Positions 1 through 64,000 of a stretch of 64,000 nt of DNA are shown piece after piece. The stretch is from Candidatus Pyrohabitans jungbluthii. Its GTDB lineage: Archaea > Hydrothermarchaeota > Hydrothermarchaeia > Hydrothermarchaeales > BMS3B. Position 1 is the first letter of the stretch. Every line of letters begins with the position of its first letter. Both the position numbers and the translations under genes were made by a program. The stretch covers positions 1-64,000 of the forward strand of contig MTMD02000005.1 of assembly GCA_002010065.2 (NCBI GenBank), given 5' to 3'. Under the pieces are notes generated by a model, which had not been told where the DNA came from, did not search any database, and saw only the letters and a program-made list of their open reading frames with translations.

Positions 1-65
1 ACAAACCCTTCGATAAGGAAGAGCTGCTCGAACTGGTGGAAAATATGTTAAGAAGAAATGATTAA
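1..65 (+). CDS. C-terminal end of a response-regulator receiver domain (partial)
   Basis: The open frame running in from the left edge ends at a TAA at 63-65 and reads KPFDKEELLELVENMLRRND. The Lys-Pro-Phe followed by an amphipathic helix is the standard end of a CheY-like receiver domain, where the Lys contacts the phosphorylated Asp. Only about 20 residues are visible, so domain architecture and partner kinase cannot be stated. The window also holds a sensor protein and histidine kinase near 59.5-62.7 kb, but nothing here links them. Confidence 0.6.
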   Translation, partial: KPFDKEELLELVENMLRRND

Positions 66-142
66 GAAGTAATTCATACCTGCCTCAGGTTCCACCAGTT
101 TTATATTGAAGTAGCGCCACACTTAAGTAAGGAGGGAGTATT

Positions 143-562
143 ATGGCTAGCGAAGAGTTAAAGGAGATGCTCAACAGGGCAATAGCGAGAGAGATGCAGG
201 TTTCAATTCAGTACATGTGGCAGCACATCGAGGCTAAGGGCATCCTGGGCGAGGCCGCGAGTCCAATACTCAGGCAGATCGCTATCCAGGAGATGCTGCA
301 CGCGGAGCAGATAGCAGAGAGGCTGAGCTATCTTGGAGGAAAGCCAACCACAAAGCCAGGTGAGGTGAAGGTGGGGGACTCACTCAAAGAGATGCTTGAC
401 TTGGACGTCGCCGCCGAGGAGGAGGCAATACAGATGTACAGGGAAATTATAAAGAAAGCCGAAGAGGAGTTTGACGTGGTTACCAGAAAGCTCTTCGAGA
501 ACATACTCATAGAGGAAGAGAAGCATCACGACACCTTCATGAGGATGCGCGAGGGGATGTGA
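143..562 (+). CDS. Ferritin-like / bacterioferritin-type diiron protein
   Basis: This 139-residue four-helix-bundle protein probably stores or oxidises iron. The diiron ligand pattern is visible: Glu17 in AREMQ, Glu50 and His53 in EMLHAE, Glu92/93, and Glu126 with His129 in EEEKHH. The length is a little under usual bacterioferritin, closer to archaeal ferritin-like proteins. A strong Shine-Dalgarno AAGGAGGG precedes the ATG and a TATA-like TTTTATAT lies at about 99-106. It appears to be a single-gene unit. It could equally be a rubrerythrin-type protein without the rubredoxin domain. Confidence 0.8.
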   Translation: MASEELKEMLNRAIAREMQVSIQYMWQHIEAKGILGEAASPILRQIAIQEMLHAEQIAERLSYLGGKPTTKPGEVKVGDSLKEMLDLDVAAEEEAIQMYREIIKKAEEEFDVVTRKLFENILIEEEKHHDTFMRMREGM

Positions 563-655
563 GTCCGAAAGGTACTTAAATGATTTTAATCCAAAACTTT
601 TTCAGAACTCCCTTTGCGGACAGCGGAGGGGGATAGAAAGAGAGGTGAAAATGAG

Positions 656-1126
656 ATGAGTGAAGAAGTTGTGAAAAATGGCGATACGGTGAAGGTCAGC
701 TACACCGGCAAGTTCACAGACGGAGAGGTGTTCGACACCTCTGACCCGAAAGTTGCCAAAGAAAATGGAATTTTCAACCCGTACCGCGAATATTCGCCAC
801 TGGTGTTCATCGTTGGAGCTGGTCAGGTAATCCGGGGCTTTGAAAAGGCTGTGCTGGGAATGAAGGTTGGCGAAGAGAAGACTGTGGAGATTCCTCCTGA
901 AGAAGCCTACGGAGAGGTCAACCCGGATCTGGTGGTTACCCTGCCAATGGAGATGTTCAGGGAAGCCAACATCGAGCCCAAGGTGGGCATTATCCTAGAG
1001 ACAAGCTCAGGCATGTGCCAGGTGAAGGAGGTTCGCGAGGAAGAAGTCGTGGTGGACTTCAATAATCCGATGGCTGGCAAAACGCTGGTCTTCGACATAA
1101 AGGTGGAGGAGATAGTAGCGGACTAG
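656..1126 (+). CDS. FKBP-type peptidyl-prolyl cis-trans isomerase (SlyD-like)
   Basis: A 156-residue cytoplasmic prolyl isomerase and chaperone. The FKBP signature VSYTGKFTDGEVFDTS is near the start, followed by FIVGAGQVIRGFEKAVLGMKVGEEK, which is the active-site strand and loop, then an insert-in-flap region as in archaeal and SlyD FKBPs. An upstream in-frame TTG would add 14 poor residues. The ATG at 656 has a GGTG Shine-Dalgarno 8 bases upstream and begins MSEEVVKNGD, a normal family start. The stop overlaps the convergent RNase Z stop by 4 bases. Confidence 0.92.
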   Translation: MSEEVVKNGDTVKVSYTGKFTDGEVFDTSDPKVAKENGIFNPYREYSPLVFIVGAGQVIRGFEKAVLGMKVGEEKTVEIPPEEAYGEVNPDLVVTLPMEMFREANIEPKVGIILETSSGMCQVKEVREEEVVVDFNNPMAGKTLVFDIKVEEIVAD

Positions 1127-2046
1127 TCCCACCACCCTCGCTCTTTTTTTAGCTTCTGCAGGTCTATGCTTGCGAAATCCTCCGCCACGTAGCTTTCAGG
1201 AAAAACCTTTTTCGCCTGCTCTTCCAGGAGTTTGGCATCCTTATACCTGGGGCTTATATGGGTGAGGTAGAGCATTCTCGCATTCCCACGCTTCGCAAGC
1301 TGCGCCGCCTCAACGCAGGTGGAGTGAAGCCTCTCTTTAGCTTCCTCTTCGAGGGTATGGTCGAAGGTGCTGTCGTGGATGAGCAGCGCATCTCTGCACG
1401 CGCGCTCAACGCTCTTCACCGGGCGGGTATCTCCTGAGTAAACCACCTTAAAGCCCTTCTTCTGCTCCCCCAGCACCTCTTCAGGCAAGACGACCCTGCC
1501 TTTGAATTCAATGCTTTCGCCCCGCTGGAGCTTCTTGTAGAGCGGTCCAGGGGGTATGCCCAGAGCCTCCGCCTTCTCGCGCAGGAACTTCCTGCCCTTC
1601 TTCTCCTCAAATACCAGACCAAACGCTGGCAGGCCATGCTCCACCGGTAAAGCAGAGATTGTATACTTCCTCTCTTCAAGGCTGAAGTCCTCGCCCAACT
1701 CTCCCACCTTAACCTCGTAGTTTAAGTCGAAATAGCCCAGCTTGAGTATCCTTCGGACAAGCTCTTCTATCCCGGGAGGGCCATAGATTTCCAGCGCCTC
1801 GCTTCTGCCGGCGAAGCTGAGGGTCTGGATCAGCCCAGGTAAGCCCAGAAAGTGGTCCCCGTGGAGATGGGTGATGAAAATCTTGGAGATGCGCATGTAG
1901 CTTATCCCGCTCTTAATAAGCTGCCTCTGCACGCCCTCGCCGCAGTCCCACAGGATAACCTCGCCCTCATAGCGCAGAGCTATCGCTGTGTGAGCGCGCT
2001 TCGTAGTGGGAATCGCTGCCGTCGTGCCTAAAAACACTACCTCCAT
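1123..2046 (-). CDS. rnz: Ribonuclease Z
   Basis: tRNA 3'-processing endonuclease of the metallo-beta-lactamase fold, 307 residues. It cuts pre-tRNA after the discriminator base, which fits the window's tRNA genes lacking encoded CCA. The metal-binding motif THLHGDH lies near residues 60-66, a typical MEVVFLGTTAAIPTTKRAHT start is present, and downstream ligands appear in YSGDTRP and LTHISPRY. The length is right for the short RNase Z form. It is followed on the same strand, with 1 base of spacing, by the tRNA methyltransferase gene, so the two tRNA genes likely form an operon. Confidence 0.93.
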   Translation of the reverse strand: MEVVFLGTTAAIPTTKRAHTAIALRYEGEVILWDCGEGVQRQLIKSGISYMRISKIFITHLHGDHFLGLPGLIQTLSFAGRSEALEIYGPPGIEELVRRILKLGYFDLNYEVKVGELGEDFSLEERKYTISALPVEHGLPAFGLVFEEKKGRKFLREKAEALGIPPGPLYKKLQRGESIEFKGRVVLPEEVLGEQKKGFKVVYSGDTRPVKSVERACRDALLIHDSTFDHTLEEEAKERLHSTCVEAAQLAKRGNARMLYLTHISPRYKDAKLLEEQAKKVFPESYVAEDFASIDLQKLKKERGWWD

Positions 2047-2047
2047 A

Positions 2048-3073
2048 TCACTTCCTCAGCACCACTATCTTCCTTACCAGGCTGCGGTGCACCCTCTCAA
2101 AGTGCACCTCCTCTATGCTAAAGCCCGCACTGCTCGCGTAGCCCTCGATATCCAGGTTGCTCGGACCAATCACGCACGCGTACCTTCGTGGGATGAGCAT
2201 GCGGTAAATCGAACTCAACGACTCTTGATAAAGCCTCTCCAGGCTTAAACCTTTTGTGCTGGCGCTTATTCCATACGGCGGGTCGCACGCTATGGCGTGG
2301 AAGTGCTCCGGATAGCGCTCCCACAGCGCTCGCGCATCTCCCTTCGCGAGGTGGTATCGCTCTACCCCATAGTGGCGCAGGTTAACCTCAGCGCCGCGGA
2401 GAAACTCCTCCTCCAGATCAAAACCGTAGACCTCAGCGCCCACAAAGCTTGCTTCGATGAGTATCCCGCCGGTACCGCAGAATGGGTCTGCGAAACGCTC
2501 ACCCTCACGAACCCTAGTTAAGTTAACCACCGCCCTCGCCAAGCGCGGCAGCAGCACGCCGGGGCGGAAGTACGGCCTCAGGTGAGGGCGCCTCTCCTCG
2601 TATGCGCCGCGATCTACGCGCTCCAGAACGCGGGTCAAGTAGAACCTATCAGTGATTATGCCCGCAATCACATTGGCTGGCGCGGAGAGGTTCACCTTTT
2701 TACCCCGCGACGCTATAACTGCGCCTATCTCCCTTTCCAGCTTTTCGGTAGATAGGTGCTCTGCATGGTGCCTGACCCTGTGCACCCGCACGGCGAAGCT
2801 CCCCTCAAAGGCATAGTCCACGCTTCTCGCGTTGGAAAGCACCTCTCCCGCGTCGGCTTTGCAGGAGAAGTAAAGCTCCCCGAAGAAGTGGGCCATCGCC
2901 ACGCGCTTTGCAGCCTGAGCTATCGCCCCAGCTGGGAAATCACCCTCGAGCACCAGAACCTGCTCAGCCTGCTCCACAACCTCAAACCTCAAGCCGAGGG
3001 CTTCAAAAGCTGCAAGCACCTCGCTCCGAGGCAGCGTCGGGTGCTCACCTGAAAGAAAAACCAGAAGCTTCAT
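2048..3073 (-). CDS. tRNA (guanine-N2)-methyltransferase, Trm-G10 type
   Basis: 341 residues. The N-terminal half (about 1-150) is a THUMP-like RNA-binding region. The C-terminal half is a Rossmann methyltransferase with the SAM motif DPFCGTGGILIEA and the catalytic motif DPPYG typical of N2-guanine/adenine amino methylation. This arrangement is the archaeal enzyme that mono- and dimethylates G10 in tRNA. Placement between PRPP synthetase and RNase Z on the same strand supports a tRNA role. A Trm11/Trm14-like specificity cannot be excluded by eye. Confidence 0.85.
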   Translation of the reverse strand: MKLLVFLSGEHPTLPRSEVLAAFEALGLRFEVVEQAEQVLVLEGDFPAGAIAQAAKRVAMAHFFGELYFSCKADAGEVLSNARSVDYAFEGSFAVRVHRVRHHAEHLSTEKLEREIGAVIASRGKKVNLSAPANVIAGIITDRFYLTRVLERVDRGAYEERRPHLRPYFRPGVLLPRLARAVVNLTRVREGERFADPFCGTGGILIEASFVGAEVYGFDLEEEFLRGAEVNLRHYGVERYHLAKGDARALWERYPEHFHAIACDPPYGISASTKGLSLERLYQESLSSIYRMLIPRRYACVIGPSNLDIEGYASSAGFSIEEVHFERVHRSLVRKIVVLRK

Positions 3074-3080
3074 ATCGCCG

Positions 3081-3944
3081 CTACCTGAGCGCCTCCGCTA
3101 TGCGCGACGCCACTGAAATAAAACTTATCTGTGAGGGTATTGTATTGGTGCCCACCACCTCTTTTGCTCCTGCTGCGAATAGCCTCGCAATGGCGCTCCC
3201 AGTAGCCACAGCATGAACGCAGCCCACGTAGATGTTCGCTGCCCCCTGCGCTTTCAGCATCTTTATCGCTTCCACCATTGAGCCGCCCGAGTCTATTATA
3301 TCGTCCACAATTATTGCATTCATCCCCTGAACATTCAGATTCTTGGGCTTCACCACCACCTCTCCCGGACCGAGGCGGGTTTTCTCAAGGTAATCGTGCT
3401 CGCATCCCAGGCGTGCTGCAACTTTCTCAGCCATGGCAAGGGCGCCCTTGTCCGGGCTTATAACAACGCAGTCGTCTATCCCGCGACGGCGGAAGTACTC
3501 CCCCAGGTCAGGCGAGGCGTCTATCTCATTAGCTTCTATGGTAAAGTAGTCCAATATTGCGCTCTTGTGCAGGTTTATACCTATGAACCTGTCGGCATGC
3601 ATAGAGATGTGCTTCGCAAGTACGCGAGAGGTTACAGCCTCACCTTGAGTGAAACTCCTGTCCTGCCTCGCATAGGCGAAGTATGGTACCACCGCCGTTA
3701 TCCTTGCAGCGCCCTCCTCGCGCAGGGTTTCCAGCAGGGCGAGGAGTTCAAATATGTTTCTGTTCTGCGGGCGAGGTGTTGACTGTACCACCACACACTC
3801 TTCGTTAGCGACCTCGCTCTCTATGCGCAGGTACAGCTCGCCGTCAGGAAAAACCTTGCAGGTTATGCTCGCCAGCTCGGCATCAAGCTCACTCGCCACC
3901 TCCTTTGCCAGAACCTGGGAAGCTGTGCCTGGGATAACAATCAC
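3081..3944 (-). CDS. prs: Ribose-phosphate pyrophosphokinase (PRPP synthetase)
   Basis: Makes PRPP from ribose-5-phosphate and ATP for nucleotide, His and Trp synthesis. Visible motifs are SADL-region residues, FPDGELYLRI, the ATP loop around SRVLAKHI, and the PRPP-binding loop IIVDDIIDSGGSM. I choose the GTG at 3942-3944, giving (M)IVIPGTASQ, because an AAGGAGGAT Shine-Dalgarno sits at 3951-3959 and this is the usual start of archaeal homologues. An ATG 12 codons upstream lacks such a site. A TATA-like TTTATAT at about 3982-3988 lies in the gap to the divergent gene. Confidence 0.93.
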   Translation of the reverse strand: MIVIPGTASQVLAKEVASELDAELASITCKVFPDGELYLRIESEVANEECVVVQSTPRPQNRNIFELLALLETLREEGAARITAVVPYFAYARQDRSFTQGEAVTSRVLAKHISMHADRFIGINLHKSAILDYFTIEANEIDASPDLGEYFRRRGIDDCVVISPDKGALAMAEKVAARLGCEHDYLEKTRLGPGEVVVKPKNLNVQGMNAIIVDDIIDSGGSMVEAIKMLKAQGAANIYVGCVHAVATGSAIARLFAAGAKEVVGTNTIPSQISFISVASRIAEALR

Positions 3945-4012
3945 ACTACCATCCTCCTTCAGATATTTACCCGCGGGCAATATTTATATCTTAATGGAAT
4001 AAAAGGCATGCG

Positions 4013-4909
4013 ATGGCTTGGGATGTGATTATCGTCGGTGCAGGTGTCGCTGGGCTAAGTGCAGCGATGCAGGCTTCTCGCCTGGGATTAAGCTGCTTAG
4101 TGCTTGAGAAGCTCGTACCAGGCGGAGGCGCATGTCTGACAAAGCAGGTGGAGAACTATCCCGGATATGAGAGCATTGACGGCTGGACACTTACTAGGAA
4201 ATTTGAGGCTCAGGCTCTGGAAGCAGGGGCAGAGATACGGGATAGCGAGGAGGTTTTGAGGGTTCTCCCCGCTGAAGGAGAGGTTCGCATTGCCACCGCC
4301 AAGGAGGAGCAAACCGCGAGGGCTGTGATCATCGCTTCTGGCACAAGAGAGAAGATGCTCAATGTACGGGGGGAAAAACGCCTCCGCGGCATGGGTGTGC
4401 ACTATTGCGCCCCGTGCGCCGGCTATTCCTATAAAAATAAGCGCGTAGCCGTGGTGGGCAACAACGACCACGCTGTGGCGAATGCACTCTTCCTTGCGGA
4501 GATTGCATCTGAGGTTACGATTATCTTCGAGGAGGAGAGGCTGAGAGCTGAGAAGCCACTGCTTGAGAAGCTCGAAGAAGTGCAAAACGTGGCTTTGCTT
4601 CCCAATGCGAGGGTGACTGCCTTCTCAGGTGAGGAGAGGCTGGAGGAGGTCTCGCTGAGCGTCGCGGGTGAACCGCGCACAATCGCGCCAGACGGGGTTT
4701 TTATATACACTGGAAGGGTGCCCAACTCAGAGATTGTGGATGTGGAGAAGGATGCCGAGGGATACATTCTCGTTGACTGCGACATGCGAACCTCAGCTAA
4801 AGGAATCTTCGCATGCGGTGGTGTGGTGCGCAGGAATGCGAGAATAGCAAGCAGCGCCGGCGACGGCATGGTGGCGGCGCTCTCCGCGGCGGAGTATTTG
4901 GGAGTGTAG
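4013..4909 (+). CDS. Thioredoxin-reductase-like FAD/NAD(P) oxidoreductase, divergent
   Basis: 298 residues, with a FAD-binding GAGVAGLSAA at the start and a redox pair CAPC in HYCAPCAG, placed as the CxxC of thioredoxin reductase. Two sites depart from the family: the NAD(P) loop reads VVGNNDHAVANA instead of a GGGxSA type, and the second FAD motif reads GIFACGGV instead of the usual G-[VI]-F-A-[AC]-G-D-V, so the Asp that contacts FAD is lost. It may use another electron donor, as in ferredoxin- or F420-linked members. The PIN gene follows 6 bases downstream, probably cotranscribed. Confidence 0.8.
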   Translation: MAWDVIIVGAGVAGLSAAMQASRLGLSCLVLEKLVPGGGACLTKQVENYPGYESIDGWTLTRKFEAQALEAGAEIRDSEEVLRVLPAEGEVRIATAKEEQTARAVIIASGTREKMLNVRGEKRLRGMGVHYCAPCAGYSYKNKRVAVVGNNDHAVANALFLAEIASEVTIIFEEERLRAEKPLLEKLEEVQNVALLPNARVTAFSGEERLEEVSLSVAGEPRTIAPDGVFIYTGRVPNSEIVDVEKDAEGYILVDCDMRTSAKGIFACGGVVRRNARIASSAGDGMVAALSAAEYLGV

Positions 4910-4914
4910 CGAAT

Positions 4915-5334
4915 ATGAAACTTTACATCGACGCTGATGTGTGGCTGAACTTCTGGCAGGATGAAATGATTGGGCTGATACCAGCCGCTCATTACACAGA
5001 GCTGCTTCTTGAAAAGGCGATCGATGAGGGATGGGTGATAGTGGTTTCCGATGCTGTCAAAAAGGAAGTATATAAAAAGAAGGTGACTCCAGAAGACTTT
5101 GAAAGATTGGTTGGCAAACTTAAAAAAGCAGGATTGATTGAAGAAGTCGAAACCACGCAGGAAGATGTAAACCTAGCATATAAAATATTCTCTGAAAGAT
5201 ATTTGCACCGCTCAGATGCCCTCCACACCGCGCTTGCCATAAAGTCAAAAGCGACTATAGTGACGAGAAATATAGAAGATTTTAAAAAAGTTTCTGACAT
5301 GGTTGATGTGAGAAAGCCAGAGGACTTAATCTGA
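4915..5334 (+). CDS. PIN-domain ribonuclease (VapC-like)
   Basis: 139 residues starting MKLYIDADVWLNF, with an Asp pair at strand 1, an acidic residue in the middle (Glu in KKEVYKK), and a C-terminal RSDALHTALAIKSKATIVTRNIEDFKK that carries the conserved Asp and the TRN-x-x-D-F motif. These are the catalytic acids of PIN nucleases. Most archaeal relatives are toxins with a small antitoxin directly upstream. Here the upstream gene is the oxidoreductase, and the only small partner is convergent (5326-5550, overlapping 9 bases), so toxin function is inferred only. Confidence 0.85.
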   Translation: MKLYIDADVWLNFWQDEMIGLIPAAHYTELLLEKAIDEGWVIVVSDAVKKEVYKKKVTPEDFERLVGKLKKAGLIEEVETTQEDVNLAYKIFSERYLHRSDALHTALAIKSKATIVTRNIEDFKKVSDMVDVRKPEDLI

Positions 5335-5550
5335 TAAACCAGGCCACTTGAGACCCTTTTCTCTCAGAAGTTCGTTAAGCGCCTCCTCCTTCTCCTCATA
5401 TGTTAATGGACCCGGATCAGCTTTACCTTTCATGGAACCTCTCTGCAGTCTTATATCAATCTTGAGAATCTCTTTTTGAAATTCCTCATCCTTTGTTTCC
5501 TTCTCAAGTCTGTCGAGTTCTGCACGAAGTTTCTCAGCTACAGCGGACAT
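5326..5550 (-). CDS. Small charged protein convergent with the PIN gene
   Basis: 74 residues, very rich in Glu, Lys, Leu and Arg: MSAVAEKLRAELDRLEKET starts a helix, and the middle LQRGSMKGKADPGPLTYEEK looks disordered. I do not recognise the family. A possible Shine-Dalgarno AAAGGATAGG lies upstream of the ATG and a TATA-like stretch near 5590. The 9-base 3' overlap with a PIN nuclease gene makes an antitoxin role possible, though antitoxins are normally on the same strand as the toxin and upstream of it. Confidence 0.6.
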   Translation of the reverse strand: MSAVAEKLRAELDRLEKETKDEEFQKEILKIDIRLQRGSMKGKADPGPLTYEEKEEALNELLREKGLKWPGLSD

Positions 5551-5629
5551 GTTATCATCCTATCCTTTCCCAATCTCATCGGCAAGCAATGTTATATCAA
5601 AATACTCAAAAAGGGATGCTAAGGAACTT

Positions 5630-6820
5630 TCACACCACGCCCTCACGCTTTGCCACTGCCTCGACGTCCTTATCGCCCCTGCCTGAGAGGTTTATCACCA
5701 CCACGTCGCCCTTATCGAATTTATCAGCGTTCTTAAGAAGCCATGCCACGGCGTGGGCGCTTTCAAGCGCTGGTATTATGCCCTCCTTCTCGCTGAGATA
5801 GTGGAACGCCTCAAGCGCTTCGTCGTCTGTGGCGTAGTAGTACTTCGCCCGCTTTATCTCACGGAGCAAAGCGTGCTCAGGACCCACAGCAGGGTAATCT
5901 AAACCCGCGCTTATGCTGTGCGTCGTGGCAATCTGCCCGTACTCGTCCTGAAGCACGTAGGTGTAGGTGCCGTGGAGCACGCCTTCTCTGCCTGCGGCAA
6001 AGCGCGCCGCGTGCCTGCCTGTTTCTATACCCTCGCCTCCAGCTTCGACGCCTATAAGCTCAACCTCGGTATCGTCTAGGAAGGGGTAGAAGATACCCAT
6101 GGCGTTACTACCGCCGCCCACGCAGGCGATTATTGCGCTGGGCAGCCTGCCCTCATGCTTCAGTATCTGCCTCTTAGTTTCTCTACCTATGACGCTCTGG
6201 AAGTCGCGGATCATCATTGGATACGGGTGCGGACCCAACACAGAGCCCAGAAGGTAGTGGGTGGTCGTGACGTTGGTTAGCCAGTCGCGCAGCGCCTCAT
6301 TTATCGCATCCTTTAGCGTCCTGGAGCCGCTGGAAACGGGGTGCACCTCCGCTCCAAGAAGGCGCATCCTGAAGACATTCATCTTCTGCCTTTCCATATC
6401 CTCTGTGCCCATGTATATCTCACATTTAAGGCCAAGCACTGCCGCCGCCGTTGCTGTGGCGACGCCATGCTGCCCTGCGCCCGTCTCAGCTATGATCCTG
6501 CGCTTACCCATTCGCTTTGCCAGGAGCGCCTGCCCAAGGGTGTTGTTTATCTTGTGCGCTCCCGTATGCGCTAAATCCTCGCGCTTCAGGTAAACCTTAA
6601 AGCCGAGCTCAGCGCTCATATTGGCGCAGTAGGTGAGCGGCGTCGGTCTGCCCACGTACTCGCGCAGGTAGTAATCCAGCTCCCTTTTGAATTCCCTATC
6701 ATTGCGGAACTTCCTGTACGCCTCGTCCAGCTCTTCCACGGCTGGCATTAAAACCTCTGGTATGTACCTCCCGCCGTACCTGCCGAACCTGCCTCTCCGC
6801 GTAGGGTATCTCATCTTCAC
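5630..6820 (-). CDS. trpB: Tryptophan synthase beta chain
   Basis: Condenses indole with serine using PLP. 396 residues, normal length. The PLP lysine is in HTGAHKINN, the phosphate-binding loop is [10 protein letters not shown], and the ends RYGGRYIPE and NLSGRGDKD are diagnostic of the TrpB1 type that pairs with TrpA. trpA lies on the same strand but about 8.4 kb away (15255-16055) with unrelated genes between, so the usual trpBA coupling is lost here. Confidence 0.96.
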
Positions 6821-6879
6821 TCCTCAAGTGAGTATGGAGTCATAGAATATAAATCTGTTTCCAAGAAACAGGAAAAAGA

Positions 6880-6952
6880 TGGACCCGCCGGGATTTGAAC
6901 CCGGGGCCTCTGCATTGCGAATGCAGCGCTCTTCCTGCTGAGCTACGGGCCC
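6880..6952 (-). tRNA. tRNA-Ala (anticodon CGC)
   Basis: The reverse strand folds as a 73-base tRNA without intron: acceptor GGGCCCG pairs with CGGGTCC, the D arm is GCTC/GAGC, the anticodon arm is CTGCA-TTCGCAA-TGCAG with anticodon CGC, and the T arm contains GGTTCAAATCC. G3-U70, the alanyl-tRNA synthetase identity pair, is present, and the discriminator is A. CCA is not encoded. Confidence 0.95.
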
Positions 6953-7035
6953 ATACAAACAGCTCTAATTCAATGCTTTGATTAACAAAGGACAGGATTT
7001 TAAAGTTTGCCAAGGGTAGCTTAAAAGGTTGTGCT

Positions 7036-7236
7036 ATGAAGGTGAAGGTTATCATCGGAAAAGAAGAGAGGGAGGTGGAGGTTAGTCCCGGCGCTACCGC
7101 TGCAGAGGTTCTTAAAGCGCTGGGCATTAACCGGGAGGAGGTTATAATAAAGCTCAGGGACGAGATAATCACAGAAGATGAAACCCTCGCCGAGGGCAGT
7201 GTAATAGAGGTTATAAGGGTGATTTCGGGTGGCTAA
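7036..7236 (+). CDS. Ubiquitin-like sulfur carrier (MoaD/ThiS/TtuB family)
   Basis: 66 residues with the beta-grasp pattern and the C-terminal Gly-Gly (VIRVISGG) that is adenylated and thiocarboxylated. It overlaps the start of the tRNA 2-thiolation gene by 8 bases, which strongly suggests it delivers sulfur for s2U or m5s2U in tRNA, as TtuB does for TtuA. A TATA-like TTTTAAAG at about 7003-7010 sits 26-33 bases before the ATG and there is no clear Shine-Dalgarno, so the transcript may be leaderless. Confidence 0.88.
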   Translation: MKVKVIIGKEEREVEVSPGATAAEVLKALGINREEVIIKLRDEIITEDETLAEGSVIEVIRVISGG

Positions 7237-8143
7237 TATAACCTGCTCTCTGTGCGATGAGCGCGCGTGCTACCTGCGACGGTATAGCGGTCAGCGCTTT
7301 TGCAGGCGGCACTTCATCGAGTACTTTGAGAAGAAGGTGAAGCAAACCATGCTCCGCTACCGCATGCTCGAGCGGGGCGAACGAATAGGCGTGGCTGTGT
7401 CCGGGGGTAAGGACAGCCTGTCAACGCTAAACATTCTCAGCAAGCTCGCTGAGAAGCTCGACCTGGATCTTCATGCGATACTGATCGACGAAGGTATCGC
7501 TAACTACAGAGCCGCAACGATAAAGCAGGCGAAGCGCTTCTGCGAGGAGCTTGGCGTACCTCTAACAACGCTCTCATTCAAGGAGCGGTTTGGCACAGCC
7601 CTCGACGAGGCGGTTAAGCTGAGCCAGCGCAATGCATGCACCTTCTGTGGTGTCTTCAGGCGGAAGCTTCTGAACGACGCCGCGAGAGAGCTGGGCTGCG
7701 ACAAGCTTGCCACGGGGCACAACCTGGATGACGAGGTTCAGGCGATAGTTATGAACTACCTTCGCGGTGACCTGGAGCGCCTCGTTCGTCTTGGTATAGA
7801 CGCGGGCAGCGAGCAGCTTGTGCCGCGGATAAAACCCCTCATGGAAATGCCTGAAAAGGAGGTGGCGCTTTACGCCCTGCTCAGCGGCATTCCCGCGAGC
7901 TTTGAGGAGTGCCCCTACGCCCAGGACTCCTTCAGGACAGAAGTGAGGGCGATGATAAACCGCCTTGAGGAGAGCAACCCGGGGATAAAGTTCTCCATTT
8001 TGCGGGGCTATCAGAAGCTCTTGCCTTATCTGAAAAGCTACCAGGCAAAAGCCCTGCGAAGCTGTGCAACCTGCGGGGCACCCAGCTCAGGGGAGCGCTG
8101 CAAGGCGTGCATGCTACTTGAGGAGCTCACCCCATCAGCATAA
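7229..8143 (+). CDS. tRNA 2-thiolation enzyme, TtuA/Ncs6 family
   Basis: 304 residues, GTG start. An N-terminal zinc ribbon (CSLCDERACYLRR..CRRH), the PP-loop SGGKDS near residue 59, catalytic cysteines in ACTFCGVFRR and ECPYAQ, and a C-terminal second zinc finger (CATCGAPSSGERCKAC) match archaeal TtuA. The enzyme adenylates tRNA uridine and inserts sulfur, using an iron-sulfur cluster in characterised members. It is translationally coupled to the sulfur carrier upstream. Confidence 0.92.
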   Translation: MANITCSLCDERACYLRRYSGQRFCRRHFIEYFEKKVKQTMLRYRMLERGERIGVAVSGGKDSLSTLNILSKLAEKLDLDLHAILIDEGIANYRAATIKQAKRFCEELGVPLTTLSFKERFGTALDEAVKLSQRNACTFCGVFRRKLLNDAARELGCDKLATGHNLDDEVQAIVMNYLRGDLERLVRLGIDAGSEQLVPRIKPLMEMPEKEVALYALLSGIPASFEECPYAQDSFRTEVRAMINRLEESNPGIKFSILRGYQKLLPYLKSYQAKALRSCATCGAPSSGERCKACMLLEELTPSA

Positions 8144-8921
8144 TGGTAAAAGCGTCCCTCAAGCCGGGGGCGAATCCGAGAACAAAGAATGCGAAGTACC
8201 AGAAGTTTCTGTTCTCCTCCTCTATCAGCGAGTTTATCACCCAGATTATTATTCCAATGGCGATGAGCTTAAGCGGGTAGAGCACGTAGGCGGTGCCGAC
8301 GAGGTTTATGAGCCAGTCCTCAAACACGTGCTCCTCAAAGTACCCGTAGTACTCTACGCCGACGATGGTGGCGCTTGCATCAAGCATGTGCCCCGCGAAA
8401 ACCGCAAAAACCCAAGCATTGTCCTGGTTCACAAGCTTCAGAAATGCATAGCTTGCGGCTGTGCTCACCACAAAAAGGGCGAGTATCTGCGCCCCAGCCA
8501 AGAGGTAGGCGACGTTGGTCAATGCAACATAGGCAGGGTAGGCGAGCAGAAAAATGCCTAGCGCAAGCATAGTCTTCTCATAGGCTATGCCCCGGGAGCG
8601 CTGAAAGCGAAGCGCCAGCGCGAGGCTTGCCAAAGCGAGAAGGGCAGTGGTGAAGAAGATTCCGGGCGTAATAAGCCAGGCTGTACGCGGAAAAAGCTGC
8701 GCATCCACGAGGCTGCGCGAAAAGGAGGCGAAGGCGAGAAAAGGGAGAAGCGCCTTGAGAAACCGCCTGTCCACTTTCAGATTAAGCTTTATCACAATCC
8801 TCTCCAGCGCAAGCAAGCCGAAGCCGAGGAGAAGGCCGTACACCAGTGTATTGTAAACGTTGTACCCCTCGCCGGTGTAAATGGGTTCAACGAAGTACCG
8901 CTTGAAAAACTCTACGACCAT
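8127..8921 (-). CDS. DUF63 family integral membrane protein
   Basis: 264 residues with about seven hydrophobic segments. FVEPIYTGEGYNVYNTLVYG, FSRSLVDA and FAGHMLDASAT are the recurring motifs of the archaeal DUF63 family, whose function is unknown. The 3' end overlaps the thiolase gene by 17 bases, convergent. It starts 9 bases after the flavin reductase-like stretch ends on the same strand, so it may be the last gene of the Lrp-aminotransferase-flavoprotein run. Confidence 0.85.
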   Translation of the reverse strand: MVVEFFKRYFVEPIYTGEGYNVYNTLVYGLLLGFGLLALERIVIKLNLKVDRRFLKALLPFLAFASFSRSLVDAQLFPRTAWLITPGIFFTTALLALASLALALRFQRSRGIAYEKTMLALGIFLLAYPAYVALTNVAYLLAGAQILALFVVSTAASYAFLKLVNQDNAWVFAVFAGHMLDASATIVGVEYYGYFEEHVFEDWLINLVGTAYVLYPLKLIAIGIIIWVINSLIEEENRNFWYFAFFVLGFAPGLRDAFTIMLMG

Positions 8922-8929
8922 GGTTCCAC

Positions 8930-9478
8930 CTATGCCCGTTTAAATTTCTTAGCCAAGGGAATTCCAAAGTATGGGCCTGAGATGTGGAGCAGGGGCTTCG
9001 CTTTGGCCACGTTTATCACACGGTCGTAGTACTCATCCCTTACCTCTGCCAGGAGCACCTCGCCGGCGATTAGCACGTGATCGCCTAGCTCCTTCGCGTC
9101 GTAGAGTTTGCACTCCAGCCAGGCATACGCCTCTGCGATGCGCGGCGCCTTGACCTTCTTCGAAGGCATCTCTGTCAAGCCTGCTTCGCTGATTTCGCTC
9201 ACCTCATAGGGAAAGTCTTTCTCCAGGATGTGCATCTTCTCGCCCAGTTCTTCGCCTACGAAGTTTATCACAAACTCCTTCGTAGCCTGGATATTGCGCC
9301 AGGTGTCGTGGCCTGGGTTGCACGCTATGGCAAATATTGGGGGAGAGAAGCTTATGGGCGTATTGAAGCTGAAAGGTGCAGCGTTGCTTATACCTCTGGG
9401 CGAAGCAGTGCTCACAACCACACAGCATCTCGCATTCAGCTTATAGAAATTAACCGGGTCTATCTCCATTTCAATCAC
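8930..9478 (-). CDS. Flavin reductase-like FMN-binding protein
   Basis: 182 residues of the split-barrel flavin reductase family. RCCVVVSTASPRGISNAAPFSFNTPISFSPPIFAIA is the FMN-phosphate-binding region and DTWRNIQATKEFVINFVGEEL the conserved helix. Archaeal members bind FMN and reduce it or pass electrons to unidentified partners. Its start overlaps the aminotransferase stop by 4 bases (ATGA type), so the two are coupled. Confidence 0.88.
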   Translation of the reverse strand: MIEMEIDPVNFYKLNARCCVVVSTASPRGISNAAPFSFNTPISFSPPIFAIACNPGHDTWRNIQATKEFVINFVGEELGEKMHILEKDFPYEVSEISEAGLTEMPSKKVKAPRIAEAYAWLECKLYDAKELGDHVLIAGEVLLAEVRDEYYDRVINVAKAKPLLHISGPYFGIPLAKKFKRA

Positions 9479-10632
9479 CTCGAAAGGAACCTCTCAAGTC
9501 TCGACATTGCCTCATTAATATCTCTGAGCGACGCTGCGTAAGCCATGCGCACATGCCCTTCGCCGCCCTCGCCGAAGGCGTTGCCAGGCACCACAGCGAC
9601 CTTCTCCTCTCTGAGAAGCCTCTCAGCAAACTCCTCACTGCTCATCCCGGTGGAAGCTATTGATGGGAATACATAAAAGGCGCCCTTGGGCTCAAAGCAT
9701 TCTAAGCCTGCCTCGCGGAGGCGCTTCACTATGAGCCTTCGCCTGCGATTGTACTCCTGCCTCATCTCCTCGACGGCGCTGTTGCCCCTGCGCAGTGCCT
9801 CAAGCGCAGCCTTCTGGCTCATTATGGGCGCGCACAGCATCGCATACTGGTGAATCTTCATCATGGCTTCGATTACCTCCGCTTCGCCAAGCGCATAGCC
9901 GATGCGCCAGCCAGTCATGGCATAGCTCTTTGAGAACCCGTTCAAATAAATGCAGCGCTCCCGCATGCCGTTAAGCGCAGCGAAGGGCACGTGTTTGCCC
10001 TCGTAGGTAAGCTTGTCGTAAATCTCATCGCTTATTACCACGAGGTCATGCTCCACAACTACGTCTGCTATAGCCTCTAAGTCGCGCTTGCTCATTGTCG
10101 CTCCAGTAGGGTTGTTGGGGTAGTTCAGCACGAGCACCTTGCTCCTGGGCGTAACCTTCGCCTCAAGCTGCTCCGGCAGGAGCTTGAACTCGTCCTCGGC
10201 ACGAGTGGGCACACTCACAGGTATGCCGCCTGCGAAGATGGTGCAGGGTTTATAGGCGACGTAGCTGGGCTCGGGTATAAGCACCTCCTCGCCGGGATTC
10301 ACGAGAGCGCGTATCGCTAGGTCGAAAGCCTCGCTCACCCCAACAGTAACGAGAACCTCATTTTCAGGGCTGTAATCAATGCGATAGTCACGCCTCGTGG
10401 CTAAGGCTATCTCCTCGCGAAGCTCGGGCAAGCCGTAGTTGGAGGTGTACATGGTGTAGCCTCTCTCGAGGCTATAGATGCACGCCTCGCGTATGTGCCA
10501 CGGCGTAATAAAGTCCGGCTCGCCCACGCCGAGGGAGATGACACCCTCTACGTTTGCCACAAGGTCGAAGAACTTCCTTATCCCAGAGGGTGGCACCTGG
10601 GTTACTCGTCTTGCTATCTTATCGCGCATCAT
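9475..10632 (-). CDS. Class I/II aminotransferase (aspartate aminotransferase-like)
   Basis: 385 residues, PLP fold type I. The PLP lysine is in NGFSKSYAMTGWRIGY, the phosphate/ring contacts are in NYPNNPTGA and SDEIYDKLTY, and SLGVGEPDFITP starts the domain. Substrate cannot be fixed by eye; archaeal relatives use aspartate, alanine or aromatic amino acids. An Lrp regulator gene sits 2 bases upstream on the same strand, implying control by amino acid supply. Confidence 0.93.
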   Translation of the reverse strand: MMRDKIARRVTQVPPSGIRKFFDLVANVEGVISLGVGEPDFITPWHIREACIYSLERGYTMYTSNYGLPELREEIALATRRDYRIDYSPENEVLVTVGVSEAFDLAIRALVNPGEEVLIPEPSYVAYKPCTIFAGGIPVSVPTRAEDEFKLLPEQLEAKVTPRSKVLVLNYPNNPTGATMSKRDLEAIADVVVEHDLVVISDEIYDKLTYEGKHVPFAALNGMRERCIYLNGFSKSYAMTGWRIGYALGEAEVIEAMMKIHQYAMLCAPIMSQKAALEALRRGNSAVEEMRQEYNRRRRLIVKRLREAGLECFEPKGAFYVFPSIASTGMSSEEFAERLLREEKVAVVPGNAFGEGGEGHVRMAYAASLRDINEAMSRLERFLSR

Positions 10633-10634
10633 CG

Positions 10635-11123
10635 CTACGGACTCACAGCTAAGCGACGAAGCTCTTCACCATCGTAGAGCATATCCCCGTCTTCCTTGTA
10701 CTTCTTCAAGATGAAATGCGTGGTGGTGCTGGTAACCTGAGGCAGGGGTGCAAGTTTCTCTGCAACGAAGGTGGCGACTTCCTTCATCGTGTTGCCCTCC
10801 ACCAGCACAGAGAGGTCGTACATCCCCGAGACCAGGTAGAGGTTCTTTACCTCAGGAAAACGCATTATCCTCTCGGCTATCGCGTCATAACCATGCTCCC
10901 TCTCGGGGGTTATCTTCACATCTATGAGCGCCGCCACCTTTTCCCTGCCCAGCTTCTCCCAGTTTATCACCGTCTTATACTTACGTATTACGCCACTCTT
11001 TTCCAGCTCCGCTATAGCTTTGTCCACTTCTTCTTCGCTTAACCCAACCGCCTTGGCAATCTCAGCCGCAGTGAGCCTGGCATCACCCTCGAGAAGCTTG
11101 AGAATCTCCTCTTTTTTGTCCAT
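10635..11123 (-). CDS. Lrp/AsnC family transcriptional regulator
   Basis: 162 residues from the ATG at 11123, which has a GGTG Shine-Dalgarno; longer upstream readings are not homologous-looking. N-terminal winged helix (KLLEGDARLTAAEIAKAVGLSEEEVDKAIAELEKSGVIRKYKTVIN) followed by a RAM ligand-binding domain (VAALIDVKITPEREHGYDAIAERI..). It likely senses an amino acid and controls the aminotransferase gene immediately downstream, and probably itself. Confidence 0.93.
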   Translation of the reverse strand: MDKKEEILKLLEGDARLTAAEIAKAVGLSEEEVDKAIAELEKSGVIRKYKTVINWEKLGREKVAALIDVKITPEREHGYDAIAERIMRFPEVKNLYLVSGMYDLSVLVEGNTMKEVATFVAEKLAPLPQVTSTTTHFILKKYKEDGDMLYDGEELRRLAVSP

Positions 11124-11216
11124 GGTTATCACCTGTAGAGCCTTTTTATTCTTACAGGCGCAGGGTTTATAAATGTTATAGGTTAACCTGGCGGGTATCA
11201 TGTAGGTGATTGAAGG

Positions 11217-12797
11217 GTGGAAGCAACAGCAGAAGCTGCACGCAGGATAATTGCAAGGCTGCTTGAAGTAAAGCCTTCGAGAAGCGAGGTCCAGCGCATT
11301 AAGGCTCAGGTTGCGCGGGAGCTTAAGCTTAAAAGGTTGCCCTCAAACGCTGAAATTCTCGGGTTTGCAACTCAAGAAGAGCGTGAAGCGTTGCTTCCTA
11401 TTCTCAAGCGCAAACCGGTGCGCACCCTCTCGGGCATTGCTGTCGTGGCTGTGATGGCAAAGCCAGCGCCCTGCCCAGGAGAGTGCATCTACTGCCCCCG
11501 CGGCGAGGATGCGCCCCAGAGCTACACAGGCTATGAGCCCGCTGCCCTGCGCGCAAAGGCGAGCGACTACGACGCCTTCACTCAGGTTTATTCCCGCCTT
11601 GAGCAACTCGCTGCGATAGGACACGCTGTGGACAAGGTGGAGCTCATCGTGATGGGAGGCACCTTCCCGGCGCTGCCCATCGAGTATCAGGAGGAGTTTG
11701 TTAAGGATTGTATAGACGCGATGAACAGCTTTCCCGGCGCTCGCGTGCGCAGCGCCAGCTTTGAGGAGGCGGCAAGGCGAAACGAGAGCGCGAGGGTAAG
11801 AAATGTGGGGATAACCTTCGAGACCCGTCCTGACTTCTGCAAGGAGGAGCACGTGAATGCGATGCTCAGTCTGGGTGTAACCCGGGTTGAACTCGGCGTG
11901 CAGACGCTCAGCGACGAGGTGTACCGCAGGGTTAGGCGAGGGCACACCATCGAAGACGTTATTGAAGCCACGCGGGTGCTTAAGGACGCTGGGATTAAAG
12001 TGGGATACCACATGATGCCGGGGCTGTTCTCAGGCTTTGAGGAAGACCTGGCGATGTTTAAAGAGCTCTTTGAAAACCCCGACTTTCGCCCGGATACGCT
12101 GAAGATATACCCCACGCTTGTAGTGGCAGGCACAGAGCTTTATGAGATGTGGAAGCGTGGCGAGTTCCGCCCTTATAGCGATGAGGAGGCTGCGCAGCTT
12201 ATCGCCGAAGTGAAGCGCCTGCTGCCGCGCTGGGTGCGCACCATGCGGATTCAGCGAGACATACCGGCGCAGTTTATTATCGCTGGCGTTAAGCATGGCA
12301 ATCTCGCTGAGATGGTGCAGCAGAAGCTAAAGGAGATGAACGTCCGCTGCCAGTGCATCCGCTGCCGAGACGCTGGGCATCTCGCATATAAGGAGGGCAT
12401 AGAGATAAGGGAGGAGAACCTAACCTTTGAGATGGAAAGCTACGACGCTTCGGAGGGCGAGGAGCACTTCCTGAGTGTTGTGGACAGAGCTAACGACGCG
12501 CTCGTAGCTTACCTCAGGCTGCGCTTTCCCTCTGAGCACGCGCACCGCAGCGAGGTTAAAGGCTCAGCGATAGTGCGGGAACTTCGCGTCCTTGGTGAGG
12601 CTCTGCCTCTGGGCAGGCGCGCTACTAGCGCCGAGCAACACCGCGGCTACGGCAGTTATCTCCTCAAGAAAGCGGAGGAAATCGCAAGCGAAGCTGGCTT
12701 TAGGCGCGTGCTCGTGACAAGCGCTATAGGTACGAGACCCTACTACCGTCGTAGGGGTTACTCTCGCCTGGGACCCTACATGGCGAAGGAGTTGTAA
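11217..12797 (+). CDS. elp3: Elp3 tRNA uridine acetyltransferase/radical SAM protein
   Basis: 526 residues, GTG start. Radical SAM core with CPGECIYCPRG providing the three cluster cysteines, and a GNAT acetyltransferase domain at the C-terminus (RGYGSYLLKKAEEIA, RPYYRRRGYSRLGPY). Archaeal Elp3 works alone to make cm5U at the tRNA wobble position from acetyl-CoA and SAM. The zinc/cysteine motif CQCIRCRDAGH in the middle is also family-typical. It faces away from the Lrp gene with about 90 bases between. Confidence 0.96.
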   Translation: MEATAEAARRIIARLLEVKPSRSEVQRIKAQVARELKLKRLPSNAEILGFATQEEREALLPILKRKPVRTLSGIAVVAVMAKPAPCPGECIYCPRGEDAPQSYTGYEPAALRAKASDYDAFTQVYSRLEQLAAIGHAVDKVELIVMGGTFPALPIEYQEEFVKDCIDAMNSFPGARVRSASFEEAARRNESARVRNVGITFETRPDFCKEEHVNAMLSLGVTRVELGVQTLSDEVYRRVRRGHTIEDVIEATRVLKDAGIKVGYHMMPGLFSGFEEDLAMFKELFENPDFRPDTLKIYPTLVVAGTELYEMWKRGEFRPYSDEEAAQLIAEVKRLLPRWVRTMRIQRDIPAQFIIAGVKHGNLAEMVQQKLKEMNVRCQCIRCRDAGHLAYKEGIEIREENLTFEMESYDASEGEEHFLSVVDRANDALVAYLRLRFPSEHAHRSEVKGSAIVRELRVLGEALPLGRRATSAEQHRGYGSYLLKKAEEIASEAGFRRVLVTSAIGTRPYYRRRGYSRLGPYMAKEL

Positions 12798-12842
12798 TCA
12801 TTATTTTTAAACTCGCTACTCTCCTGCCTTAATCATTAGCAT

Positions 12843-12926
12843 GCAGGGGTGGCCGAGCGGCTAAGGCGGCAGACTCAAGATCTGCTGGGCGTAGGCCCGT
12901 CGGGGGTTCGAATCCCTTCCCCTGCA
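12843..12926 (+). tRNA. tRNA-Leu (anticodon CAA)
   Basis: An 84-base class II tRNA with acceptor GCAGGGG paired to CCCCTGC, anticodon loop CTCAAGA with anticodon CAA, a long variable arm (TGGGCGTAGGCCCG) and T-loop TTCGAAT. CCA is not encoded and no intron is visible. A TATA-like TTATTTTTAAA lies about 25-30 bases upstream (near 12810-12820). Confidence 0.95.
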
Positions 12927-12943
12927 TTCATAACAATTAAAGA

Positions 12944-13654
12944 ATGTGCACCATCATGGGGGAATTAATCGAAGACCCGAACTTAAGAGACAAGTACTAC
13001 GTTTTCAGAAACAGACGCCATGCTGGCGAACTCCTTGCTGAGAAGCTCAAAAACCTCGTGACCAGGCATAGCTTTGTGCTTGCCATCCCTTCGGGAGGCG
13101 TGCCAGTTGGCTATGAGATAGCGAAAAGGCTCAACTTGCCCCTAGATACAATAATTGTCCGGAAAATCCCAATTCCGGGGGAAACAGAGGCTGGTTTTGG
13201 AGCGCTCACCTTTGACGGCGAGGCATTTCTTAACCTTTCACTAATAAATAGGCTGGGTATAACTGAAGAGGAGATTGAAACTCAGAAGGAGATTGTCAGG
13301 AGGCAAATAGAGAGGAGGCAGAAGATATTCAGAGGGGGCAGGGCATTTCCTGAAATCTCAGGGAAAGAAGTAATCCTCGTGGACGATGGCTTAGCCAGCG
13401 GCTACACCATGCTTGCGGCGCTATCGTCGGTTAAAAAGAGAGGCCCGAGGAGGGTGATCGTGGCGGTGCCCACAGCCCCAGAAGCTACAGTAGAGTTAAT
13501 TCTACCCCAGGTTGACATTCTAATGTGCCTGAACATAAGGAGCGGCGCTGTCTTTGCGGTTGCCGACGCCTACATAGAGTGGCACGACCTCAGTGAGGAA
13601 GAGGTGCTGGAATACCTTAGCCTGCCTGGCTTCAAAAAAAGAGGAGGCGGGTAG
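12944..13654 (+). CDS. Phosphoribosyltransferase family protein
   Basis: 236 residues; an ATG four codons in (12956, MGELIED) is an alternative start. The PRPP-binding loop is EVILVDDGLASGYTM, and AIPSGGVPVGYEIAKRLNLPLDTIIVRKI is the flexible hood region. Related proteins (ComF-like or archaeal phosphoribosyltransferase/erythromycin-esterase fusions) are predicted nucleobase phosphoribosyltransferases; the substrate is unknown. No strong Shine-Dalgarno is visible. It begins 17 bases after tRNA-Leu. Confidence 0.82.
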   Translation: MCTIMGELIEDPNLRDKYYVFRNRRHAGELLAEKLKNLVTRHSFVLAIPSGGVPVGYEIAKRLNLPLDTIIVRKIPIPGETEAGFGALTFDGEAFLNLSLINRLGITEEEIETQKEIVRRQIERRQKIFRGGRAFPEISGKEVILVDDGLASGYTMLAALSSVKKRGPRRVIVAVPTAPEATVELILPQVDILMCLNIRSGAVFAVADAYIEWHDLSEEEVLEYLSLPGFKKRGGG

Positions 13655-13704
13655 ACGGGGCTATGGCAGATTAACCTTCTTCACCATAGGATAAATTCTT
13701 TTAT

Positions 13705-13718
13705 GCGAACATGTTCGC
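13705..13718. terminator. Perfect 14-base palindrome between convergent genes
   Basis: GCGAACATGTTCGC is a perfect inverted repeat with TTCTTTTAT on its left. It sits one base past the stop of the leftward zinc-ribbon gene and 50 bases past the stop of the rightward phosphoribosyltransferase gene. A hairpin end signal is the simplest reading; a protein-binding palindrome is possible. Confidence 0.45.
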
Positions 13719-13853
13719 CTAGCTTTCCCCGACATCAGAAAAGAACTTCTCTTCGCAATCCTTGGAGCAGAAATCTCTGTGTGAAGGAATGGCAGCACCA
13801 CAGTTAAGGCACTTGAACTGATAGAAAACACTAAAGGAATTCCCTCTCCTCAT
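13719..13853 (-). CDS. Small zinc-ribbon protein (DUF2116-like)
   Basis: A 44-residue gene. It has Cys15-x2-Cys18 in FKCLNCGAAIP and Cys29-x3-Cys33 in DFCSKDCEEKF. The CxxCG-x-x-IP ... FCSxxC pattern matches a conserved archaeal mini zinc-ribbon family of unknown function. A GGTG Shine-Dalgarno stands 4 bases before the ATG. The whole protein is essentially one metal-binding knuckle, so a nucleic-acid-binding or assembly role is likely. Confidence 0.8.
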   Translation of the reverse strand: MRRGNSFSVFYQFKCLNCGAAIPSHRDFCSKDCEEKFFSDVGES

Positions 13854-13940
13854 GCTCACCACTCTTCATTTATATTGCGGTTCATCCATATTAACTTTAT
13901 CCCATGGCACGTGGCGCCGTCCCGGAAGGTTACGTTACTC

Positions 13941-14345
13941 CTACTTTATCAGCTTTTCTGCCTCTTTGGCAAGCTTTTCCAACACTTTTATCGAGATGCC
14001 AGACTTTTCAGACACTTCTTTGAGATCCGCTTTAAGCAGGTCGTTGGCGGTGCGTATCCCGGCTTTTGCAAGTTGTTCAGCCTTCTTTGGCCCCACCCCC
14101 TTTATCTCCTCCAGCTTAACGACCTTCTCTGCCTTCTTCTCTTTCTTCTTCGGCGCGGGCTTCTGCGCAGCGATTCTCTTCAGCTCTTCCACATTCTCCT
14201 TATGAAGGCTCTTCCTACGCCGGTCAACAGCTATCCCAAGCTTCTTTGCCTGGGTGAGGGTAATCCCGGCTTCCTGGAGCTCTTTCAGACTGAAGCCTCT
14301 CCCCTTTCTCTTTCCATCAGCTTTTTTAACGACAGGACGATACAT
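13941..14345 (-). CDS. Ribosomal protein eL13-like N-terminus fused to a helix-hairpin-helix domain
   Basis: 134 residues from the third of three tandem ATGs, which gives 8 bases to the AAGGAGG Shine-Dalgarno (14353-14360). Residues about 1-60 (RPVVKKADGKRKGRGFSLKE..QAKKLGIAVDRRRKS) resemble the N-terminal part of eL13. A Lys/Pro-rich linker follows, then a HhH module with GVGPKKAEQLAKAGIRTANDLL. HhH modules bind nucleic acid. eL13 is patchy among archaea, and the fusion to HhH is the notable point. A ribosome-associated role is inferred. Confidence 0.75.
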   Translation of the reverse strand: MYRPVVKKADGKRKGRGFSLKELQEAGITLTQAKKLGIAVDRRRKSLHKENVEELKRIAAQKPAPKKKEKKAEKVVKLEEIKGVGPKKAEQLAKAGIRTANDLLKADLKEVSEKSGISIKVLEKLAKEAEKLIK

Positions 14346-14406
14346 CATCATAACCTCCTTGAGAAATTATAATGTGTTATGCCTCTTGCCCCGTGGGCAA
14401 GAATAA

Positions 14407-14793
14407 TTAGAGCCGCTCTTCTGCCCACCAGGGCGTGGCGGGGTTTTCGTCTATGTACATGGCCACCCACTCTTTGTTATTGCTCAGGTCACGGATGTGG
14501 TAGAGTCTTATGAAGCACGCGCTCATCTCAGCATAATCGTAGAACTCAAACAGCCTGCCCTTTAATATGTGAAACTGCACTGCGCCGGAGTCGGAGATGG
14601 TGCCAGAGGAAATGCTGCATGAGATAAGTTCACACCTGTCGCGCGCCTCCAGGTGGGATAGAATAACCCTCTCAACCTCATCGTATTTCTCCTTCCCAAA
14701 AAAGGCGCTCGCAGCGTAATAGTGGGCGTATTCTCTGAGGGTCTTTCTCTCAGCAAGCCCTTCCAGTGCCGATAGCAATTCCTGGCTCAGCAT
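14407..14793 (-). CDS. Conserved-looking hypothetical protein
   Basis: 128 residues from the ATG at 14793 (MLSQELLSALEGLAERK), soluble and mixed alpha/beta. No motif I recognise. DRCELISCSISSGTISDSGAVQFHILKGRLFEFYDYAEMSACFIRLYHI suggests beta strands. It is divergent from the DUF302 gene, with 83 bases between that include a perfect palindrome (14843-14855). Confidence 0.65.
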   Translation of the reverse strand: MLSQELLSALEGLAERKTLREYAHYYAASAFFGKEKYDEVERVILSHLEARDRCELISCSISSGTISDSGAVQFHILKGRLFEFYDYAEMSACFIRLYHIRDLSNNKEWVAMYIDENPATPWWAEERL

Positions 14794-14842
14794 GCAATAT
14801 TCATTTACGGCGGGAGGTTTTAATGTATTTGTGTGTTCATAT

Positions 14843-14855
14843 ATGTGTAACACAT
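14843..14855. promoter_or_regulatory. 13-base palindrome in a divergent promoter
   Basis: ATGTGT-A-ACACAT is a perfect inverted repeat lying 21 bases before the DUF302 start codon and 50 bases before the divergent hypothetical gene's start. It also forms part of a longer TGTGTT...AACACA pairing. The position suits an operator overlapping the transcription start of the DUF302 gene; the regulator is unknown. Confidence 0.5.
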
Positions 14856-14876
14856 AAAAACATAGGAGTGAGAAAA

Positions 14877-15263
14877 ATGGAAAAGTTTCACTACACAAAG
14901 GTTGCGAAGGGCGACTTCGACGCTGTGGTAGATCGGGTGCAATCGCTTGCGAAGGAGGAGGGTTTCGGAGTGCTCGCTGTTCATGACGTGAAAGAGTCGC
15001 TCGCCAAAAAGGGAATTGACTTCATCCCATTCAAGATAGTGGAGATATGCAATCCCGTGCTCGCTGCCGAGGCGCTGAAGAGGGACATAAACCTCGGGTT
15101 GCTGATGCCATGCAAGGTGAATGTTTACGAGAAGGACGGCAAAGTGATAGTAAGCGGAATAGTTGCTAATGTCATGGCAAACTTCACCAGTGCCGACTTA
15201 GGAGAGCTTCCCGAAAAGGTAACTCAGGCGATAAAAAGGATAGTAGACAGAGCCTCAGCCTAG
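14877..15263 (+). CDS. DUF302 family protein
   Basis: 128 residues. KVAKGDFDAVVDRVQSLAKEEGFGVLAVHDVKESLAKKGIDF followed by EICNPVLAAEALKRDINLGLLMPCKVNVYEKDGKV is the DUF302 pattern, a small alpha/beta fold often found with redox or heavy-metal genes; its biochemical role is unknown. The ATG at 14877 has an AGGAG-type Shine-Dalgarno. The stop overlaps the convergent trpA 3' end by 9 bases. Confidence 0.88.
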   Translation: MEKFHYTKVAKGDFDAVVDRVQSLAKEEGFGVLAVHDVKESLAKKGIDFIPFKIVEICNPVLAAEALKRDINLGLLMPCKVNVYEKDGKVIVSGIVANVMANFTSADLGELPEKVTQAIKRIVDRASA

Positions 15264-16055
15264 CTTTGTACCAGACTTTAGTCGAGCTGCAAAGCTTCGC
15301 AACTCGTCGCACGCGTCGGCGCCCTTCTCCTCTATTATCTTAACAAAGGCACTCCCTACGACTGCGCCCGAGGCACCTGCCTCAATAACCGCGCGCACAT
15401 GCTCTGGCTTTGAGATTCCGAAGCCGACCGCAAGAGGCAGGTTTTTTACATACTGAAGTGCCCACTTTGTTTTTTCTATCGTTACTTCGCTCAGCTTCTC
15501 CCTCGCGCCGGTGGTGCCCAGCAGGGAAACAAGGTAAATAAAGCCAGAGGCTTTTTTAAGTATCTTATTTATCCTCTCCTCTGTGGTGGTGGGCGCTATT
15601 AAAAATATGGTGTCCACGCCGTACTTCCTGCATATTTTTACAAGGTGCGAGGCCTCTTCCACAGGAAGGTCGCTCACAAGCAAACCATCGACGCCCACCT
15701 CGCTGCACTTCGCAACAAAGCGCTCCTCCCCATATTGAAGCACTATGTTGTAGTAAGTCATGAACACAAGGGGGATTTCCACGCCATCTCTGCGAAGGCG
15801 AGCGGCTATTTCAAAGCAGTCGTCGGTGTTTGTCCCTGCACGAAGGGCTCTGTCGATTGCGCCCTGAATCGTCGGACCGTCGGCGATGGGGTCTGAGAAA
15901 GGTATCCCGAGCTCTAAGATGTCCACGCTCTCCGCAAGGCAGGTCGCAAGCCTGGCGGATGCCTGAGGAGTGGGGTCGCCTAAGGTCAGGTAGCCTATGA
16001 GCGCGCCTTCGTTGCGCTGCTTTAGCTCAGCGAACTTCTCTGCAATTCTGCTCAT
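15255..16055 (-). CDS. trpA: Tryptophan synthase alpha chain
   Basis: 266 residues. Catalytic Glu in LELGIPFSDPIADGPTIQ and Asp in VSDLPVEEA; the phosphate loop is GFGISKPEHV and AVVGSAFVKII. It splits indole-3-glycerol phosphate and passes indole to TrpB. I use the ATG at 16055 (MSRIAEKF), with a TATA-like TTTTTAA about 22-28 bases upstream, so the mRNA may be leaderless. A GTG six codons earlier is the alternative. trpB is at 5630-6820, not adjacent. Confidence 0.95.
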   Translation of the reverse strand: MSRIAEKFAELKQRNEGALIGYLTLGDPTPQASARLATCLAESVDILELGIPFSDPIADGPTIQGAIDRALRAGTNTDDCFEIAARLRRDGVEIPLVFMTYYNIVLQYGEERFVAKCSEVGVDGLLVSDLPVEEASHLVKICRKYGVDTIFLIAPTTTEERINKILKKASGFIYLVSLLGTTGAREKLSEVTIEKTKWALQYVKNLPLAVGFGISKPEHVRAVIEAGASGAVVGSAFVKIIEEKGADACDELRSFAARLKSGTKLG

Positions 16056-16094
16056 GAGGATAAAGTGCAGCACCCTCTTAAAAAGCTTTATCCC

Positions 16095-17042
16095 TCACTC
16101 CACAATTACCCTCGCCTCTCCTCCCGGCGGAACCTCAGGAAAGACCACATAAAGCTTGCTACTATCAGGGTCGCGCCACGATTCTACGGCACCTTTCGCA
16201 GCTCTTGCATCTACGACTGCGGTTGCGCCCTTTACCGGCTTAGAGGCGTGATTGCGCAGGATTAAAGTGTTGCCCTCAACGGTAAGCTCGAGATTCTTCC
16301 TGAGTCTCCACCACTCTGCAAGCTCTCTCGCGGAGGGGAACCACACCCTGCGCTCCTTCATGTAGTCCAGAAAAGATGTGAAGTTCTGCAGGTTGCGGGA
16401 GGCGGTATCCACGTGTGTCAGTAGGGTAAAAACTTCGCCTGCGTCGTAGGCGCGCTGAAAAGCTAAGTAGGTTGGCAAGAGAGTAAAGCTCATCTTCTCC
16501 TCATCCCAGAAGGCATCGAAGTTCATGCTTATAGGAATCTCAAGCACGCCTTCCACTTCATAGGGTTCAAAGCCATAAAAGAGAGAGGAGTCATAGGCAT
16601 AGCCCATCTCTGCCACAAGGGGAAGTGTAGCCCTGGTTGCATTGAGGTAGGGTGCCCTAAAGCCGCGAACCTCGTAGCCATGCTGCTCAAACCAGGAGTG
16701 CGCCCTAATAATCTGCTGCCTCCTCTCCTCTTCTGAGGCATGAGCCCACTCTGGCTGACTCCATGCCATGCTCGCCACCTCAAAGCTTCTCAGCGGTGTG
16801 AGTACCTCACTTTTACCTTGGAAGTACCCCGCCACCACGAAAAAGGTGGCATTTATCCCCCGCTCCTGGAGCGCCGCTGCTATAGCCTCAAGCTCACCCT
16901 CGCGGACAACCTCGGTGTCGAAGGTAACAACCGCCGCAGCTTTATAACCATAAGGGTACTTGGAAAGGTGGGCTTCCCGCTGAGGCTGAGTGAAGCAGGC
17001 TGAAAAGAGTGCCAGCAGGAGCAGCAGATGGGTAATCTTCAT
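16095..17042 (-). CDS. Lipoprotein with a degenerate polysaccharide-deacetylase (NodB) fold
   Basis: 315 residues from the ATG at 17042. A lipobox-like signal KITHLLLLLALFSAC puts the mature Cys near residue 17, so the protein is likely membrane-anchored outside the cell. NodB landmarks are VVTFDTEV (motif 1), RGFRAPYL (motif 3) and LLTHVD (motif 5). Motif 2, usually H-x3-H, reads SMAWSQP, and the first Asp pair is DT, so the metal-binding histidines appear to be missing. A C-terminal beta-rich region (about 245-315) follows. It may bind glycans without deacetylating them. Confidence 0.75.
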   Translation of the reverse strand: MKITHLLLLLALFSACFTQPQREAHLSKYPYGYKAAAVVTFDTEVVREGELEAIAAALQERGINATFFVVAGYFQGKSEVLTPLRSFEVASMAWSQPEWAHASEEERRQQIIRAHSWFEQHGYEVRGFRAPYLNATRATLPLVAEMGYAYDSSLFYGFEPYEVEGVLEIPISMNFDAFWDEEKMSFTLLPTYLAFQRAYDAGEVFTLLTHVDTASRNLQNFTSFLDYMKERRVWFPSARELAEWWRLRKNLELTVEGNTLILRNHASKPVKGATAVVDARAAKGAVESWRDPDSSKLYVVFPEVPPGGEARVIVE

Positions 17043-17124
17043 TTTAACCCTGGTATTAACTGCTTCTTTCCTCAGTAATAAGCTTTCGCAAAAGAAGGGA
17101 ATAGGGAGGAGGTGGGGGGAGGGG

Positions 17125-17168
17125 GAACCCATGAGTCGTATAAAAGAAGCTAAACGCCTCATGGGTTC
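17125..17168. repeat. 11-base inverted repeat in a long AT-rich gap
   Basis: GAACCCATGAG (17125-17135) and CTCATGGGTTC (17158-17168) are perfect inverted copies 22 bases apart. They lie in the 317-base gene-free stretch 17043-17359, whose right part (17170-17355) is extremely AT-rich, with runs such as TTAAATTAATTAATTAG. I see no ORF or tRNA there. The repeat could be a terminator, an operator for the leftward lipoprotein gene, or scar DNA. Confidence 0.5.
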
Positions 17169-17359
17169 AACATAAATTATAAATTTTACGTCTCAAAACA
17201 TTATTATAAAAGAATTTAGCCCAGAAAATAATTAAATTAATTAATTAGCATTGAGCATATATAAGCAAAATAGCTACTCTTTAATTGTATTATTTAAAAC
17301 CAACAACGTTAAATGTTTTAAATTAAATTTTAACAATTGTGGAATTGATTAAAATTGGT

Positions 17360-18388
17360 TCAACCATTTTCTGCTTCTCGTATCGCCCTGACAGTCCTCT
17401 TGAGCACAAGTTGTGCAGCCTCCTGAGATGGCCAGCTTCCGAGACCGCAGTCGGGGCCTGCGAAGAGCATCCGCTCGCCGAACCTCCCCTTGAGTCTCAG
17501 GTAGATTGCCTTAATCTCATCCACGCTGTCGGCGAGCTGCTCTGGAGTTGGGTGCTTAATCCCGCGCTCCACAAAGCTACCCAACTTCCTGTCTATGCTG
17601 GTGCTCGCCACGCCTCCGCGCAGAAACTTGTCGCTGCTCTCCAACTCGCGCTTTGATATAAAGTTTATGTTTTCCGGCGAAGAGGCAAACTCGCCCGTGA
17701 GAATATGTATCCCATTAGCTTCCAGCGGATACTCTGCAGCCTTAAGGGTGTGCAGGTGTATCTGCACCTTCGCGTTAATCCCGCGTACGCTCTCCTCTAG
17801 AGCCCTGATTATCCCCTCCTTTTCTATGTTCAGGAGGTCTACGAAACCCAAGCTTGGTTCGTCTATGCTCACCACCTCGGTTACCACGTGCTTCGTATTG
17901 AGCAGAGAGTTCCTCAGGAAGGCATTAACACTTCTGGCCATGTTCATAAGAACCTCTTCATAGACGTTGAAGCCGAAGGGCGTCTTGAGGTAGAGCTCAA
18001 TTGCTCCGGTTACGCACACGCGGAGGCGCAGTCTCTCGCCCCGCTCTTCATAATAGCGCTCCGCCTCCCTCTCAACCACATAAAGCTCTGGGATAACCGC
18101 GTATTTCTCTTCGATAAGGAAGGGCTCCCGCTGGTATCTTTCAATGGGCTCCATGAACTGGCGGTGCATGTCAAAGTGCTGCGGGTAGGTTACCACGTCC
18201 AGCTGAGCCTCAAGCTTTGCTCTCAGCGAGGAGCTTACGGCGCTGTAAAAGGGCTTTAGCCTGGGTTCCTCCTCAAGGCGTTTTCCTTCTGCGAAAGCAG
18301 CGAGGGCGTCGAGGTAAACCCCGTTAAACTCCTCCCGGCTCACGCTAGCGGGTAAAGGAAAGCTGCCTATGTCGTCTATTATGACCAT
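17360..18388 (-). CDS. MetE-like (cobalamin-independent methionine synthase core) family protein
   Basis: 342 residues starting MVIIDDIGSFPLP, the single-domain archaeal type. Zinc-site regions are visible as IHLHT, a Glu in TGEFASSPENI, and Cys in PDCGLGSW. The classical His-x-Cys ligand pair reads His-x-His here. Archaeal core MetE proteins transfer methyl groups to homocysteine from donors other than methyl-folate, often a methylated corrinoid. A TATA-like TTTATAAG at about 18411-18418 lies in the gap to the divergent CooT gene. Confidence 0.82.
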   Translation of the reverse strand: MVIIDDIGSFPLPASVSREEFNGVYLDALAAFAEGKRLEEEPRLKPFYSAVSSSLRAKLEAQLDVVTYPQHFDMHRQFMEPIERYQREPFLIEEKYAVIPELYVVEREAERYYEERGERLRLRVCVTGAIELYLKTPFGFNVYEEVLMNMARSVNAFLRNSLLNTKHVVTEVVSIDEPSLGFVDLLNIEKEGIIRALEESVRGINAKVQIHLHTLKAAEYPLEANGIHILTGEFASSPENINFISKRELESSDKFLRGGVASTSIDRKLGSFVERGIKHPTPEQLADSVDEIKAIYLRLKGRFGERMLFAGPDCGLGSWPSQEAAQLVLKRTVRAIREAENG

Positions 18389-18454
18389 ACCTCTACCTTG
18401 GCTCAGCCTCTTATAAATTTTTACTCGGGACGCTTTCGTGTAAGGACGATAATC

Positions 18455-18646
18455 ATGTGCGAGTCCAAGCTTTACCTTCTGGAGAATGGGCAGAAAACAA
18501 AGGTTATGGACGAGGCCATACTGGTGCGGGAGAAAGAGGGGAAGGTTATTGCTGTGGGTGTGCTTGGTGAGCGCCTGGACTTCGAGGGCGCACGCATAGT
18601 GGAGATAGACATGGACAGGCACAGCATAACCATTGCGAGGGATTAG
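18455..18646 (+). CDS. CooT family small nickel-binding-like protein
   Basis: 63 residues starting MCESKLYLLENGQ; the Met-Cys-Glu start is the family hallmark, with Cys2 the proposed metal ligand. The rest (VMDEAILVREKEGKVIAVGVLGERLDFEGARIVEIDMDRHSITI) fits the compact beta fold. CooT homologues bind nickel in CO-dehydrogenase maturation; most archaeal members sit elsewhere, as here, and their role is unproven. The next gene begins 1 base after the stop. Confidence 0.82.
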   Translation: MCESKLYLLENGQKTKVMDEAILVREKEGKVIAVGVLGERLDFEGARIVEIDMDRHSITIARD

Positions 18647-18647
18647 C

Positions 18648-18950
18648 TTGCTCATCGCTGAGCTCAGCGTTGTGCCCATAGGCACGAGCAAAACCAGCGT
18701 GGGCGAGTACATTAAGGCCGCGATAGAGGCGCTTAAGCAGGCGGATGTCCGGATAAAGCCCCATGCGATGGCAACGGAAATAGAGGCGAAGGATTTAGAG
18801 ACGTTACTTTTCGCTGTAAAGTTAGCCCACGAGGCGGTTCTCGCAAAAGGCGCAAAGCGCGTTGTAACGACGCTTCGCATCGATCACCGCATCGACAAGG
18901 ATGCAACCATCGAGAGCAAGCTGCGCAGTATAGGTTCCTATGATGAGTGA
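18648..18950 (+). CDS. MTH1187/YkoF-type thiamine-binding protein
   Basis: 100 residues, TTG start at 18648 with GAGGG 6 bases upstream. LIAELSVVPIGTSKTSVGEYIKAAIEALK and MATEIEAKDLETLLFAVKLAHEAVLAKGAKRVVTTLRIDHRID match the MTH1187 family, small ferredoxin-like-fold proteins that bind thiamine or related ligands. The last codons overlap the 5' arm and C box of a C/D sRNA, so RNA and protein information share about 18 bases. Confidence 0.88.
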   Translation: MLIAELSVVPIGTSKTSVGEYIKAAIEALKQADVRIKPHAMATEIEAKDLETLLFAVKLAHEAVLAKGAKRVVTTLRIDHRIDKDATIESKLRSIGSYDE

Positions 18951-19001
18951 ACCCAAGGCTGACCCACGCGGGATGATATTCGTCTGGAGCGCTGAGGAAC
19001 C
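18933..19001 (+). ncRNA. C/D box small RNA (2'-O-methylation guide)
   Basis: All elements are present in order: terminal stem GGTTCC (18933-18938), box C ATGATGA (18940-18946), a 12-base guide, box D' CTGA (18959-18962), a 10-base loop, box C' ATGATAT (18973-18979, degenerate), a 12-base guide, box D CTGA (18992-18995), and closing stem GGAACC (18996-19001). Both guide spacers are exactly 12 bases, the archaeal norm. By the N+5 rule the targets would contain CCTTGGGTTCAC and CGCTCCAGACGA, methylated at their fifth base. The RNA targets are not identified. No separate promoter is evident, so it is probably processed from the upstream mRNA. Confidence 0.82.
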
Positions 19002-19039
19002 ATACAGAAATTTAAACCTATGGTTGCAGGAGGTCTCGC

Positions 19040-19114
19040 CAGTTCCTACGGAACTGACTTCGACTTCCTCACCGACGTTCGGAAAGTAATAGGAACCCGC
19101 AGGTGGTTCCTATT
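19040..19114 (+). promoter_or_regulatory. Structured leader before the CBS-domain gene
   Basis: Downstream of a TATA-like AAATTTAAACC (19008-19018), the leader holds a tight hairpin CAGTTCC-TAC-GGAACTG (19040-19056) and a 10-base-pair stem AATAGGAACC/GGTTCCTATT (19088-19097, 19105-19114) followed by TT. GTTCCTA of the first hairpin can also pair with TAGGAAC of the second, so the two structures exclude one another. The GGGAGGTG that follows is the gene's Shine-Dalgarno. An attenuator-like or riboswitch-like control, or a second small RNA, is possible. Confidence 0.45.
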
Positions 19115-19129
19115 TTGGGAGGTGTTTAG

Positions 19130-19531
19130 GTGAGAGCGGGTGATATAATGAATCGCAAGGTGGTTACCGTTTCTCCCCACGCCAGCGTGAGGGAGGCGGC
19201 TCGTTTGATGAGGGAGCACAACATCGGCACCCTCGTGGTGGTGGACGATGGGTACCCGGTGGGGATAATTACTGAGCGCGATCTTGCCACGCGCGTTGTG
19301 GCACTAGATTTGAGCGGAGATACCCCTGTGGAGGATGTGATGAGCACTCAACTTATCACTGTGAGTGAGTCTACGAGCATTGAGAATGTGCTGGACACAA
19401 TGCAGAAGCATGGTTTCAGAAGGCTACCCGTGCTGAAAGACGGCAAACTTGTGGGCATTCTTACTCTTCGCGACATCCTTAGCGCCAGAAAGCTGGATAG
19501 GCAGGTGCTTAAGAAAATTATAAGGGTGTAG
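19130..19531 (+). CDS. Tandem CBS-domain protein
   Basis: 133 residues, GTG start preceded by GGGAGGTG. Two CBS motifs: MNRKVVTVSPHASVREAARLMREHNIGTLVVVDDGYPVGIITERDLATRVV and the matching VMSTQLITVSESTSIENVLDTMQKHGFRRLPVLKDGKLVGILTLRDIL. Stand-alone CBS pairs bind AMP, ATP or SAM and signal energy state, but the partner is unknown. The structured leader upstream suggests its own regulation. Confidence 0.93.
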   Translation: MRAGDIMNRKVVTVSPHASVREAARLMREHNIGTLVVVDDGYPVGIITERDLATRVVALDLSGDTPVEDVMSTQLITVSESTSIENVLDTMQKHGFRRLPVLKDGKLVGILTLRDILSARKLDRQVLKKIIRV

Positions 19532-19635
19532 CTTCGTCACCCGCAGCTATGCTGCAGGTAACTGCGCTAACTTTTCTGTTAATTTTTATTTGGTCAGGAA
19601 AGTATGAAAATTCCTGCTTTTATCATTTGTATATT

Positions 19636-19653
19636 TGTAAAATTAATTTTACA
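19636..19653. promoter_or_regulatory. 18-base palindrome in the gap before the membrane protein gene
   Basis: TGTAAAATTAATTTTACA is perfectly palindromic. It lies in the 222-base gap 19532-19753, which also has CAGGAA/TTCCTG (19595-19600, 19611-19616) and a GGAGG (19658-19662) followed after 8 bases by ATG TAA. No ORF of note is in the gap. An operator or hairpin for the downstream two-gene unit is the most likely role. Confidence 0.45.
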
Positions 19654-19753
19654 TTCTGGAGGACGTAAAAATGTAAGCAAACGCGCCTTTATTCTAAGAA
19701 AGCGAAAACATTATATCCCACCATTCTAAAAGCTATAAAAGGAGGTGGAAGGA

Positions 19754-20104
19754 ATGGGTGAGAAGACAAGCACAGGTTTAGACGAGAATATCGCAGGTTT
19801 GCTCTGCTACCTTTTGGGCGTTATAACCGGAATTATCTTCTATGTGATCGAAAAGGAGAATAAATTTGTCAGATTCCATGCGATGCAGAGCATTGTCGTG
19901 TTTGGGTCGATATTGATTATAAATTGGGTGGTCATTCCTATAGTGATGATGATTCCAATTTTGGGCTGGGTGATTGGCATGCTGCTCGGCCTTGTGGTAT
20001 TCATAGTTTCAATAGTGCTGTGGGTACTGCTGATGTACAAGGCTTATAAGGGAGAGAAATACAAGGTGCCATTCGCAGGAGATTTTGCAGAGAAGTATGT
20101 GTGA
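19754..20104 (+). CDS. Small membrane protein, DUF4870/Tic20-like
   Basis: 116 residues from the ATG at 19754, which has AGGAGGTGG 4-12 bases upstream; the longer frame starts at a weaker codon. LDENIAGLLCYLLGVITGIIFYVIEKENKFVRFHAMQSIVVFG is the DUF4870 signature, followed by two further membrane segments and a basic end. Function is unknown. The lipoprotein gene follows after 9 bases and is probably cotranscribed. Confidence 0.85.
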   Translation: MGEKTSTGLDENIAGLLCYLLGVITGIIFYVIEKENKFVRFHAMQSIVVFGSILIINWVVIPIVMMIPILGWVIGMLLGLVVFIVSIVLWVLLMYKAYKGEKYKVPFAGDFAEKYV

Positions 20105-20113
20105 GGTGAAAAC

Positions 20114-20635
20114 ATGGGAAAGGCCTGGATTTTTGCAGCATTCTTTGCTCTGCTCCTTTTCGCGGGCTGTACCGGCGGTGGTAAGGGCGGAGGAGAGGCA
20201 GGCCTGCCCGGCGGCATTGGCGAAGAAGTAAGCGAAAAAGTGAGAGAGGAGATTGAGACCGCGACGGACGAGGACTGGTGTGTAAGGGGTGCATACTGGC
20301 AGTGGATGAATCCGCAGACGGGAGAGAGCGCTCAGCTTGTTGTCCAGGGAATCGTAGACCATGAGGGCAGAAAAACCTGCAAGGCTGTGCTGGAAGGAAG
20401 ATCAGCAGGAGAATACGCAAGGTGGGAGGGTTACTTCAGCAGGAATGGGGAATACACTCACATGCTCTTCTACGACGAGCAGGATAGGCTGAGATTGGAG
20501 TGGAAGATGGAAGAGGGAAGAGTTACAATCAGACAGTACGACGAGCAGGGCAACCTCGTGGGCGAATACACCATGGGGGAAGGCATGCCCATGCCCGGGA
20601 TGGGAGGAATGCCTATACCGATGCCGGGTCAGTAA
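20114..20635 (+). CDS. Secreted lipoprotein with Met-Pro-rich tail
   Basis: 173 residues. A signal IFAAFFALLLFAGC gives a lipid-attached Cys near residue 19, then a Gly-rich linker, a conserved-looking domain (DEDWCVRGAYWQWMNPQTGE..) of probable beta structure, and a tail of MPMPGMGGMPIPMPGQ. Met-rich tails can bind copper, but that is speculation here. The family is not recognised. It lies in an operon with the membrane protein upstream. Confidence 0.7.
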   Translation: MGKAWIFAAFFALLLFAGCTGGGKGGGEAGLPGGIGEEVSEKVREEIETATDEDWCVRGAYWQWMNPQTGESAQLVVQGIVDHEGRKTCKAVLEGRSAGEYARWEGYFSRNGEYTHMLFYDEQDRLRLEWKMEEGRVTIRQYDEQGNLVGEYTMGEGMPMPGMGGMPIPMPGQ

Positions 20636-20699
20636 AGAGAGCCTCTTCTCTTTTTCTTCTTTTTGAATTCTTGCCCTCGCCAGCCTTAGAGATAATGCT

Positions 20700-22268
20700 A
20701 TGCAAACCTGGCGGTTGCTGGACACAGGCAAGCGGAGCGCCGCTGAGAACTTAGCTTTGGACGAGGCGCTGCTTCTTGCGAGGGCGAGGCATTCTTCGCC
20801 TAACACGCTGCGTTTTCTTCAGTTCTCGCCCCACGCCGCGCTTGTGGGGTTTCATCAGAGTGTTGAACTGGAGATTCGCGAGGATTTTTGCAAACAGGCG
20901 GGCATAGATATAAACCGCCGCATTACCGGGGGAGGAGCGCTGTACTTCGACGAGTCGCAGCTCGGATGGGAGATTATCGCCCCTCGAGGCTATGAAGCTT
21001 TTCCGAAACGTGTGGAGGAGCTCTACGAGGTGATATGTAAAGGAGCAGTTCGCGGATTGAAAAACCTCGGGATAAACGCAAGCTTCCGTCCGAAGAACGA
21101 CATAGAGGTCAACGGAAGGAAGATATCTGGCACAGGAGGGGCACTTGAGGAGGACGTCTTTCTGTTCCAGGGCACGCTGCTCATGGATTTCGACGTCGAA
21201 ACCATGCTGAAGGCGCTGCGCATACCCACGGAGAAGCTCAAGGACAAGGAGATAGAATCGGTGAAGGAGCGCGTTACCTGCGTTAAGTGGGAGCTTGGCT
21301 ACGTGCCGCCTCTGGAGGAGGTGAAGCGCGCTCTCATGCTTGGGTTTGCCCAGGAGTTTAACCTGCGCTTCGAGGAAGGCGAGCTTACCCGACCCGAAGA
21401 AGAACTTTACGCGAAGCTTCTACCAAAGTTTAAATCGCAGGCTTGGGTTTACGGCGTTCGCCGTGCGCCAGAGCAGCGAGCCACGCTGCGCGCTGCGAAA
21501 AAAACTCCGGGTGGGCTTATTCGTGCCCAGCTAGTGGTGGACGCAAAGAATGAGCGCATTCACTTTGCTCTAATCACTGGCGACTTTTTCGCCTACCCAA
21601 AGCGGGCCATCCTCGACCTTGAGGCTAGGCTTAAGGATGCGAGCGCTGCACCAGAGGAAGTAGAGGCTACAATAAGGCGCTTCTTCTCTGAGCGAGAGGT
21701 TGAGATCCCCGGTGCGAGCGTGGACGACTTTGTTGAGGTGGTGCTGACAGCGCTTGCCAAGCTCAGGCTGAAGAAGTATGGCATCGACATAGAGGAGGCG
21801 AATCGGGTATTTACAGTGGTGGAGGACTTTGAGGGCATTGCTAAGCCAAAGGCGCTGCTTTTACCCTACTGCGCCAAGGCAAAGGACTGCGACCTTAGAT
21901 ATAAAAACGCTTGCAGAAAGTGCGGGCGCTGCACTGTTGGCAGAGCGTATGAGCTGGCGGACGAGCTGGGCTTAGAGGCGATTACCATTGTGAACTACGA
22001 GCACCTGGAGGAGACGCTTCGCAGCCTGCGCGAGCGCGGCGTCGACTCTTTCATCGGCACGTGCTGCGAGAGCTTCTTCATAAAGCATCAGCGCGACTTT
22101 GAGCGCCTTGGCTTGAAGGGGGTGCTCGTGGATATAGACAACACCACCTGCTACGACCTTGGCAAGGTGAGGGAGGCGAAGAAGGGCAGGTTCAGGGAGG
22201 AGACGACGCTTAAGCTTGAACTTCTTGAGAAGGTGTTGAGGTTGAAGGTAGACCAGGGCAACTCCTAA
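20700..22268 (+). CDS. Lipoate-protein ligase A fused to DUF116
   Basis: 522 residues. Residues 1-~240 are a BPL/LplA ligase with the lipoyl-AMP loop NRRITGGGALYFDE and the lysine in GRKISGTGGA. Residues ~240-340 look like the ligase accessory domain. From ~340 a DUF116 module carries a cysteine set CAKAKDCDLRYKNACRKCGRC and GTCCESFF that likely binds metal or an iron-sulfur cluster. The ligase part should attach lipoate or octanoate to carrier proteins; the DUF116 role is unknown. The radical SAM gene downstream makes a joint role in cofactor assembly plausible. Confidence 0.85.
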   Translation: MQTWRLLDTGKRSAAENLALDEALLLARARHSSPNTLRFLQFSPHAALVGFHQSVELEIREDFCKQAGIDINRRITGGGALYFDESQLGWEIIAPRGYEAFPKRVEELYEVICKGAVRGLKNLGINASFRPKNDIEVNGRKISGTGGALEEDVFLFQGTLLMDFDVETMLKALRIPTEKLKDKEIESVKERVTCVKWELGYVPPLEEVKRALMLGFAQEFNLRFEEGELTRPEEELYAKLLPKFKSQAWVYGVRRAPEQRATLRAAKKTPGGLIRAQLVVDAKNERIHFALITGDFFAYPKRAILDLEARLKDASAAPEEVEATIRRFFSEREVEIPGASVDDFVEVVLTALAKLRLKKYGIDIEEANRVFTVVEDFEGIAKPKALLLPYCAKAKDCDLRYKNACRKCGRCTVGRAYELADELGLEAITIVNYEHLEETLRSLRERGVDSFIGTCCESFFIKHQRDFERLGLKGVLVDIDNTTCYDLGKVREAKKGRFREETTLKLELLEKVLRLKVDQGNS

Positions 22269-22412
22269 TACGACTACATATAAAGACATTTTGTTGGAGA
22301 GGGCAGAATGTTTTCTGCAGAGCCCGTTATACTCCCTCGGTGAACTCACTCAACCTCAGATTCGCAAACCCCAGGGCAACATATTTATTCCCCCTCTGCA
22401 TCTCTTTAAGCT

Positions 22413-24152
22413 ATGGCAGCGATGGAAGAGGACCACCTGGAGTTCCAGCTGAAACAGGTTAACCCTGAGGAGACGCTGGAGGAGCAGTTTGTTAGAAACA
22501 AGCAGACCTACCTGTTCTACAAGTTAGCGTGGATACAGGAATTCTTTGATAAAAAGAAGCTCGCACAGGAGCTGGCTTTTCTGGTTATGATGATATACAT
22601 CTACGACTTTATAGACCGCCTTGGCATGCGCTTCGCTGATCGAATTCTCAACTTCCTGTCCTTTACAGGCTGGCCACTGGACAAGTTCCGCTCCCTTATG
22701 GGACTCAACCTTGAAGCCAAGATAGCCATGGCTGTTGCGCTTGAGTATCCCGAGAAAACCCAGGAGGAGCAGGAGAAGATTGTAGAGCTGGTAACCACCG
22801 CCTACTCATGGCTCGGTTTGGCGAGGGAGCAGGAGTGGGACATTGCTCGCGTTGTAAAGCAGAAGCGATGGCTGTACTCGCTTCTCAACTCAGAGCCGGA
22901 GCAGAAGCGCCGCGAGCTCATTGAGAAGCTGCGCGAGGAGGGAGGAAAGCGAGTAGAGCTCAACCTTGTGAACATCGGCATAGTGCCCACCGAGCTATGC
23001 CCCAACAGGTGCCGCTTCTGCTTGGCGGCGTGGAAGGCGAGTTGCGAGGAGAGGATAGGGCGAAGCATAAGCGAAGAGGAGTTTGAGGTTATAGCGGACG
23101 AGGTTATAAACTTCGCCGACGAGCACTCGCTCATCGTTACGGTAACCGGCGGCGAGCCGTTCTTAGAGCTGGAACGTGTGCTCTACCTAGTGAAGCATGC
23201 ACGCTCTCGCTTGGATATAACCACCAGCGCCTACTGGGCTCGCGATATTGGCAAAGCTAGGGAGATCTTGGCAAAGCTGCGCGATGCCGCGAAGGAAAAC
23301 CGCAATGAGAACTTCAAGTTCACGTTGCAGGTTAGCCTGGACGCCTTCCATCAGGAGGTGTTCTTTGAGAAGGGCGAGTTTGTGCAGAACGTGCCCATAG
23401 AGTGCATAATTAACCTGCTGAAGCTGACGCAGGAGGAGTTCCCGGAGATTGAGGTGGTGCTTCTTACCAAGCTTACATCCTACGAGGATCCCCTTGCAAG
23501 GCTCATAAAGCTGCTGGAGAAGCAGGGGATGAAGGTCAAGCTTACGCGAAAGGTGACTCAGCCCGGGGTGACTGTGAGCCTCCTGGACGAGGAGCGCAAT
23601 CTCGTAGCGAAGCCTGCGCTGCTCAAGGCTTACCTCGAGTTTGAGGGTACTGAGGGCAAGCCGGTGCTTATCTTCTACACTGTCGTGGAGAGCATGGGCA
23701 AGGCCTCAGCGCTGGACGCCTTCGAGTTTCCTGGATTCAGAGAGCAGGTGCAGGAGCTTCTCAAGGGCAAGAGTGAGATTAAGCTTCCGCTTATAGGCCT
23801 CGAGGTGAGCGACGACGGCAACGTTTACCCTGGGGCACATTCCCTCTACGCGTGGAGCGCTGGCAACCTCCTCGAAGAGGGATTAGAGGATATATATGAG
23901 CGCCTGAGCTATGACCCTCTCATAATCGCCCTCGCCGAAGCACCAGAGAAGATTTTCGCAATAGCAAAGGAGGTGGAGGGCGAACGTATTGACGTGATTG
24001 CCGTGAAGGAGTCCTCACCTTTAGCGGCGGCGTACAAGATTTTAGAAGCCCCCTGGATGCGCCTGTATATCACGCGACGCCTTCTCGGTGAGCCTCAGGA
24101 TAAGGCACAGGAGGAGTACCAGAAATACAAGGAGGAGTACCGCCCAGAATAA
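22413..24152 (+). CDS. Large radical SAM protein of unknown function
   Basis: 579 residues. Residues 1-~185 are helical and include a hydrophobic stretch (LAFLVMMIYIYDFIDRLG). The radical SAM cluster motif is CPNRCRFC near residue 195, with GGEPFLELERV as the GGEP motif. The C-terminal part has no Cys-rich SPASM knot, only NVYPGAHSLYAWSAGNL, where SPASM enzymes would carry ligands. A TATA-like CATATTTATT about 25-33 bases upstream suggests a leaderless start. The substrate is unknown. Neighbours are LplA-DUF116 before it and the peptide locus after it. Confidence 0.78.
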   Translation: MAAMEEDHLEFQLKQVNPEETLEEQFVRNKQTYLFYKLAWIQEFFDKKKLAQELAFLVMMIYIYDFIDRLGMRFADRILNFLSFTGWPLDKFRSLMGLNLEAKIAMAVALEYPEKTQEEQEKIVELVTTAYSWLGLAREQEWDIARVVKQKRWLYSLLNSEPEQKRRELIEKLREEGGKRVELNLVNIGIVPTELCPNRCRFCLAAWKASCEERIGRSISEEEFEVIADEVINFADEHSLIVTVTGGEPFLELERVLYLVKHARSRLDITTSAYWARDIGKAREILAKLRDAAKENRNENFKFTLQVSLDAFHQEVFFEKGEFVQNVPIECIINLLKLTQEEFPEIEVVLLTKLTSYEDPLARLIKLLEKQGMKVKLTRKVTQPGVTVSLLDEERNLVAKPALLKAYLEFEGTEGKPVLIFYTVVESMGKASALDAFEFPGFREQVQELLKGKSEIKLPLIGLEVSDDGNVYPGAHSLYAWSAGNLLEEGLEDIYERLSYDPLIIALAEAPEKIFAIAKEVEGERIDVIAVKESSPLAAAYKILEAPWMRLYITRRLLGEPQDKAQEEYQKYKEEYRPE

Positions 24153-24218
24153 TAAAATTATTCTATTTTGTATTACTATTTCCTAAATTTCCCCATTTCA
24201 ATACGTAATGGCACAAAG

Positions 24219-24228
24219 TTATAAATAT
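24219..24228 (+). promoter_or_regulatory. TATA box of the Cys-rich peptide locus
   Basis: TTATAAATAT stands 33-42 bases before the peptide ATG, allowing a start of transcription near 24248-24252 just ahead of the GGTGAT Shine-Dalgarno. It lies in the 108-base gap after the radical SAM gene, so the peptide has its own promoter. Confidence 0.6.
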
Positions 24229-24260
24229 CCCACAGAATCAAAAATAGTCAGGGTGATTAA

Positions 24261-24329
24261 ATGAAAATCGTGAAGAAGGAGAAGAAAGTCGCATATGCGA
24301 CCTGCAAGTGTCACAAGAGCTGCATGTAG
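24261..24329 (+). CDS. 22-residue Cys-rich peptide, likely precursor of a modified peptide
   Basis: It begins MKIVKKEKKVAYAT, a basic leader-like half, and ends CKCHKSCM, with three cysteines and a histidine in seven residues. A good Shine-Dalgarno (GGTGAT, 3 bases of spacing), its own TATA box and a T-rich terminator right after the stop all argue it is a real, separately expressed gene. A 46-residue CxxC protein and a radical SAM/SPASM enzyme with a PqqD-like front domain follow on the same strand, the arrangement of radical-SAM RiPP clusters. The modification and function are unknown. Confidence 0.75.
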   Translation: MKIVKKEKKVAYATCKCHKSCM

Positions 24330-24330
24330 C

Positions 24331-24348
24331 TCTTTTTCTTTTATTTTT
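24331..24348 (+). terminator. T-rich terminator after the peptide gene
   Basis: TCTTTTTCTTTTATTTTT begins 1 base after the peptide's stop region and ends just before the next Shine-Dalgarno. T-runs end archaeal transcripts. Partial read-through here would give much more peptide mRNA than enzyme mRNA, as expected for a precursor. Confidence 0.6.
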
Positions 24349-24359
24349 GAGGTGATGGC

Positions 24360-24500
24360 ATGGACTTAACCGAAGAGATTCGAGCGAGAGTGTGCAAGCG
24401 CTGCGACTTCTACAAAGAGGGTGAAACTCTAGAGTGCGCCGCCTTTAAGACGGCAAAGCGCTTGGTTGAGCAGGGCAGGATTAGTTTGGACGAGATATAA
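24360..24500 (+). CDS. 46-residue CxxC protein in the peptide locus
   Basis: The start has GAGGTGAT a few bases ahead. MDLTEEIRARVCKRCDFYKEG has Cys12-x2-Cys15, and ECAAF gives a third Cys26; the end is helical (KTAKRLVEQGRISLDEI). It could bind zinc or an iron-sulfur cluster with another ligand or as a dimer, deliver substrate or electrons to the radical SAM enzyme, or be a second substrate. The family is not recognised. Confidence 0.7.
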   Translation: MDLTEEIRARVCKRCDFYKEGETLECAAFKTAKRLVEQGRISLDEI

Positions 24501-24513
24501 ACTGCGCATTGCC

Positions 24514-25695
24514 ATGTACCCCAGACTTAAGAACTGTGTGCTTCGCGCAGGCGAGGGCTATTTTCTTTACAACTACGTTGAGGATGAGGTTTACGAGCTT
24601 GACCTCGAAGCGATGGAGCTGCTGCGCCGCTTCACAGGGAAAAACAGCCTCGAAGCTCTTGCCCGTGAATTTGGAGAGAAAGAGGTAAGGGAGGCGGTGG
24701 AGTACCTTCTGAGCGAGGGGTGCCTCGTTGATGAGCGTTGCGAGGATGCGCCGCAAAGCTTCGCCGTCGAGGGCTTTACACCATCGCTGCGCTACCTCCA
24801 GCTTCACATCACAGAGCGGTGCAACTTAGCATGCAGGCACTGCTACCTGGGCGAGAAGTCGCAGGTTGATCTGCCCAAGGAGCTGGCGTTTAAGGCTGTG
24901 GAGGAGTTCTCCAGCTTTGGATGGAAGCTTTTAATCACAGGGGGCGAGCCCCTGCTTTCCCCATACTTCTGGAAGCTGGCAAGCTTCGCTTCTCGCCAAG
25001 GGGTACGCGTGGTGGTGCTCACCAACGGCACGCTTGTCAGCGAAGCTACGGCGAAGAAGCTGGCTGAGCATGTGCATGAGGTGCAGATTAGTTTAGACGG
25101 CATTAAGCGTGGGCATGAAGTGCTACGTGGAGAGGGAAGTTTCGCCAAAGCTGTGCGCGGAATAAGGGCGGCGAGCAAATATATGAGGGTGAGTGTTGCT
25201 ACCATGATTCACCGGGAGAATCTAAAAGAATTCCCGCAGCTTGAGAAGCTTGTTAAAAGCCTGGGTGTAGAGGAGTGGAGCCTGGATGTACCCTCGCCGA
25301 AGGGGAGTCTGCTGGAAAATACAGAGCTTCTTCCACCCCGCGAAGAGGCGGCGCGGATATACTCGAGGTACGGCTTCTCCTCAGGCGTGCATGAGGGCAG
25401 CGCCGACTATGCGTGCGGCGCTCATCTGTGTTCAGTCAATGTCAAGGGCGAGGTGACGAAGTGCGGATTCTTTGAGCGCGGAGTGGGCAACCTTGCAGAA
25501 ATTTCACTTAAGGAGGGCTGGGAGAGGATAGTTGAGAACTACCTGCCAAAGCTGAGCGAACTCGCTTGTGCAGGTTGCAAATACCTCAGCGCCTGCAGGG
25601 GCGGGTGCAGATTCAGGGCGCTAAGCGAGGGAGACTTTTGGGGCAAAGATAGCTTTCTATGCCTTCTCCACTCAAAGATGCACAGTCTTCAGTGA
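24514..25695 (+). CDS. Peptide-modifying radical SAM/SPASM enzyme with PqqD-like N-terminal domain
   Basis: 393 residues from the ATG 14 bases after the CxxC gene. Residues ~5-75 (NCVLRAGEGYFLYNYVEDEVYELDLEAMELL..) resemble a PqqD/RiPP-recognition domain that binds leader peptides. The radical SAM cysteines are 103, 107 and 110 in CNLACRHC, and GGEPLLSP is the GGEP motif. A C-terminal SPASM set has CGAHLCSVN, KCGFFERG, CAGCKYLSACRGGC and a late Cys, enough for two auxiliary clusters. The peptide at 24261 is the likely substrate; the product (thioether, epimer or other) cannot be predicted. An in-frame TTG at 24466 is a less likely start. Confidence 0.85.
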   Translation: MYPRLKNCVLRAGEGYFLYNYVEDEVYELDLEAMELLRRFTGKNSLEALAREFGEKEVREAVEYLLSEGCLVDERCEDAPQSFAVEGFTPSLRYLQLHITERCNLACRHCYLGEKSQVDLPKELAFKAVEEFSSFGWKLLITGGEPLLSPYFWKLASFASRQGVRVVVLTNGTLVSEATAKKLAEHVHEVQISLDGIKRGHEVLRGEGSFAKAVRGIRAASKYMRVSVATMIHRENLKEFPQLEKLVKSLGVEEWSLDVPSPKGSLLENTELLPPREEAARIYSRYGFSSGVHEGSADYACGAHLCSVNVKGEVTKCGFFERGVGNLAEISLKEGWERIVENYLPKLSELACAGCKYLSACRGGCRFRALSEGDFWGKDSFLCLLHSKMHSLQ

Positions 25696-26069
25696 CCCCT
25701 CATAGCCACTGCTTTCTTAAACTCTTCCCAGCCTATGGCAACATCTAACGTATACCCCTCCCCTGCCATTGCCTTCATCATGTTCATAACCTTCTCTCTG
25801 AGTTTTTCCTTCCCAAGCTCTTCCACCTCCTCATGCTCCTCCGGGAAGTAGTAAACCATGAGCCTCTCCCCCATGTCGTGGTAAAGCAGGGGAATTTCAT
25901 AGCGATTGAGCTTTCCGCACCTCTCACAGGCAGCGATATTGAGTTCCTGTTTGAAGAGTTTACCCTTCAGCTCCGGGTCGAGGGTGACATTTACGCTGTG
26001 GTAAAGCGCAGCCTCAACCTCGCTCCCGCACCACCCGCATTTCAGTTTGTAAACCCCAACCTGAGTCAT
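25689..26069 (-). CDS. CpXC-domain protein
   Basis: 126 residues with KCGWCG near the start and CERCGK about 37 residues later, a two-knuckle zinc site, then a C-terminal helical region (LGKEKLREKVMNMMKAMAGEG). This matches the CpXC domain, found in bacteria and archaea with unknown function. It converges on the radical SAM gene and overlaps its end by 7 bases. Confidence 0.75.
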   Translation of the reverse strand: MTQVGVYKLKCGWCGSEVEAALYHSVNVTLDPELKGKLFKQELNIAACERCGKLNRYEIPLLYHDMGERLMVYYFPEEHEEVEELGKEKLREKVMNMMKAMAGEGYTLDVAIGWEEFKKAVAMRGH

Positions 26070-26177
26070 ATCTCAGCCTCCCATAGCTATATGTTATTGG
26101 TGCTTGCTTATATAAAATTTTAAAAGGAGTCCATCACAACAACTGGCCCTTAAAAGGCATGAGAAAAACAAAGAGGA

Positions 26178-27797
26178 TTAAAACTCCGGCATTGACGGCA
26201 TCTCTGATTTCTCACCTTCCTTCTCCTTCTCAAGCTTGCTTGCAGCGATTATGTCGTCTATTCGCAGTATCATCACCGCGACCTCGCTCGCTGATGAGAT
26301 CGCCTGCGTTTTGACGCACACCGGCGTTATAAGCCCTGCCTCGAAAGTGTCCTTGAGCTCGCCAGTGGTTACGTCGTAGCCGTAGTCAGGGCCCTTCTCG
26401 TGGGCTTTTCTCAGTTCTACCAGCACGTCGATGGGGTCAAGGCCGGCGTTCTCCGCCAGAGCGCGGGGTATTGCTTCAATGGCGTCCGCAAACGCTTCTA
26501 TTGCAAGCTGCTCGCGCCCGCCCACTGTAACAGCGTAATCCCTCAGCCTGAGTGCCACCTCCACCTCGGGTGCACCTGCTCCAGCTACAACTTTGCCTGC
26601 GCGTATCGCCGCGGCTACAACGCCTATCGCATCCTCAATGGCGCGCTCCGCCTCGTTCACGACGTGCTCAGTACCGCCTCGCACAAGTATTGTAACCGCC
26701 TTTGGATCCTTGCAGTCCCGCACGAATACCATCTCATCGTCGCCTATCTTAACTTCCTCTACCACACCTGCGTAGCCTAAATCAGCACTGCTCAAGTCCT
26801 CAAGGCTTGAGACTATCTTCGCTCCCGTGGCCTTAGCCAGCTTCTTCATATCGCTCTCCTTAACCCTGCGCACAGCAAAAATGCCCTCCTTGGCAAGGAA
26901 GTGCTGGGCTAGGTCGTCTATACCCTTCTGGCACAGCACAACATTAGCTCCGCTCGCTTTAATCTTCTCCACCATGCTGCGGAGCATGCGCTCCTCTTCG
27001 TCCATAAACGCCTGAAGCTGGTCGGGAGCGGTTATGTTGATTTTCGCATCCACCTCCGTCTTCTTAACTTCCAGCGCAGACTTTATCAGTGCAATCTTAG
27101 CCTCCTTCACCGAGCGGGGCATTCCAGCATGCACCTTCTCCTTGTCCAGAACAATGCCATTCACCAGCTGGGTATCCTCTATACCACCGCCCGCCTTCTT
27201 CTCTATCTTTATTAAATCCCTGTCAACTACGCTATCCTCGCGCACCTTCTGCACAGCTTCTACGACTATGCTTGCAAGGTGCTCCTTCGCCTTCTCTGCC
27301 CCCTTGCCAGTCATCGCCATTATAGCAACCTTCTTCAGCATTTCCGCGTCGTCGGGAGAAATCTCGTGTGCCATTTCATTGAGAATCTCCCTCGCCTTTT
27401 CAGCGGCCATGCGGTAACCCCTTGCAATAAGCGTCGCATGAACTTCCTGGTCAAGGAGCTCTTCTGCACGTTTTAGAAGTTCGCCCGCAAGCACCACCGC
27501 GGTGGTTGTGCCGTCGCCAACCTCGCTCTCCTGGGTTTTGGCGATCTCCACTATCATCTTGCCCACAGGGTGCTCTATGTCCATCTCTTTGAGTATCGTC
27601 ACGCCGTCGTTGGTTATTGTGACATCGCCTAGGCTATCGACGAGCATCTTGTCCATTCCTCTCGGCCCGAGGGTGGTTCTCAGTGTCTCAGCTATTATCC
27701 TCGCTACCATTATGTTTGTGCGCCTCGCTTCACTACCACGGGTACGCTGCGTACCCTCCTTGAGTATCAGTACAGGCTGCCCTCCCATTGTTGCCAT
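26178..27797 (-). CDS. Thermosome subunit (group II chaperonin)
   Basis: 539 residues from the ATG at 27797, which has GGAGGTG upstream; the longer frame adds eight residues. ATP-binding and catalytic motifs are [38 protein letters not shown] and [17 protein letters not shown]. An AT-rich TATA (TTATTATAA near 27820) drives it. The C-terminal end [11 protein letters not shown] lacks the GGM repeats of some subunits. It refolds proteins in a two-ring complex; whether other subunits exist cannot be seen here. Confidence 0.96.
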
Positions 27798-27896
27798 CAC
27801 ATCAAACACCTCCATCTCCATTATAATAAATAATGGTTAGAAAAATATTAACGGGGTGGTTTTTATTTTTTGCGCTCCCCTCGCAAGGTTATTCCT

Positions 27897-29093
27897 TCAA
27901 ACCTTTATTTTTTCATACTTTAGGAGGTAGGCGAGGATGAGCCCTATGATGAATGCCCATGCTAAGTTGCTCATAAGCGTAATACCCAGCATCACCAGGG
28001 GCACGTAGAACTCCCTCTTTCCTTTTAAGTCCTTTATCATCGTCATAAGCTCTGCGCCTGCGATGAAAAGGAGCACGCCTAAGATTGAGAAGGGCAGAAG
28101 CTTTATTATCTCTATTGAGCTTTCTCCGAAGAGTATAGCAACGCCAAGGAAGAAGCTTCCTATTATTATGTTGTTCCCCGCGGTGCGTGCCCCGAAGCGG
28201 TAGTGCGCGGCTAAGCCACCTGCGCCATGGCACATGGGCATGCCCTTTAACAGGAAGGAGCCGATGTTTGCTAACCCCTGACTTATGGAGAGAGCCCTGT
28301 AGGTTACTCTGTTTGCCCTACCGCCGAAGTAGCTCTTCGCCAGGTCGTGCTGGGCGATTACCGCATTGCCGAGGGTCATGGGAATCTGGGGGAGCACCAG
28401 AAGGAAGAAGGCGGTAACAAAATCGTCAACGCTCGGCATGCCCTCGAGAAAAATTGGCCTGGGGAGGTGCACGCCGAGAGCCACGTGGGGGGTTTCAAAG
28501 GCCAAGCCTACCAGGAAACCCCCAATCACTATTATAAGAGCAGCCGGCGCACGTCTGTTCTCAAGGAGGAGGTATGCCACCGCTAAGCTTGCCACCCCCA
28601 GCAGGAAGTAGACGCTTACATCGCCTATACCAAGCTCAGCTAGCTTAAACTGGTAGCTTGGAACAACCTCTGAGCTTGGGGGCGCCTTTATGAATTCCAG
28701 GCCACGGATAAGTAGCAGCGTGCCCACGCTGAGCTGCACCCCTCTGACGACGGTCTTGGGAACATACCGGCTGAGTTCTATTAAACCCGTGGCTCCGAGA
28801 AACAGCAAGATAGCACCCACGAGGAGGGCGGCGGCGTAGATTATGTTAGGAGTTATCATGGCATAGTTTGCTATTGCGTAGGCGCCGATAACCTTCATGG
28901 GCTGCACCGGCGTAGGCACGCGGTAGTAGGCTCCAGCGAGGATGTAAAAAAGCCCCACCATGAAGAACAGGCCTACAGCGCTCACGCCATTGAGAAGGAT
29001 CATTCCCAGGGCGAGAGGTAGAAGCGTGCCTAGGTCGCCAAGTGAACCTGCAGCTTCCATCCTGTCAAACCTGTAATGCTTGCCTATCTGCAT
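27897..29093 (-). CDS. MOT1-like molybdate (sulfate permease family) transporter
   Basis: 398 residues with about 10-11 membrane segments. The two motifs of MOT1 transporters are present: GSLGDLGTLLPLALG near residue 17 and VLPQIPMTLGNAVIAQHDL near residue 235. No STAS domain is attached. MOT1 proteins carry molybdate with high affinity; tungstate is possible. A Tfx-like regulator and a Tup ABC system lie next to it, a coherent Mo/W region. A 114-base AT-rich promoter gap precedes it (29094-29207). Confidence 0.85.
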   Translation of the reverse strand: MQIGKHYRFDRMEAAGSLGDLGTLLPLALGMILLNGVSAVGLFFMVGLFYILAGAYYRVPTPVQPMKVIGAYAIANYAMITPNIIYAAALLVGAILLFLGATGLIELSRYVPKTVVRGVQLSVGTLLLIRGLEFIKAPPSSEVVPSYQFKLAELGIGDVSVYFLLGVASLAVAYLLLENRRAPAALIIVIGGFLVGLAFETPHVALGVHLPRPIFLEGMPSVDDFVTAFFLLVLPQIPMTLGNAVIAQHDLAKSYFGGRANRVTYRALSISQGLANIGSFLLKGMPMCHGAGGLAAHYRFGARTAGNNIIIGSFFLGVAILFGESSIEIIKLLPFSILGVLLFIAGAELMTMIKDLKGKREFYVPLVMLGITLMSNLAWAFIIGLILAYLLKYEKIKV

Positions 29094-29207
29094 CTTAAGA
29101 ATAAAAAGTTATAACAATAAAAAATTAATTTATTATATTTAAAATCAATTATCCTTGATATTTCGATTATTTAAGTGCCCAGCGTTTCAAAATCTGCTCA
29201 GAGGTAT

Positions 29208-29534
29208 TTACAATTTGAGCTTTTTCAGGACATTCTCAATTTCCCCATATGTGGCGTCGCCCTGAATGGCAACCTCCCGCCCTACTATCAGTGCCGGAAG
29301 CTGCTCAACACCGAGCTTTTCAGCCCTGCGCAGGTTGCGAGGAAAGTGGTATACTATAAGTTTGTTGCCATGCAGGTCTTCGAAAACGCTCATGGTGTTT
29401 ACCCACTTTCGTCCAGTCTTTTCTTCCAGCGCCTGCATCAACGCCTTCTCAAACTCCTCACTCTCATTTGGAAATTCAACGCCACAGCAGCCATCTGGCA
29501 CAGGCAGGGATTTTCTGAGGAACTCTATTATCAT
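29208..29534 (-). CDS. Thioredoxin-fold-like small protein
   Basis: 108 residues. A Cys-Cys pair in VPDGCCGVEF replaces a normal CxxC, and EQLPALIVGREVAIQGDATYGEIENVLKKLKL has the cis-Pro and final helices of a thioredoxin/glutaredoxin fold. VNTMSVFEDLHGNKLIVYHFPRN is the central part. It is probably cotranscribed with the Tfx-like gene, 7 bases upstream on the same strand. Partner and substrate are unknown. Confidence 0.65.
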   Translation of the reverse strand: MIIEFLRKSLPVPDGCCGVEFPNESEEFEKALMQALEEKTGRKWVNTMSVFEDLHGNKLIVYHFPRNLRRAEKLGVEQLPALIVGREVAIQGDATYGEIENVLKKLKL

Positions 29535-29541
29535 ATCTATC

Positions 29542-29949
29542 TCACTCCACTATGACTCTCCCACTTCTCAGAATGCTGACCCCTATTTTACCAACGATGC
29601 GATTTCCCTGAATCCTGCTTCCCGCGTGCCTGCGCAACATGCCTATAAGCGAGGTCTTGTTGTGCACCACCTTTATGCCATGGCGGTCTGCGATGCGGAG
29701 AATCTTCTCAGGCGCGGTGAAAAGCTCTTCGCCCTCCTCCAGGAGCACCCTCACCGGCGAGAGCCTTTCAAAGGCAATGATGGTGCGCCTCGCCTTCTCC
29801 ACATTCTCCCTGGCGCGCTTCTCGAGTATTGCCACGTTCTCCCGCGTTGTTCCCAGAAGCTCTGCAATCTCGCGCTGCTTGTAACCTTTAGCGCGCAGCT
29901 CCAGGATTTTAAGCTGCTTCTCCGTCAGGAAGCCGTTGTAGCGGGTCAA
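29542..29949 (-). CDS. Tfx family DNA-binding protein
   Basis: 135 residues from the TTG at 29949, which has GGTGG 4 bases upstream; an ATG ten codons earlier overlaps the putative operator and TATA region. The helix-turn-helix is FLTEKQLKILELRAKGYKQREIAELLGTTRENVAILEKRARENVEKA. The C-terminal part (RVLLEEGEELFTAPEKILRIADRHGIKVVHNKTSLIGMLR) is the acidic Tfx domain. In Methanothermobacter, Tfx controls a molybdenum formylmethanofuran dehydrogenase operon, which fits its place between Mo/W transporters. It probably regulates those genes and itself. Confidence 0.85.
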   Translation of the reverse strand: MTRYNGFLTEKQLKILELRAKGYKQREIAELLGTTRENVAILEKRARENVEKARRTIIAFERLSPVRVLLEEGEELFTAPEKILRIADRHGIKVVHNKTSLIGMLRRHAGSRIQGNRIVGKIGVSILRSGRVIVE

Positions 29950-29977
29950 GCTACCACCTGCCGTTAAATCTGTGAGC

Positions 29978-30003
29978 ATGTAAATAAATATTTCCGCTTA
30001 CAT
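29978..30003. promoter_or_regulatory. Inverted repeat upstream of the Tfx-like gene
   Basis: ATGTAA (29978-29983) and TTACAT (29998-30003) flank 14 bases that include the AT-rich TATA of the leftward Tfx gene. The right arm shares GCTTACA with the second element at 30134-30151, suggesting one regulator, perhaps Tfx itself, acts at both promoters. Confidence 0.4.
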
Positions 30004-30133
30004 CTCCGGTGCAGCATCGCTCTCTGCCCATCTTTTTTTCTGAAAGAGTAAACAGATTATATTACGTCCAACCAAATATTTAAGTGGTGGAGGGTCAAGC
30101 TGATAGATAAAGTATATGGATTTATGAGTATAC

Positions 30134-30151
30134 GTAAACATTTTTGCTTAC
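30134..30151. promoter_or_regulatory. Imperfect inverted repeat upstream of tupA
   Basis: GTAAACATTTTTGCTTAC pairs at all but one position of its arms. It lies about 75 bases before the tupA start, upstream of the AT-rich TTTTATATAAT (about 30175-30185) that looks like the TATA box. Its GTAAA and GCTTACA also occur in the element by the Tfx gene, with a 4-base difference in spacing. Confidence 0.4.
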
Positions 30152-30225
30152 AATTCCAAAATATTTGCACAACTTTTATATAATGGGTTATCTTTCTACG
30201 TTACAAAATTTTCAGGAGGTGTAGT

Positions 30226-31212
30226 ATGAAGTTGAAGCTGCTCGGAGTGTTTTTTGTGCTTTTTCTCCTCACGCTGAACCTTGGATGCACCGCCAAGGAG
30301 GAGGCCAAAGCGCCTTCGGAGGGTGCAGCGGCACAGGAGGCACAGGCGTCTAAGGAAATGCCTAAGCTGGTCCTCGCCACGACGACCAGCACCTACAACT
30401 CAGGCTTGCTCGAGGTGCTCAACACAGAGTTTCAGAAGAAGTACGGTGTACTTGTGGAGGTGCACGCCGTCGGCACGGGCGCAGCTATACGCATGGCGCG
30501 GGACGGTGAGGTCGACGTTGTGCTTGTGCACGCCCGCGGCAAGGAGGACAAGTTCCTTGAGGATGGCTACGGCATCAACCGGCGCAATGTGATGTACAAC
30601 GATTTTATCATTGTAGGACCCAAAAGCGACCCAGCTGGCATTCGCGGCATGAAGAGCGCAGCGGAGGCTTTCAAGAAGATAGCCAAAGCCCAGGCGAAGT
30701 TCGTCTCCCGCGGAGACAACTCGGGCACGCATGCAAAGGAGCAGACTATCTGGAAGCTCGCCGGCATTACCCCAAGCGGCGACTGGTACGAGCAGACCGG
30801 GCAGGGAATGGGCAAGACGCTAACTATAGCCAGTGAAAAGCAGGCTTACACCCTAACCGACAGGGGCACCTTCCTCGCCTACAAGGGCAAGCTCGATTTG
30901 GAAGTGCTCGTGGAGGGCCCAGTGAAGGGCGGCGATCCCACGCTTTCGAACCCCTACGCGGTTATCGCCGTGAATCCCAAAAAGTATCCTGACCGCAACT
31001 ACGAGCTGGCGATGCTGTACATAGGCTTCCTTACCTCACCAGAGGGGCAGAAGCTTATCGCTGAGTACAGGAAGAACGGAGAGCAGCTTTTCTATCCTGA
31101 CGCTCTCGTGGATAGGGAGAACTACAATCAGTACCTGCCCGTGACCATTCACGGGCTATACGACGAGCAGGGTGAGCCGTACACCGGCGTTACGCTACCA
31201 CCAAAGGGCTGA
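30226..31212 (+). CDS. tupA: Tungstate ABC transporter, substrate-binding lipoprotein
   Basis: 328 residues. A lipobox LTLNLGC puts the anchored Cys near residue 21, followed by an acidic Ala-rich linker. The oxyanion-binding motifs LATTTSTYNSGLLEVL and SRGDNSGTHAKE are typical of TupA. TupA proteins prefer tungstate strongly, but a mixed Mo/W role is possible. Shine-Dalgarno AGGAGGTG is present. The permease and ATPase follow on the same strand. Confidence 0.92.
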   Translation: MKLKLLGVFFVLFLLTLNLGCTAKEEAKAPSEGAAAQEAQASKEMPKLVLATTTSTYNSGLLEVLNTEFQKKYGVLVEVHAVGTGAAIRMARDGEVDVVLVHARGKEDKFLEDGYGINRRNVMYNDFIIVGPKSDPAGIRGMKSAAEAFKKIAKAQAKFVSRGDNSGTHAKEQTIWKLAGITPSGDWYEQTGQGMGKTLTIASEKQAYTLTDRGTFLAYKGKLDLEVLVEGPVKGGDPTLSNPYAVIAVNPKKYPDRNYELAMLYIGFLTSPEGQKLIAEYRKNGEQLFYPDALVDRENYNQYLPVTIHGLYDEQGEPYTGVTLPPKG

Positions 31213-31282
31213 GGCTTCTCAGCTCGCTTTCCTTTTTTCCATCAACGTTATTTTTATACTGGCTCACTGTGAGGGTGCTCTC

Positions 31283-32020
31283 ATGGAATACCTCGTAGAG
31301 GGGATTCTTCGTGCGGTAACGCTCATCCTCACCCTCGACCCCTACGTGATAAGCGTCGCCAAGGTTCAGATTATAGTCTCTACCAGCGCCGTTATACTAG
31401 CCTCTGCCACAGCAGTGCCAATTGCAGTGCTCTTCAGCTTCAGAAACTTCCCATTTAAGAACTTCCTTCTCACACTGATAAACACAGGCATGGGTTTGCC
31501 GCCGGTAGTAGTGGGCCTGGTGGTGTTTGTGTTCTTCATGCGCCGCGGTCCCCTCGGCTTTCTGGATTTGGTTTATACCAGGGAGATAATGGTCATTGCG
31601 CAGTACCTCCTCGCTTTTCCCATAATACTCGGCGTGAGTATTGCTGCTATCAACGCCGTACCTAAGAGCATACGTGAGACCGCCTATACCCTCGGGGCGC
31701 GGGATCGCGAAGTGGCACTGGTGGTGATTAAGGAAGCTGCCTTTGGAATAATCACAGGCATACTCGCGGGCGCTGGCAGAGTATTCGCCGAGGTGGGCGC
31801 TATTCTTACAGTTGGCGGAAACATCGCCTACGATATAGCCACGCCTGAGGGTATAATCCACGTCTCAAAGACGCGCACTCTCTCTACGGCTATCCCCCTT
31901 GAGACCAGCCAGGGAGATATAGCCGCTGCCATAGCGTTTGGGCTTATTCTTTTAACCATAACCTTCATCCTCAACCTTCTGGTGAGCTTCCTGCGCAGGA
32001 GGGCGAGTATTGAGGCGTAG
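31283..32020 (+). CDS. tupB: Tungstate ABC transporter, permease
   Basis: 245 residues from the ATG at 31283 (GGTG upstream). About six membrane segments, with the ABC permease loop ETAYTLGARDREVALVVIKEAAFGIITGILAGAGRVFAEVGA, which contacts the ATPase. The stop overlaps the ATPase start by 11 bases, so the two are coupled. Confidence 0.93.
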   Translation: MEYLVEGILRAVTLILTLDPYVISVAKVQIIVSTSAVILASATAVPIAVLFSFRNFPFKNFLLTLINTGMGLPPVVVGLVVFVFFMRRGPLGFLDLVYTREIMVIAQYLLAFPIILGVSIAAINAVPKSIRETAYTLGARDREVALVVIKEAAFGIITGILAGAGRVFAEVGAILTVGGNIAYDIATPEGIIHVSKTRTLSTAIPLETSQGDIAAAIAFGLILLTITFILNLLVSFLRRRASIEA

Positions 32021-33107
32021 CATTGTGCGCCTGGAAAACATAAGTAAGCACTTCTCTGGCAGAGAAGTGCTGAGCAGGATAAACCTTGAGATAAGGGAGG
32101 GGGAGCTTCTAACCCTACTCGGACCAAGCGGCGCAGGCAAGACGACACTCATGCGCATTATCAACCTCTTCACCAAGCCAAGCGAGGGGAAGCTCTACTT
32201 CCGCGACAGGGAGGTAACCCGCCTGAGTGGCGACGCCCTGCTTGAGGTAAGGCGCAGCATGGTGATGGTATTTCAGAAGCCGGTGATGTTCTCGGGCAGC
32301 GTGTTTGACAATGTCGCCTATGGGTTGAGAATAAGGGGCTATTCCAGGGCAGAGATTGAGCGCAGGGTTAAAGAGGCGCTTCGCCTTGTTGGTCTGGAAG
32401 GTTACGAGGAGCGCAACGCCCGTACATTGTCTGGGGGCGAAGCCCAGCGCGTAGCCTTTGCTCGTGCAGTTGTGATTCAACCTGAGCTTCTTTTGCTGGA
32501 CGAGCCCACCACCAGCTTGGACCCGATAAGCGAAGCCAGGGTGCACAGCATAATAAGGAAGATAAAGGAGCTTGGGATAAGTGTGGTGCTCACCACGCAC
32601 AAGCAGCATGAGGCTATCGCTTTGGGTGACCGTGTGGCGGTGCTCAAAGATGGCAAGCTCCAGCAGGTGGGCACCCCCCAAGAGGTTATATACACACCAA
32701 AAACACGCTTCGTCGCAGAATTTACGGGCATGGTGAACATCTACGATGGTGTTGTTGAGGAAGTGGGCAGCACCCACTGCACCGTCAGGGTGGGCGAGGT
32801 TGCTCTGATGATGCACGCCTTTGAGGCTTCTCGCGGGGAGCGCATCTGCATAGGCATACGCCCCGAGGAGGTTATGCTTCTTCGCACCGACGTGCCCCTG
32901 AACCCAAGACACAAAAACGTCCTTACCGGTGTGGTAAGCGAGATTTCACCTCAGGGCAGCGCCATGCTGAGACTGCGCATTGCCAGCGGAGGCTTTGAGG
33001 TGAGCGCCGACGTGCCCAGGCACGTGGCTGAGAAGATGAGCATCCGCAAGGGCGGCGAGGTGCTCTTCTCTCTTAAAACCTCCTGTTTGCGCAGGCTTGA
33101 GGAGTAG
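32010..33107 (+). CDS. tupC: Tungstate ABC transporter, ATPase
   Basis: 365 residues; TTG start at 32010, with a GTG at 32025 as alternative. Walker A GPSGAGKTT, signature LSGGEAQRVAFARA, Walker B LLLLDEPTTSLD, H-loop TTHKQHEA. The C-terminal ~130 residues (ETGMVNIYDG..., IGIRPEEVMLL) form a TOBE-type oxyanion-sensing domain. It is the last host gene before the AT-rich island. Confidence 0.93.
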   Translation: MRRSIVRLENISKHFSGREVLSRINLEIREGELLTLLGPSGAGKTTLMRIINLFTKPSEGKLYFRDREVTRLSGDALLEVRRSMVMVFQKPVMFSGSVFDNVAYGLRIRGYSRAEIERRVKEALRLVGLEGYEERNARTLSGGEAQRVAFARAVVIQPELLLLDEPTTSLDPISEARVHSIIRKIKELGISVVLTTHKQHEAIALGDRVAVLKDGKLQQVGTPQEVIYTPKTRFVAEFTGMVNIYDGVVEEVGSTHCTVRVGEVALMMHAFEASRGERICIGIRPEEVMLLRTDVPLNPRHKNVLTGVVSEISPQGSAMLRLRIASGGFEVSADVPRHVAEKMSIRKGGEVLFSLKTSCLRRLEE

Positions 33108-33169
33108 CTATATTAGTTTTAGGTCAGAATCAGTTAGCAGCATTGCTCCTCCTTCTAATGGAGTAAAAT

Positions 33170-33254
33170 GGTAATGGTTCACGGATATACGAAGCTCTGA
33201 GCGCAGCGAAGGGTTTTGGGTGAGCAATAGCCAACCGCATAGTTGCTGTTAGGT
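33170..33254 (-). repeat. attC-like recombination element A (putative)
   Basis: On the minus strand, CACCTAACAGCAACTATGCGGTTGG..., overlapping the stop codon of the nuclease-helicase gene, aligns with element B (35171-35254): ACAG-x-x-A-x-TATG-x-GGTT-x-GCTAT-x-x-CTCACC-x-AAAA at one end and CTTC-x-x-ATATCC near the other. ACCTAAC fits the integron R'' consensus RYYYAAC. The length of 85 matches B's 84. Its outer end (CATTACC) does not fit a good R' site. No integrase gene is in the window. Confidence 0.5.
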
Positions 33255-35147
33255 GACGTAATCATTATATATCTTATTTAATAATTCAGCCGTTTCTTTA
33301 TCTTCACAGATAATGTAAGTACCTTTTATTCCTCTTGTCAAAAATATCCTATATCTATTCTTTAAAAGAAACAGCGCTTTTTCTTTTGCTTCTTTGTTTC
33401 CATTTTTCGCCTGAGAGAATAAATCTTTTAAACTTGGCTTTCCAATATTATCTTCACAATTGTCTCCGACTTCCCATTTGTTGTTTCTAATAACATAATC
33501 TCTGCCCCAAATTATGCCAGCATAATCAGTTTCAAAGCCTTGGCATCCGTAAATCGAGGCACATTTGTCAAGTTTGTTGGATTCCCCTCGTACCCAAAAA
33601 GGAACATAGTCCCTTTTAGGATCCATCAACCAATAAATTTTTTTGTTAAAATTTTTATAGATGTTTAAACCGGAGTAAAGTGGGTATCCTATTCTTAAAT
33701 TTTTTATTGAAGAATGATTTTGAAAATCTCCTGGCGATTCTGTAAATGCTGCGATTAATGCAACTTTATTGTTTATTGCTTTGCTTTTCAGTGCATTATA
33801 CATTTCATCAAAATCTGTAAATACCCTAAAATCATAGTTTTTCTTCCATGGGTCCACTAAGTCTTTGTTAATATTCACGGGACCAGTGATTAATTTTTCT
33901 ACAAAAGCATGATAAGTCTCGCCGCCCTGAACCCTGTAAAATCCTTTCAGATACCTTTCTTTTACATACTTCCCTTGTTTTTGTGCTTCGTATTTAAAGT
34001 TTTCCGTAGTTCCTTCTTCTTCAGCATTAAGAATTTGTCCTTCATCGTAGAAAAAGACTGTAATTCTTCCTCTTTGAACAGCATAGGTAATGTTTCTTTT
34101 GGTCATTCTTTGTGCCTCGTCATAAATTACAAGATCAAAGCTTCCATTAAAATTTTGTTCTGCAACTCCTCTAAATCTAGCTCTGGGTCCTACTGAATAA
34201 AATTTAATTGGGTTTGATAAGCCTCTTTGTATAGAATCAAAAATCTCTCTTATAGAGTTTATCAATCTATTATTGCGATAAGCTAAAATTGTTTGATATT
34301 TTAAAGAAAGAGCGGAAAGCATAAGATGAATAGCAACTAAAGTTTTCCCGGAACCTGGAGCTCCTTGTACCAAATAAATAATATCTTTTTTACCATTTCT
34401 TAAGTCTGCAATTATCTCTTCTATGAGCTTTAATTGTTCCTCCGATAATCCCCATCCATTTTGTGCTAAAGTTTCATAGCTTCTTTGTTTTATTTCCTCA
34501 AAGTGGTTTTTTATTGAATCAAAAAGTTGTTTGTTCTGAATATAAGTGCCATTTAAAAATTTTTCAATTGTCTTATTATCCAGTGATGTTTTTAAACAAC
34601 CTATTATAAATCGTTGGAATTGAACAGTATCATTTTTAAAGAAAACATTACCATTAAAGTTGATATTAATATTGTTTTTATCAGCATTGTAAAATAATAC
34701 ACATCCTGAAAAGTTAAAATTTTTAGATTCTGAATGAGAAAATCTCAATTTACCTATGTAATTTTCCAACTGATATTCAGGATGACTTGAAATTCCTATA
34801 TTACTCCGAACCAAAAAGTCTGTTACCTTATTAGCAAATGTCCATCCTTTCAACTCCGCAACAATAACCGCGGGATTACCATTACTATTAGCACCAAATA
34901 TCAATAAATCAATACGTTCATTACTAAAAGGCAAACGATATTCAAAGGTTACATCAAAATCAAGTAAGTTTTGATTGTTAAACACTTGTTTGAGGTATGC
35001 AATTGAAGATTTCCAAGCATTAATTTGTTGTATATCGGCATCCTCTCCATAAACATTCCAAAATCCATTTTTAAATGTACTCAACAAGTCATCATCATTT
35101 TTTTGTATAAAATCTCTTATTTTACCAACATATATTTGATTTTTCAT
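33249..35147 (-). CDS. PD-(D/E)xK nuclease fused to a DUF2075-type SF1 helicase
   Basis: 632 residues. An N-terminal nuclease-like domain has NERIDLLIFG and, 15 residues on, VIVAELKGW, the Asp and Glu-x-Lys of PD-(D/E)xK enzymes. The helicase part has Walker A GAPGSGKTLVAIH near residue 265, Walker B LVIYDEAQRM, and late motifs including QGFETDYAGIIWGRD and YRIFLTRGIKGTYI. The gene is strongly AT-rich, with AAT/AAA-heavy codons unlike its neighbours, and sits between two attC-like elements. With the OLD nuclease upstream it resembles a two-gene anti-phage module. Function in defence is inferred. Confidence 0.85.
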   Translation of the reverse strand: MKNQIYVGKIRDFIQKNDDDLLSTFKNGFWNVYGEDADIQQINAWKSSIAYLKQVFNNQNLLDFDVTFEYRLPFSNERIDLLIFGANSNGNPAVIVAELKGWTFANKVTDFLVRSNIGISSHPEYQLENYIGKLRFSHSESKNFNFSGCVLFYNADKNNININFNGNVFFKNDTVQFQRFIIGCLKTSLDNKTIEKFLNGTYIQNKQLFDSIKNHFEEIKQRSYETLAQNGWGLSEEQLKLIEEIIADLRNGKKDIIYLVQGAPGSGKTLVAIHLMLSALSLKYQTILAYRNNRLINSIREIFDSIQRGLSNPIKFYSVGPRARFRGVAEQNFNGSFDLVIYDEAQRMTKRNITYAVQRGRITVFFYDEGQILNAEEEGTTENFKYEAQKQGKYVKERYLKGFYRVQGGETYHAFVEKLITGPVNINKDLVDPWKKNYDFRVFTDFDEMYNALKSKAINNKVALIAAFTESPGDFQNHSSIKNLRIGYPLYSGLNIYKNFNKKIYWLMDPKRDYVPFWVRGESNKLDKCASIYGCQGFETDYAGIIWGRDYVIRNNKWEVGDNCEDNIGKPSLKDLFSQAKNGNKEAKEKALFLLKNRYRIFLTRGIKGTYIICEDKETAELLNKIYNDYVT

Positions 35148-35170
35148 TTCCTATTCCCCCAGATTATGTT

Positions 35171-35254
35171 GCCTAACATTCCGGGGATATGTGAAGTTCG
35201 CCCGATAGGGCAAATTTTGGTGAGTGATAGCGAACCACATACTCACTGTTGTCC
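35171..35254 (-). repeat. attC-like recombination element B (putative)
   Basis: The minus strand reads from GGACAAC (35254-35248) through TATGTGGTTCGC and GCGAACTTCACATA, imperfect inverted arms, to GTTAGGC (35177-35171), which fits the integron R' consensus GTTRRRY. The element lies between the two defence genes, 24 bases before the nuclease-helicase start. It is about 84 bases and clearly related to element A. A MITE- or REP-like repeat is the alternative. Confidence 0.5.
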
Positions 35255-35319
35255 GAGTGCGTTGACACCGAAGCGAAGCGGAGAGTTCGGCTCGATGGTG
35301 ATATGTCTATCAATCTACA

Positions 35320-36999
35320 TCATTTTAACTCTTCCTGTAGTGGAAAAACATTTTGGTCTTCAATAAAATCTTGCTTTATCTCATTTATAAATTCTGGAAT
35401 GTAATCGGGGAACTCATCAATAATCTTCTTAACAATATATCTATGTTTTTGAGCTTTTCTCAAACCCAACTCTTCAGATTCTCTTTTAAACTCCTCATAT
35501 CTATTATTAAGCCCGTTACTTTGGCAGTATTTCTCGAAATCCATTTTTGTTGCTGTCTCAAAGTTATTGTTAAATATTAACAATTTCTGCCCAAATCTGC
35601 CGTTTATGAGCTTAAATACTTTGCTATCTTCGATTTTTTCAATATTGTCAACTGAAATATCAAAACATTCTGCAATAGTTTCATTGTTTCTTTTATTTGA
35701 AGATTTATCTATATCATTATCAAAAACAACTAACATTGGAATATTAAATTTGTAGAACAATCTCCAATATTTTGGTATCTGAGGCTTCCCTACAACCCCT
35801 ATGACAGATATGCCTCTTTTATTTATATCAATCCCTGCTTTAGTTAATAAAAGAGGAAAGCATAATTCTTCTGTATCTCCTTCAACTAATATAATTTTCT
35901 TTGCAAAAAATGCTTCTTTTAACCTTTCGTTGGATGTAAGAGCATAAAAGTCGGTGATGTTTTCTACTGTAGATTTCCCTGCGGCACCAGTTTCATTTGA
36001 AAATTTGACTAAATCATTTTTAGAAACTTGTATTATCTTTGTACCTTTTTCTTTTGTTTTGTAAACAAGAGCTATATTTTCAAAATGCTCTGTTTCAATA
36101 AATGTTGATGAATGGGTCGTAATCATTATTTGTATATTTGAATTTCTAACTATTTCTTTGAAAATTTTAAGCAAGTGTCTTCTTGCTTGTGGATGCATAT
36201 AAATTTCAGGTTCTTCAATGATCAACAAACCTTGAGCTTCATTTTTAAAATTTTTGGCATAAGCTCTCAATAGAGAGAGAATAATAAGGTTTCTGCTACC
36301 TTCACCTAATTCTTCAATATCAATATCGTAATCATCACCCAAGATTTTATCATTTGTAAGGATGTTAATGGTTTTGAAGTAATTTAATGGAGAAAACGGC
36401 TTGAAATCAACTTTTAATTTATATGATGAATCTGCTTGCATTTCCTCAAATAATACGCAGAAATCTTCTTTAAATTGTTTAAATTCGTCAATTTTTTCTA
36501 GAATTTCCATAACTTCGTTAAATTTACTTTCTAATTCTTCTGTTAAATTTCTTTTTCTAACGAGTTTATTAAATGAGTGCGCAATTTTCCCCATCAAAGC
36601 CCATTTATTAAATGAAAGTGTTTGAGGAATACCTCTTTCAGCTGAAAGATAATTACAAGGGAAGTCTTCTTTTATATTGCTCTGATTTGACCTAATTGGA
36701 TTTCCATTTTCATCAAAGTATTTAGGCCAGCCTTTTTGGCTGTTAAATTCAACTCTTCTGCCATTATCAAACTTAATGGTTATTTCAATTGGATTGTTAG
36801 TATTCCTCATATAAAAATCTATTGAATCAATATTTTTACCCCACCATCCTTCTCCTAAAATATTATTAATAGCTCTAACTATATTCGATTTACCAGCATT
36901 ATTAGCTCCAACTAAAACCATCAGTCCGCTCTCGGGAAACCAGAATTCTAAATCTTTAATTGAACGAAAGTTTTTTATATGAACTTTTTTAATTTTCAT
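35320..36999 (-). CDS. OLD family ATPase with TOPRIM nuclease domain
   Basis: 559 residues. N-terminal ABC/SMC-type ATPase: KIKKVHIKNFRSIKDLEF, Walker A VGANNAGKSN, signature-like GEGSRNLIILSLL, Walker B LLIIEEPEIYMHP, and ITTHSSTFIE. C-terminal TOPRIM: IILVEGDTEEL and VVFDNDID hold the metal-binding acids. OLD nucleases work in anti-phage systems; with a UvrD-like helicase they form Gabija. Here the helicase partner is DUF2075-type with its own nuclease. Its start overlaps an hsdS remnant by 11 bases, suggesting past membership of a restriction locus. AT-rich, foreign codon use. Confidence 0.9.
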   Translation of the reverse strand: MKIKKVHIKNFRSIKDLEFWFPESGLMVLVGANNAGKSNIVRAINNILGEGWWGKNIDSIDFYMRNTNNPIEITIKFDNGRRVEFNSQKGWPKYFDENGNPIRSNQSNIKEDFPCNYLSAERGIPQTLSFNKWALMGKIAHSFNKLVRKRNLTEELESKFNEVMEILEKIDEFKQFKEDFCVLFEEMQADSSYKLKVDFKPFSPLNYFKTINILTNDKILGDDYDIDIEELGEGSRNLIILSLLRAYAKNFKNEAQGLLIIEEPEIYMHPQARRHLLKIFKEIVRNSNIQIMITTHSSTFIETEHFENIALVYKTKEKGTKIIQVSKNDLVKFSNETGAAGKSTVENITDFYALTSNERLKEAFFAKKIILVEGDTEELCFPLLLTKAGIDINKRGISVIGVVGKPQIPKYWRLFYKFNIPMLVVFDNDIDKSSNKRNNETIAECFDISVDNIEKIEDSKVFKLINGRFGQKLLIFNNNFETATKMDFEKYCQSNGLNNRYEEFKRESEELGLRKAQKHRYIVKKIIDEFPDYIPEFINEIKQDFIEDQNVFPLQEELK

Positions 37000-37244
37000 G
37001 GCTAAACCCCCCGTTCAGGATGATTTTCTTCATCTCTTCAAGTTGAGTTATTTGGTTCTGGATTTTCTCATTTAGGGTTTTGATTTTTTCATAAACACCG
37101 TCAAGGTAATTTGCTATTTCTTTTTGCTTTTCAAGGTTTATTTGGTTGTTGTGGAAGGGGGATTTTTACTAATAAAAGCTTTTTATTGGATATTCCAATC
37201 TGCCCGATCCATTTTGTAGCTTCCTTCCTACCACCTCCCGACAT
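36989..37244 (-). pseudogene. Remnant of type I restriction specificity subunit (hsdS C-terminus)
   Basis: Two reading frames joined by one frameshift give ...SGGGRKEATKWIGQIGISN..LLLVKIPLP and then NLEKQKEIANYLDGVYEKIKTLNEKIQNQITQLEEMKKII. The IPLP then E/KQKxIxxYLD, with a following coiled coil, is the conserved end of an HsdS target-recognition half. The rest of hsdS, and hsdM and hsdR, are absent. The remnant's stop (36991-36989) overlaps the OLD gene start. The junction with host DNA falls near 37250-37290. Confidence 0.75.
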
Positions 37245-37294
37245 CCGAATTTAATGACTTTTGATATCACTTAAATCTTTCGCAGTGGTTTGGG

Positions 37295-38131
37295 TCAAAA
37301 GCCGCCGAATAGACTGTAAACCTCAGCCAAAAGCCACACCAGCAGCGCCGCGAAGAATACTGCGGGAAGCGCCGGGTAGGCTTTTTTAGCACTCTTCAGT
37401 GTGAAGCGCAGGAAGACGAGCATGGCTATGGCAGCTGAGAAGATAGCGGCGATTCCCCAGGCTAAGCCAAGCTCTGCGTAGCTCGCCGCAGCCACGGAGG
37501 AGGCGAAGAGCAGGTCGCCGAAGCCCAGAACAAGGCGATTTTCATCAGCAACGCCCACATCCACCCCGAAGGGTACGCCCGCTTTTTCTAACTGAGACGC
37601 AAGCTTGGGTATGGCTTGCTTTCTTAGTACATAGTAGTAGTCCAGCATGGCAAGCAGAGCCAAGCCGAGCACAAGCGCCCCGAGGCTGAGGTAGCTTGCC
37701 AGCGTGGCACCCGCTACGCCAGAGAAGCAAACGAGCTGCAGATTTCTCATCCACGGTTTAAGCTTTTTGGGAGCGGCAAAGGGCAGGAGCAGGGCTACAA
37801 GCAACACCAACAGGAAGAGAAGGCTCGGCGCAGGAAGTAGCGCCTCAAGCATTGAGAGCAGTATGAGGATTATTAGAGCGTAGCTGAAGTAGGCTGAGGC
37901 GAGAACCGCAAACTTGACCATTTTCAAGAATGCGCGAGAGCGGAAGAGGATGAGGTAGAGGTTAAGCGCAAGGATGAAGAGCACAGGCATGGCAAGAGCA
38001 TAGCCGAAGCCAGCATTCGCCTGCGTCTCCGCCTCGCCCACGCTGGGAGTGAGGAGGAGCTCATGCTGGTACAGCAGCGCTGCAGCGCCGGAGAGAAGGA
38101 GGAAGAATATTATGAGCGCTTCGCTTCTCAT
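37295..38131 (-). CDS. Presenilin/signal-peptide-peptidase-like intramembrane aspartyl protease
   Basis: 278 residues with about nine membrane segments. The three family motifs are in order: catalytic Asp in AMLDYYYVLR (YD region, usually YD), LGFGDLLFAS (GxGD) near residue 205, and YPALPAVFF (PAL) near the end. Archaeal homologues cleave membrane-spanning substrates, including signal peptide remnants. The stop overlaps dapF's end region by 4 bases on the same strand, with dapF upstream, so the two share an mRNA. Confidence 0.85.
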   Translation of the reverse strand: MRSEALIIFFLLLSGAAALLYQHELLLTPSVGEAETQANAGFGYALAMPVLFILALNLYLILFRSRAFLKMVKFAVLASAYFSYALIILILLSMLEALLPAPSLLFLLVLLVALLLPFAAPKKLKPWMRNLQLVCFSGVAGATLASYLSLGALVLGLALLAMLDYYYVLRKQAIPKLASQLEKAGVPFGVDVGVADENRLVLGFGDLLFASSVAAASYAELGLAWGIAAIFSAAIAMLVFLRFTLKSAKKAYPALPAVFFAALLVWLLAEVYSLFGGF

Positions 38132-38994
38132 TCTTCGAATATCTCCTCGGTCTCACCCCTAAAGACGCGCTTCGCGGGGCCACGCATTCGCAGGTTGACC
38201 ACCTCTCCGTCTTCCACCTCGACTTCAACGTAGAGCGTGCCACCGCGGGCGCGTATCTCTATTGGCTTCTCCGGCGAAGCCTCGCCCAGGAGCACTGCGA
38301 TGGCGCCGCATGCGGTTATACCCGTGCCGCACGCTAAGGTCTCGCCCTCCACGCCGCGCTCATAGGTGCGCACCGCGAAGAGGTTCTCTCCCAGCTTCTC
38401 CACGAAGTTGACGTTCGTGCCCTGAGGGAAAGCCTCATGGAAGCGCAGCGCCCTGCCTAAGCGGAGAACGTCTACATTGGCAAGGTCGTGCACAAATACA
38501 ACGGCGTGAGGCACGCCAGTGTTTACAGCGCTCACCTCAAGCTCCTCTCCGGCTACGCGTAGCTTCTGCTTTATAAACCTCCCTTCCCCCAGCGCAGGTA
38601 TCTCTTTTCGCAAAAATCGCGGCAAGCCCATCTCAACCCGCACTTCCTTGGCGATGCCGTCGCTGGGGTAAACCTCGACATTGAGCACTCCTGCGAGGGT
38701 CTCTATGCGCATCTTCTCCCGCTTAACTATTCCAAAGTCGTAGAGATGCTTTGCAAAGCAGCGCATGCCATTGCCGCACATCTCAGCCTCGCTGCCGTCG
38801 CTGTTGAAGTATCTGAAGCGCGCGTCTGCTTTATCGGAGCGCTCCACAAGCAGCAACCCATCGCCGCCCACGCCGAAGTGACGGTGGCACAGCTTCCTCG
38901 CCAGCTCAGGCTTTGTCTTTTCTTCGATCTCGCCACGCAGGTTCTCCACTAGAACAAAGTCGTTGCCCGCGCCGTGATACTTGTAGAATTTCAT
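38128..38994 (-). CDS. dapF: Diaminopimelate epimerase
   Basis: 288 residues. The two catalytic cysteines lie in AEMCGNGMRC and LACGTGITACGA; HGAGNDFVLVEN starts the protein. It converts LL- to meso-diaminopimelate for lysine synthesis; most archaea with DapF use it for lysine, having no peptidoglycan. No other dap gene is in the window. Confidence 0.96.
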   Translation of the reverse strand: MKFYKYHGAGNDFVLVENLRGEIEEKTKPELARKLCHRHFGVGGDGLLLVERSDKADARFRYFNSDGSEAEMCGNGMRCFAKHLYDFGIVKREKMRIETLAGVLNVEVYPSDGIAKEVRVEMGLPRFLRKEIPALGEGRFIKQKLRVAGEELEVSAVNTGVPHAVVFVHDLANVDVLRLGRALRFHEAFPQGTNVNFVEKLGENLFAVRTYERGVEGETLACGTGITACGAIAVLLGEASPEKPIEIRARGGTLYVEVEVEDGEVVNLRMRGPAKRVFRGETEEIFEE

Positions 38995-39075
38995 GGCCTT
39001 GCCTCCAGTTTACTGTGTATGGTTATTGTTATGGCTAAAATTATATTTATAGCATCCTCTCATTAATGTAATATA

Positions 39076-40626
39076 ATGGGCTCCCGGTATGAAGTATGCA
39101 TTATAGGTGGGGGGATAACCGGTGCTGGCATTGCCAGAGACCTAGCAATGAGAGGTGTGGATGTAATCCTTCTGGAGCGAGGTGACCTGTCTACAGGCTC
39201 CACCGGCAGGAGCCACGGCTTACTGCACAGCGGGGGGAGGTATGTGGTCACTGACATAGATAGCGCAAGGCAGTGCGCCTCCGAGAATGAGATTTTGAGG
39301 AAAGTTGCCGGGAGCTTTATCCATGCCACGGGCGGGCTGTTCGTTTCTCTTAAGGGTGACGATGACTCCTACTTGGAAAGATTCCTGCAGGGGTGCAGGA
39401 GCGCTGGAGTGAAGGCGAGTGAGATATCGCCGGAGGAGGCTCTAAAGCTTGAGCCAAACCTGAGCAGTAGCGTAGAGGCTGCGGTGGAGGTGAACGACGC
39501 TGTTGCTGACCCCTTTATGCTCACTGTTGCAAACGCGTACGCCGCTCGCGAAGAGGGTGCTGAGATTGAGACCTACGCAAGAGTGGTGGAGATCGACGGT
39601 GAGAGGGTGGGTTACCTGCAAAATCACAGAAGGCACACGATAAAGGCAGAGGTCATAATAAACGCCTCTGGCGTTTGGGCTGGCGAAGTTGCGAAGCTTG
39701 CTGGGAAAAAGATTGAGGTTAAGGCTTACAAGGGCACCATTCTGGTCTATCAGGGTAGAGCGGTGCAGAGGGTGGTAAACCACCTCCGCCTGCCTTCGCA
39801 GGGCGACATCCTTCTCCCCCACCAGAGCACCACCCTGGTGGGCACCACCCTTATGCCAGAGGCAAAGCTTGAGAAGTTCCTAATTGAGAGAGAAGAAGTG
39901 GAGCTTCTTAAGAGGGAAGGCGCAGCCAAGGTTCCCCTCCTTCGTAAGATGAGGCTTTTAAGGGCTTACGCGGGCTTGAGACCAATAGTGGGCGAGTGGA
40001 AAGAGAGAGGTTATGCGCTTATCGAAGATGGAAACTTCATCACCATCACCGGGGGTAAGTTCACCATATTTCGATTAATGGCAGAGCGCGCGAGCGACGC
40101 CGCTTGCAGAATGCTTGGTGTTAGGGCGAGGTGCCTCACAGCGAAAGAGCCGATTATTGAGGAAGGCGAGGATGAGAAGCTGAAGGCGAAACTTGGGGAG
40201 CGCACTATGGGGAGGCTTTATAAGAAGTACGGAGCGCTTACGCAGAAGCTTTCGCTCTACGCAGGGAAAAAGAAGGTCACCTGCCTGTGCGAGGGAGTCA
40301 GCGAGGGCGAAGTGATTTTCTCGGCGAAAGAGCTTTTCTGTAAAAATATTCGCGACATAAGGCGGCGCACAAGGCTGGGAATGGGCTTCTGCCAGGGCAG
40401 GAGGTGCACCCTTGAAGCGGCTCTCGCCCTTTTCTCAGAGGGCATAATTTCTCCAGAGGAGGCGCAGATGCAGATCATAAACAGCTTAAGAGAGAGGTGG
40501 AAGGGGTTAATGCCTGTGATGGAGGAATCCTTAAAGGAGGCAAAGCTTACTGAAGCGACGTACGCATGCGCCGGCAACTACGATAAGATTAAAAAGCACA
40601 TCTCTGGGCTGGTGAGTTTCCTTTGA
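39076..40626 (+). CDS. glpA: Anaerobic glycerol-3-phosphate dehydrogenase, subunit A
   Basis: 516 residues. FAD site CIIGGGITGAGIARDLAMRG; STGSTGRSHGLLHSGGRYV is the DAO-family flavin contact region. A C-terminal BFD-like [2Fe-2S] domain holds CLCEGVSEGE and GFCQGRRCTLEAA. It oxidises sn-glycerol-3-phosphate to DHAP and passes electrons on. A TATA-like AATTATATTTATAG about 26-35 bases upstream suggests a leaderless mRNA. The next three genes overlap by 4 bases each (GlpB, HAD, DHH), a tight operon. glpC is not present. Confidence 0.93.
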   Translation: MGSRYEVCIIGGGITGAGIARDLAMRGVDVILLERGDLSTGSTGRSHGLLHSGGRYVVTDIDSARQCASENEILRKVAGSFIHATGGLFVSLKGDDDSYLERFLQGCRSAGVKASEISPEEALKLEPNLSSSVEAAVEVNDAVADPFMLTVANAYAAREEGAEIETYARVVEIDGERVGYLQNHRRHTIKAEVIINASGVWAGEVAKLAGKKIEVKAYKGTILVYQGRAVQRVVNHLRLPSQGDILLPHQSTTLVGTTLMPEAKLEKFLIEREEVELLKREGAAKVPLLRKMRLLRAYAGLRPIVGEWKERGYALIEDGNFITITGGKFTIFRLMAERASDAACRMLGVRARCLTAKEPIIEEGEDEKLKAKLGERTMGRLYKKYGALTQKLSLYAGKKKVTCLCEGVSEGEVIFSAKELFCKNIRDIRRRTRLGMGFCQGRRCTLEAALALFSEGIISPEEAQMQIINSLRERWKGLMPVMEESLKEAKLTEATYACAGNYDKIKKHISGLVSFL

Positions 40627-41678
40627 AGCTGGTGGTTATAGGCTCGGGCATCGCTGGCATCGTAGCTGCGCTGAGAGCAGCATCTCTAAAAAGGGAAGTG
40701 CTCCTGGTATCTCAGGGCAAGAGTGCCACTTCTCGTTCGCTGGGCGTGGTGGACGTGCTGGGTTATCTCAATGGAGAGGAAGTTAAAAGCCCTGAAGAGG
40801 GGATAAAGACGCTCGCCGAGACGAAGGAGGAGCATCCATACTCTCTGCTGGGGTTTAAAAAGGTGGCAGAAAGCCTGAATTTCTTTAAAAGCATGGCAGA
40901 GAAGGCTGGCATTCCCTTCAAAGGCAGTATTGAGAAGAACATCCATGTGGCGACGCAGTTCGGTACCGTCAAGCCTACTTGCCTCGCCCTAGACGAAGTC
41001 TACAATGCCAGGGTTGAGGAGTGGCACACCAGGGCTGTGGCTATCGCCGGGAAGGAGGAGAGGAATTTCAATCCCGGCTTTGTCGCCGCATCCCTGGCAG
41101 AGCTCCTACCGAAGCTTGGAATTGCTCAGCCAGCGAGAATTTCAGGCAGCGAGCATGGCGACCTCGTGATTAAACCTCTAGAGCAGATTGCACCGGGGGA
41201 AAAGGCTTATGCCCTGCCCATTCTGGGAGACGGCAGCTTTATTGCGCAGAGGCTTCTGGAGCATGCTGTAAAGCTCGGGGTAAAGGTGGTGGAGGACAGG
41301 ATTGACAGAGCGAGGGTTGAGGGAGGTGAGGTAAAGGAGGTAATGGGAAAAGAGAGCTATAAGGGTGATGCCTTTATTCTTGCCACCGGTGACTGGGTGG
41401 GAGGCGGTCTCTCAGGGTTAAAGGAAAAGGTGTTTGGACTGGAGCTACTCAGGGTTGAGGGGAAGCTTGTAAGGAAGACGCCTTTTCCGGAGAAGGGGCA
41501 CCCTTACTCCAGGGTGGGCGTTAAGGTCGATGAAAGTCTCAGCCCATTTTATAGAGGGGAAAAAATATCCAATTTAAAGGTGGCAGGTGCGCTGCTGGGA
41601 GGCTATGACTACTGCACTGAGAAGAGTGGCTGGGGCGTGGCTATCGCAAGTGCATACGTGGCAGGAGGTATGGAATGA
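40623..41678 (+). CDS. glpB: Anaerobic glycerol-3-phosphate dehydrogenase, subunit B
   Basis: 351 residues, TTG start overlapping glpA by 4 bases. It has a dinucleotide-binding start VVIGSGIAGIVAALRAASLKREVLLVSQG and an end AGALLGGYDYCTEKSGWGVAIASA typical of GlpB. In bacteria GlpB links GlpA to the membrane subunit GlpC. With no glpC here, the electron acceptor is open. Confidence 0.9.
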   Translation: MKLVVIGSGIAGIVAALRAASLKREVLLVSQGKSATSRSLGVVDVLGYLNGEEVKSPEEGIKTLAETKEEHPYSLLGFKKVAESLNFFKSMAEKAGIPFKGSIEKNIHVATQFGTVKPTCLALDEVYNARVEEWHTRAVAIAGKEERNFNPGFVAASLAELLPKLGIAQPARISGSEHGDLVIKPLEQIAPGEKAYALPILGDGSFIAQRLLEHAVKLGVKVVEDRIDRARVEGGEVKEVMGKESYKGDAFILATGDWVGGGLSGLKEKVFGLELLRVEGKLVRKTPFPEKGHPYSRVGVKVDESLSPFYRGEKISNLKVAGALLGGYDYCTEKSGWGVAIASAYVAGGME

Positions 41679-42448
41679 AGGACTATAAGGGCTACATATT
41701 TGACATGGACGGCGTGGTTTATCGAGGAAACACGCTTATTCCGGGGGCGGTGGAGACACTGGAGTCTCTAAAAAGGAGAGGCAAAAGGCTTGTGTTTGTG
41801 AGCAACAACTCCACAAGGGCGAGGGACGACTACGCGGAGAGGATTAGAGAGATGGGGCTGCCCATAGAAATGGATGAAGTAATCCCGGCCACCTATGCCA
41901 CAGCTCGCTTTCTTGCAGATAACTATACGGAGAAGAGGATATTCGTGGTGGGTGCCCTGGGGCTGATAAAGGAGCTTCTCAGGGCAGAGCTTACGTTGGT
42001 GGATACCCCTGAAAAGGCGGACATCCTCGTTACAGGCTCAGACCCGGCGATTAACTACCAGAAGCTGAGCCAGGCGACCTCGCTATTGCTCAAAGGCAAG
42101 CTGTGGGTTACTACCAACACTGACAAGCTGTACCCAGCGGAGGATAGGATAATCCCCGGCACTGGCGCGGTGGTGGGGGCGCTGCAGTACATCACAGGCA
42201 GGGCTCCGGATGTGGTAATCGGTAAGCCCTCAAGGCACATAATGGAGCAGGCACTTAAAGCTCTTGGCGTTGAGAGAGAGGATTGCCTTATGGTTGGGGA
42301 CATTATTGAGAGCGACGTTCTGGCAGGGAAGAATGCTGGAATAGATACCGCTCTCGTCCTCACAGGGGTAACAAGCCGTGAGGATGTGGAAAGGTCGGAA
42401 ATAAAGCCTGATTATGTGCTGAATAGCATAAAAGACCTGGAGGGGTGA
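41675..42448 (+). CDS. HAD superfamily (subfamily IIA) sugar/glycerol phosphatase
   Basis: 257 residues. HAD motifs FDMDGVVYRG, VSNNSTR, IGKPS and VGDIIESDVLAGKNAG. The IIA cap type includes NagD and phosphoglycolate or glycerol-phosphate phosphatases. Being locked between glpB and the DHH gene by 4-base overlaps suggests glycerol phosphate or DHAP as substrate; this is inference from context. Confidence 0.88.
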   Translation: MKDYKGYIFDMDGVVYRGNTLIPGAVETLESLKRRGKRLVFVSNNSTRARDDYAERIREMGLPIEMDEVIPATYATARFLADNYTEKRIFVVGALGLIKELLRAELTLVDTPEKADILVTGSDPAINYQKLSQATSLLLKGKLWVTTNTDKLYPAEDRIIPGTGAVVGALQYITGRAPDVVIGKPSRHIMEQALKALGVEREDCLMVGDIIESDVLAGKNAGIDTALVLTGVTSREDVERSEIKPDYVLNSIKDLEG

Positions 42449-43680
42449 AGGTGCTAAGGGAGTTTATAGGGGATGAGCTCATAAAAGCATTGGAAAGGGC
42501 AAAAGAAGGGATTTGCTCAGTGGAGTTCAGGGATGTAGTAATTGTACATCACAACGACGCCGACGGGATATGCGCGGGTACAATTCTTTACAAATCCTTC
42601 TCTGCCTTGGGAATGAAGCCAGGGATGGTGTGCATTGAGAAGGTTCACCCAGCGATAATAGAGAAGATTCACGCCAGGGAAGATTCCCTTATTGTTTACA
42701 CAGACCTGGGAGGTTTAGCGGGGGATATAATCAGAGATATGGATGCAGGAAGAAACTTGGTTTTAATTCTAGACCATCATCCAGCAAAGGAGGTAAGTGG
42801 AGAGAAAATTCTGGTAATAGACTCGGAGCTTTTCGGGGTCAGCGGCGATGTTTTCATCTCAGCCTCCACTCTCACCTACCTCTTCTGCAGGTATATTACT
42901 GATTCAGAGATAGAGGGCTGCGCCACCCTAGCTGTGGTGGGCTCAGTTGGAGACTACCACGACAGGAGCGGCGGTATTCTGGGCTATGACCGCTATGCAC
43001 TGGAGCAGGCTATAGACGCTGGTGAGGCGAAGATTAAGATTGATGACAGCAGGGAGAGGTATTTCCTTAATAAGTTTAACGAGTTCGCCGACGTTGTGGC
43101 AGACTACCTTACCACCCTTGGCTCAGTTGGATACTATGAGGGAGGCTATAAACTGGGCATGGAGGCAGCTCTGCATGGGTTTTCAGATGAGGTAATAAAG
43201 CGAGCCAACGAGCTGAAAAGGCTGAAAGATGAGAAGTTTAAGCGGAAGATTGAGGAGCTGAAAAATGGGGGAATTCGGAAGGAAAAGCATGTGCAGTGGT
43301 TCCACGTGGGCAGGGATTTCATGCCCATGGGGGTTAAGGTTATAGGGCTTTTCTGCCATGGGATTAAGGATATGAGCTTTATCGACGAGGATAAGTTTGT
43401 AGCAGGTTTTCAGGATTTTATACCAGAGCTGCCAGACTTGGGGAGAATAGACTGGGAGGGTGTGAAGGTTAGCTTCAGGGCTCCTGCGCCTCTGGAGAGG
43501 AAAGTTCTCTCGGGAGAGGTGCCTGGATTAGATATAACCCTGCCCAGAGCTACAGAACGCGTGGGAGGCACAGCCGACGCAAGCCACCGCATAGCTGCTG
43601 CTTCGCTGATAGATAAAGACAGGGAAGAGGAGCTTATCCGCGAGTGGGAGGCGATTATGGAGGAGCTTAGCTCCACCTAA
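42445..43680 (+). CDS. DHH family phosphoesterase (RecJ-like)
   Basis: 411 residues, GTG start overlapping the HAD gene. Motifs VIVHHNDADGICAGT, TDLGGLAG, LDHHPA and VVGSVGDYHD hold the metal-binding acids and histidines of DHH enzymes. The C-terminal DHHA1-like end is RVGGTADASHRIAAAS. Archaeal RecJ homologues act as exonucleases or in the GINS/CMG complex; others degrade oligonucleotides or c-di-AMP. The glycerol operon context does not decide between them. Confidence 0.88.
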   Translation: MKVLREFIGDELIKALERAKEGICSVEFRDVVIVHHNDADGICAGTILYKSFSALGMKPGMVCIEKVHPAIIEKIHAREDSLIVYTDLGGLAGDIIRDMDAGRNLVLILDHHPAKEVSGEKILVIDSELFGVSGDVFISASTLTYLFCRYITDSEIEGCATLAVVGSVGDYHDRSGGILGYDRYALEQAIDAGEAKIKIDDSRERYFLNKFNEFADVVADYLTTLGSVGYYEGGYKLGMEAALHGFSDEVIKRANELKRLKDEKFKRKIEELKNGGIRKEKHVQWFHVGRDFMPMGVKVIGLFCHGIKDMSFIDEDKFVAGFQDFIPELPDLGRIDWEGVKVSFRAPAPLERKVLSGEVPGLDITLPRATERVGGTADASHRIAAASLIDKDREEELIREWEAIMEELSST

Positions 43681-43765
43681 CCCGCCTTCCCTATTCTCAG
43701 CGCATCAGTTCACCGCCAAGCTTAGGCCCATGTTGCCAACGGGACGGCTAGCTACATTTTATACT

Positions 43766-44236
43766 TCATTTAATTGCTAGGCACTTAACCCCCTCTCCGC
43801 CGAGCATGAGCTGCCTGAGCTTCTTCTCACAGTAGTCCACCCACGGCGAAAGATGCGCCACCACCACTTCCACATTTTGGTGGTTTATAGTGCCTTGCTT
43901 CTGTCTGTGCAGGCAGGTAAGAAGCTCCTGGTATGCTTTCATTGCAGCCTCAACCTCACCGCACGCTTCGTAGAGGCGAGCCGCATGCATGTAGCAGTTC
44001 GTTGCCAGGTCTACCATGAACATTGCCAGCTCATGACGATGGCTGCGGATATTCTCATAAACCGTGAGGTAGCTGTCGCCGGCGAGCTGATAAAACACCG
44101 CTGCAAGCGCATGCCCTTCCACTTCGCAAGCGCGCTCCATGAAGCTCTTAGCCAGCTCAATCACCGCACCTAAGCCAAGGCGCATCGCAGCCTCAAGCGC
44201 TTCATAGCCTCTTGCCAGTTCCGCGTCTACATCCAT
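43766..44236 (-). CDS. Hypothetical all-helical protein
   Basis: 156 residues from the ATG at 44236 (MDVDAELARGYEALEAA); an upstream TTG would add six. Helix-turn-helix periodicity like TPR or ferritin-like bundles: ACEVEGHALAAVFYQLAGDSYLTVYENI, LYEACGEVEAAMKAYQELLTCLHRQK. No recognised family. It is divergent from an ArsR-type regulator, sharing one TATA region (44258-44267), and its ATG falls about 25 bases from it, so it is likely leaderless. Confidence 0.7.
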   Translation of the reverse strand: MDVDAELARGYEALEAAMRLGLGAVIELAKSFMERACEVEGHALAAVFYQLAGDSYLTVYENIRSHRHELAMFMVDLATNCYMHAARLYEACGEVEAAMKAYQELLTCLHRQKQGTINHQNVEVVVAHLSPWVDYCEKKLRQLMLGGEGVKCLAIK

Positions 44237-44257
44237 GCCCTCACATCTACCCAAAGG

Positions 44258-44267
44258 CTTAAATATC
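44258..44267. promoter_or_regulatory. Shared TATA region of a divergent gene pair
   Basis: CTTAAATATC reads as TTAAATAT on the plus strand and ATATTTAA on the minus strand. It lies about 22-30 bases from the starts of both divergent genes (44298 rightward, 44236 leftward), so one element could serve both and expression would be mutually exclusive. Confidence 0.5.
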
Positions 44268-44278
44268 TGACGATTCTA

Positions 44279-44292
44279 TTAACATATGTTAA
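44279..44292. promoter_or_regulatory. Palindromic operator at the ArsR-type gene
   Basis: TTAACATATGTTAA is a perfect 14-base palindrome at the expected transcription start of the rightward regulator gene, 12 bases downstream of its TATA box and 5 bases before the ATG at 44298. Its position fits autorepression by the encoded winged-helix protein. Confidence 0.55.
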
Positions 44293-44297
44293 CCAAA

Positions 44298-44864
44298 ATG
44301 GCAACAATAAAGGACATCTTCGGTGTGCTCAGAAGCAAAACCAGGAGGGAAATCCTCAGGTTACTCCTGAAGAAGGAGATGCACCTCTCAGGCATAGCTC
44401 GCGAGCTTGGCATCTCAGTACCTCAAGCATCGAAGCACTGCAGGCTGCTGGAGGAGAAGGGTTTAATAGAGCGCAGAACCTTCGGCAGGACAAATGTACT
44501 AAGAGCGAAGCCAGAGAGAATATACGAGCTTCTAGAGTACTTCGCAGAGGAGGTGAGCGTAGAGGTGCCGGCAGGAACGAATGTGCTCGACGCTCTGAAG
44601 CAGGTGGCAAATGTACAGGTGGAGCGCGTGGGCGCTCGCGGCTTTGTGGTGAGCATAGACGGAGAGGAGGGCTACTACATCTATGAGGTCAACGGCAGGC
44701 TTCCAGACGTGCCAATGCACGAGTTCACGCTGAGCGAAGATGTCACCGTGGAGCTCAAGAAGATTGTAAACGTGCCAAAGAAGCGGATGAAAATTAGGGT
44801 TAAGAGGGGGTATCCCTCGCCGAGGGAGGGCGTGCTCAAATCACAAGGCTCACATTCTCCTTGA
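44298..44864 (+). CDS. ArsR-type winged-helix transcriptional regulator with C-terminal sensor domain
   Basis: 188 residues from the ATG at 44298; an ATG at 44286 lies inside the palindrome. The DNA-binding domain is FGVLRSKTRREILRLLLKKEMHLSGIARELGISVPQASKHCRLLEEKGLIERR. After residue ~85, AGTNVLDALKQVANVQVER, GFVVSIDGEEGYYIYEVNG and DVPMHEFTLSEDVTVELKKI look like a small beta-rich ligand domain similar to DUF4430-type folds. The ligand is unknown. The 3' end overlaps the convergent Lrp gene by 29 bases. Confidence 0.85.
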   Translation: MATIKDIFGVLRSKTRREILRLLLKKEMHLSGIARELGISVPQASKHCRLLEEKGLIERRTFGRTNVLRAKPERIYELLEYFAEEVSVEVPAGTNVLDALKQVANVQVERVGARGFVVSIDGEEGYYIYEVNGRLPDVPMHEFTLSEDVTVELKKIVNVPKKRMKIRVKRGYPSPREGVLKSQGSHSP

Positions 44865-45276
44865 GGCATTCGAAAACCACGCTGGCGCGAACCTCGTTTA
44901 TGCCTGAGATTCTCGAAATCCTCTTTTCCACTATCTCCTTCAGCTTTGCGATGCTCTCGGTGCGTATCTTTGCAACTATGTCGTACTCCCCCAGAGTGGT
45001 GTAAACCTCGGTGACGTCTTCCACATCTGCAATCTCCCTTGCTATCGCAGCGCTGTCCGAGATGCTGCATCTTATGTTGAGTATACAGGTTATTGGCTTG
45101 CCCATAGCCTCTTGGCTAATAAGCACTGTGAAAGCCTTAATTGTGCCTTTTTCCAGCTTTTTTATGCGTTTGTGCACAGCCACGTCGGAAATTTTGGTTT
45201 TCTTGGCTATCTCTTTATAAGAGGTGCGGGAGTTCTTCATCAGCATCTCCAGGATTTTCCTATCCACATCATCCAT
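44836..45276 (-). CDS. Lrp/AsnC family transcriptional regulator
   Basis: 146 residues from the ATG at 45276. Winged helix MDDVDRKILEMLMKNSRTSYKEIAKKTKISDVAVHKRIKKLEK, then the RAM sensor domain with VYTTLGEYDIVAKIRTES. No obvious target in the neighbourhood; the gene upstream (rightward) is the NrdD-like gene. The second of two Lrp proteins in the window (the other at 10635). Confidence 0.93.
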   Translation of the reverse strand: MDDVDRKILEMLMKNSRTSYKEIAKKTKISDVAVHKRIKKLEKGTIKAFTVLISQEAMGKPITCILNIRCSISDSAAIAREIADVEDVTEVYTTLGEYDIVAKIRTESIAKLKEIVEKRISRISGINEVRASVVFECLKENVSLVI

Positions 45277-45468
45277 CGCTAACACCAGTTTGCGATTCTA
45301 ACCTCATAGTCTAAGGGGTGAGCGTTTATAGCTATTGAGTTAGTACATATAAATATCTTTTGCTGTATGGTTAAGAAAACTCTTTCGAAACATTTATATG
45401 CGTTGTAAACCACGTATCTATTAATCTTAAAACCTCTGATAATTAGAAATCCAAATGTGGGGTTGAGC

Positions 45469-47511
45469 ATGGGCGTGACAGGTACCCGGATTCGTGTTGT
45501 CAAAGCTTCAGGTGAGATGGAGGCATTTGACCCTAACATGGTTACCAACGACTGTGTAGACGCCGGGATAGATTTCTGGACCGCTGTGGAAGTGGCCCAG
45601 GAGGTTGCCAAGCGAATAAGGGATGGGGTCTCTACCAGAGAGATTCAGCAGGAGACGCTCCGGGTGCTCTATGCAATGAATCCAGAAGCTGCGGAGCGCT
45701 ACAAGCGCTACCACAGCATGTATGTTCGTACATCTCGCAATACCATCGAAGCCTTCGACAGGAAGAAAATTGTGGAGTCACTCATCCGCGAGACCTCCCT
45801 GCCCAGAGAAATAGCTGAGAACATAGCGAAGGAGGCTGAGGCGGAGCTGCGCAGGCTTAAGCTGGAGTTTATCTCCGCCCCGTTGATACGCGAGGTGGTG
45901 AATGTAAAGCTCCTTGAGCATGGTTTCGAGGAGGCACGAGCTAGCTATACCCGCCTTGGAATGCCTGTCTACGACGCCTCTCGCTTAGTTGAGGGCGAGG
46001 CGAAGAGTGCAGAGGCGGTGCACCGCGCCATGGCTGCCAACGTGCTTAAGGAGTTTGCACTTCTGAAGGTTCTTCCTCTAACCCTTGCGGACGCTCATAT
46101 GAAGGGTGACCTTCACATCCACGCCCTTGAGGCTTTCGCAACGAAAGCGAGCGCCTTTGCCCATGACCTCCGCCCCTACCTCATCGCTGGCATTAAGGGC
46201 GGGAGCAGCGCAACCCCGCCAGCGGAGCATGCGGTAGAGGCGGTGCTCACCGCAATAAACGCGCTCCGCCATGGAGAGGGGAGCTTTTCAACCTCGCAGT
46301 GCCTGGACTACATAAACGTGTGGCTTGCTCCTTATATAAGCGGAATGGGCAGCGCAGAAATAGCGCGAGTCGCCAGAATGTTGATTTACGAGGTTTCACA
46401 GCTTAGCAATGGGGAGCACGCCTACGAGCTGGGCGTTGAATACGGCATACCCGAGTTTCTTGCCTCTGAGCCAGCGACGCTTCCTGGTGGTGACGTGGGC
46501 GACGCTGTCTATGCAGACTTTGAGGAGGAAGCACGCGCCCTTGCTCTTGCCATTGCAGAAGCCTTCGCATCGGGAGACCACTTAGCCAAGCCCTTCCTCT
46601 GTCCCAAGGTGTACTTCAGGCTGCGTAAAGAGTATGAGGAAAAAGAAGGCTACGACGCATACCTGCGCGCTGCCCACCTAGCAGCTTCGAGGGGAGCGAG
46701 TCATTGCTTTGCGGCTCCTCACGAAGGAGAGCTTCAGATCGCAAACTACACATTTCCAGGCGAGGAGGTGCTGCACCAGCTGAGCGCAGGCATGCTCCAG
46801 GTGGTCACCCTCAATCTCCCCAGAATAGCCTACCAGAGCGAAGGCAGAGAGAGAAAGCTTTTTGAGCTTCTTGAAGAGAGGGTAAAGCTTGCCATAGATG
46901 CGCTTCTTTTAAAGAAGGAGGTTATAGACCGCCGCGTTATGGCTGGGATGCTGCCCATGCTCTCTGAGAATTATGCTACGGCGAGGCTTCTTCTCGGCGT
47001 GGGCTACGTTGGGCTGAATGAGATGCTCACCGCTTACCTTGACAAAGAGCTTCACGATGGCGAGGCGGCAAAGCTCGGGGAGCGCGTGGTGAGGTATATG
47101 CACGCCCTTGTGGAGCAGTTCAGCCGAGATACAGGGCTAAGCTTTGTGCTCACACAAGCAATAGACGAGAACCCGGCAATGAGGCTGGCGAAGCTCGACC
47201 ATGGCATGTTTGCGGACAGGCTTATAGCAAGAGGTGATAGGCAGGAGGGGAGCGTTTACTATACCCATGCTTCCTGGGTAAGAGCAGATGCTGAGCTTCC
47301 TATCCACCAGCGGCTGAGTATAGAGGGCGAGTTTCATCCTCTCTGCAAAGGTGGTGCAGTTTCCCGAATACTAATAAGCGAAGCTTTGCCAGAGGTGACA
47401 GCGCTGATGGAGCTTTCGCGGAAAGTAGCGGAGCACACCAAGCTGCGCTTCTGGAGCTATTCCCATGAGGGCGACACGGGCGCAGGTTGCGGCTCTGCCG
47501 CAGGGAGGTGA
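45469..47511 (+). CDS. Anaerobic ribonucleotide reductase (NrdD)-like protein, lacking the glycyl-radical end
   Basis: 680 residues. Two ATP-cone domains (about 5-90 and 92-170), then the NrdD barrel with DLHIHALEAF, FAHDLRPYLIAGI, LDYINVWLAPYISG, YGIPEFL and LQVVTLNLPRIAYQ. Three departures: the ARGGQ-type segment before GIPEFL is shortened to LSNGEHAYELGVEY; the region expected to hold the active-site Cys (MGCRT-like) reads ANYTFPGEEV; and the protein ends at GAGCGSAAGR without the zinc CxxC pairs or the RxxGY glycyl-radical motif. A NrdG-like activator follows 7 bases later. It may be a regulatory paralogue or use a separately encoded radical domain. Confidence 0.75.
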   Translation: MGVTGTRIRVVKASGEMEAFDPNMVTNDCVDAGIDFWTAVEVAQEVAKRIRDGVSTREIQQETLRVLYAMNPEAAERYKRYHSMYVRTSRNTIEAFDRKKIVESLIRETSLPREIAENIAKEAEAELRRLKLEFISAPLIREVVNVKLLEHGFEEARASYTRLGMPVYDASRLVEGEAKSAEAVHRAMAANVLKEFALLKVLPLTLADAHMKGDLHIHALEAFATKASAFAHDLRPYLIAGIKGGSSATPPAEHAVEAVLTAINALRHGEGSFSTSQCLDYINVWLAPYISGMGSAEIARVARMLIYEVSQLSNGEHAYELGVEYGIPEFLASEPATLPGGDVGDAVYADFEEEARALALAIAEAFASGDHLAKPFLCPKVYFRLRKEYEEKEGYDAYLRAAHLAASRGASHCFAAPHEGELQIANYTFPGEEVLHQLSAGMLQVVTLNLPRIAYQSEGRERKLFELLEERVKLAIDALLLKKEVIDRRVMAGMLPMLSENYATARLLLGVGYVGLNEMLTAYLDKELHDGEAAKLGERVVRYMHALVEQFSRDTGLSFVLTQAIDENPAMRLAKLDHGMFADRLIARGDRQEGSVYYTHASWVRADAELPIHQRLSIEGEFHPLCKGGAVSRILISEALPEVTALMELSRKVAEHTKLRFWSYSHEGDTGAGCGSAAGR

Positions 47512-47518
47512 GGGTGAG

Positions 47519-48202
47519 ATGGAACTGGTGTTCTCACACATAGAGCACCTTTCAACCACCGCCTATCCCGGCAAGCCCTGCACAGTTGTGCACACTCATG
47601 GATGCCCCCTGGGGTGCTTCTACTGCGCAGCAGAGGATGCTAATGCTAAGAAGACGGAGACGCAGAAGCTTGTGAAGCTTTTCGAGGAGGGGAAAGAGCT
47701 GATAGATGCTGTAGCTATTGCGGGATGCGAACCTCTTATGCAGTCAGCCTCTTTAGAGCTTGCAGCGCAGCTTAAGGAGAGGGGGTTTGATATAAAGCTC
47801 CACACCACGGGCTACTATCCAAGTGCACTGGAGAGTGTGGTTGAAGAAAGGCTTGCGGATGTCGTGGAGATGGACATAAAGGCGCCTCTGGATACTGAAA
47901 AGTATGCGATGGTAACCGGGAGAGGCGACGCGGTTGACAGGATTTTTCAGTCCCTTGATGTGCTCTCTTCCTCGCAGGTGCGCTGCCAGGTTACAACAAC
48001 TCTCGCACCCCCTGTATTCTCCCACGAGGATCTCCCTGAACTTGTTCATGTCCTCTCCTGCTATGGCTTCAAAAAGCTGAGAGTGAAAAACTACCCTGGC
48101 GAAGGAGTGGTAGAACCATGGCTTCTGCATTCGCATGGGGAAGCGCTTCTCAGCAGAGGCGTGGCAGAATGCTTCGCCGGGAGGTGGTCGGATAGTAATT
48201 GA
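47519..48202 (+). CDS. NrdG-like glycyl-radical activating radical SAM protein
   Basis: 227 residues from the ATG at 47519 (GAGGTGAGGGTG upstream). Cluster motif CPLGCFYC (CxxxCxxC) near residue 30, GCEPLMQ in place of GGEP, and DVVEMDIKAPLD typical of activases. It would generate a glycyl radical using SAM. Its neighbour lacks the obvious glycine target, so the real substrate is uncertain. Confidence 0.85.
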   Translation: MELVFSHIEHLSTTAYPGKPCTVVHTHGCPLGCFYCAAEDANAKKTETQKLVKLFEEGKELIDAVAIAGCEPLMQSASLELAAQLKERGFDIKLHTTGYYPSALESVVEERLADVVEMDIKAPLDTEKYAMVTGRGDAVDRIFQSLDVLSSSQVRCQVTTTLAPPVFSHEDLPELVHVLSCYGFKKLRVKNYPGEGVVEPWLLHSHGEALLSRGVAECFAGRWSDSN

Positions 48203-48518
48203 CATTCTCCTCGATGTCAACATCCCGAAGCGGGTGAAAAAGCTCAACCACGGTACGCGGGTGTTGCACATCGGCGATGTAGATACCCACATGAGCGACG
48301 AGGAAATCCTCCACCTATTAGCCAAGCTGCGCTGCATAATTGTCACCCATGACCGCGAGTTAGCTATGCGAGCGGCGAAGAAGCACCACGTTCTTTTTAT
48401 CAAAAATTCCCTCCCGGCGGAAAATATAGTGCGCTGCCTTGAGAAGCACCGCAGGCTTTTGCGCAGGGCGAGCATCTTTTGCGAGGGGCGCGAGGATTGC
48501 GATTCGTGCCCGTCTTAA
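48135..48518 (+). CDS. DUF5615 PIN-like protein
   Basis: Family homology begins at IDILLDVNIPKRVKKL, around 48192-48200; acids in LLDVNIP and VTHDREL fit the DUF5615 PIN-like nuclease fold, and the end has CEGREDCDSC. The only canonical start in frame is the ATG at 48135, inside nrdG by 68 bases. Closer in are only ATA (48192) and ATT (48198) codons, with GAGGTGG at 48181-48187, so translation may begin at a non-standard codon or by coupling. Probably an orphan toxin-type gene. Confidence 0.7.
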   Translation: MGKRFSAEAWQNASPGGGRIVIDILLDVNIPKRVKKLNHGTRVLHIGDVDTHMSDEEILHLLAKLRCIIVTHDRELAMRAAKKHHVLFIKNSLPAENIVRCLEKHRRLLRRASIFCEGREDCDSCPS

Positions 48519-48520
48519 AA

Positions 48521-48632
48521 CAATATGTTTCGATTGCAGAGACGCTGCTGAAATATGGTTGTGATGCCAATAGTTACAAGAAATGAGAAACACTTCAGGT
48601 GGATAGAGGAGATCACAGGTTATCCAAAAAAC
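48521..48632 (+). pseudogene. Frameshifted remnant of a PIN-domain gene C-terminus
   Basis: VSIAETLLKYGCDA in one frame continues as IVTRNEKHFRWIEEITGYP in another; together they match the last part of VapC-like PIN proteins (…A..YGa.IVTRN..HF..I). One frameshift and no N-terminal half are seen. It begins 2 bases after the DUF5615 stop and runs into the 3' end of the convergent pyrophosphatase-like gene. Confidence 0.55.
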
Positions 48633-49144
48633 CTCTCCTCATACCTCGCCTTCGCCCTTTCAAGCTCTGCAAGTGCCTCTTCCCGGGGCTGCCAGTCCTC
48701 CACCACTATTTCTCTACCCTCCAGCTCCCGGTAGCGGGCGAAGAAGTGCTCCACCTCGCGCAGAAGGTGCGGAGGCACGTCTTCAAGCTCCGCCATGTGC
48801 TGAAGCTGCGGATCCCTAGCCGCCACCCCGAGAAGCTTGGGGTCTCGCCTTCGCTGCGCCTTTACCTCGAGCATTCCCAGAACCCGAGCCTCCACCACTA
48901 TCCCAGGATAAAGCGCCTCTTGGCACAGCACCAGGATATCTAAAGGTGAGGAGTCCTCGCACCAGGTGCGAGGGATGAAGCCGTAGTTCGCTGGCGAAGC
49001 GAAAGAAGTGAAGCTCACCCGGGATAGCTTTATAACCCCAAGCTCAAAATCGTACTCGTACTTCGCCTTTGTGCCGCGGGGCACCTCTATCACAGCGAGC
49101 ACATCGCCATGCTTTGGCTGCGCTTTAAGATGGAGCAGGTTCAT
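48620..49144 (-). CDS. Inorganic pyrophosphatase-like protein with altered metal site
   Basis: 174 residues from the ATG at 49144. Family I landmarks: IEVPRGTKAKYEYDFELG, FTSFASPANYGFIPRTWCEDSSPLDILVL, and RRRDPKLLGVAARDP. The DxDPxD motif reads DSSPLD, so the second Asp is Ser, and the Asp five residues before the DPK lysine motif (Asp97 in E. coli) is Ala. Asp65, Asp70, Asp102 and Lys104 equivalents remain. Activity may be reduced or changed. The gene is downstream of egsA on the same strand. Confidence 0.82.
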   Translation of the reverse strand: MNLLHLKAQPKHGDVLAVIEVPRGTKAKYEYDFELGVIKLSRVSFTSFASPANYGFIPRTWCEDSSPLDILVLCQEALYPGIVVEARVLGMLEVKAQRRRDPKLLGVAARDPQLQHMAELEDVPPHLLREVEHFFARYRELEGREIVVEDWQPREEALAELERAKARYEERFFG

Positions 49145-49176
49145 TGAATTAGGTAGGTAGCTTTGGTAATATAAAT

Positions 49177-50268
49177 CTACTTCGCCACCCCTGTCTTCTC
49201 TAGGCATATCTCAAAGTCCTTCTTGCTTGGGTTCTGATCCTCTAAGATGGTGTAGCGTGAGGGTCTTATGTTCTTCGCGTACATCAGCGCTTCCAGCATC
49301 TGCTTCTTTGTGAGACCTATCTCCCTAGCGGTAGTGGGGGCAAGGATCTTCTCTAGGGAGTACTTCAGAAGCTCCCAGTCACCCTCGCCATAGTAGTGCT
49401 GATGCATGTACTCCATAATTATCGTGCCTATCCCCACCTGCTCCCCGTGGGTGCCCCTCCCGTAACCCAAGTAATCTAATGCGTGGCTGAACTTGTGGGC
49501 AGAGCCGGAGACCGGGCGAGAGGTGCCATACATGTTTATGGCGAGCCCGCCGAGGATAAGCCCCCTCACCAGAAGCTTGAGATACTTGGCGTCCCTGAAG
49601 TCCAGCTCATCTGCGCTCTTAAGCAGAAGCATCGCAGGCATGGAGGAGATACTCGCCACTATTTCGTCGTAGTCCTCGTCTATCTTCTCCACCCCGAGAA
49701 GCCAGTCCTTCACCTCCACCAAATTGGAGATCAAATCCCCATAGCCTGAGCGGAGGAGTCTGACAGGGCTGTTCCTGATAATCTCCAGGTCGGCGATAAT
49801 GGACACAGGAGAGGCGGCTTTGATTGAGATTGGCATCCCTTTCTCCTTGAAGCTCGCCAGGGGTGAAGCTATGCCGTCATGGGCGGCGTTGGTGGGAATA
49901 CTTATAAGCAGAGCGTTTGAGTGGAAGGCCACCACCTTCGCTACGTCAAGCACCTTGCCTCCGCCCACCCCTAATACGGCGTCATACTCGCCAAGGTCGC
50001 CTCTAATCTCCTGCTCAATTTTTTTCGCAGTTACCCTTGAGGCGGTTTTAACAATAAATTTCTTGGATTTACACTCGTCGCTGGTGCAGATAAGCTCCTC
50101 CACCTTCTTACCAGCGATTTCATTTGTCCTGGGTCCAGTTACAATTACCACATTTCTCAAATCATACCTGCCAACCAGCTTTGAAACATGGTTTAAGGCT
50201 TCTCTGTGTATCCTTACATCCACGGGCAGGAGTATCTGCTTGAAGTGTTTCAATATCATGGCCATCAC
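49177..50268 (-). CDS. egsA: sn-Glycerol-1-phosphate dehydrogenase
   Basis: 363 residues. NAD(P) site VLGVGGGKVLDVAKVVAF; SIPTNAAHDGIASPLASF; zinc ligands in Asp of SGYGDLISNL, His in SGSAHKFSHALD and GTHGEQVGIG. It makes the sn-1 glycerol phosphate of archaeal ether lipids from DHAP, a defining archaeal enzyme. The start (GTG, then ATG) overlaps the stop of the phosphatidyltransferase gene upstream, so lipid head-group and backbone genes are cotranscribed. Confidence 0.96.
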   Translation of the reverse strand: MMAMILKHFKQILLPVDVRIHREALNHVSKLVGRYDLRNVVIVTGPRTNEIAGKKVEELICTSDECKSKKFIVKTASRVTAKKIEQEIRGDLGEYDAVLGVGGGKVLDVAKVVAFHSNALLISIPTNAAHDGIASPLASFKEKGMPISIKAASPVSIIADLEIIRNSPVRLLRSGYGDLISNLVEVKDWLLGVEKIDEDYDEIVASISSMPAMLLLKSADELDFRDAKYLKLLVRGLILGGLAINMYGTSRPVSGSAHKFSHALDYLGYGRGTHGEQVGIGTIIMEYMHQHYYGEGDWELLKYSLEKILAPTTAREIGLTKKQMLEALMYAKNIRPSRYTILEDQNPSKKDFEICLEKTGVAK

Positions 50269-50831
50269 ATCTGTCTCATTGAATAAATCATCCTGTGGAA
50301 AGCTGTAAGGAATCCGAGGGCAGCGAGGAAGACCAGGAGGTAGTACACCTCACCTATAAGCAAACCTATTATTATGGCCAGGATTCTGAAGTCCCTCGTG
50401 GCTATTCCAACTTTACATTCCGCGCCAACTGCTTCGGCCATTATCCTGGTCACGCTAACCAGGAAGGTACCCACAATCGCTAGGCTTCCAGCCAGCCAGT
50501 ACTCCGCGGGGTTAAAGGCGATCAGAGCGATTATTAAAGCTGCGTCTACAAATCTGTCCAGCACCCTGTCAAGGTAAGCTCCCTTCTTTGTTACCCTGCT
50601 GGAGAGCCTCGCCAGGTCGCCGTCGGTGCAGTCCAGAATCTGAGATACCAGAAGCACCACCACGCCTGCGATTATGCTCTGAGTGGCTATAAGGTAGGCG
50701 GCGTAGAATCCCAGGAGTGTTGCTATAATAGTTACCATGTTCGGTGTCAGTGGCGTTCGCATCAGCAGCTTTGCAATGGGTATAGAAAATCGCCTGTAAA
50801 TGTAGTGAGTAAGTGGATATTTCAACTCCAT
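50265..50831 (-). CDS. CDP-alcohol phosphatidyltransferase family protein
   Basis: 188 residues, about six membrane segments. The full catalytic motif DCTDGDLARLSSRVTKKGAYLDRVLDR (DGxxAR-x8-Gx3Dx3D) is present. It joins a CDP-activated alcohol or lipid to a phosphorylated acceptor. With a nucleotidyltransferase divergent at 51000 and egsA downstream, an inositol-phosphate-type polar lipid or soluble phosphodiester (for example di-myo-inositol phosphate) product is plausible. Confidence 0.9.
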   Translation of the reverse strand: MELKYPLTHYIYRRFSIPIAKLLMRTPLTPNMVTIIATLLGFYAAYLIATQSIIAGVVVLLVSQILDCTDGDLARLSSRVTKKGAYLDRVLDRFVDAALIIALIAFNPAEYWLAGSLAIVGTFLVSVTRIMAEAVGAECKVGIATRDFRILAIIIGLLIGEVYYLLVFLAALGFLTAFHRMIYSMRQM

Positions 50832-50999
50832 TTTAAACGACCTGATAATCCCTTTTTAAGTATTTTTTATTGTAACTCAGCCTTACTGCATAAATTCCCA
50901 CCAAAGGCTGATTAAGCAAATCCCACCTCTCTTTTGATAGAATTTTAATCACAAGAAATATTATTGTAGTTCAATATTGTCATTTAGAGGGGTAAAACG

Positions 51000-51752
51000 A
51001 TGAAGGCGGTTATCCTTGCAGCGGGCATGGGTAGCAGGCTTGGTGAGTTTACCAGAGATAAACCAAAGACTCTGCTGCTGGTGAGAGGCAAGCCGCTGAT
51101 ATTCCACATCTTGGGGAGCCTCTCCACTAATGGGATAGAAGAAGTGATAATAATAACTGGCTACGAAGATGAAAAGATTAGAGAGGAGGTGAGAGACGGC
51201 TCTGCGTGGGGACTAAAGGTAAGATACGTTAACAACCCCCGCTATGATTCAACAAACAATATCTACAGCCTTCGCCTGGCGGAGAAGGAGGTGGCATCAC
51301 AGGGATTTTTGATTGTGAATTCGGACGTCTTCTTTCATCCCGAGATTTTAAGGAGGCTTCTTGAGGCTAAAAATAGTGGGATTACCCTTATGGTGGATGT
51401 TGAAAAGAGTCTGGGGGAAGAGGAGATGAAGGTAGTAGCCCGGGAGGAGCGTATTACAGATATCGGGAAGGGGCTACTCCCCAGAGATGCGGATGGGGAA
51501 TATATAGGTCTTGCGCGTATTGATTCTGAGTTTACCTCCATATTTTTTGATGCTATTAAGGAAGTGCTACGCGACCAGGGGGCAGGGGTTTTCTACGAGG
51601 AGGCTTTTAAAAGACTTATAGAGAAGGGTTTCCCAATAAAATACAGCACGACCGGTGGGTATCCATGGATAGAGATTGACACCCCACAGGACCTGAGAAC
51701 TGCCGAGGCTGACATAGCACCAGAGATAGAAAAGGGGCGTGTTGACCTATAA
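51000..51752 (+). CDS. Sugar/inositol-phosphate nucleotidyltransferase
   Basis: 250 residues. Start AVILAAGMGSRLGEFTRDKPKTLL is the nucleotide-binding signature; NSDVFF holds the metal Asp and EIDTPQDLRTAE the C-terminal Asp. Similar to LicC and to the cytidylyltransferase part of archaeal IPCT proteins, which make CDP-inositol from inositol-1-phosphate. Divergent from the CDP-alcohol phosphatidyltransferase, which would use such a product. A poorly conserved AT-rich 168-base gap separates them. Confidence 0.85.
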   Translation: MKAVILAAGMGSRLGEFTRDKPKTLLLVRGKPLIFHILGSLSTNGIEEVIIITGYEDEKIREEVRDGSAWGLKVRYVNNPRYDSTNNIYSLRLAEKEVASQGFLIVNSDVFFHPEILRRLLEAKNSGITLMVDVEKSLGEEEMKVVAREERITDIGKGLLPRDADGEYIGLARIDSEFTSIFFDAIKEVLRDQGAGVFYEEAFKRLIEKGFPIKYSTTGGYPWIEIDTPQDLRTAEADIAPEIEKGRVDL

Positions 51753-51827
51753 GATTCCTATAAGGGCTAAATCTTCGAGATACGCCCTTTCAAAGCTTTT
51801 ATTATATGGACAATCAACACGATTTAC

Positions 51828-51953
51828 ATGCTGAGGAGATTTTTCATTCTTCTGCTTCTAGTAGGTGCTGTGCATGCCCAAGAAGTGCGCTTCTCTGGGT
51901 GGAGTATCATCACGAAGTTTGCGCTTAGCTTCTATAACCCTGTAAGGGGGTGA
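51828..51953 (+). pseudogene. Short secreted ORF, probably a truncated paralogue of the next gene
   Basis: 41 codons: a signal peptide MLRRFFILLLLVGAVHAQE, then VRFSGWSIITKFALSFYNPVRG and a TGA at 51951-51953. KFALSFYNP resembles EFVLSFYDP in the gene downstream. The frame stays open after the TGA (VLSIGGDSYVVARSK...) right into that gene. A TATA-like TTTTATTATATGG about 22-32 bases upstream suggests it is transcribed. Read as a decayed N-terminal copy or a short secreted peptide. Confidence 0.45.
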
Positions 51954-52112
51954 GTTCTCTCCATAGGCGGCGATAGTTATGTGGTAGCGAGGAGTAAAAG
52001 CTCTATACGGCCCCACATTGTGATTTTAATCTCATTAGCAGCTGTGCATCTTCGGGATAAACAGGTAAATTTAATACTTAATAACTCCAAGTTTTACTAT
52101 AGGTGGATGTTT

Positions 52113-53255
52113 ATGAGAAGAGAGATATTGGCGTTTATTCTGGTCCTTTTACCTTTTAATGCTGCAGCAGAGGAATCTCTTCTGAAGTTCTATTCCTGGG
52201 ACCCTGCTACAAAGACGCCTCGCATTTTAGAGGGGGAGGAGATAGACATTTCAGGCGAACAGGGCACCTACTACTTTATCAACCCTCCTCTTAGGGTGGA
52301 TGCAAACAGGGACGGCGATACCCTGGATGAAGAAGATTATGTGCTCTACAATGCGCTGTACATTATCAACTCCTCATACGCTGAGTTTGTGCTTAGCTTC
52401 TACGATCCCAGCGAGGCAGAGACAATAAATGTAAGGGGAAAAGAGTATCTGCTCATATACTCAAACCCATACCAGCAGCAGTTCCGCTATGCAGAGAGGT
52501 ACCATTACCTCACTCTGCCCCGGAAGGGAAGTATCCTCTCTAGGGAGGCTACACCATTCCCACAGGACGCCAACCTTAAGGTCGAGTATGTTAACCCCAC
52601 CGTCAGCCTGGGCAATGTGATTGGAACTCTCGCTTTCTTTGTAGGCAATAATTACCATTCCTCTGTCAGCATCTTTGAGGGAAGGTTCCCCAAGGATATA
52701 ACTTCGGAGCTTAAAGACCCATTTAAGAAGTACAAGATATATGTGGTTGAGGCAGATTCTACGCACGCGAAGCTTGTCATAGTGAAAAGGGGCGAGGAAA
52801 ACGCTGTCTGGGTGAAGAATGGTGATACAGATGTGCTGGGCTACAGCAGGGTGGCGGCCTTCACCCTGAAATATGGGGGCAGAGGTGAGGGGGGACCATC
52901 ACTGGGCAATGACGCCAAATACTTTATCCACTTTCGCGGCGAAGCTTTCAAGCTCACTCAGGGTTGCGTGGATATAGAGGGCACCTTATACGAGCTTTGC
53001 TACGATGGTGTGAGGAAGCTAAGCATAAGGCTCAGAGAGGAGTTTGCAGTGCCACCAGAGCCTAAGCCCGAGGAGACACAGGCTCCAATAACAACGTCTC
53101 CACTAGAGACTACTCCAGCGCCCACCCAGCCACCAGCTACAGAAAAACCAGAAGAAGAAAAGAAAGGTGTGTGTGGACCTACTCTGCTTGCGCTGCTCGC
53201 CCTAATTCCCCTGCTCAGGCGCCCCTCATTCGCCTCTTGTACTCCTCCAGCTTAG
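52113..53255 (+). CDS. Secreted cell-surface protein with CGP-CTERM-type anchor
   Basis: 380 residues from the ATG at 52113 (AGGTGG upstream). Signal peptide RREILAFILVLLPFNAAAE; a large beta-rich domain with VDANRDGDTLDEEDY, which could bind calcium; a Pro/Thr-rich stalk (TQAPITTSPLETTPAPTQPP); then CGPTLLALLALIPLLRR, a CGP-CTERM-like sorting segment, followed by an extra PSFASCTPPA tail. Function of the main domain is unknown. The tail overlaps purE by 41 bases, convergent, so the normal stop may have been lost. Confidence 0.8.
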   Translation: MRREILAFILVLLPFNAAAEESLLKFYSWDPATKTPRILEGEEIDISGEQGTYYFINPPLRVDANRDGDTLDEEDYVLYNALYIINSSYAEFVLSFYDPSEAETINVRGKEYLLIYSNPYQQQFRYAERYHYLTLPRKGSILSREATPFPQDANLKVEYVNPTVSLGNVIGTLAFFVGNNYHSSVSIFEGRFPKDITSELKDPFKKYKIYVVEADSTHAKLVIVKRGEENAVWVKNGDTDVLGYSRVAAFTLKYGGRGEGGPSLGNDAKYFIHFRGEAFKLTQGCVDIEGTLYELCYDGVRKLSIRLREEFAVPPEPKPEETQAPITTSPLETTPAPTQPPATEKPEEEKKGVCGPTLLALLALIPLLRRPSFASCTPPA

Positions 53256-53655
53256 CTCTGAGTTCTGAATCCTTGAGGGCAAGAATCTCAATAGCTAAGA
53301 GTGCCGCATTTTTAGCGTTGTCTATGCCCACAGTAGCAACCGGCACGCCAGGTGGTAGCTGGGCAATTGCAAGCAGCGCATCTAAGCCGAGAAGCTTCAC
53401 CTCCCGTGGTACGCCTATCACAGGCTTTATTGTGTGGCTTGCTATTACTCCGGGTAGCGCGGCGCTTAAGCCAGCGATGGCGATGAAAACCTCGCAGTCA
53501 TCTCGTTCTGCAATCGCCTTAACCTTTTCCGGCGTGCGATGAGCGCTTGCTACGTGCACTTCGCAAGCAACGCCGAACTCCTTTAAGACAGCCTCAGCCT
53601 TCTCCGCGAGTTCGCGGTCAGACTCGCTTCCTATAACCACAATCACCTTGCTCAT
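53215..53655 (-). CDS. purE: N5-CAIR mutase / AIR carboxylase
   Basis: 146 residues. GSESDRELAEKA, VHVASAHRTPEKV and AGLSAALPGVIASHTIKPVIGVP are PurE hallmarks. It rearranges N5-CAIR to CAIR or carboxylates AIR directly in purine synthesis; no PurK is in view, which would favour direct carboxylation, but the window is too small to decide. Confidence 0.95.
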   Translation of the reverse strand: MSKVIVVIGSESDRELAEKAEAVLKEFGVACEVHVASAHRTPEKVKAIAERDDCEVFIAIAGLSAALPGVIASHTIKPVIGVPREVKLLGLDALLAIAQLPPGVPVATVGIDNAKNAALLAIEILALKDSELRAKLEEYKRRMRGA

Positions 53656-53664
53656 CTCATCACC

Positions 53665-54369
53665 TCAATAAACCTCTAAGCACGAGCCATAGTCAAGCTT
53701 TACCTCACCTTTGCACAGCGCCACTATTGCAGAGGCAACCTCCTCTGGAGAGCGCAGCTTTGAGAAGTCGTCCTCAGGGTAGAGGGAGCGGTACATCGCT
53801 GTATCCGTACCTCCTGGACAGACGGCATAAACTTTAACTTTTGGTGAGACCTCGTACGCGAGGGCTTCGGTTAAGCCAAGTACGGCGAACTTGCTGGCGC
53901 AGTAGGCGCTGAGCTCAGGGAAGCCCATCTTTCCCATGCCGGAGGAGACGTTTACTATGATGCCGCCCCTCTCCAGCATGCCGCTGCGCAGCGCTTCGCG
54001 GCAGCACAGGAATACGCCCTTTACATTCGTCGCCATTATGTTATCAAACTCCTTCTCATCTGTATCTATTAGTCGCTTTCGTATCGCCACGCCGGCGTTG
54101 TTTATCAGTATCTCTACCCTGCCAAGCTCACTGGCGGCTGCGAACATAGCTTTAACCTGAGCAACGCTGCGAACGTCAGTGGGTACCGTCAGCGCCTCGC
54201 CGCCTTCGTGGGAGATTTCATCTGCCACGCGCTCAAGCTCGCTTCTCGTGCGCGAGGCAAGCACCACCTTGACGCCTTCCTGTGCGAGGAGCTTGGCTGT
54301 GGCAGCGCCTATCCCACGTCCTGCACCTGTGACCACTGCAACCTTTCCCTTGAGCTGCATCTTTCCCAT
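53665..54369 (-). CDS. Short-chain dehydrogenase/reductase
   Basis: 234 residues. NAD(P) motif VVTGAGRGIGAA, NNAG, catalytic Ser in NVSSG and YxxxK in YCASK. Ala-Ser-Arg-Thr after strand 2 suggests NADP. Related to 3-oxoacyl-ACP reductase-like SDRs; the substrate is unknown. The gene purE begins 10 bases downstream and both may be cotranscribed. Confidence 0.92.
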   Translation of the reverse strand: MGKMQLKGKVAVVTGAGRGIGAATAKLLAQEGVKVVLASRTRSELERVADEISHEGGEALTVPTDVRSVAQVKAMFAAASELGRVEILINNAGVAIRKRLIDTDEKEFDNIMATNVKGVFLCCREALRSGMLERGGIIVNVSSGMGKMGFPELSAYCASKFAVLGLTEALAYEVSPKVKVYAVCPGGTDTAMYRSLYPEDDFSKLRSPEEVASAIVALCKGEVKLDYGSCLEVY

Positions 54370-54440
54370 GTTCCTTTGCAGGCCGATTTAAATAAAGGTT
54401 GTGGAAATACTTATTTATCCTCATAAGCAGAGGCAGAGGC

Positions 54441-56366
54441 ATGTTCGAGATAAAGTATAAAGACGGTGCAGGAAGAGCAGGTGTGTTCGAAGTTCATGGC
54501 AAAAAGCTGGAGACGCCTTACCTCTTCCCTGTAATAAATCCCAAGCGTCAGGTGCTTGATGTAAAGGAGATTGAGAGGCTTGGCTTTAATGGCATAATCA
54601 CCAACTCCTACATAATCTACCGCGATCCTGCGCTGAGACAGCGTGCTTTAGAGCGAGGAATCCACGCTCTTATTGGCTTTGACGGTGTGGTGATGACCGA
54701 CTCGGGCTCCTTCCAACTATACCAGTATGGCAGGGTTGAGGTCTCTCCCAGTGAGATAGTGCATTTCCAGGATGAGATAGGCGTGGACATAGGTGTGATT
54801 CTTGACATTCCTACACCTCCAGATGTGGGCTATGAGCGTGCGGAGCGGGAGCTTGAGGAGACACTGACCCGTGCCAAGGAGGCGGCTAGGCTTAGCAGAA
54901 AAATGCTCCTCGCAGGCACAGTGCAGGGCTCCACCTATGCTGAGCTAAGGGAGCGCGCAGCTTCAGGAATAGCAGCGCTGGGTTTCGACGTGCATGCAAT
55001 AGGGGGCGTGGTTCCCCTCATGGAGGAGTACCGCTTCGCCGACCTCGCAAGGGTAATCCTCCATGCGAAGCTTAAGCTGGGGCATGCGAAGCCGGTGCAT
55101 CTATTTGGTGCTGGGCATCCCATAGTATTTGCCTTCGCCTCGCTCTTGGGATGCGACCTCTTTGACAGCGCCTCCTATGCCCTCTACGCCAGGGATGGGC
55201 GCTACATCACCGCGAGGGGTACGTATAAGCTTGAGGAGCTTCACGAACTTCCCTGCTCGTGTGAGGTTTGTGCAGAGCACTCTGCAAGGGAGCTTAAGGG
55301 CTTAGAGGCAGAAGAACGCGAACAGCTGCTGGCGAAGCACAACCTCATCGCCTGCCTGGAGGAGATAAAACGCGTGAGGCAGGCGATATACGAGGGCTCG
55401 CTGTGGGAGCTTGTGGAGCAGCGAGCGAGGGCGCATCCAGCATTGCTCGAGGCGCTGCGTGTCCTTAAGGGCTATTCGCCCCAGCTTGAACGCCTGGAGC
55501 CCGTGACAAAGCGCTCAGCCTTTTTCTACTCAGGCATGGAATCACTCTCGCGTCCGGCAGTGGCGAGGCACATTGAGAGGCTTTCCTGGATTGAGCGCGT
55601 GGGTAAAGAGCTTGTGCTTTTGCCCGACTGCGAGAAGCCGTACTCGCGCACCTATCGCTTGGCGAGCAGTGAGCGCTACCACGTATGCATAGCCTCGCCG
55701 GTCTTTGGGATAATCCCCCTGGAGATTGAGGAGACGTACCCCTTAACCCAGCATGAGGGTGTTGCTACGCTTGACAGGGAGCAGCTAGCCTTCATGCGTC
55801 GTGTTATAGCTGAGTACGCTCAGCGTTTTACAAAGGTGCATTACCACACTAGCTTGGAATTTCTGGGCATCGAAGGCGAAGCTTTCGACGAAGTTTCGCA
55901 ATTTCGCTTTGCTGGCGGGGAGGAGCTTAAGCTGCGAGCCCTCGCTGATTACCAGCTTGGCAAGGGCGCGGGCGAGGTGCTATTCGCTGGCGCCAGGGCA
56001 GAGTACTCCAGGCGTACCGGCAGAATAAGGCGCGCTTTTGTTGATGGCGAACTAGTAGCGACGCTGCGCGCCAGCGACGGTATAGTTGTGCCGACCATAG
56101 CTGGAGCAGAGCGCCTGCTTCGCCTTCGCTACCCGCGATGCCGTGTCGTCGTTGCAGAAGAAGCCAGGCAATTCGCAAAAGAGGGTAAGAGCGTTTTTGC
56201 GAAGTTCGTTGTAGATTGCGACCCCGAGATAAGGGCTATGCAGGAAGTTGTTGTGGTGGATGAAAGCGATGAGCTTTTAGCCACGGGCACATCGCTGCTG
56301 AGCGCCGAGGAAATGCTGGAGTTTGAGCGTGGGATAGCTGTAAAGCCGAGGCACAGGAGGCGTTAG
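54441..56366 (+). CDS. tgtA: Archaeosine tRNA-guanine transglycosylase
   Basis: 641 residues from the ATG at 54441. Catalytic region VMTDSGSFQLYQYG, LDIPTPPD, GTVQGSTYAELR and HLFGAGHP; zinc ligands in CSCEVC with the later His. Central domains are followed by a C-terminal PUA domain (RRAFVDGELVATLRASDGIVVPTIAGAERLL..). It exchanges guanine at position 15 of tRNA for preQ0, the first step to archaeosine. Confidence 0.96.
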   Translation: MFEIKYKDGAGRAGVFEVHGKKLETPYLFPVINPKRQVLDVKEIERLGFNGIITNSYIIYRDPALRQRALERGIHALIGFDGVVMTDSGSFQLYQYGRVEVSPSEIVHFQDEIGVDIGVILDIPTPPDVGYERAERELEETLTRAKEAARLSRKMLLAGTVQGSTYAELRERAASGIAALGFDVHAIGGVVPLMEEYRFADLARVILHAKLKLGHAKPVHLFGAGHPIVFAFASLLGCDLFDSASYALYARDGRYITARGTYKLEELHELPCSCEVCAEHSARELKGLEAEEREQLLAKHNLIACLEEIKRVRQAIYEGSLWELVEQRARAHPALLEALRVLKGYSPQLERLEPVTKRSAFFYSGMESLSRPAVARHIERLSWIERVGKELVLLPDCEKPYSRTYRLASSERYHVCIASPVFGIIPLEIEETYPLTQHEGVATLDREQLAFMRRVIAEYAQRFTKVHYHTSLEFLGIEGEAFDEVSQFRFAGGEELKLRALADYQLGKGAGEVLFAGARAEYSRRTGRIRRAFVDGELVATLRASDGIVVPTIAGAERLLRLRYPRCRVVVAEEARQFAKEGKSVFAKFVVDCDPEIRAMQEVVVVDESDELLATGTSLLSAEEMLEFERGIAVKPRHRRR

Positions 56367-56367
56367 C

Positions 56368-57144
56368 TTGAAGGCTGCGCGGGTGCTTCGCGAGGCACTG
56401 GCGCTTCTCCGCGCGGAGCCCAAGCTTTTCGTACCCCGAATCGCCACTACCTTCATCTATACCGCCTTTCTGCTCTACCTCAGCAAGGTGCTCTATGAAG
56501 TTGTGCTCATGCTTCAGCGTGGCGAAGTGGCTGGAATAAAAGCCCTCGCTCTGCCTTTAGTAGCCAGCCTCCCCGCTATTCTCGCGGTGGATATGCTCAC
56601 CTATGGCATGTACGCCTCACTGGCGGCGCAACATAGGCGTGGTGAGGTCTCCCTTATTCTTGCGCTGAGGCAAGCGCTCTCGCGGTGGCGAAGCCTCCTG
56701 GCGATAGGCGTCGCTGCCCTGCTCTTCGTAGCCTGCGTTTTCCTTATCAGCTCTCTAACCCTAGCCGGCTTCATGTACACCCGCTCTGCCCTCTTCGCAC
56801 TGGTAACCCTGGGGATATCCTTACTTGGCGTTGTGGTTTTTGCGCTGCTCTTCTTCTTTGCCGTGCCGGTGACTGTGCTCGAGGGCAGGAGCTTTCTCGC
56901 CACAATGGAAAGAAGCGCCTCTCTTGGAGTGAGGCGAAGCAGCGAGGTGGTGGCACTGAACCTGTTCTTCATGCTCCTCATATTCATAACCATGCTCATA
57001 GGCATGGCCACGCAGTTCAGGGGCAAGGCTTTTGCTGCGGGAGTTGTGCTATTCTTAATTGGAAGGCTGATTCAGGCGGTGGTTTACACCTACATGAGTG
57101 TGGTCGCGCCTACGGCTTACCTGCTGGAGGAAGAGGATGGTTGA
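56368..57144 (+). CDS. Multi-pass membrane protein
   Basis: 258 residues, TTG start one base after tgtA. Six hydrophobic segments; EALALLRAEPKLFVPRIATTFIYTAFLLYL opens it. The arrangement resembles archaeal DUF-type membrane proteins of the glycerophosphoryl-diester/DUF7847 kind, of unknown function. Overlaps the nuclease gene by 8 bases, so tgtA, this gene and the next two form one operon. Confidence 0.75.
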   Translation: MKAARVLREALALLRAEPKLFVPRIATTFIYTAFLLYLSKVLYEVVLMLQRGEVAGIKALALPLVASLPAILAVDMLTYGMYASLAAQHRRGEVSLILALRQALSRWRSLLAIGVAALLFVACVFLISSLTLAGFMYTRSALFALVTLGISLLGVVVFALLFFFAVPVTVLEGRSFLATMERSASLGVRRSSEVVALNLFFMLLIFITMLIGMATQFRGKAFAAGVVLFLIGRLIQAVVYTYMSVVAPTAYLLEEEDG

Positions 57145-57805
57145 GGTAATTGCGGATGTTCGCGAGCAGGCTTCGCAGGTGCCTGTACTGCTCCAGGAGC
57201 TAGGGGCTAAGGTAAAACTGCGCAGCCTTACTGTCGCCGACTATGTGGTGAGTGAGCGCGTTGGCATAGAGCGCAAGTCAGCGCGAGACTATCTGTCGTC
57301 GCTTTTTTCTGGCAGGCTTTTCGACCAGGCGAGCAGGCTGAGTGAGGCTTATGAAAAGCCGGTGATACTCATCGAAGGCTACTTAGAGGAGGAGCTCGAC
57401 TGGTTCAATAACTTCTCTGCCATATGGGGTAGCCTCTTTTCGCTTAGCCTCGACATGGGCGTAACGGTACTTCAGGCAAAAGACCAGGCGTCTGTGGCTA
57501 GGGCGATTCTCACCCTTGCAAGGAGGGAGCAGGAGGAGCGGCGCTCAAAGCCGAGGATTAGAGCTAAGCCCAGAATGCTGAGCATGGATGAAAAACAGGT
57601 GTTCTTGGTGAGCGGGCTGCCTAGCGTTGGTACAGAGCTCGCAGAGCGCCTGCTCGCCCATTTCCGTACGCCGCGAAGAGTTTTCGCCGCAAAGGAAAGG
57701 GAGCTGGTGAAGGTGCCGGGGATAGGCAGGAAAAAGGCTCGCAGCATAGCGAGGGTACTCGACTCAGAGTTCCGCTCTTTTAAGCAGGCTTCGCTGGAGG
57801 AGTGA
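57137..57805 (+). CDS. XPF/ERCC4-type nuclease with HhH domain
   Basis: 222 residues. Nuclease motif VIADVREQASQVP, then GIERKSARDYLSSL (ERKxxxD catalytic) and a C-terminal double HhH (LPSVGTELAERLLAHFRTPRRVF, KVPGIGRKKARSIARVL). It cuts branched or flap DNA as a dimer. Most Euryarchaeota have the long Hef form with an attached helicase; this is the short helicase-free form better known from Crenarchaeota. Confidence 0.92.
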   Translation: MVEVIADVREQASQVPVLLQELGAKVKLRSLTVADYVVSERVGIERKSARDYLSSLFSGRLFDQASRLSEAYEKPVILIEGYLEEELDWFNNFSAIWGSLFSLSLDMGVTVLQAKDQASVARAILTLARREQEERRSKPRIRAKPRMLSMDEKQVFLVSGLPSVGTELAERLLAHFRTPRRVFAAKERELVKVPGIGRKKARSIARVLDSEFRSFKQASLEE

Positions 57806-58251
57806 GCTTGCCGAGGGATGAGGTGCATGTCATTGTGGGCGTGGTTGTGCTTATCCCAGTGCTGCACCTTGCTTGGGAGCGCCTCTCCCCCAGTGATGTG
57901 CTCCTTTTTACCCTCGCCTACCTGTTCAGTCTGCTGTGGCTTTCCCCTGACTTGGACCTGGATAAGGGCTCCAGAAGCATGCGTCGCTGGGGCATACTTG
58001 CGGCGATATGGGTGCCCTACGCAAAACTAATGCGCCATCGCGGGCTGAGCCACAGCCTTTTTGCGGGTTTCGTCACGAGGCTTGCCTACCTGGCGGTGTT
58101 TCTCCTGCCCGTCATCTCTCTCATTGATCGTGGGCTTAACCTTAATCTCAGCGCCGCAAGCGTGGGTGTTTTTGTTCTAGGGATGTGGGTTCCCCATGCT
58201 CTCCACGTGCTCCTCGACAGGCTCGACGAAGCTCTCGGAGGAAGGCTCTAG
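57802..58251 (+). CDS. DUF2227-like membrane metal-binding protein
   Basis: 149 residues, GTG start overlapping the nuclease stop by 4 bases. SPDLDLDKGS, KLMRHRGLSHSL and PHALHVLLDRL give His and Asp clusters between membrane segments, the pattern of DUF2227/YdjM-like putative metal-dependent hydrolases. The substrate is unknown. Overlaps the convergent phospholipase gene by 4 bases. Confidence 0.8.
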   Translation: MSLPRDEVHVIVGVVVLIPVLHLAWERLSPSDVLLFTLAYLFSLLWLSPDLDLDKGSRSMRRWGILAAIWVPYAKLMRHRGLSHSLFAGFVTRLAYLAVFLLPVISLIDRGLNLNLSAASVGVFVLGMWVPHALHVLLDRLDEALGGRL

Positions 58252-59453
58252 CGGCGGCTGCGCAGCCTAATCGCTAAAGCTAGGAGTAGTACTGCAAGCA
58301 CTGCAAAAATCGCCAGGTTCTGTTTGCTTCTATCATCCCCGCTCCTCTCCCAGTCCTCTAAGAAAAGTTTCTCGAAATAGCGCGCTGGCGAGCCGTAGAT
58401 TATCACATTCACCTCGCGGTTCTTCTTGGGCGAGTGCTCATTCCAGTTCATGCTTCCCAGCATCACAGCTTTGCCGTCGACCACCATGCCCTTGAGGTGG
58501 TACTTCTTGATTTTGTTATTTGTCTTAGCGAGGCGTGCCTCAAGCGGGAGGTTCTCTCTCTGCGCGATCTCATTCACATAGCGAACGGTGCGCAGGTTGC
58601 TCCTAGGGTCATCTTCCTTCACATGGTACCAGGTGGAGTCCAGAAGTATCTTTACCTCCACACCACGACGAGCCGCATTTATCGCCTCCTCTAGGAAGAG
58701 ATTGGGCGTTGTAGCAGGCGAGCCCTCCTTTGTTTTGCCCCAGTAGGTGTATATGTAGAATTGCTCTATGTAGATAGAGCGGTTCGCACTTCTAAGCAGG
58801 GCAAGCGTGGCGTCTATCGCATTCTCAGGGGCAATAACCGCAACCACAGGGAAATTGCCCATGAAGCTCCTTCCGGTAAAGCGGGCTTTCGTCTCGCTCA
58901 TGGCTAAGTCAGCGCCTTCCTTGCCTTGGTATCTCACGCTTTGCCTGAGGTCTGCGAAGAAAATCTCTGCGAGAAATCTTGATAGCTCCTCGCTTGCAAG
59001 GATAGCGCCCCACCCACGGTTGCCCTTCCCATACACTGGAAACCCGCTGTCACCAAAATTTTCAGTGGTTATCAGAACGCTTGCATTGTCTGCAATGGCG
59101 TACTTAGCATGGTTAAACCTCAGCTTGCCGTCGTAAAGATAGACCTCTGCCCCATTCGCGGCAAGCGTGCTGAGAAGCATGCGCTCCTTCTCCGGCATAC
59201 CTCCGGCTGGTGCCTTGTCAACCATAACCACGACCTGGGTGCCCTCTTCAAGTTCCCTGAGCAGCGCCCCCGCTATCTCTTCGCTGGTGAATGTGTAAAC
59301 GTTAATATAGAGCGAGGTGTTTGAAGAGTCTATGAAGCTGGTAAGTGTGGCAAGCGCTGACTCTGGCGAGGAGAATGCTGTAACCTGTGTGGCGGTGAAT
59401 TCCGTTGAGTATGCGCATGGGAGCAGGAGTAGTATGAGGAGTATGTATCTCAT
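58248..59453 (-). CDS. Secreted, membrane-anchored phospholipase D-like protein
   Basis: 401 residues. Signal peptide RYILLILLLLPCAYS, two HKD motifs (HAKYAIADNASVLITTENF near 115 and HLKGMVVDGKAVMLGSMNWNEHS near 320), and a C-terminal membrane helix (LAIFAVLAVLLLALAIRLRSRR). The catalytic part would face outside. Archaeal relatives are annotated as nucleases or phosphodiesterases of unknown substrate; ether lipids or extracellular DNA are possible. Confidence 0.88.
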   Translation of the reverse strand: MRYILLILLLLPCAYSTEFTATQVTAFSSPESALATLTSFIDSSNTSLYINVYTFTSEEIAGALLRELEEGTQVVVMVDKAPAGGMPEKERMLLSTLAANGAEVYLYDGKLRFNHAKYAIADNASVLITTENFGDSGFPVYGKGNRGWGAILASEELSRFLAEIFFADLRQSVRYQGKEGADLAMSETKARFTGRSFMGNFPVVAVIAPENAIDATLALLRSANRSIYIEQFYIYTYWGKTKEGSPATTPNLFLEEAINAARRGVEVKILLDSTWYHVKEDDPRSNLRTVRYVNEIAQRENLPLEARLAKTNNKIKKYHLKGMVVDGKAVMLGSMNWNEHSPKKNREVNVIIYGSPARYFEKLFLEDWERSGDDRSKQNLAIFAVLAVLLLALAIRLRSRR

Positions 59454-59542
59454 TGTCTAAAGTATTTCAATACTCGATAAAAAGGTTCACCCATCAAAAG
59501 AATTAAAAATTTTGACGCCTATATAAGAGAAGGTTGCCCCGC

Positions 59543-61225
59543 ATGAAAGATGCGAACTTTAAGCTCTGGAAAGATGTTGTAGAAAACCTGGATGAGGCTG
59601 TGCATGTAATCAACAGAGATTTTAAGATAGTCCTCGCCAACCGTAGGCTCGCTGAACTTGTGGGTCTGCAGAAGGAGGAAATAACAGGAAAGAAGCTTTT
59701 TGAGCTTTTTCCTGCAGAGAAGGGGGTTGAGAGGGAGTACTTAGAGGTTTTTAACTCGGGAGAGGGATTGCGAACCACCGAAAGAATGGTATTTGGAGGT
59801 AAAGAGTACTACATGAGGACAACAAAGCTCCCTCTTGACCTGAAGGGTGAGAGGCTTGTTTTAACAATTATTCGCGATGTAACTGATGAAGAACTCGCCA
59901 AAAAGGAAATATTGAAACTTAAAAACTTTAGTGATAGTATTTTTGAGAGTATATCCACTGGAATAATGGTCCTCGACAGAGATTTTAAGATAAGGGCTAT
60001 GAATGCATACCAAGTGGAGCACATGCGCAGGTTTGGAAAGCTTAATATAAATCGTGAGGAGGTAATCGGGAAGCATTTCAGTGAGATAAGCACGCTGCTA
60101 GAGGAGGAGCATCGCGGCGAAAGCTTCAGGGAGCTTTTCAGACGTGTGCTGGAGCAAGGCGAGGTTATAAAGATTTACAACCATGAGCATCGCTCAAAGG
60201 CAGGGGCTACAGTTTATCTAAACTTTACGCTTCAGCCCTTGAGAGGAGCAGGCGGTGAAATAGAGGGGGTAGTACTTCTCAGTGAGGATGCCACCGAAAA
60301 AGCTATGCTGGAGCAGGAGGTTGAGCAGAGCAGGGACTTTCTCAAGAGAATACTTGAAAGCCTAGGTCAGGGTGTCGTCGTTGTAGACCGGGAATTCAGG
60401 ATTTTAATGTGCAATACAGCCTACACTGAGATGGCTGGGCTAAGCAGGGAAGAGATTATTGGAAAGAAGTGTTATGAGGTTGCTCACCTCCGGCAATGGT
60501 CATGCGCAGAGGAAAGGGAACTCTGTCCTGCTGTTGAGGTTTTTTCAACCGGAAAGCCCGTAAAGGTTGTGCATGAGCATCGCAGAAAAGACGGGAGTAG
60601 CTATTACGCTGAGGTAAACGCGTATCCTCTGAGAAACGATAGGGGTGAAGTGGTTCAGGTTATAGAGATGGTAAACGACATAACAGAGAGATACGAGCTT
60701 GAAAAGAAGCTGAGGGAGACGAGGGACTTCCTTAACAATATTGTAAAAAGCTCCGGGGATGCAATAGTAGCAACCGACTTGGAGGGCAGGATAACCTTCT
60801 GGAGCCAGGGAGCAGAGAATTTGTTTGGCTACAAAGCGAAGGAAATGCTGGGTGGGAGCATATACGACCTATATCCTGAGGAGTTTAAGGTTAAGAGGAA
60901 GAGAATGGAGGAGTTCCTCCTAGAGTATCCTGAAAATGCAATAAGAAACTACAGGATGAAGATTTACAAAAAGGACGGTAAACTTGTGGATATAAGCCTC
61001 TCCCTTTCTCTGCTAAAGGATGCAAAGGGCGAGCCCATCGGCATGGTTGGTATATCCAAAGATATAACCAGAGAAGTTAAGGCTGAAGAGGAACTGAAGC
61101 GAAAGATACGTGAGCTTGAGGACTTCTACAACATGGCGATTGGAAGGGAAATAAAGATGATAGAACTCAAAAATGAGATTGAGAGGCTGCGTGAGGAGAT
61201 TCGCAGGTTGCGAGGCGAAGCGTGA
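59543..61225 (+). CDS. Multi-PAS sensor protein without kinase domain
   Basis: 560 residues from the ATG at 59543. Four PAS repeats (about 5-115, 125-250, 260-380, 385-510), each marked by motifs such as [52 protein letters not shown] and [21 protein letters not shown]. The third repeat has [13 protein letters not shown], with cysteines that could bind a cofactor. The end is a coiled coil ([26 protein letters not shown]). It lacks HisKA and ATPase domains, but the kinase gene starts inside its last codons, so the two likely act together. Confidence 0.88.
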
Positions 61226-62712
61226 TGCTCAAATTTCTGAGAGAGCTCACTGCGACAATAAAAACTCATAGGCTGAGTATTGCAATAGGTGTAAGTGGTT
61301 GGCTCCTGCTCATCCTCTATCTCACCTATGAATACAAAGCCATGGCTGGTCTCCGGGGGCTTATTGCTCACCTCACAAGAATTGACCCCATATTTCTCAC
61401 ATTTCACATTATGATTTTCCTCGCCCCGGTGGTTTCAACAGCTTTCGCCTACCTAGTGAGCAAAAAGATTGAGCTTGAAGCTGAGCTCAGAAAACACACA
61501 GAAGAGCTGATAAAGATAGTCGAGGAGAGAACAACGCAACTTAGGCACTACTCGGAGCATCTGAAGGAGCTTGTGGATGAGCGCACCGCTGAGCTTCGCG
61601 CCATTCTTGTTGCCTCGATGGATGCGGTGATAAATTTCAGCAGCAGGGGCGAGATTCTGATGTGGAGTCGAGGAGCAGAAGATATCCTCGGCTATAGTGA
61701 AGCTGAGGTTGCCGGTGAAGCCTTTGAGAATCTCTTTCCCCCGGAGATTAGGGAGGAGCTAAGGGAACTCATCAAAAAGGCGAGAATTGAGGGATTTGCA
61801 AGGCAGGGAGAACTCAAGATGCGCAGAAAAGACGGAAGCGTTATCGATGTAGAGATGACCTTGACATCCCTGGGTAAGCTGGGATTCACCGCAATAGTGC
61901 GCGACATTACCCAGAGGAAACAATATGAGGAGATGCTCAAGCGCAGCCGGGATGCGTACTTCAATATGCTCCAAGACTTGGAGAAGGCACATGAGGAACT
62001 AAAGTTTGCCTATAATGAGCTTCGGGAGATAGACAGGATTAAAACCGACATAATATCCAATGTAAGCCATGAACTAAAGACGCCGCTAACTGTGGCGAGG
62101 GGATTTATAGAGCTTGCTATGGGCGAGGCAAATGATAATGTAAAGGGATACCTCAAGAAGGCTGCAGAGGCTCTCGACAGGCAGAGCCACATAATAGATG
62201 ACCTGGTGAAGGTTGCAGAGATACACAGGGGTGAAATATCGCTTAATTTCGAAGTGGCCGATATTGAGAATATTATATGGGAGGTAGTGGAGAGGAAGGA
62301 AGATATGGCGGCACGCCACAGGGTTAGAATATATGTGGAGCTTGATAACGGTCTGCCTCCTGTTAAGGTTGACGTCAGCGGCATTAAGCATGTGCTCAAC
62401 AACCTACTGGACAATGCGATAAAGTTCAACCGCATAGGGGGGGAGGTGAAGGTAAAGGTAACCAATCCGAAGAGTGGTGGCTATATAGTAATCTGCATTG
62501 AGGACACCGGCATAGGTATAGAAAAGCAGCACCTTGAGAAGATATTCGAGCCTCTGTATCAAGTGGACTCCTCCACCACGAGGCGCTACCCAGGCACGGG
62601 TATGGGCTTAGCCCTAGCAAAGCGCATGGTGGAACTGCACGGCGGAAGCATATGGGCAGAAAGCGAGCCGGGGAAGGGGAGCAAGTTCTGCTTTACCCTG
62701 CCCGTTGAATAA
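61222..62712 (+). CDS. Membrane PAS-histidine kinase
   Basis: 496 residues. Two membrane helices ([40 protein letters not shown]), a coiled coil, one PAS domain (about 130-240), then HisKA with the phospho-His in [15 protein letters not shown], and a HATPase with [18 protein letters not shown] and [18 protein letters not shown]. It overlaps the PAS protein by 4 bases. No response regulator is adjacent; one receiver-domain fragment is at the far left edge. Confidence 0.93.
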
Positions 62713-62859
62713 TCAGTGCAGCTTTACTGAGAGGTGCACTAGGAATGCGGCGAAAAGGGCGAGGAGTAGCGCTTTGATAAGGTCGCCGGAGAATAGCCTC
62801 TCCACGGCTATGGTCATGAGCGCAATCGCAGCCAGCTTGATAATATGCTCAAGCTTCAT
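62713..62859 (-). CDS. 48-residue membrane protein of the cytochrome b operon
   Basis: Starts MKLEHIIKLAAIALMTIAVE, then RLFSGDLIKALLLALFAAFL and VHLSVKLH: two hydrophobic segments around a short loop. Its ATG overlaps the stop of the cytochrome b C-terminal-domain gene (ATGA). Size and context suggest a small subunit of the quinol-oxidising complex. Its stop is at the end of the histidine kinase gene, convergent. Confidence 0.75.
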   Translation of the reverse strand: MKLEHIIKLAAIALMTIAVERLFSGDLIKALLLALFAAFLVHLSVKLH

Positions 62860-63287
62860 GTTAGTAGCTCAGCGTAACTGGTTATGTCTGCGGTGTAGGC
62901 ATAGTAGGCAAGGTAGAGGAGGAGCAGCACGAAAGCAATGCCTGCAATGCTCCAAGCACGCCTTTTCAGGGGGTGCTCTGCCTCTTCCTCGCCCCTGTCT
63001 ATAAAGGGGAGAAGTAGTATTACCAGGAGGATAACCACTGGCAGAGCTACAGCCATGCTCTGGTTGGGGGAGATGTTGCTATCCCAGAAGGCGAGGAAGC
63101 CGAAGAGGGGTGAGAGGTACCACTGCGGCTCTATCGCGGTGATTTCACCCACTTTTGCCTCTTCACCAAGAGGTGCAGGAAAGTAGGCTGCGAGCAGAAG
63201 GAGCACACCCAGCACAAAGCTGGCGACACCTAACTCGCGGACCACCTGGTAGGGGAAGAATGGTATCCTTAGCTCCTGCTTTTTCAT
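62856..63287 (-). CDS. Cytochrome b C-terminal domain (subunit IV-like)
   Basis: 143 residues from the ATG at 63287 (GAGGTG upstream). IPFFPYQVVRELGVASFVLGVLLLLAAYFP and AIEPQWYLSPLFGFLAFWD hold the PEWY-like quinol-site region: PQWY here where most cytochromes have PEWY. Three membrane helices in all. With the separate cytochrome b6-like gene upstream, this is the split arrangement of b6f-like complexes. Confidence 0.88.
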   Translation of the reverse strand: MKKQELRIPFFPYQVVRELGVASFVLGVLLLLAAYFPAPLGEEAKVGEITAIEPQWYLSPLFGFLAFWDSNISPNQSMAVALPVVILLVILLLPFIDRGEEEAEHPLKRRAWSIAGIAFVLLLLYLAYYAYTADITSYAELLT

Positions 63288-63297
63288 CCTCAACACC

Positions 63298-63957
63298 TCA
63301 CATGTAGCTCGCTATCCCCTGCCTCCTCACCATGAGGAAATGGATAATCATCAGGGTAAAGGCAGCCATGGGTATGAGGAAGACATGCAGGAAGTATAGC
63401 CTCGTAAGAGTCTCTCCGGTTATCGCCACCTCGCCAAGAAAAACCCTCACCACCCATGCGCCTGCGAAGGGCAGCGATGCAGGGGCGAGCACCACAACGC
63501 TGGTGGCGCCGTAGCTTGCAACGTCCCAGCGCAGGGCATAGCCGCTGAACCCAAAGGTGAAGGTAAGTAAGAGCAGAGCCACGCCCACTAGCCAGTTCAG
63601 CTCCCTAGGCTTGCGGTAGGCGCCCATGAAGTACACCCTGAGCATGTGCAGGAGCACTGCCGCAATCATAACGTTGCCAGCCCAGTAGTGAAGGCTCCTA
63701 ACAAGGGAGCCCAGAGGCACTTCATAAGTTATCACCCTCACGCTCTCATACGCGAAGGCTGCATCTGGCAGGTAGTACCTTGCGAGAGCTATTCCGGTGA
63801 CCACCTCTACGAGGAAGGCGAGGAAGGCTACGCCACCAAGGCAGTAGACGGGGTTGGCAGCCTGTTTTGGCACCATTTTGCGCAAAGCACGCTCTATATC
63901 GCTGCGAATTCCAAGCCTCTCGTCCAGCCAGTCTATTAGCTTAGTGGTGAGGCTCAT
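63298..63957 (-). CDS. Cytochrome b6-like N-terminal domain
   Basis: 219 residues, four membrane helices. Heme-ligand His pairs are in SLHYWAGNVMIAAVLLHMLRVYFMGAYRKPRELNW and RLYFLHVFLIPMAAFTLMIIHFLMVRRQG, so two b hemes. It moves electrons from quinol across the membrane. Its ATG overlaps the stop of an upstream gene that is cut by the window edge; a Rieske protein would be expected there. Confidence 0.92.
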   Translation of the reverse strand: MSLTTKLIDWLDERLGIRSDIERALRKMVPKQAANPVYCLGGVAFLAFLVEVVTGIALARYYLPDAAFAYESVRVITYEVPLGSLVRSLHYWAGNVMIAAVLLHMLRVYFMGAYRKPRELNWLVGVALLLLTFTFGFSGYALRWDVASYGATSVVVLAPASLPFAGAWVVRVFLGEVAITGETLTRLYFLHVFLIPMAAFTLMIIHFLMVRRQGIASYM

Positions 63958-64000
63958 TGCCCACCCCCCGAGATGTACTTCAGTAGCAAAGCCAAGCTGC
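63954..64000 (-). CDS. C-terminal end of the gene upstream of cytochrome b6 (partial)
   Basis: The last codons read SLALLLKYISGGGQ and stop with a TGA overlapping the cytochrome b6 ATG. Only 14 residues are visible. Position in a split cytochrome b operon makes a Rieske iron-sulfur protein or another complex subunit likely, but the sequence does not show it. Confidence 0.5.
   Translation of the reverse strand, partial: SLALLLKYISGGGQ

Follow-up and report, generated by a model that had tools for sequence, protein, structure and literature searches.

A likely new radical-SAM RiPP family in archaea: a conserved Cys-rich peptide, a CxxC protein and a radical SAM/SPASM enzyme

The three-gene locus

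The window analysed here is a stretch of 64,000 nucleotides from a Hydrothermarchaeota genome of 1.99 Mb, in which the genes for a short peptide, a CxxC protein and a radical SAM/SPASM enzyme form a single locus at 24219-25695 (Table 1). An earlier note, made from the sequence alone, had placed all three open reading frames where we find them, and had assigned the peptide a TATA box, a Shine-Dalgarno sequence and a T-rich terminator. These elements can be seen in the sequence, with the qualification that the first is only TATA-like (TTATAAATAT, at about 24218-24227 by sequence reading) and the last a probable, partial terminator. The peptide had also been called unusually short, which is an overstatement given PqqA, whose size is similar. 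The GGTGAT immediately 5' of the peptide ATG recurs ahead of solitary peptide copies elsewhere, and a similar T-rich tract follows the second peptide copy of the same genome; the enzyme locus of another genome, G012, has none. The enzyme start at ATG 24514 is assigned from homologues, the longest open reading frame opening earlier, at TTG 24466.

Table 1. Features of the peptide locus, in window coordinates
Feature	Position	Strand	Basis
Promoter region: TATA-like TTATAAATAT and GGTGAT Shine-Dalgarno ahead of the peptide ATG	24215..24260	+	Direct sequence reading
Precursor peptide gene, 22 aa, MKIVKKEKKVAYATCKCHKSCM	24261..24329	+	42 homologous peptides; purifying selection
Peptide parts: leader MKIVKKEKKVAYAT, core CKCHKSCM	within 24261..24329	+	
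T-rich tract, probable (partial) terminator separating the peptide from downstream genes	24330..24347	+	Sequence reading
CxxC...C partner protein, 46 aa	24360..24500	+	Co-occurs with the enzyme (394 archaeal genomes searched)
Radical SAM/SPASM enzyme, 393 aa	24514..25695	+	Domain searches, homologue alignment, structure models
Enzyme domains: predicted N-terminal RRE, residues ~1-75; radical SAM core, ~99-246; SPASM cysteines, C301-C383			

At 22413-24149 lies the gene for a 579-aa radical SAM protein whose N-terminal region is large and which reaches no NCBIfam cut-off; it adjoins the peptide locus in two genera and Ccm genes in G006 and G008. We rejected this protein as a fourth component because it is not co-distributed with the peptide system: present in 12 of 23 genomes, it occurs without the enzyme (G006, G008, G020) and is missing despite the enzyme (G018, G019). 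Elsewhere in the window, a Lipoate-protein ligase A/B catalytic domain with a C-terminal DUF116 fusion is encoded at 20700-22268, and an A+T-rich island at 33249-36999 holds an OLD/GajA-like AAA-TOPRIM protein and a Schlafen-type helicase (PDC-S41/Nhi-like), likely an anti-phage defence pair.

Distribution of the trio and conservation of the peptide

When 394 archaeal genomes were searched with profiles (E at most 1e-50 for the enzyme, E at most 1e-3 for the CxxC protein), the two proteins were found in the same 16 genomes, plus one (G002) in which the enzyme is only a fragment cut by the contig end. Outside Hydrothermarchaeia each profile retrieves the same five genomes, namely four of one family, including Ferroglobus placidus (2,196,266 bp, PMC3236036) and Geoglobus ahangari (1,770,093 bp, PMC4600277), and G150, whose class (genomes of 2-8 Mb, here called Loki-like) we infer is likely Lokiarchaeia. 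By distribution, the CxxC protein is an obligate partner of the enzyme; its function is inferred only. Class-wide searches located the enzyme in 20 of 59 Archaeoglobi and 16 of 83 Loki-like genomes, with the CxxC protein within 1.5 kb in 18/20 and 12/16 of these loci and the peptide in 17/20 and 8/16, respectively. Two Archaeoglobi loci of f139 have the CxxC protein and no CKC peptide within 1.5 kb, and four deep Loki-like loci have neither CxxC protein nor peptide. The enzymes, identified in 48 archaeal genomes overall, form one group in the tree that is separate from own-genome paralogues, with the Loki-like and most Archaeoglobi members as clades; no relatives were found in the viral contigs searched. 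Because the trio recurs in three archaeal groups, it very probably represents an undescribed family of enzyme-modified peptides.

The 42 distinct peptide homologues, from three archaeal classes, have in common an M-x-[I/V]-x-K leader followed by a CKC-x-x-x-C core: all 42 carry I or V at position 3 and K at position 5, and CKC is kept in 41. Two Archaeoglobi peptides start with V/GTG. Just before the final Cys, the Hydrothermarchaeia and Archaeoglobi peptides have S or T (one degenerate copy has G), and those of the Loki-like group have S, G, D or T. All 18 Hydrothermarchaeia peptides are 22 residues long, Archaeoglobi peptides are mostly of 20 (e.g. MRIRKVERRKNGICKCSVSC), and seven of the eight Loki-like peptides carry three tandem core repeats behind a single leader (e.g. 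MKIEKKEKITSAGCKCGGDCISTSCKCGGDCISISCKCGGDC), an arrangement that marks a RiPP precursor. The peptide is under strong purifying selection: substitutions are mostly synonymous (mean pS 0.93, pN 0.21; core pS 1.03, pN 0.13), and pN/pS is ~0.22 when all pairs are taken together, falling to 0.13 for the core. A heme-binding reading of CKCH was rejected, because the peptides of G018/G019, most of those from Archaeoglobi and all of the Loki-like ones have another residue in place of the His.

The peptide is a genuine gene and not a chance ORF: every Hydrothermarchaeia genome with a complete enzyme gene (11/11) encodes the 22-aa peptide, which adjoins the enzyme in eight (G000, G003, G004, G007, G012, G016, G018 and G019) and lies only elsewhere in the genome in G005, G010 and G021. 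Solitary copies were found by a pattern search of the 394 genomes; those far from an enzyme include G000:C8:187594, a pair each in G012 and G016, and the sole copies of G001, G005 and G021, and G010 has one as well. In G001 the peptide occurs without a detected enzyme, the genome being only 82% complete.

Some loci are irregular. In G007 (L012/L065) the enzyme-adjacent peptide has the degenerate core SCAQCHKGCM and a standard copy lies elsewhere in the genome; in its sister genome G005 the enzyme-adjacent peptide is missing. Contig C111 of G019 (L057/L071) carries a second peptide and CxxC gene at its end, just where an enzyme would begin, which suggests two loci in this genome. Beside a deep Loki-like enzyme (L181), on the minus strand relative to it, lies MKITRVSKKKKTAACACKKCC, possibly a divergent precursor without CKC.

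Enzyme domains and relation to known families

Pfam recovers only the radical SAM core of the enzyme, plus a weak SPASM match. The SPASM pattern is complete (CX10GX4C...CX2CX5CX3C...C), satisfying the general form CX9-15GX4C...CX2CX5CX3C...C. Across 13 members, none of the seven SPASM cysteines varies; in most Archaeoglobi members CXC replaces CX2C. Pfam PqqD gave no sequence match in the N-terminus. When the N-terminal 95 residues were modelled alone (8 sequences, pLDDT 82.8), they adopted a strand-hairpin and three-helix layout as in PqqD, with lasso B1 plus leader (6jx3), TbiB1, SuiB, CteB and PqqD (5sxy) as the top Foldseek matches. Although the E-values are modest (best 3.8e-3), the list is consistent: the best matches are nearly all RRE domains, and the lasso B1 and TbiB1 entries carry a bound leader. 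The N-terminal domain is thus predicted by modelling to be a RiPP recognition element (RRE). The whole-enzyme model, of middling confidence (pLDDT 66.6), has SkfB, CteB, anSME and SuiB as best PDB matches, with viperins interleaved.

The earlier note had proposed a RiPP-type radical-SAM peptide cluster, to be refuted if the peptide were not conserved beside homologues of the enzyme or if the N-terminal domain were not RRE-like. Neither is the case: the peptide is conserved there in three classes and the domain models as an RRE fold. The identification of a radical SAM/SPASM enzyme is confirmed, and the cluster reading is supported by linkage, conservation and the RRE, the modification itself being inferred. 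Of the checks that had been suggested, synteny across genomes shows the trio linkage recurring, with exceptions, in Hydrothermarchaeia, Archaeoglobi and the Loki-like class, and a search of the small ORFs against Pfam and NCBIfam models gives nothing above cut-off. No family in these two collections covers any member of the trio, and none of the five divergent enzyme members tested reaches an NCBIfam equivalog cut-off. The locus therefore lies outside every named subfamily with a curated model that was scored.

Four known systems come closest. Ranthipeptides/SCIFF (CteA-CteB) likewise pair a Cys-rich precursor with a radical SAM/SPASM enzyme bearing an N-terminal RRE, and CteB is the second-best structural match, its PDB sequence match extending into the RRE region (profile positions 19-212). 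However, the precursor here has 20-22 residues as opposed to the six-Cys SCIFF peptide, a CxxC partner is added, and the enzyme falls below the NCBIfam PapB cut-off, with the SCIFF maturase model outside its 25 best matches. With sactipeptides (SkfA-SkfB, AlbA, StsB) the locus shares a Cys-based core, and SkfB ranks first among the enzyme's matches both by structure and by PDB sequence; the locus differs in that the enzyme is below the StsB and AlbA cut-offs, exporter and immunity genes are lacking, and the core is conserved across phyla. PqqA-PqqD-PqqE and mycofactocin offer a very short precursor, PqqD-type recognition and the conservation expected of a cofactor-like product, whereas the archaeal core is Cys-based and the enzyme scores far under the TIGR02109 and TIGR03962 cut-offs. 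PQQ and mycofactocin use a Glu/Tyr or Val/Tyr crosslink pair; the archaeal core has none. The highest NCBIfam scores for the enzyme, in the radical SAM domain, come from the heme-synthesis enzymes AhbC, AhbD and NirJ, but amount to 105-119 bits against cut-offs of 500-650, over a partial model alignment; to our knowledge these systems have no RRE or peptide gene. An archaeal RiPP survey (PMC12144867) reports ranthipeptide/sactipeptide clusters across Asgard and Euryarchaeota, and this locus is not named in the parts searched. Nor did we find the motif or the locus mentioned in the literature covered (preprints and most subscription journals were outside the scope of the search).

Proposed role of the peptide and rival explanations

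The surroundings of the solitary peptide genes bear on function. In G000 the region comprises a thioredoxin-like gene, a UbiE-like methyltransferase, the peptide and CcmE; G001 has the same thioredoxin and methyltransferase, and its peptide lies ~3 kb from probable oxidase subunit genes (an assignment made by eye). One G012 copy adjoins CcmF, lying 3' of it and convergent to the next gene, and another sits between two thioredoxin-like genes. In G016 one copy adjoins CopA and a YHS-like protein and the other an M48 protease, 2-3 kb from CcmF, and the enzyme locus comes after a Trx-CcmF-CcdA-like operon. The Ferroglobus region encodes Met-rich and SHOCT proteins, a thioredoxin-like protein, the peptide, a rhodanese, DUF411 and a methyltransferase 65% identical to that of G000. 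A Ccm gene lies within 5 kb in 3 of 6 independent solitary regions of Hydrothermarchaeia; against a rough expectation of 1.8% per region this gives 1e-4, though the count is post hoc and rests on only 6 regions. As CcmF-type genes are near-universal in Hydrothermarchaeia (22/23 genomes), presence or absence of CcmF/CcmE is uninformative there. Counting against a strict cytochrome c role are the other neighbours of the G005/G007 and G021 copies, and G150, which has the peptide system and in which CcmF/Ccm was not found.

We consider it likely that the locus represents a radical-SAM RiPP family not described before. The analysis shows linked and conserved genes, RRE and SPASM domains and a precursor-like architecture; the modification is inferred, and with it RiPP status in the strict chemical sense. 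The general criteria for a RiPP are met as regards a small precursor gene linked to and conserved with a modifying enzyme, a leader and repeatable core (the shared [I/V]-x-K leader, the Loki-like triple cores), and a leader recognition element (the N-terminal model versus RRE domains). In the mechanism we propose, the basic leader (M-x-I-x-K-I-x-K) would dock on the RRE domain, and the enzyme, using [4Fe-4S] clusters and SAM, would modify the CKC-x-x-x-C core. The favoured modification would be a thioether between the sulfur of a Cys and a carbon atom in a residue nearby, with the invariant Lys as a possible acceptor. A Cys thioether to an alpha or to a beta/gamma carbon is what defines sactipeptides and ranthipeptides; sequence does not reveal the bond type, and we put the chance of a thioether here at slightly less than even. 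A protease encoded outside the locus would remove the leader, and the CxxC protein may, as a guess, act as an iron-sulfur or zinc accessory or as a product carrier. The product would serve as a conserved cellular metal or thiol ligand, or as a redox aid. This role is inferred, and we put it forward tentatively, as more apt to prove wrong than right; we prefer it over an antibiotic because the core barely varies and solitary genes lie near ccm, thioredoxin-like and copper genes. On a bolder reading, which is no more than possible, this might be a widespread house-keeping archaeal RiPP, a metallo- or redox-peptide and not a weapon; the peptide, of 20-22 residues or three cores, could handle copper, heme or thiols, conceivably during maturation of extracytoplasmic electron-transfer proteins, and one enzyme locus may serve several scattered precursor genes.

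One could instead argue that the enzyme really acts on the 46-aa CxxC protein and that the peptide is an unmodified metallothionein-like metal binder. The distributions of CxxC protein and enzyme coincide strictly, whereas solitary peptide copies are dispersed and some enzyme genes have no peptide nearby; a Cys-rich core could also bind metal unmodified. Yet a leader conserved in 42 peptides, separable from a core that is triplicated in one lineage, is precursor architecture, and the enzyme has an RRE; the enzyme-less G001 peptide lends only weak support, given the incomplete genome. We regard this alternative as unlikely.

An antimicrobial or signalling sactipeptide/ranthipeptide is likewise improbable: the enzyme architecture is the same as in SkfB and CteB, but the core is near-invariant within a class, no recurrent exporter or immunity gene lies next to the enzyme, and solitary copies are close to respiratory-maturation genes. 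Least plausible, and very unlikely, is an attenuation leader peptide governing downstream transcription. The T-rich tract between the peptide stop and the CxxC gene would fit; against it stand selection on the protein sequence, the convergent G012 copy 3' of CcmF, the G012 enzyme locus without a terminator, and triplicated cores, which make no sense for an attenuator.

If the RiPP reading is right, this is a radical-SAM peptide family not catalogued before and recognisable by its three-gene signature. Direct tests are possible, since the enzyme-bearing genomes include the cultured Ferroglobus placidus and Geoglobus ahangari. The near-constant core, solitary precursors and cytochrome c and copper neighbours suggest a cofactor-like peptide, a role so far known for few RiPPs (PQQ, mycofactocin). 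Archaeal cytochrome c maturation proceeds without CcmD/H/I (PMC9084895), which makes additional archaeal factors encoded near Ccm genes interesting, notwithstanding that heterologous ccmABCEF is enough in a methanogen (PMC9084895).

Two further families occur near solitary peptides and Trx-like and CcmF genes in two phyla. One consists of conserved membrane proteins that carry an ACCAHH-like motif (L155:316-753, L055:12024-12620, L157:6539-7072, L081:9532-10476); the other, with an LDTHSGDL motif, adjoins it. Their Ferroglobus members have no Pfam or NCBIfam match, and both families recur near the peptide copies of G010, G012 and Ferroglobus.
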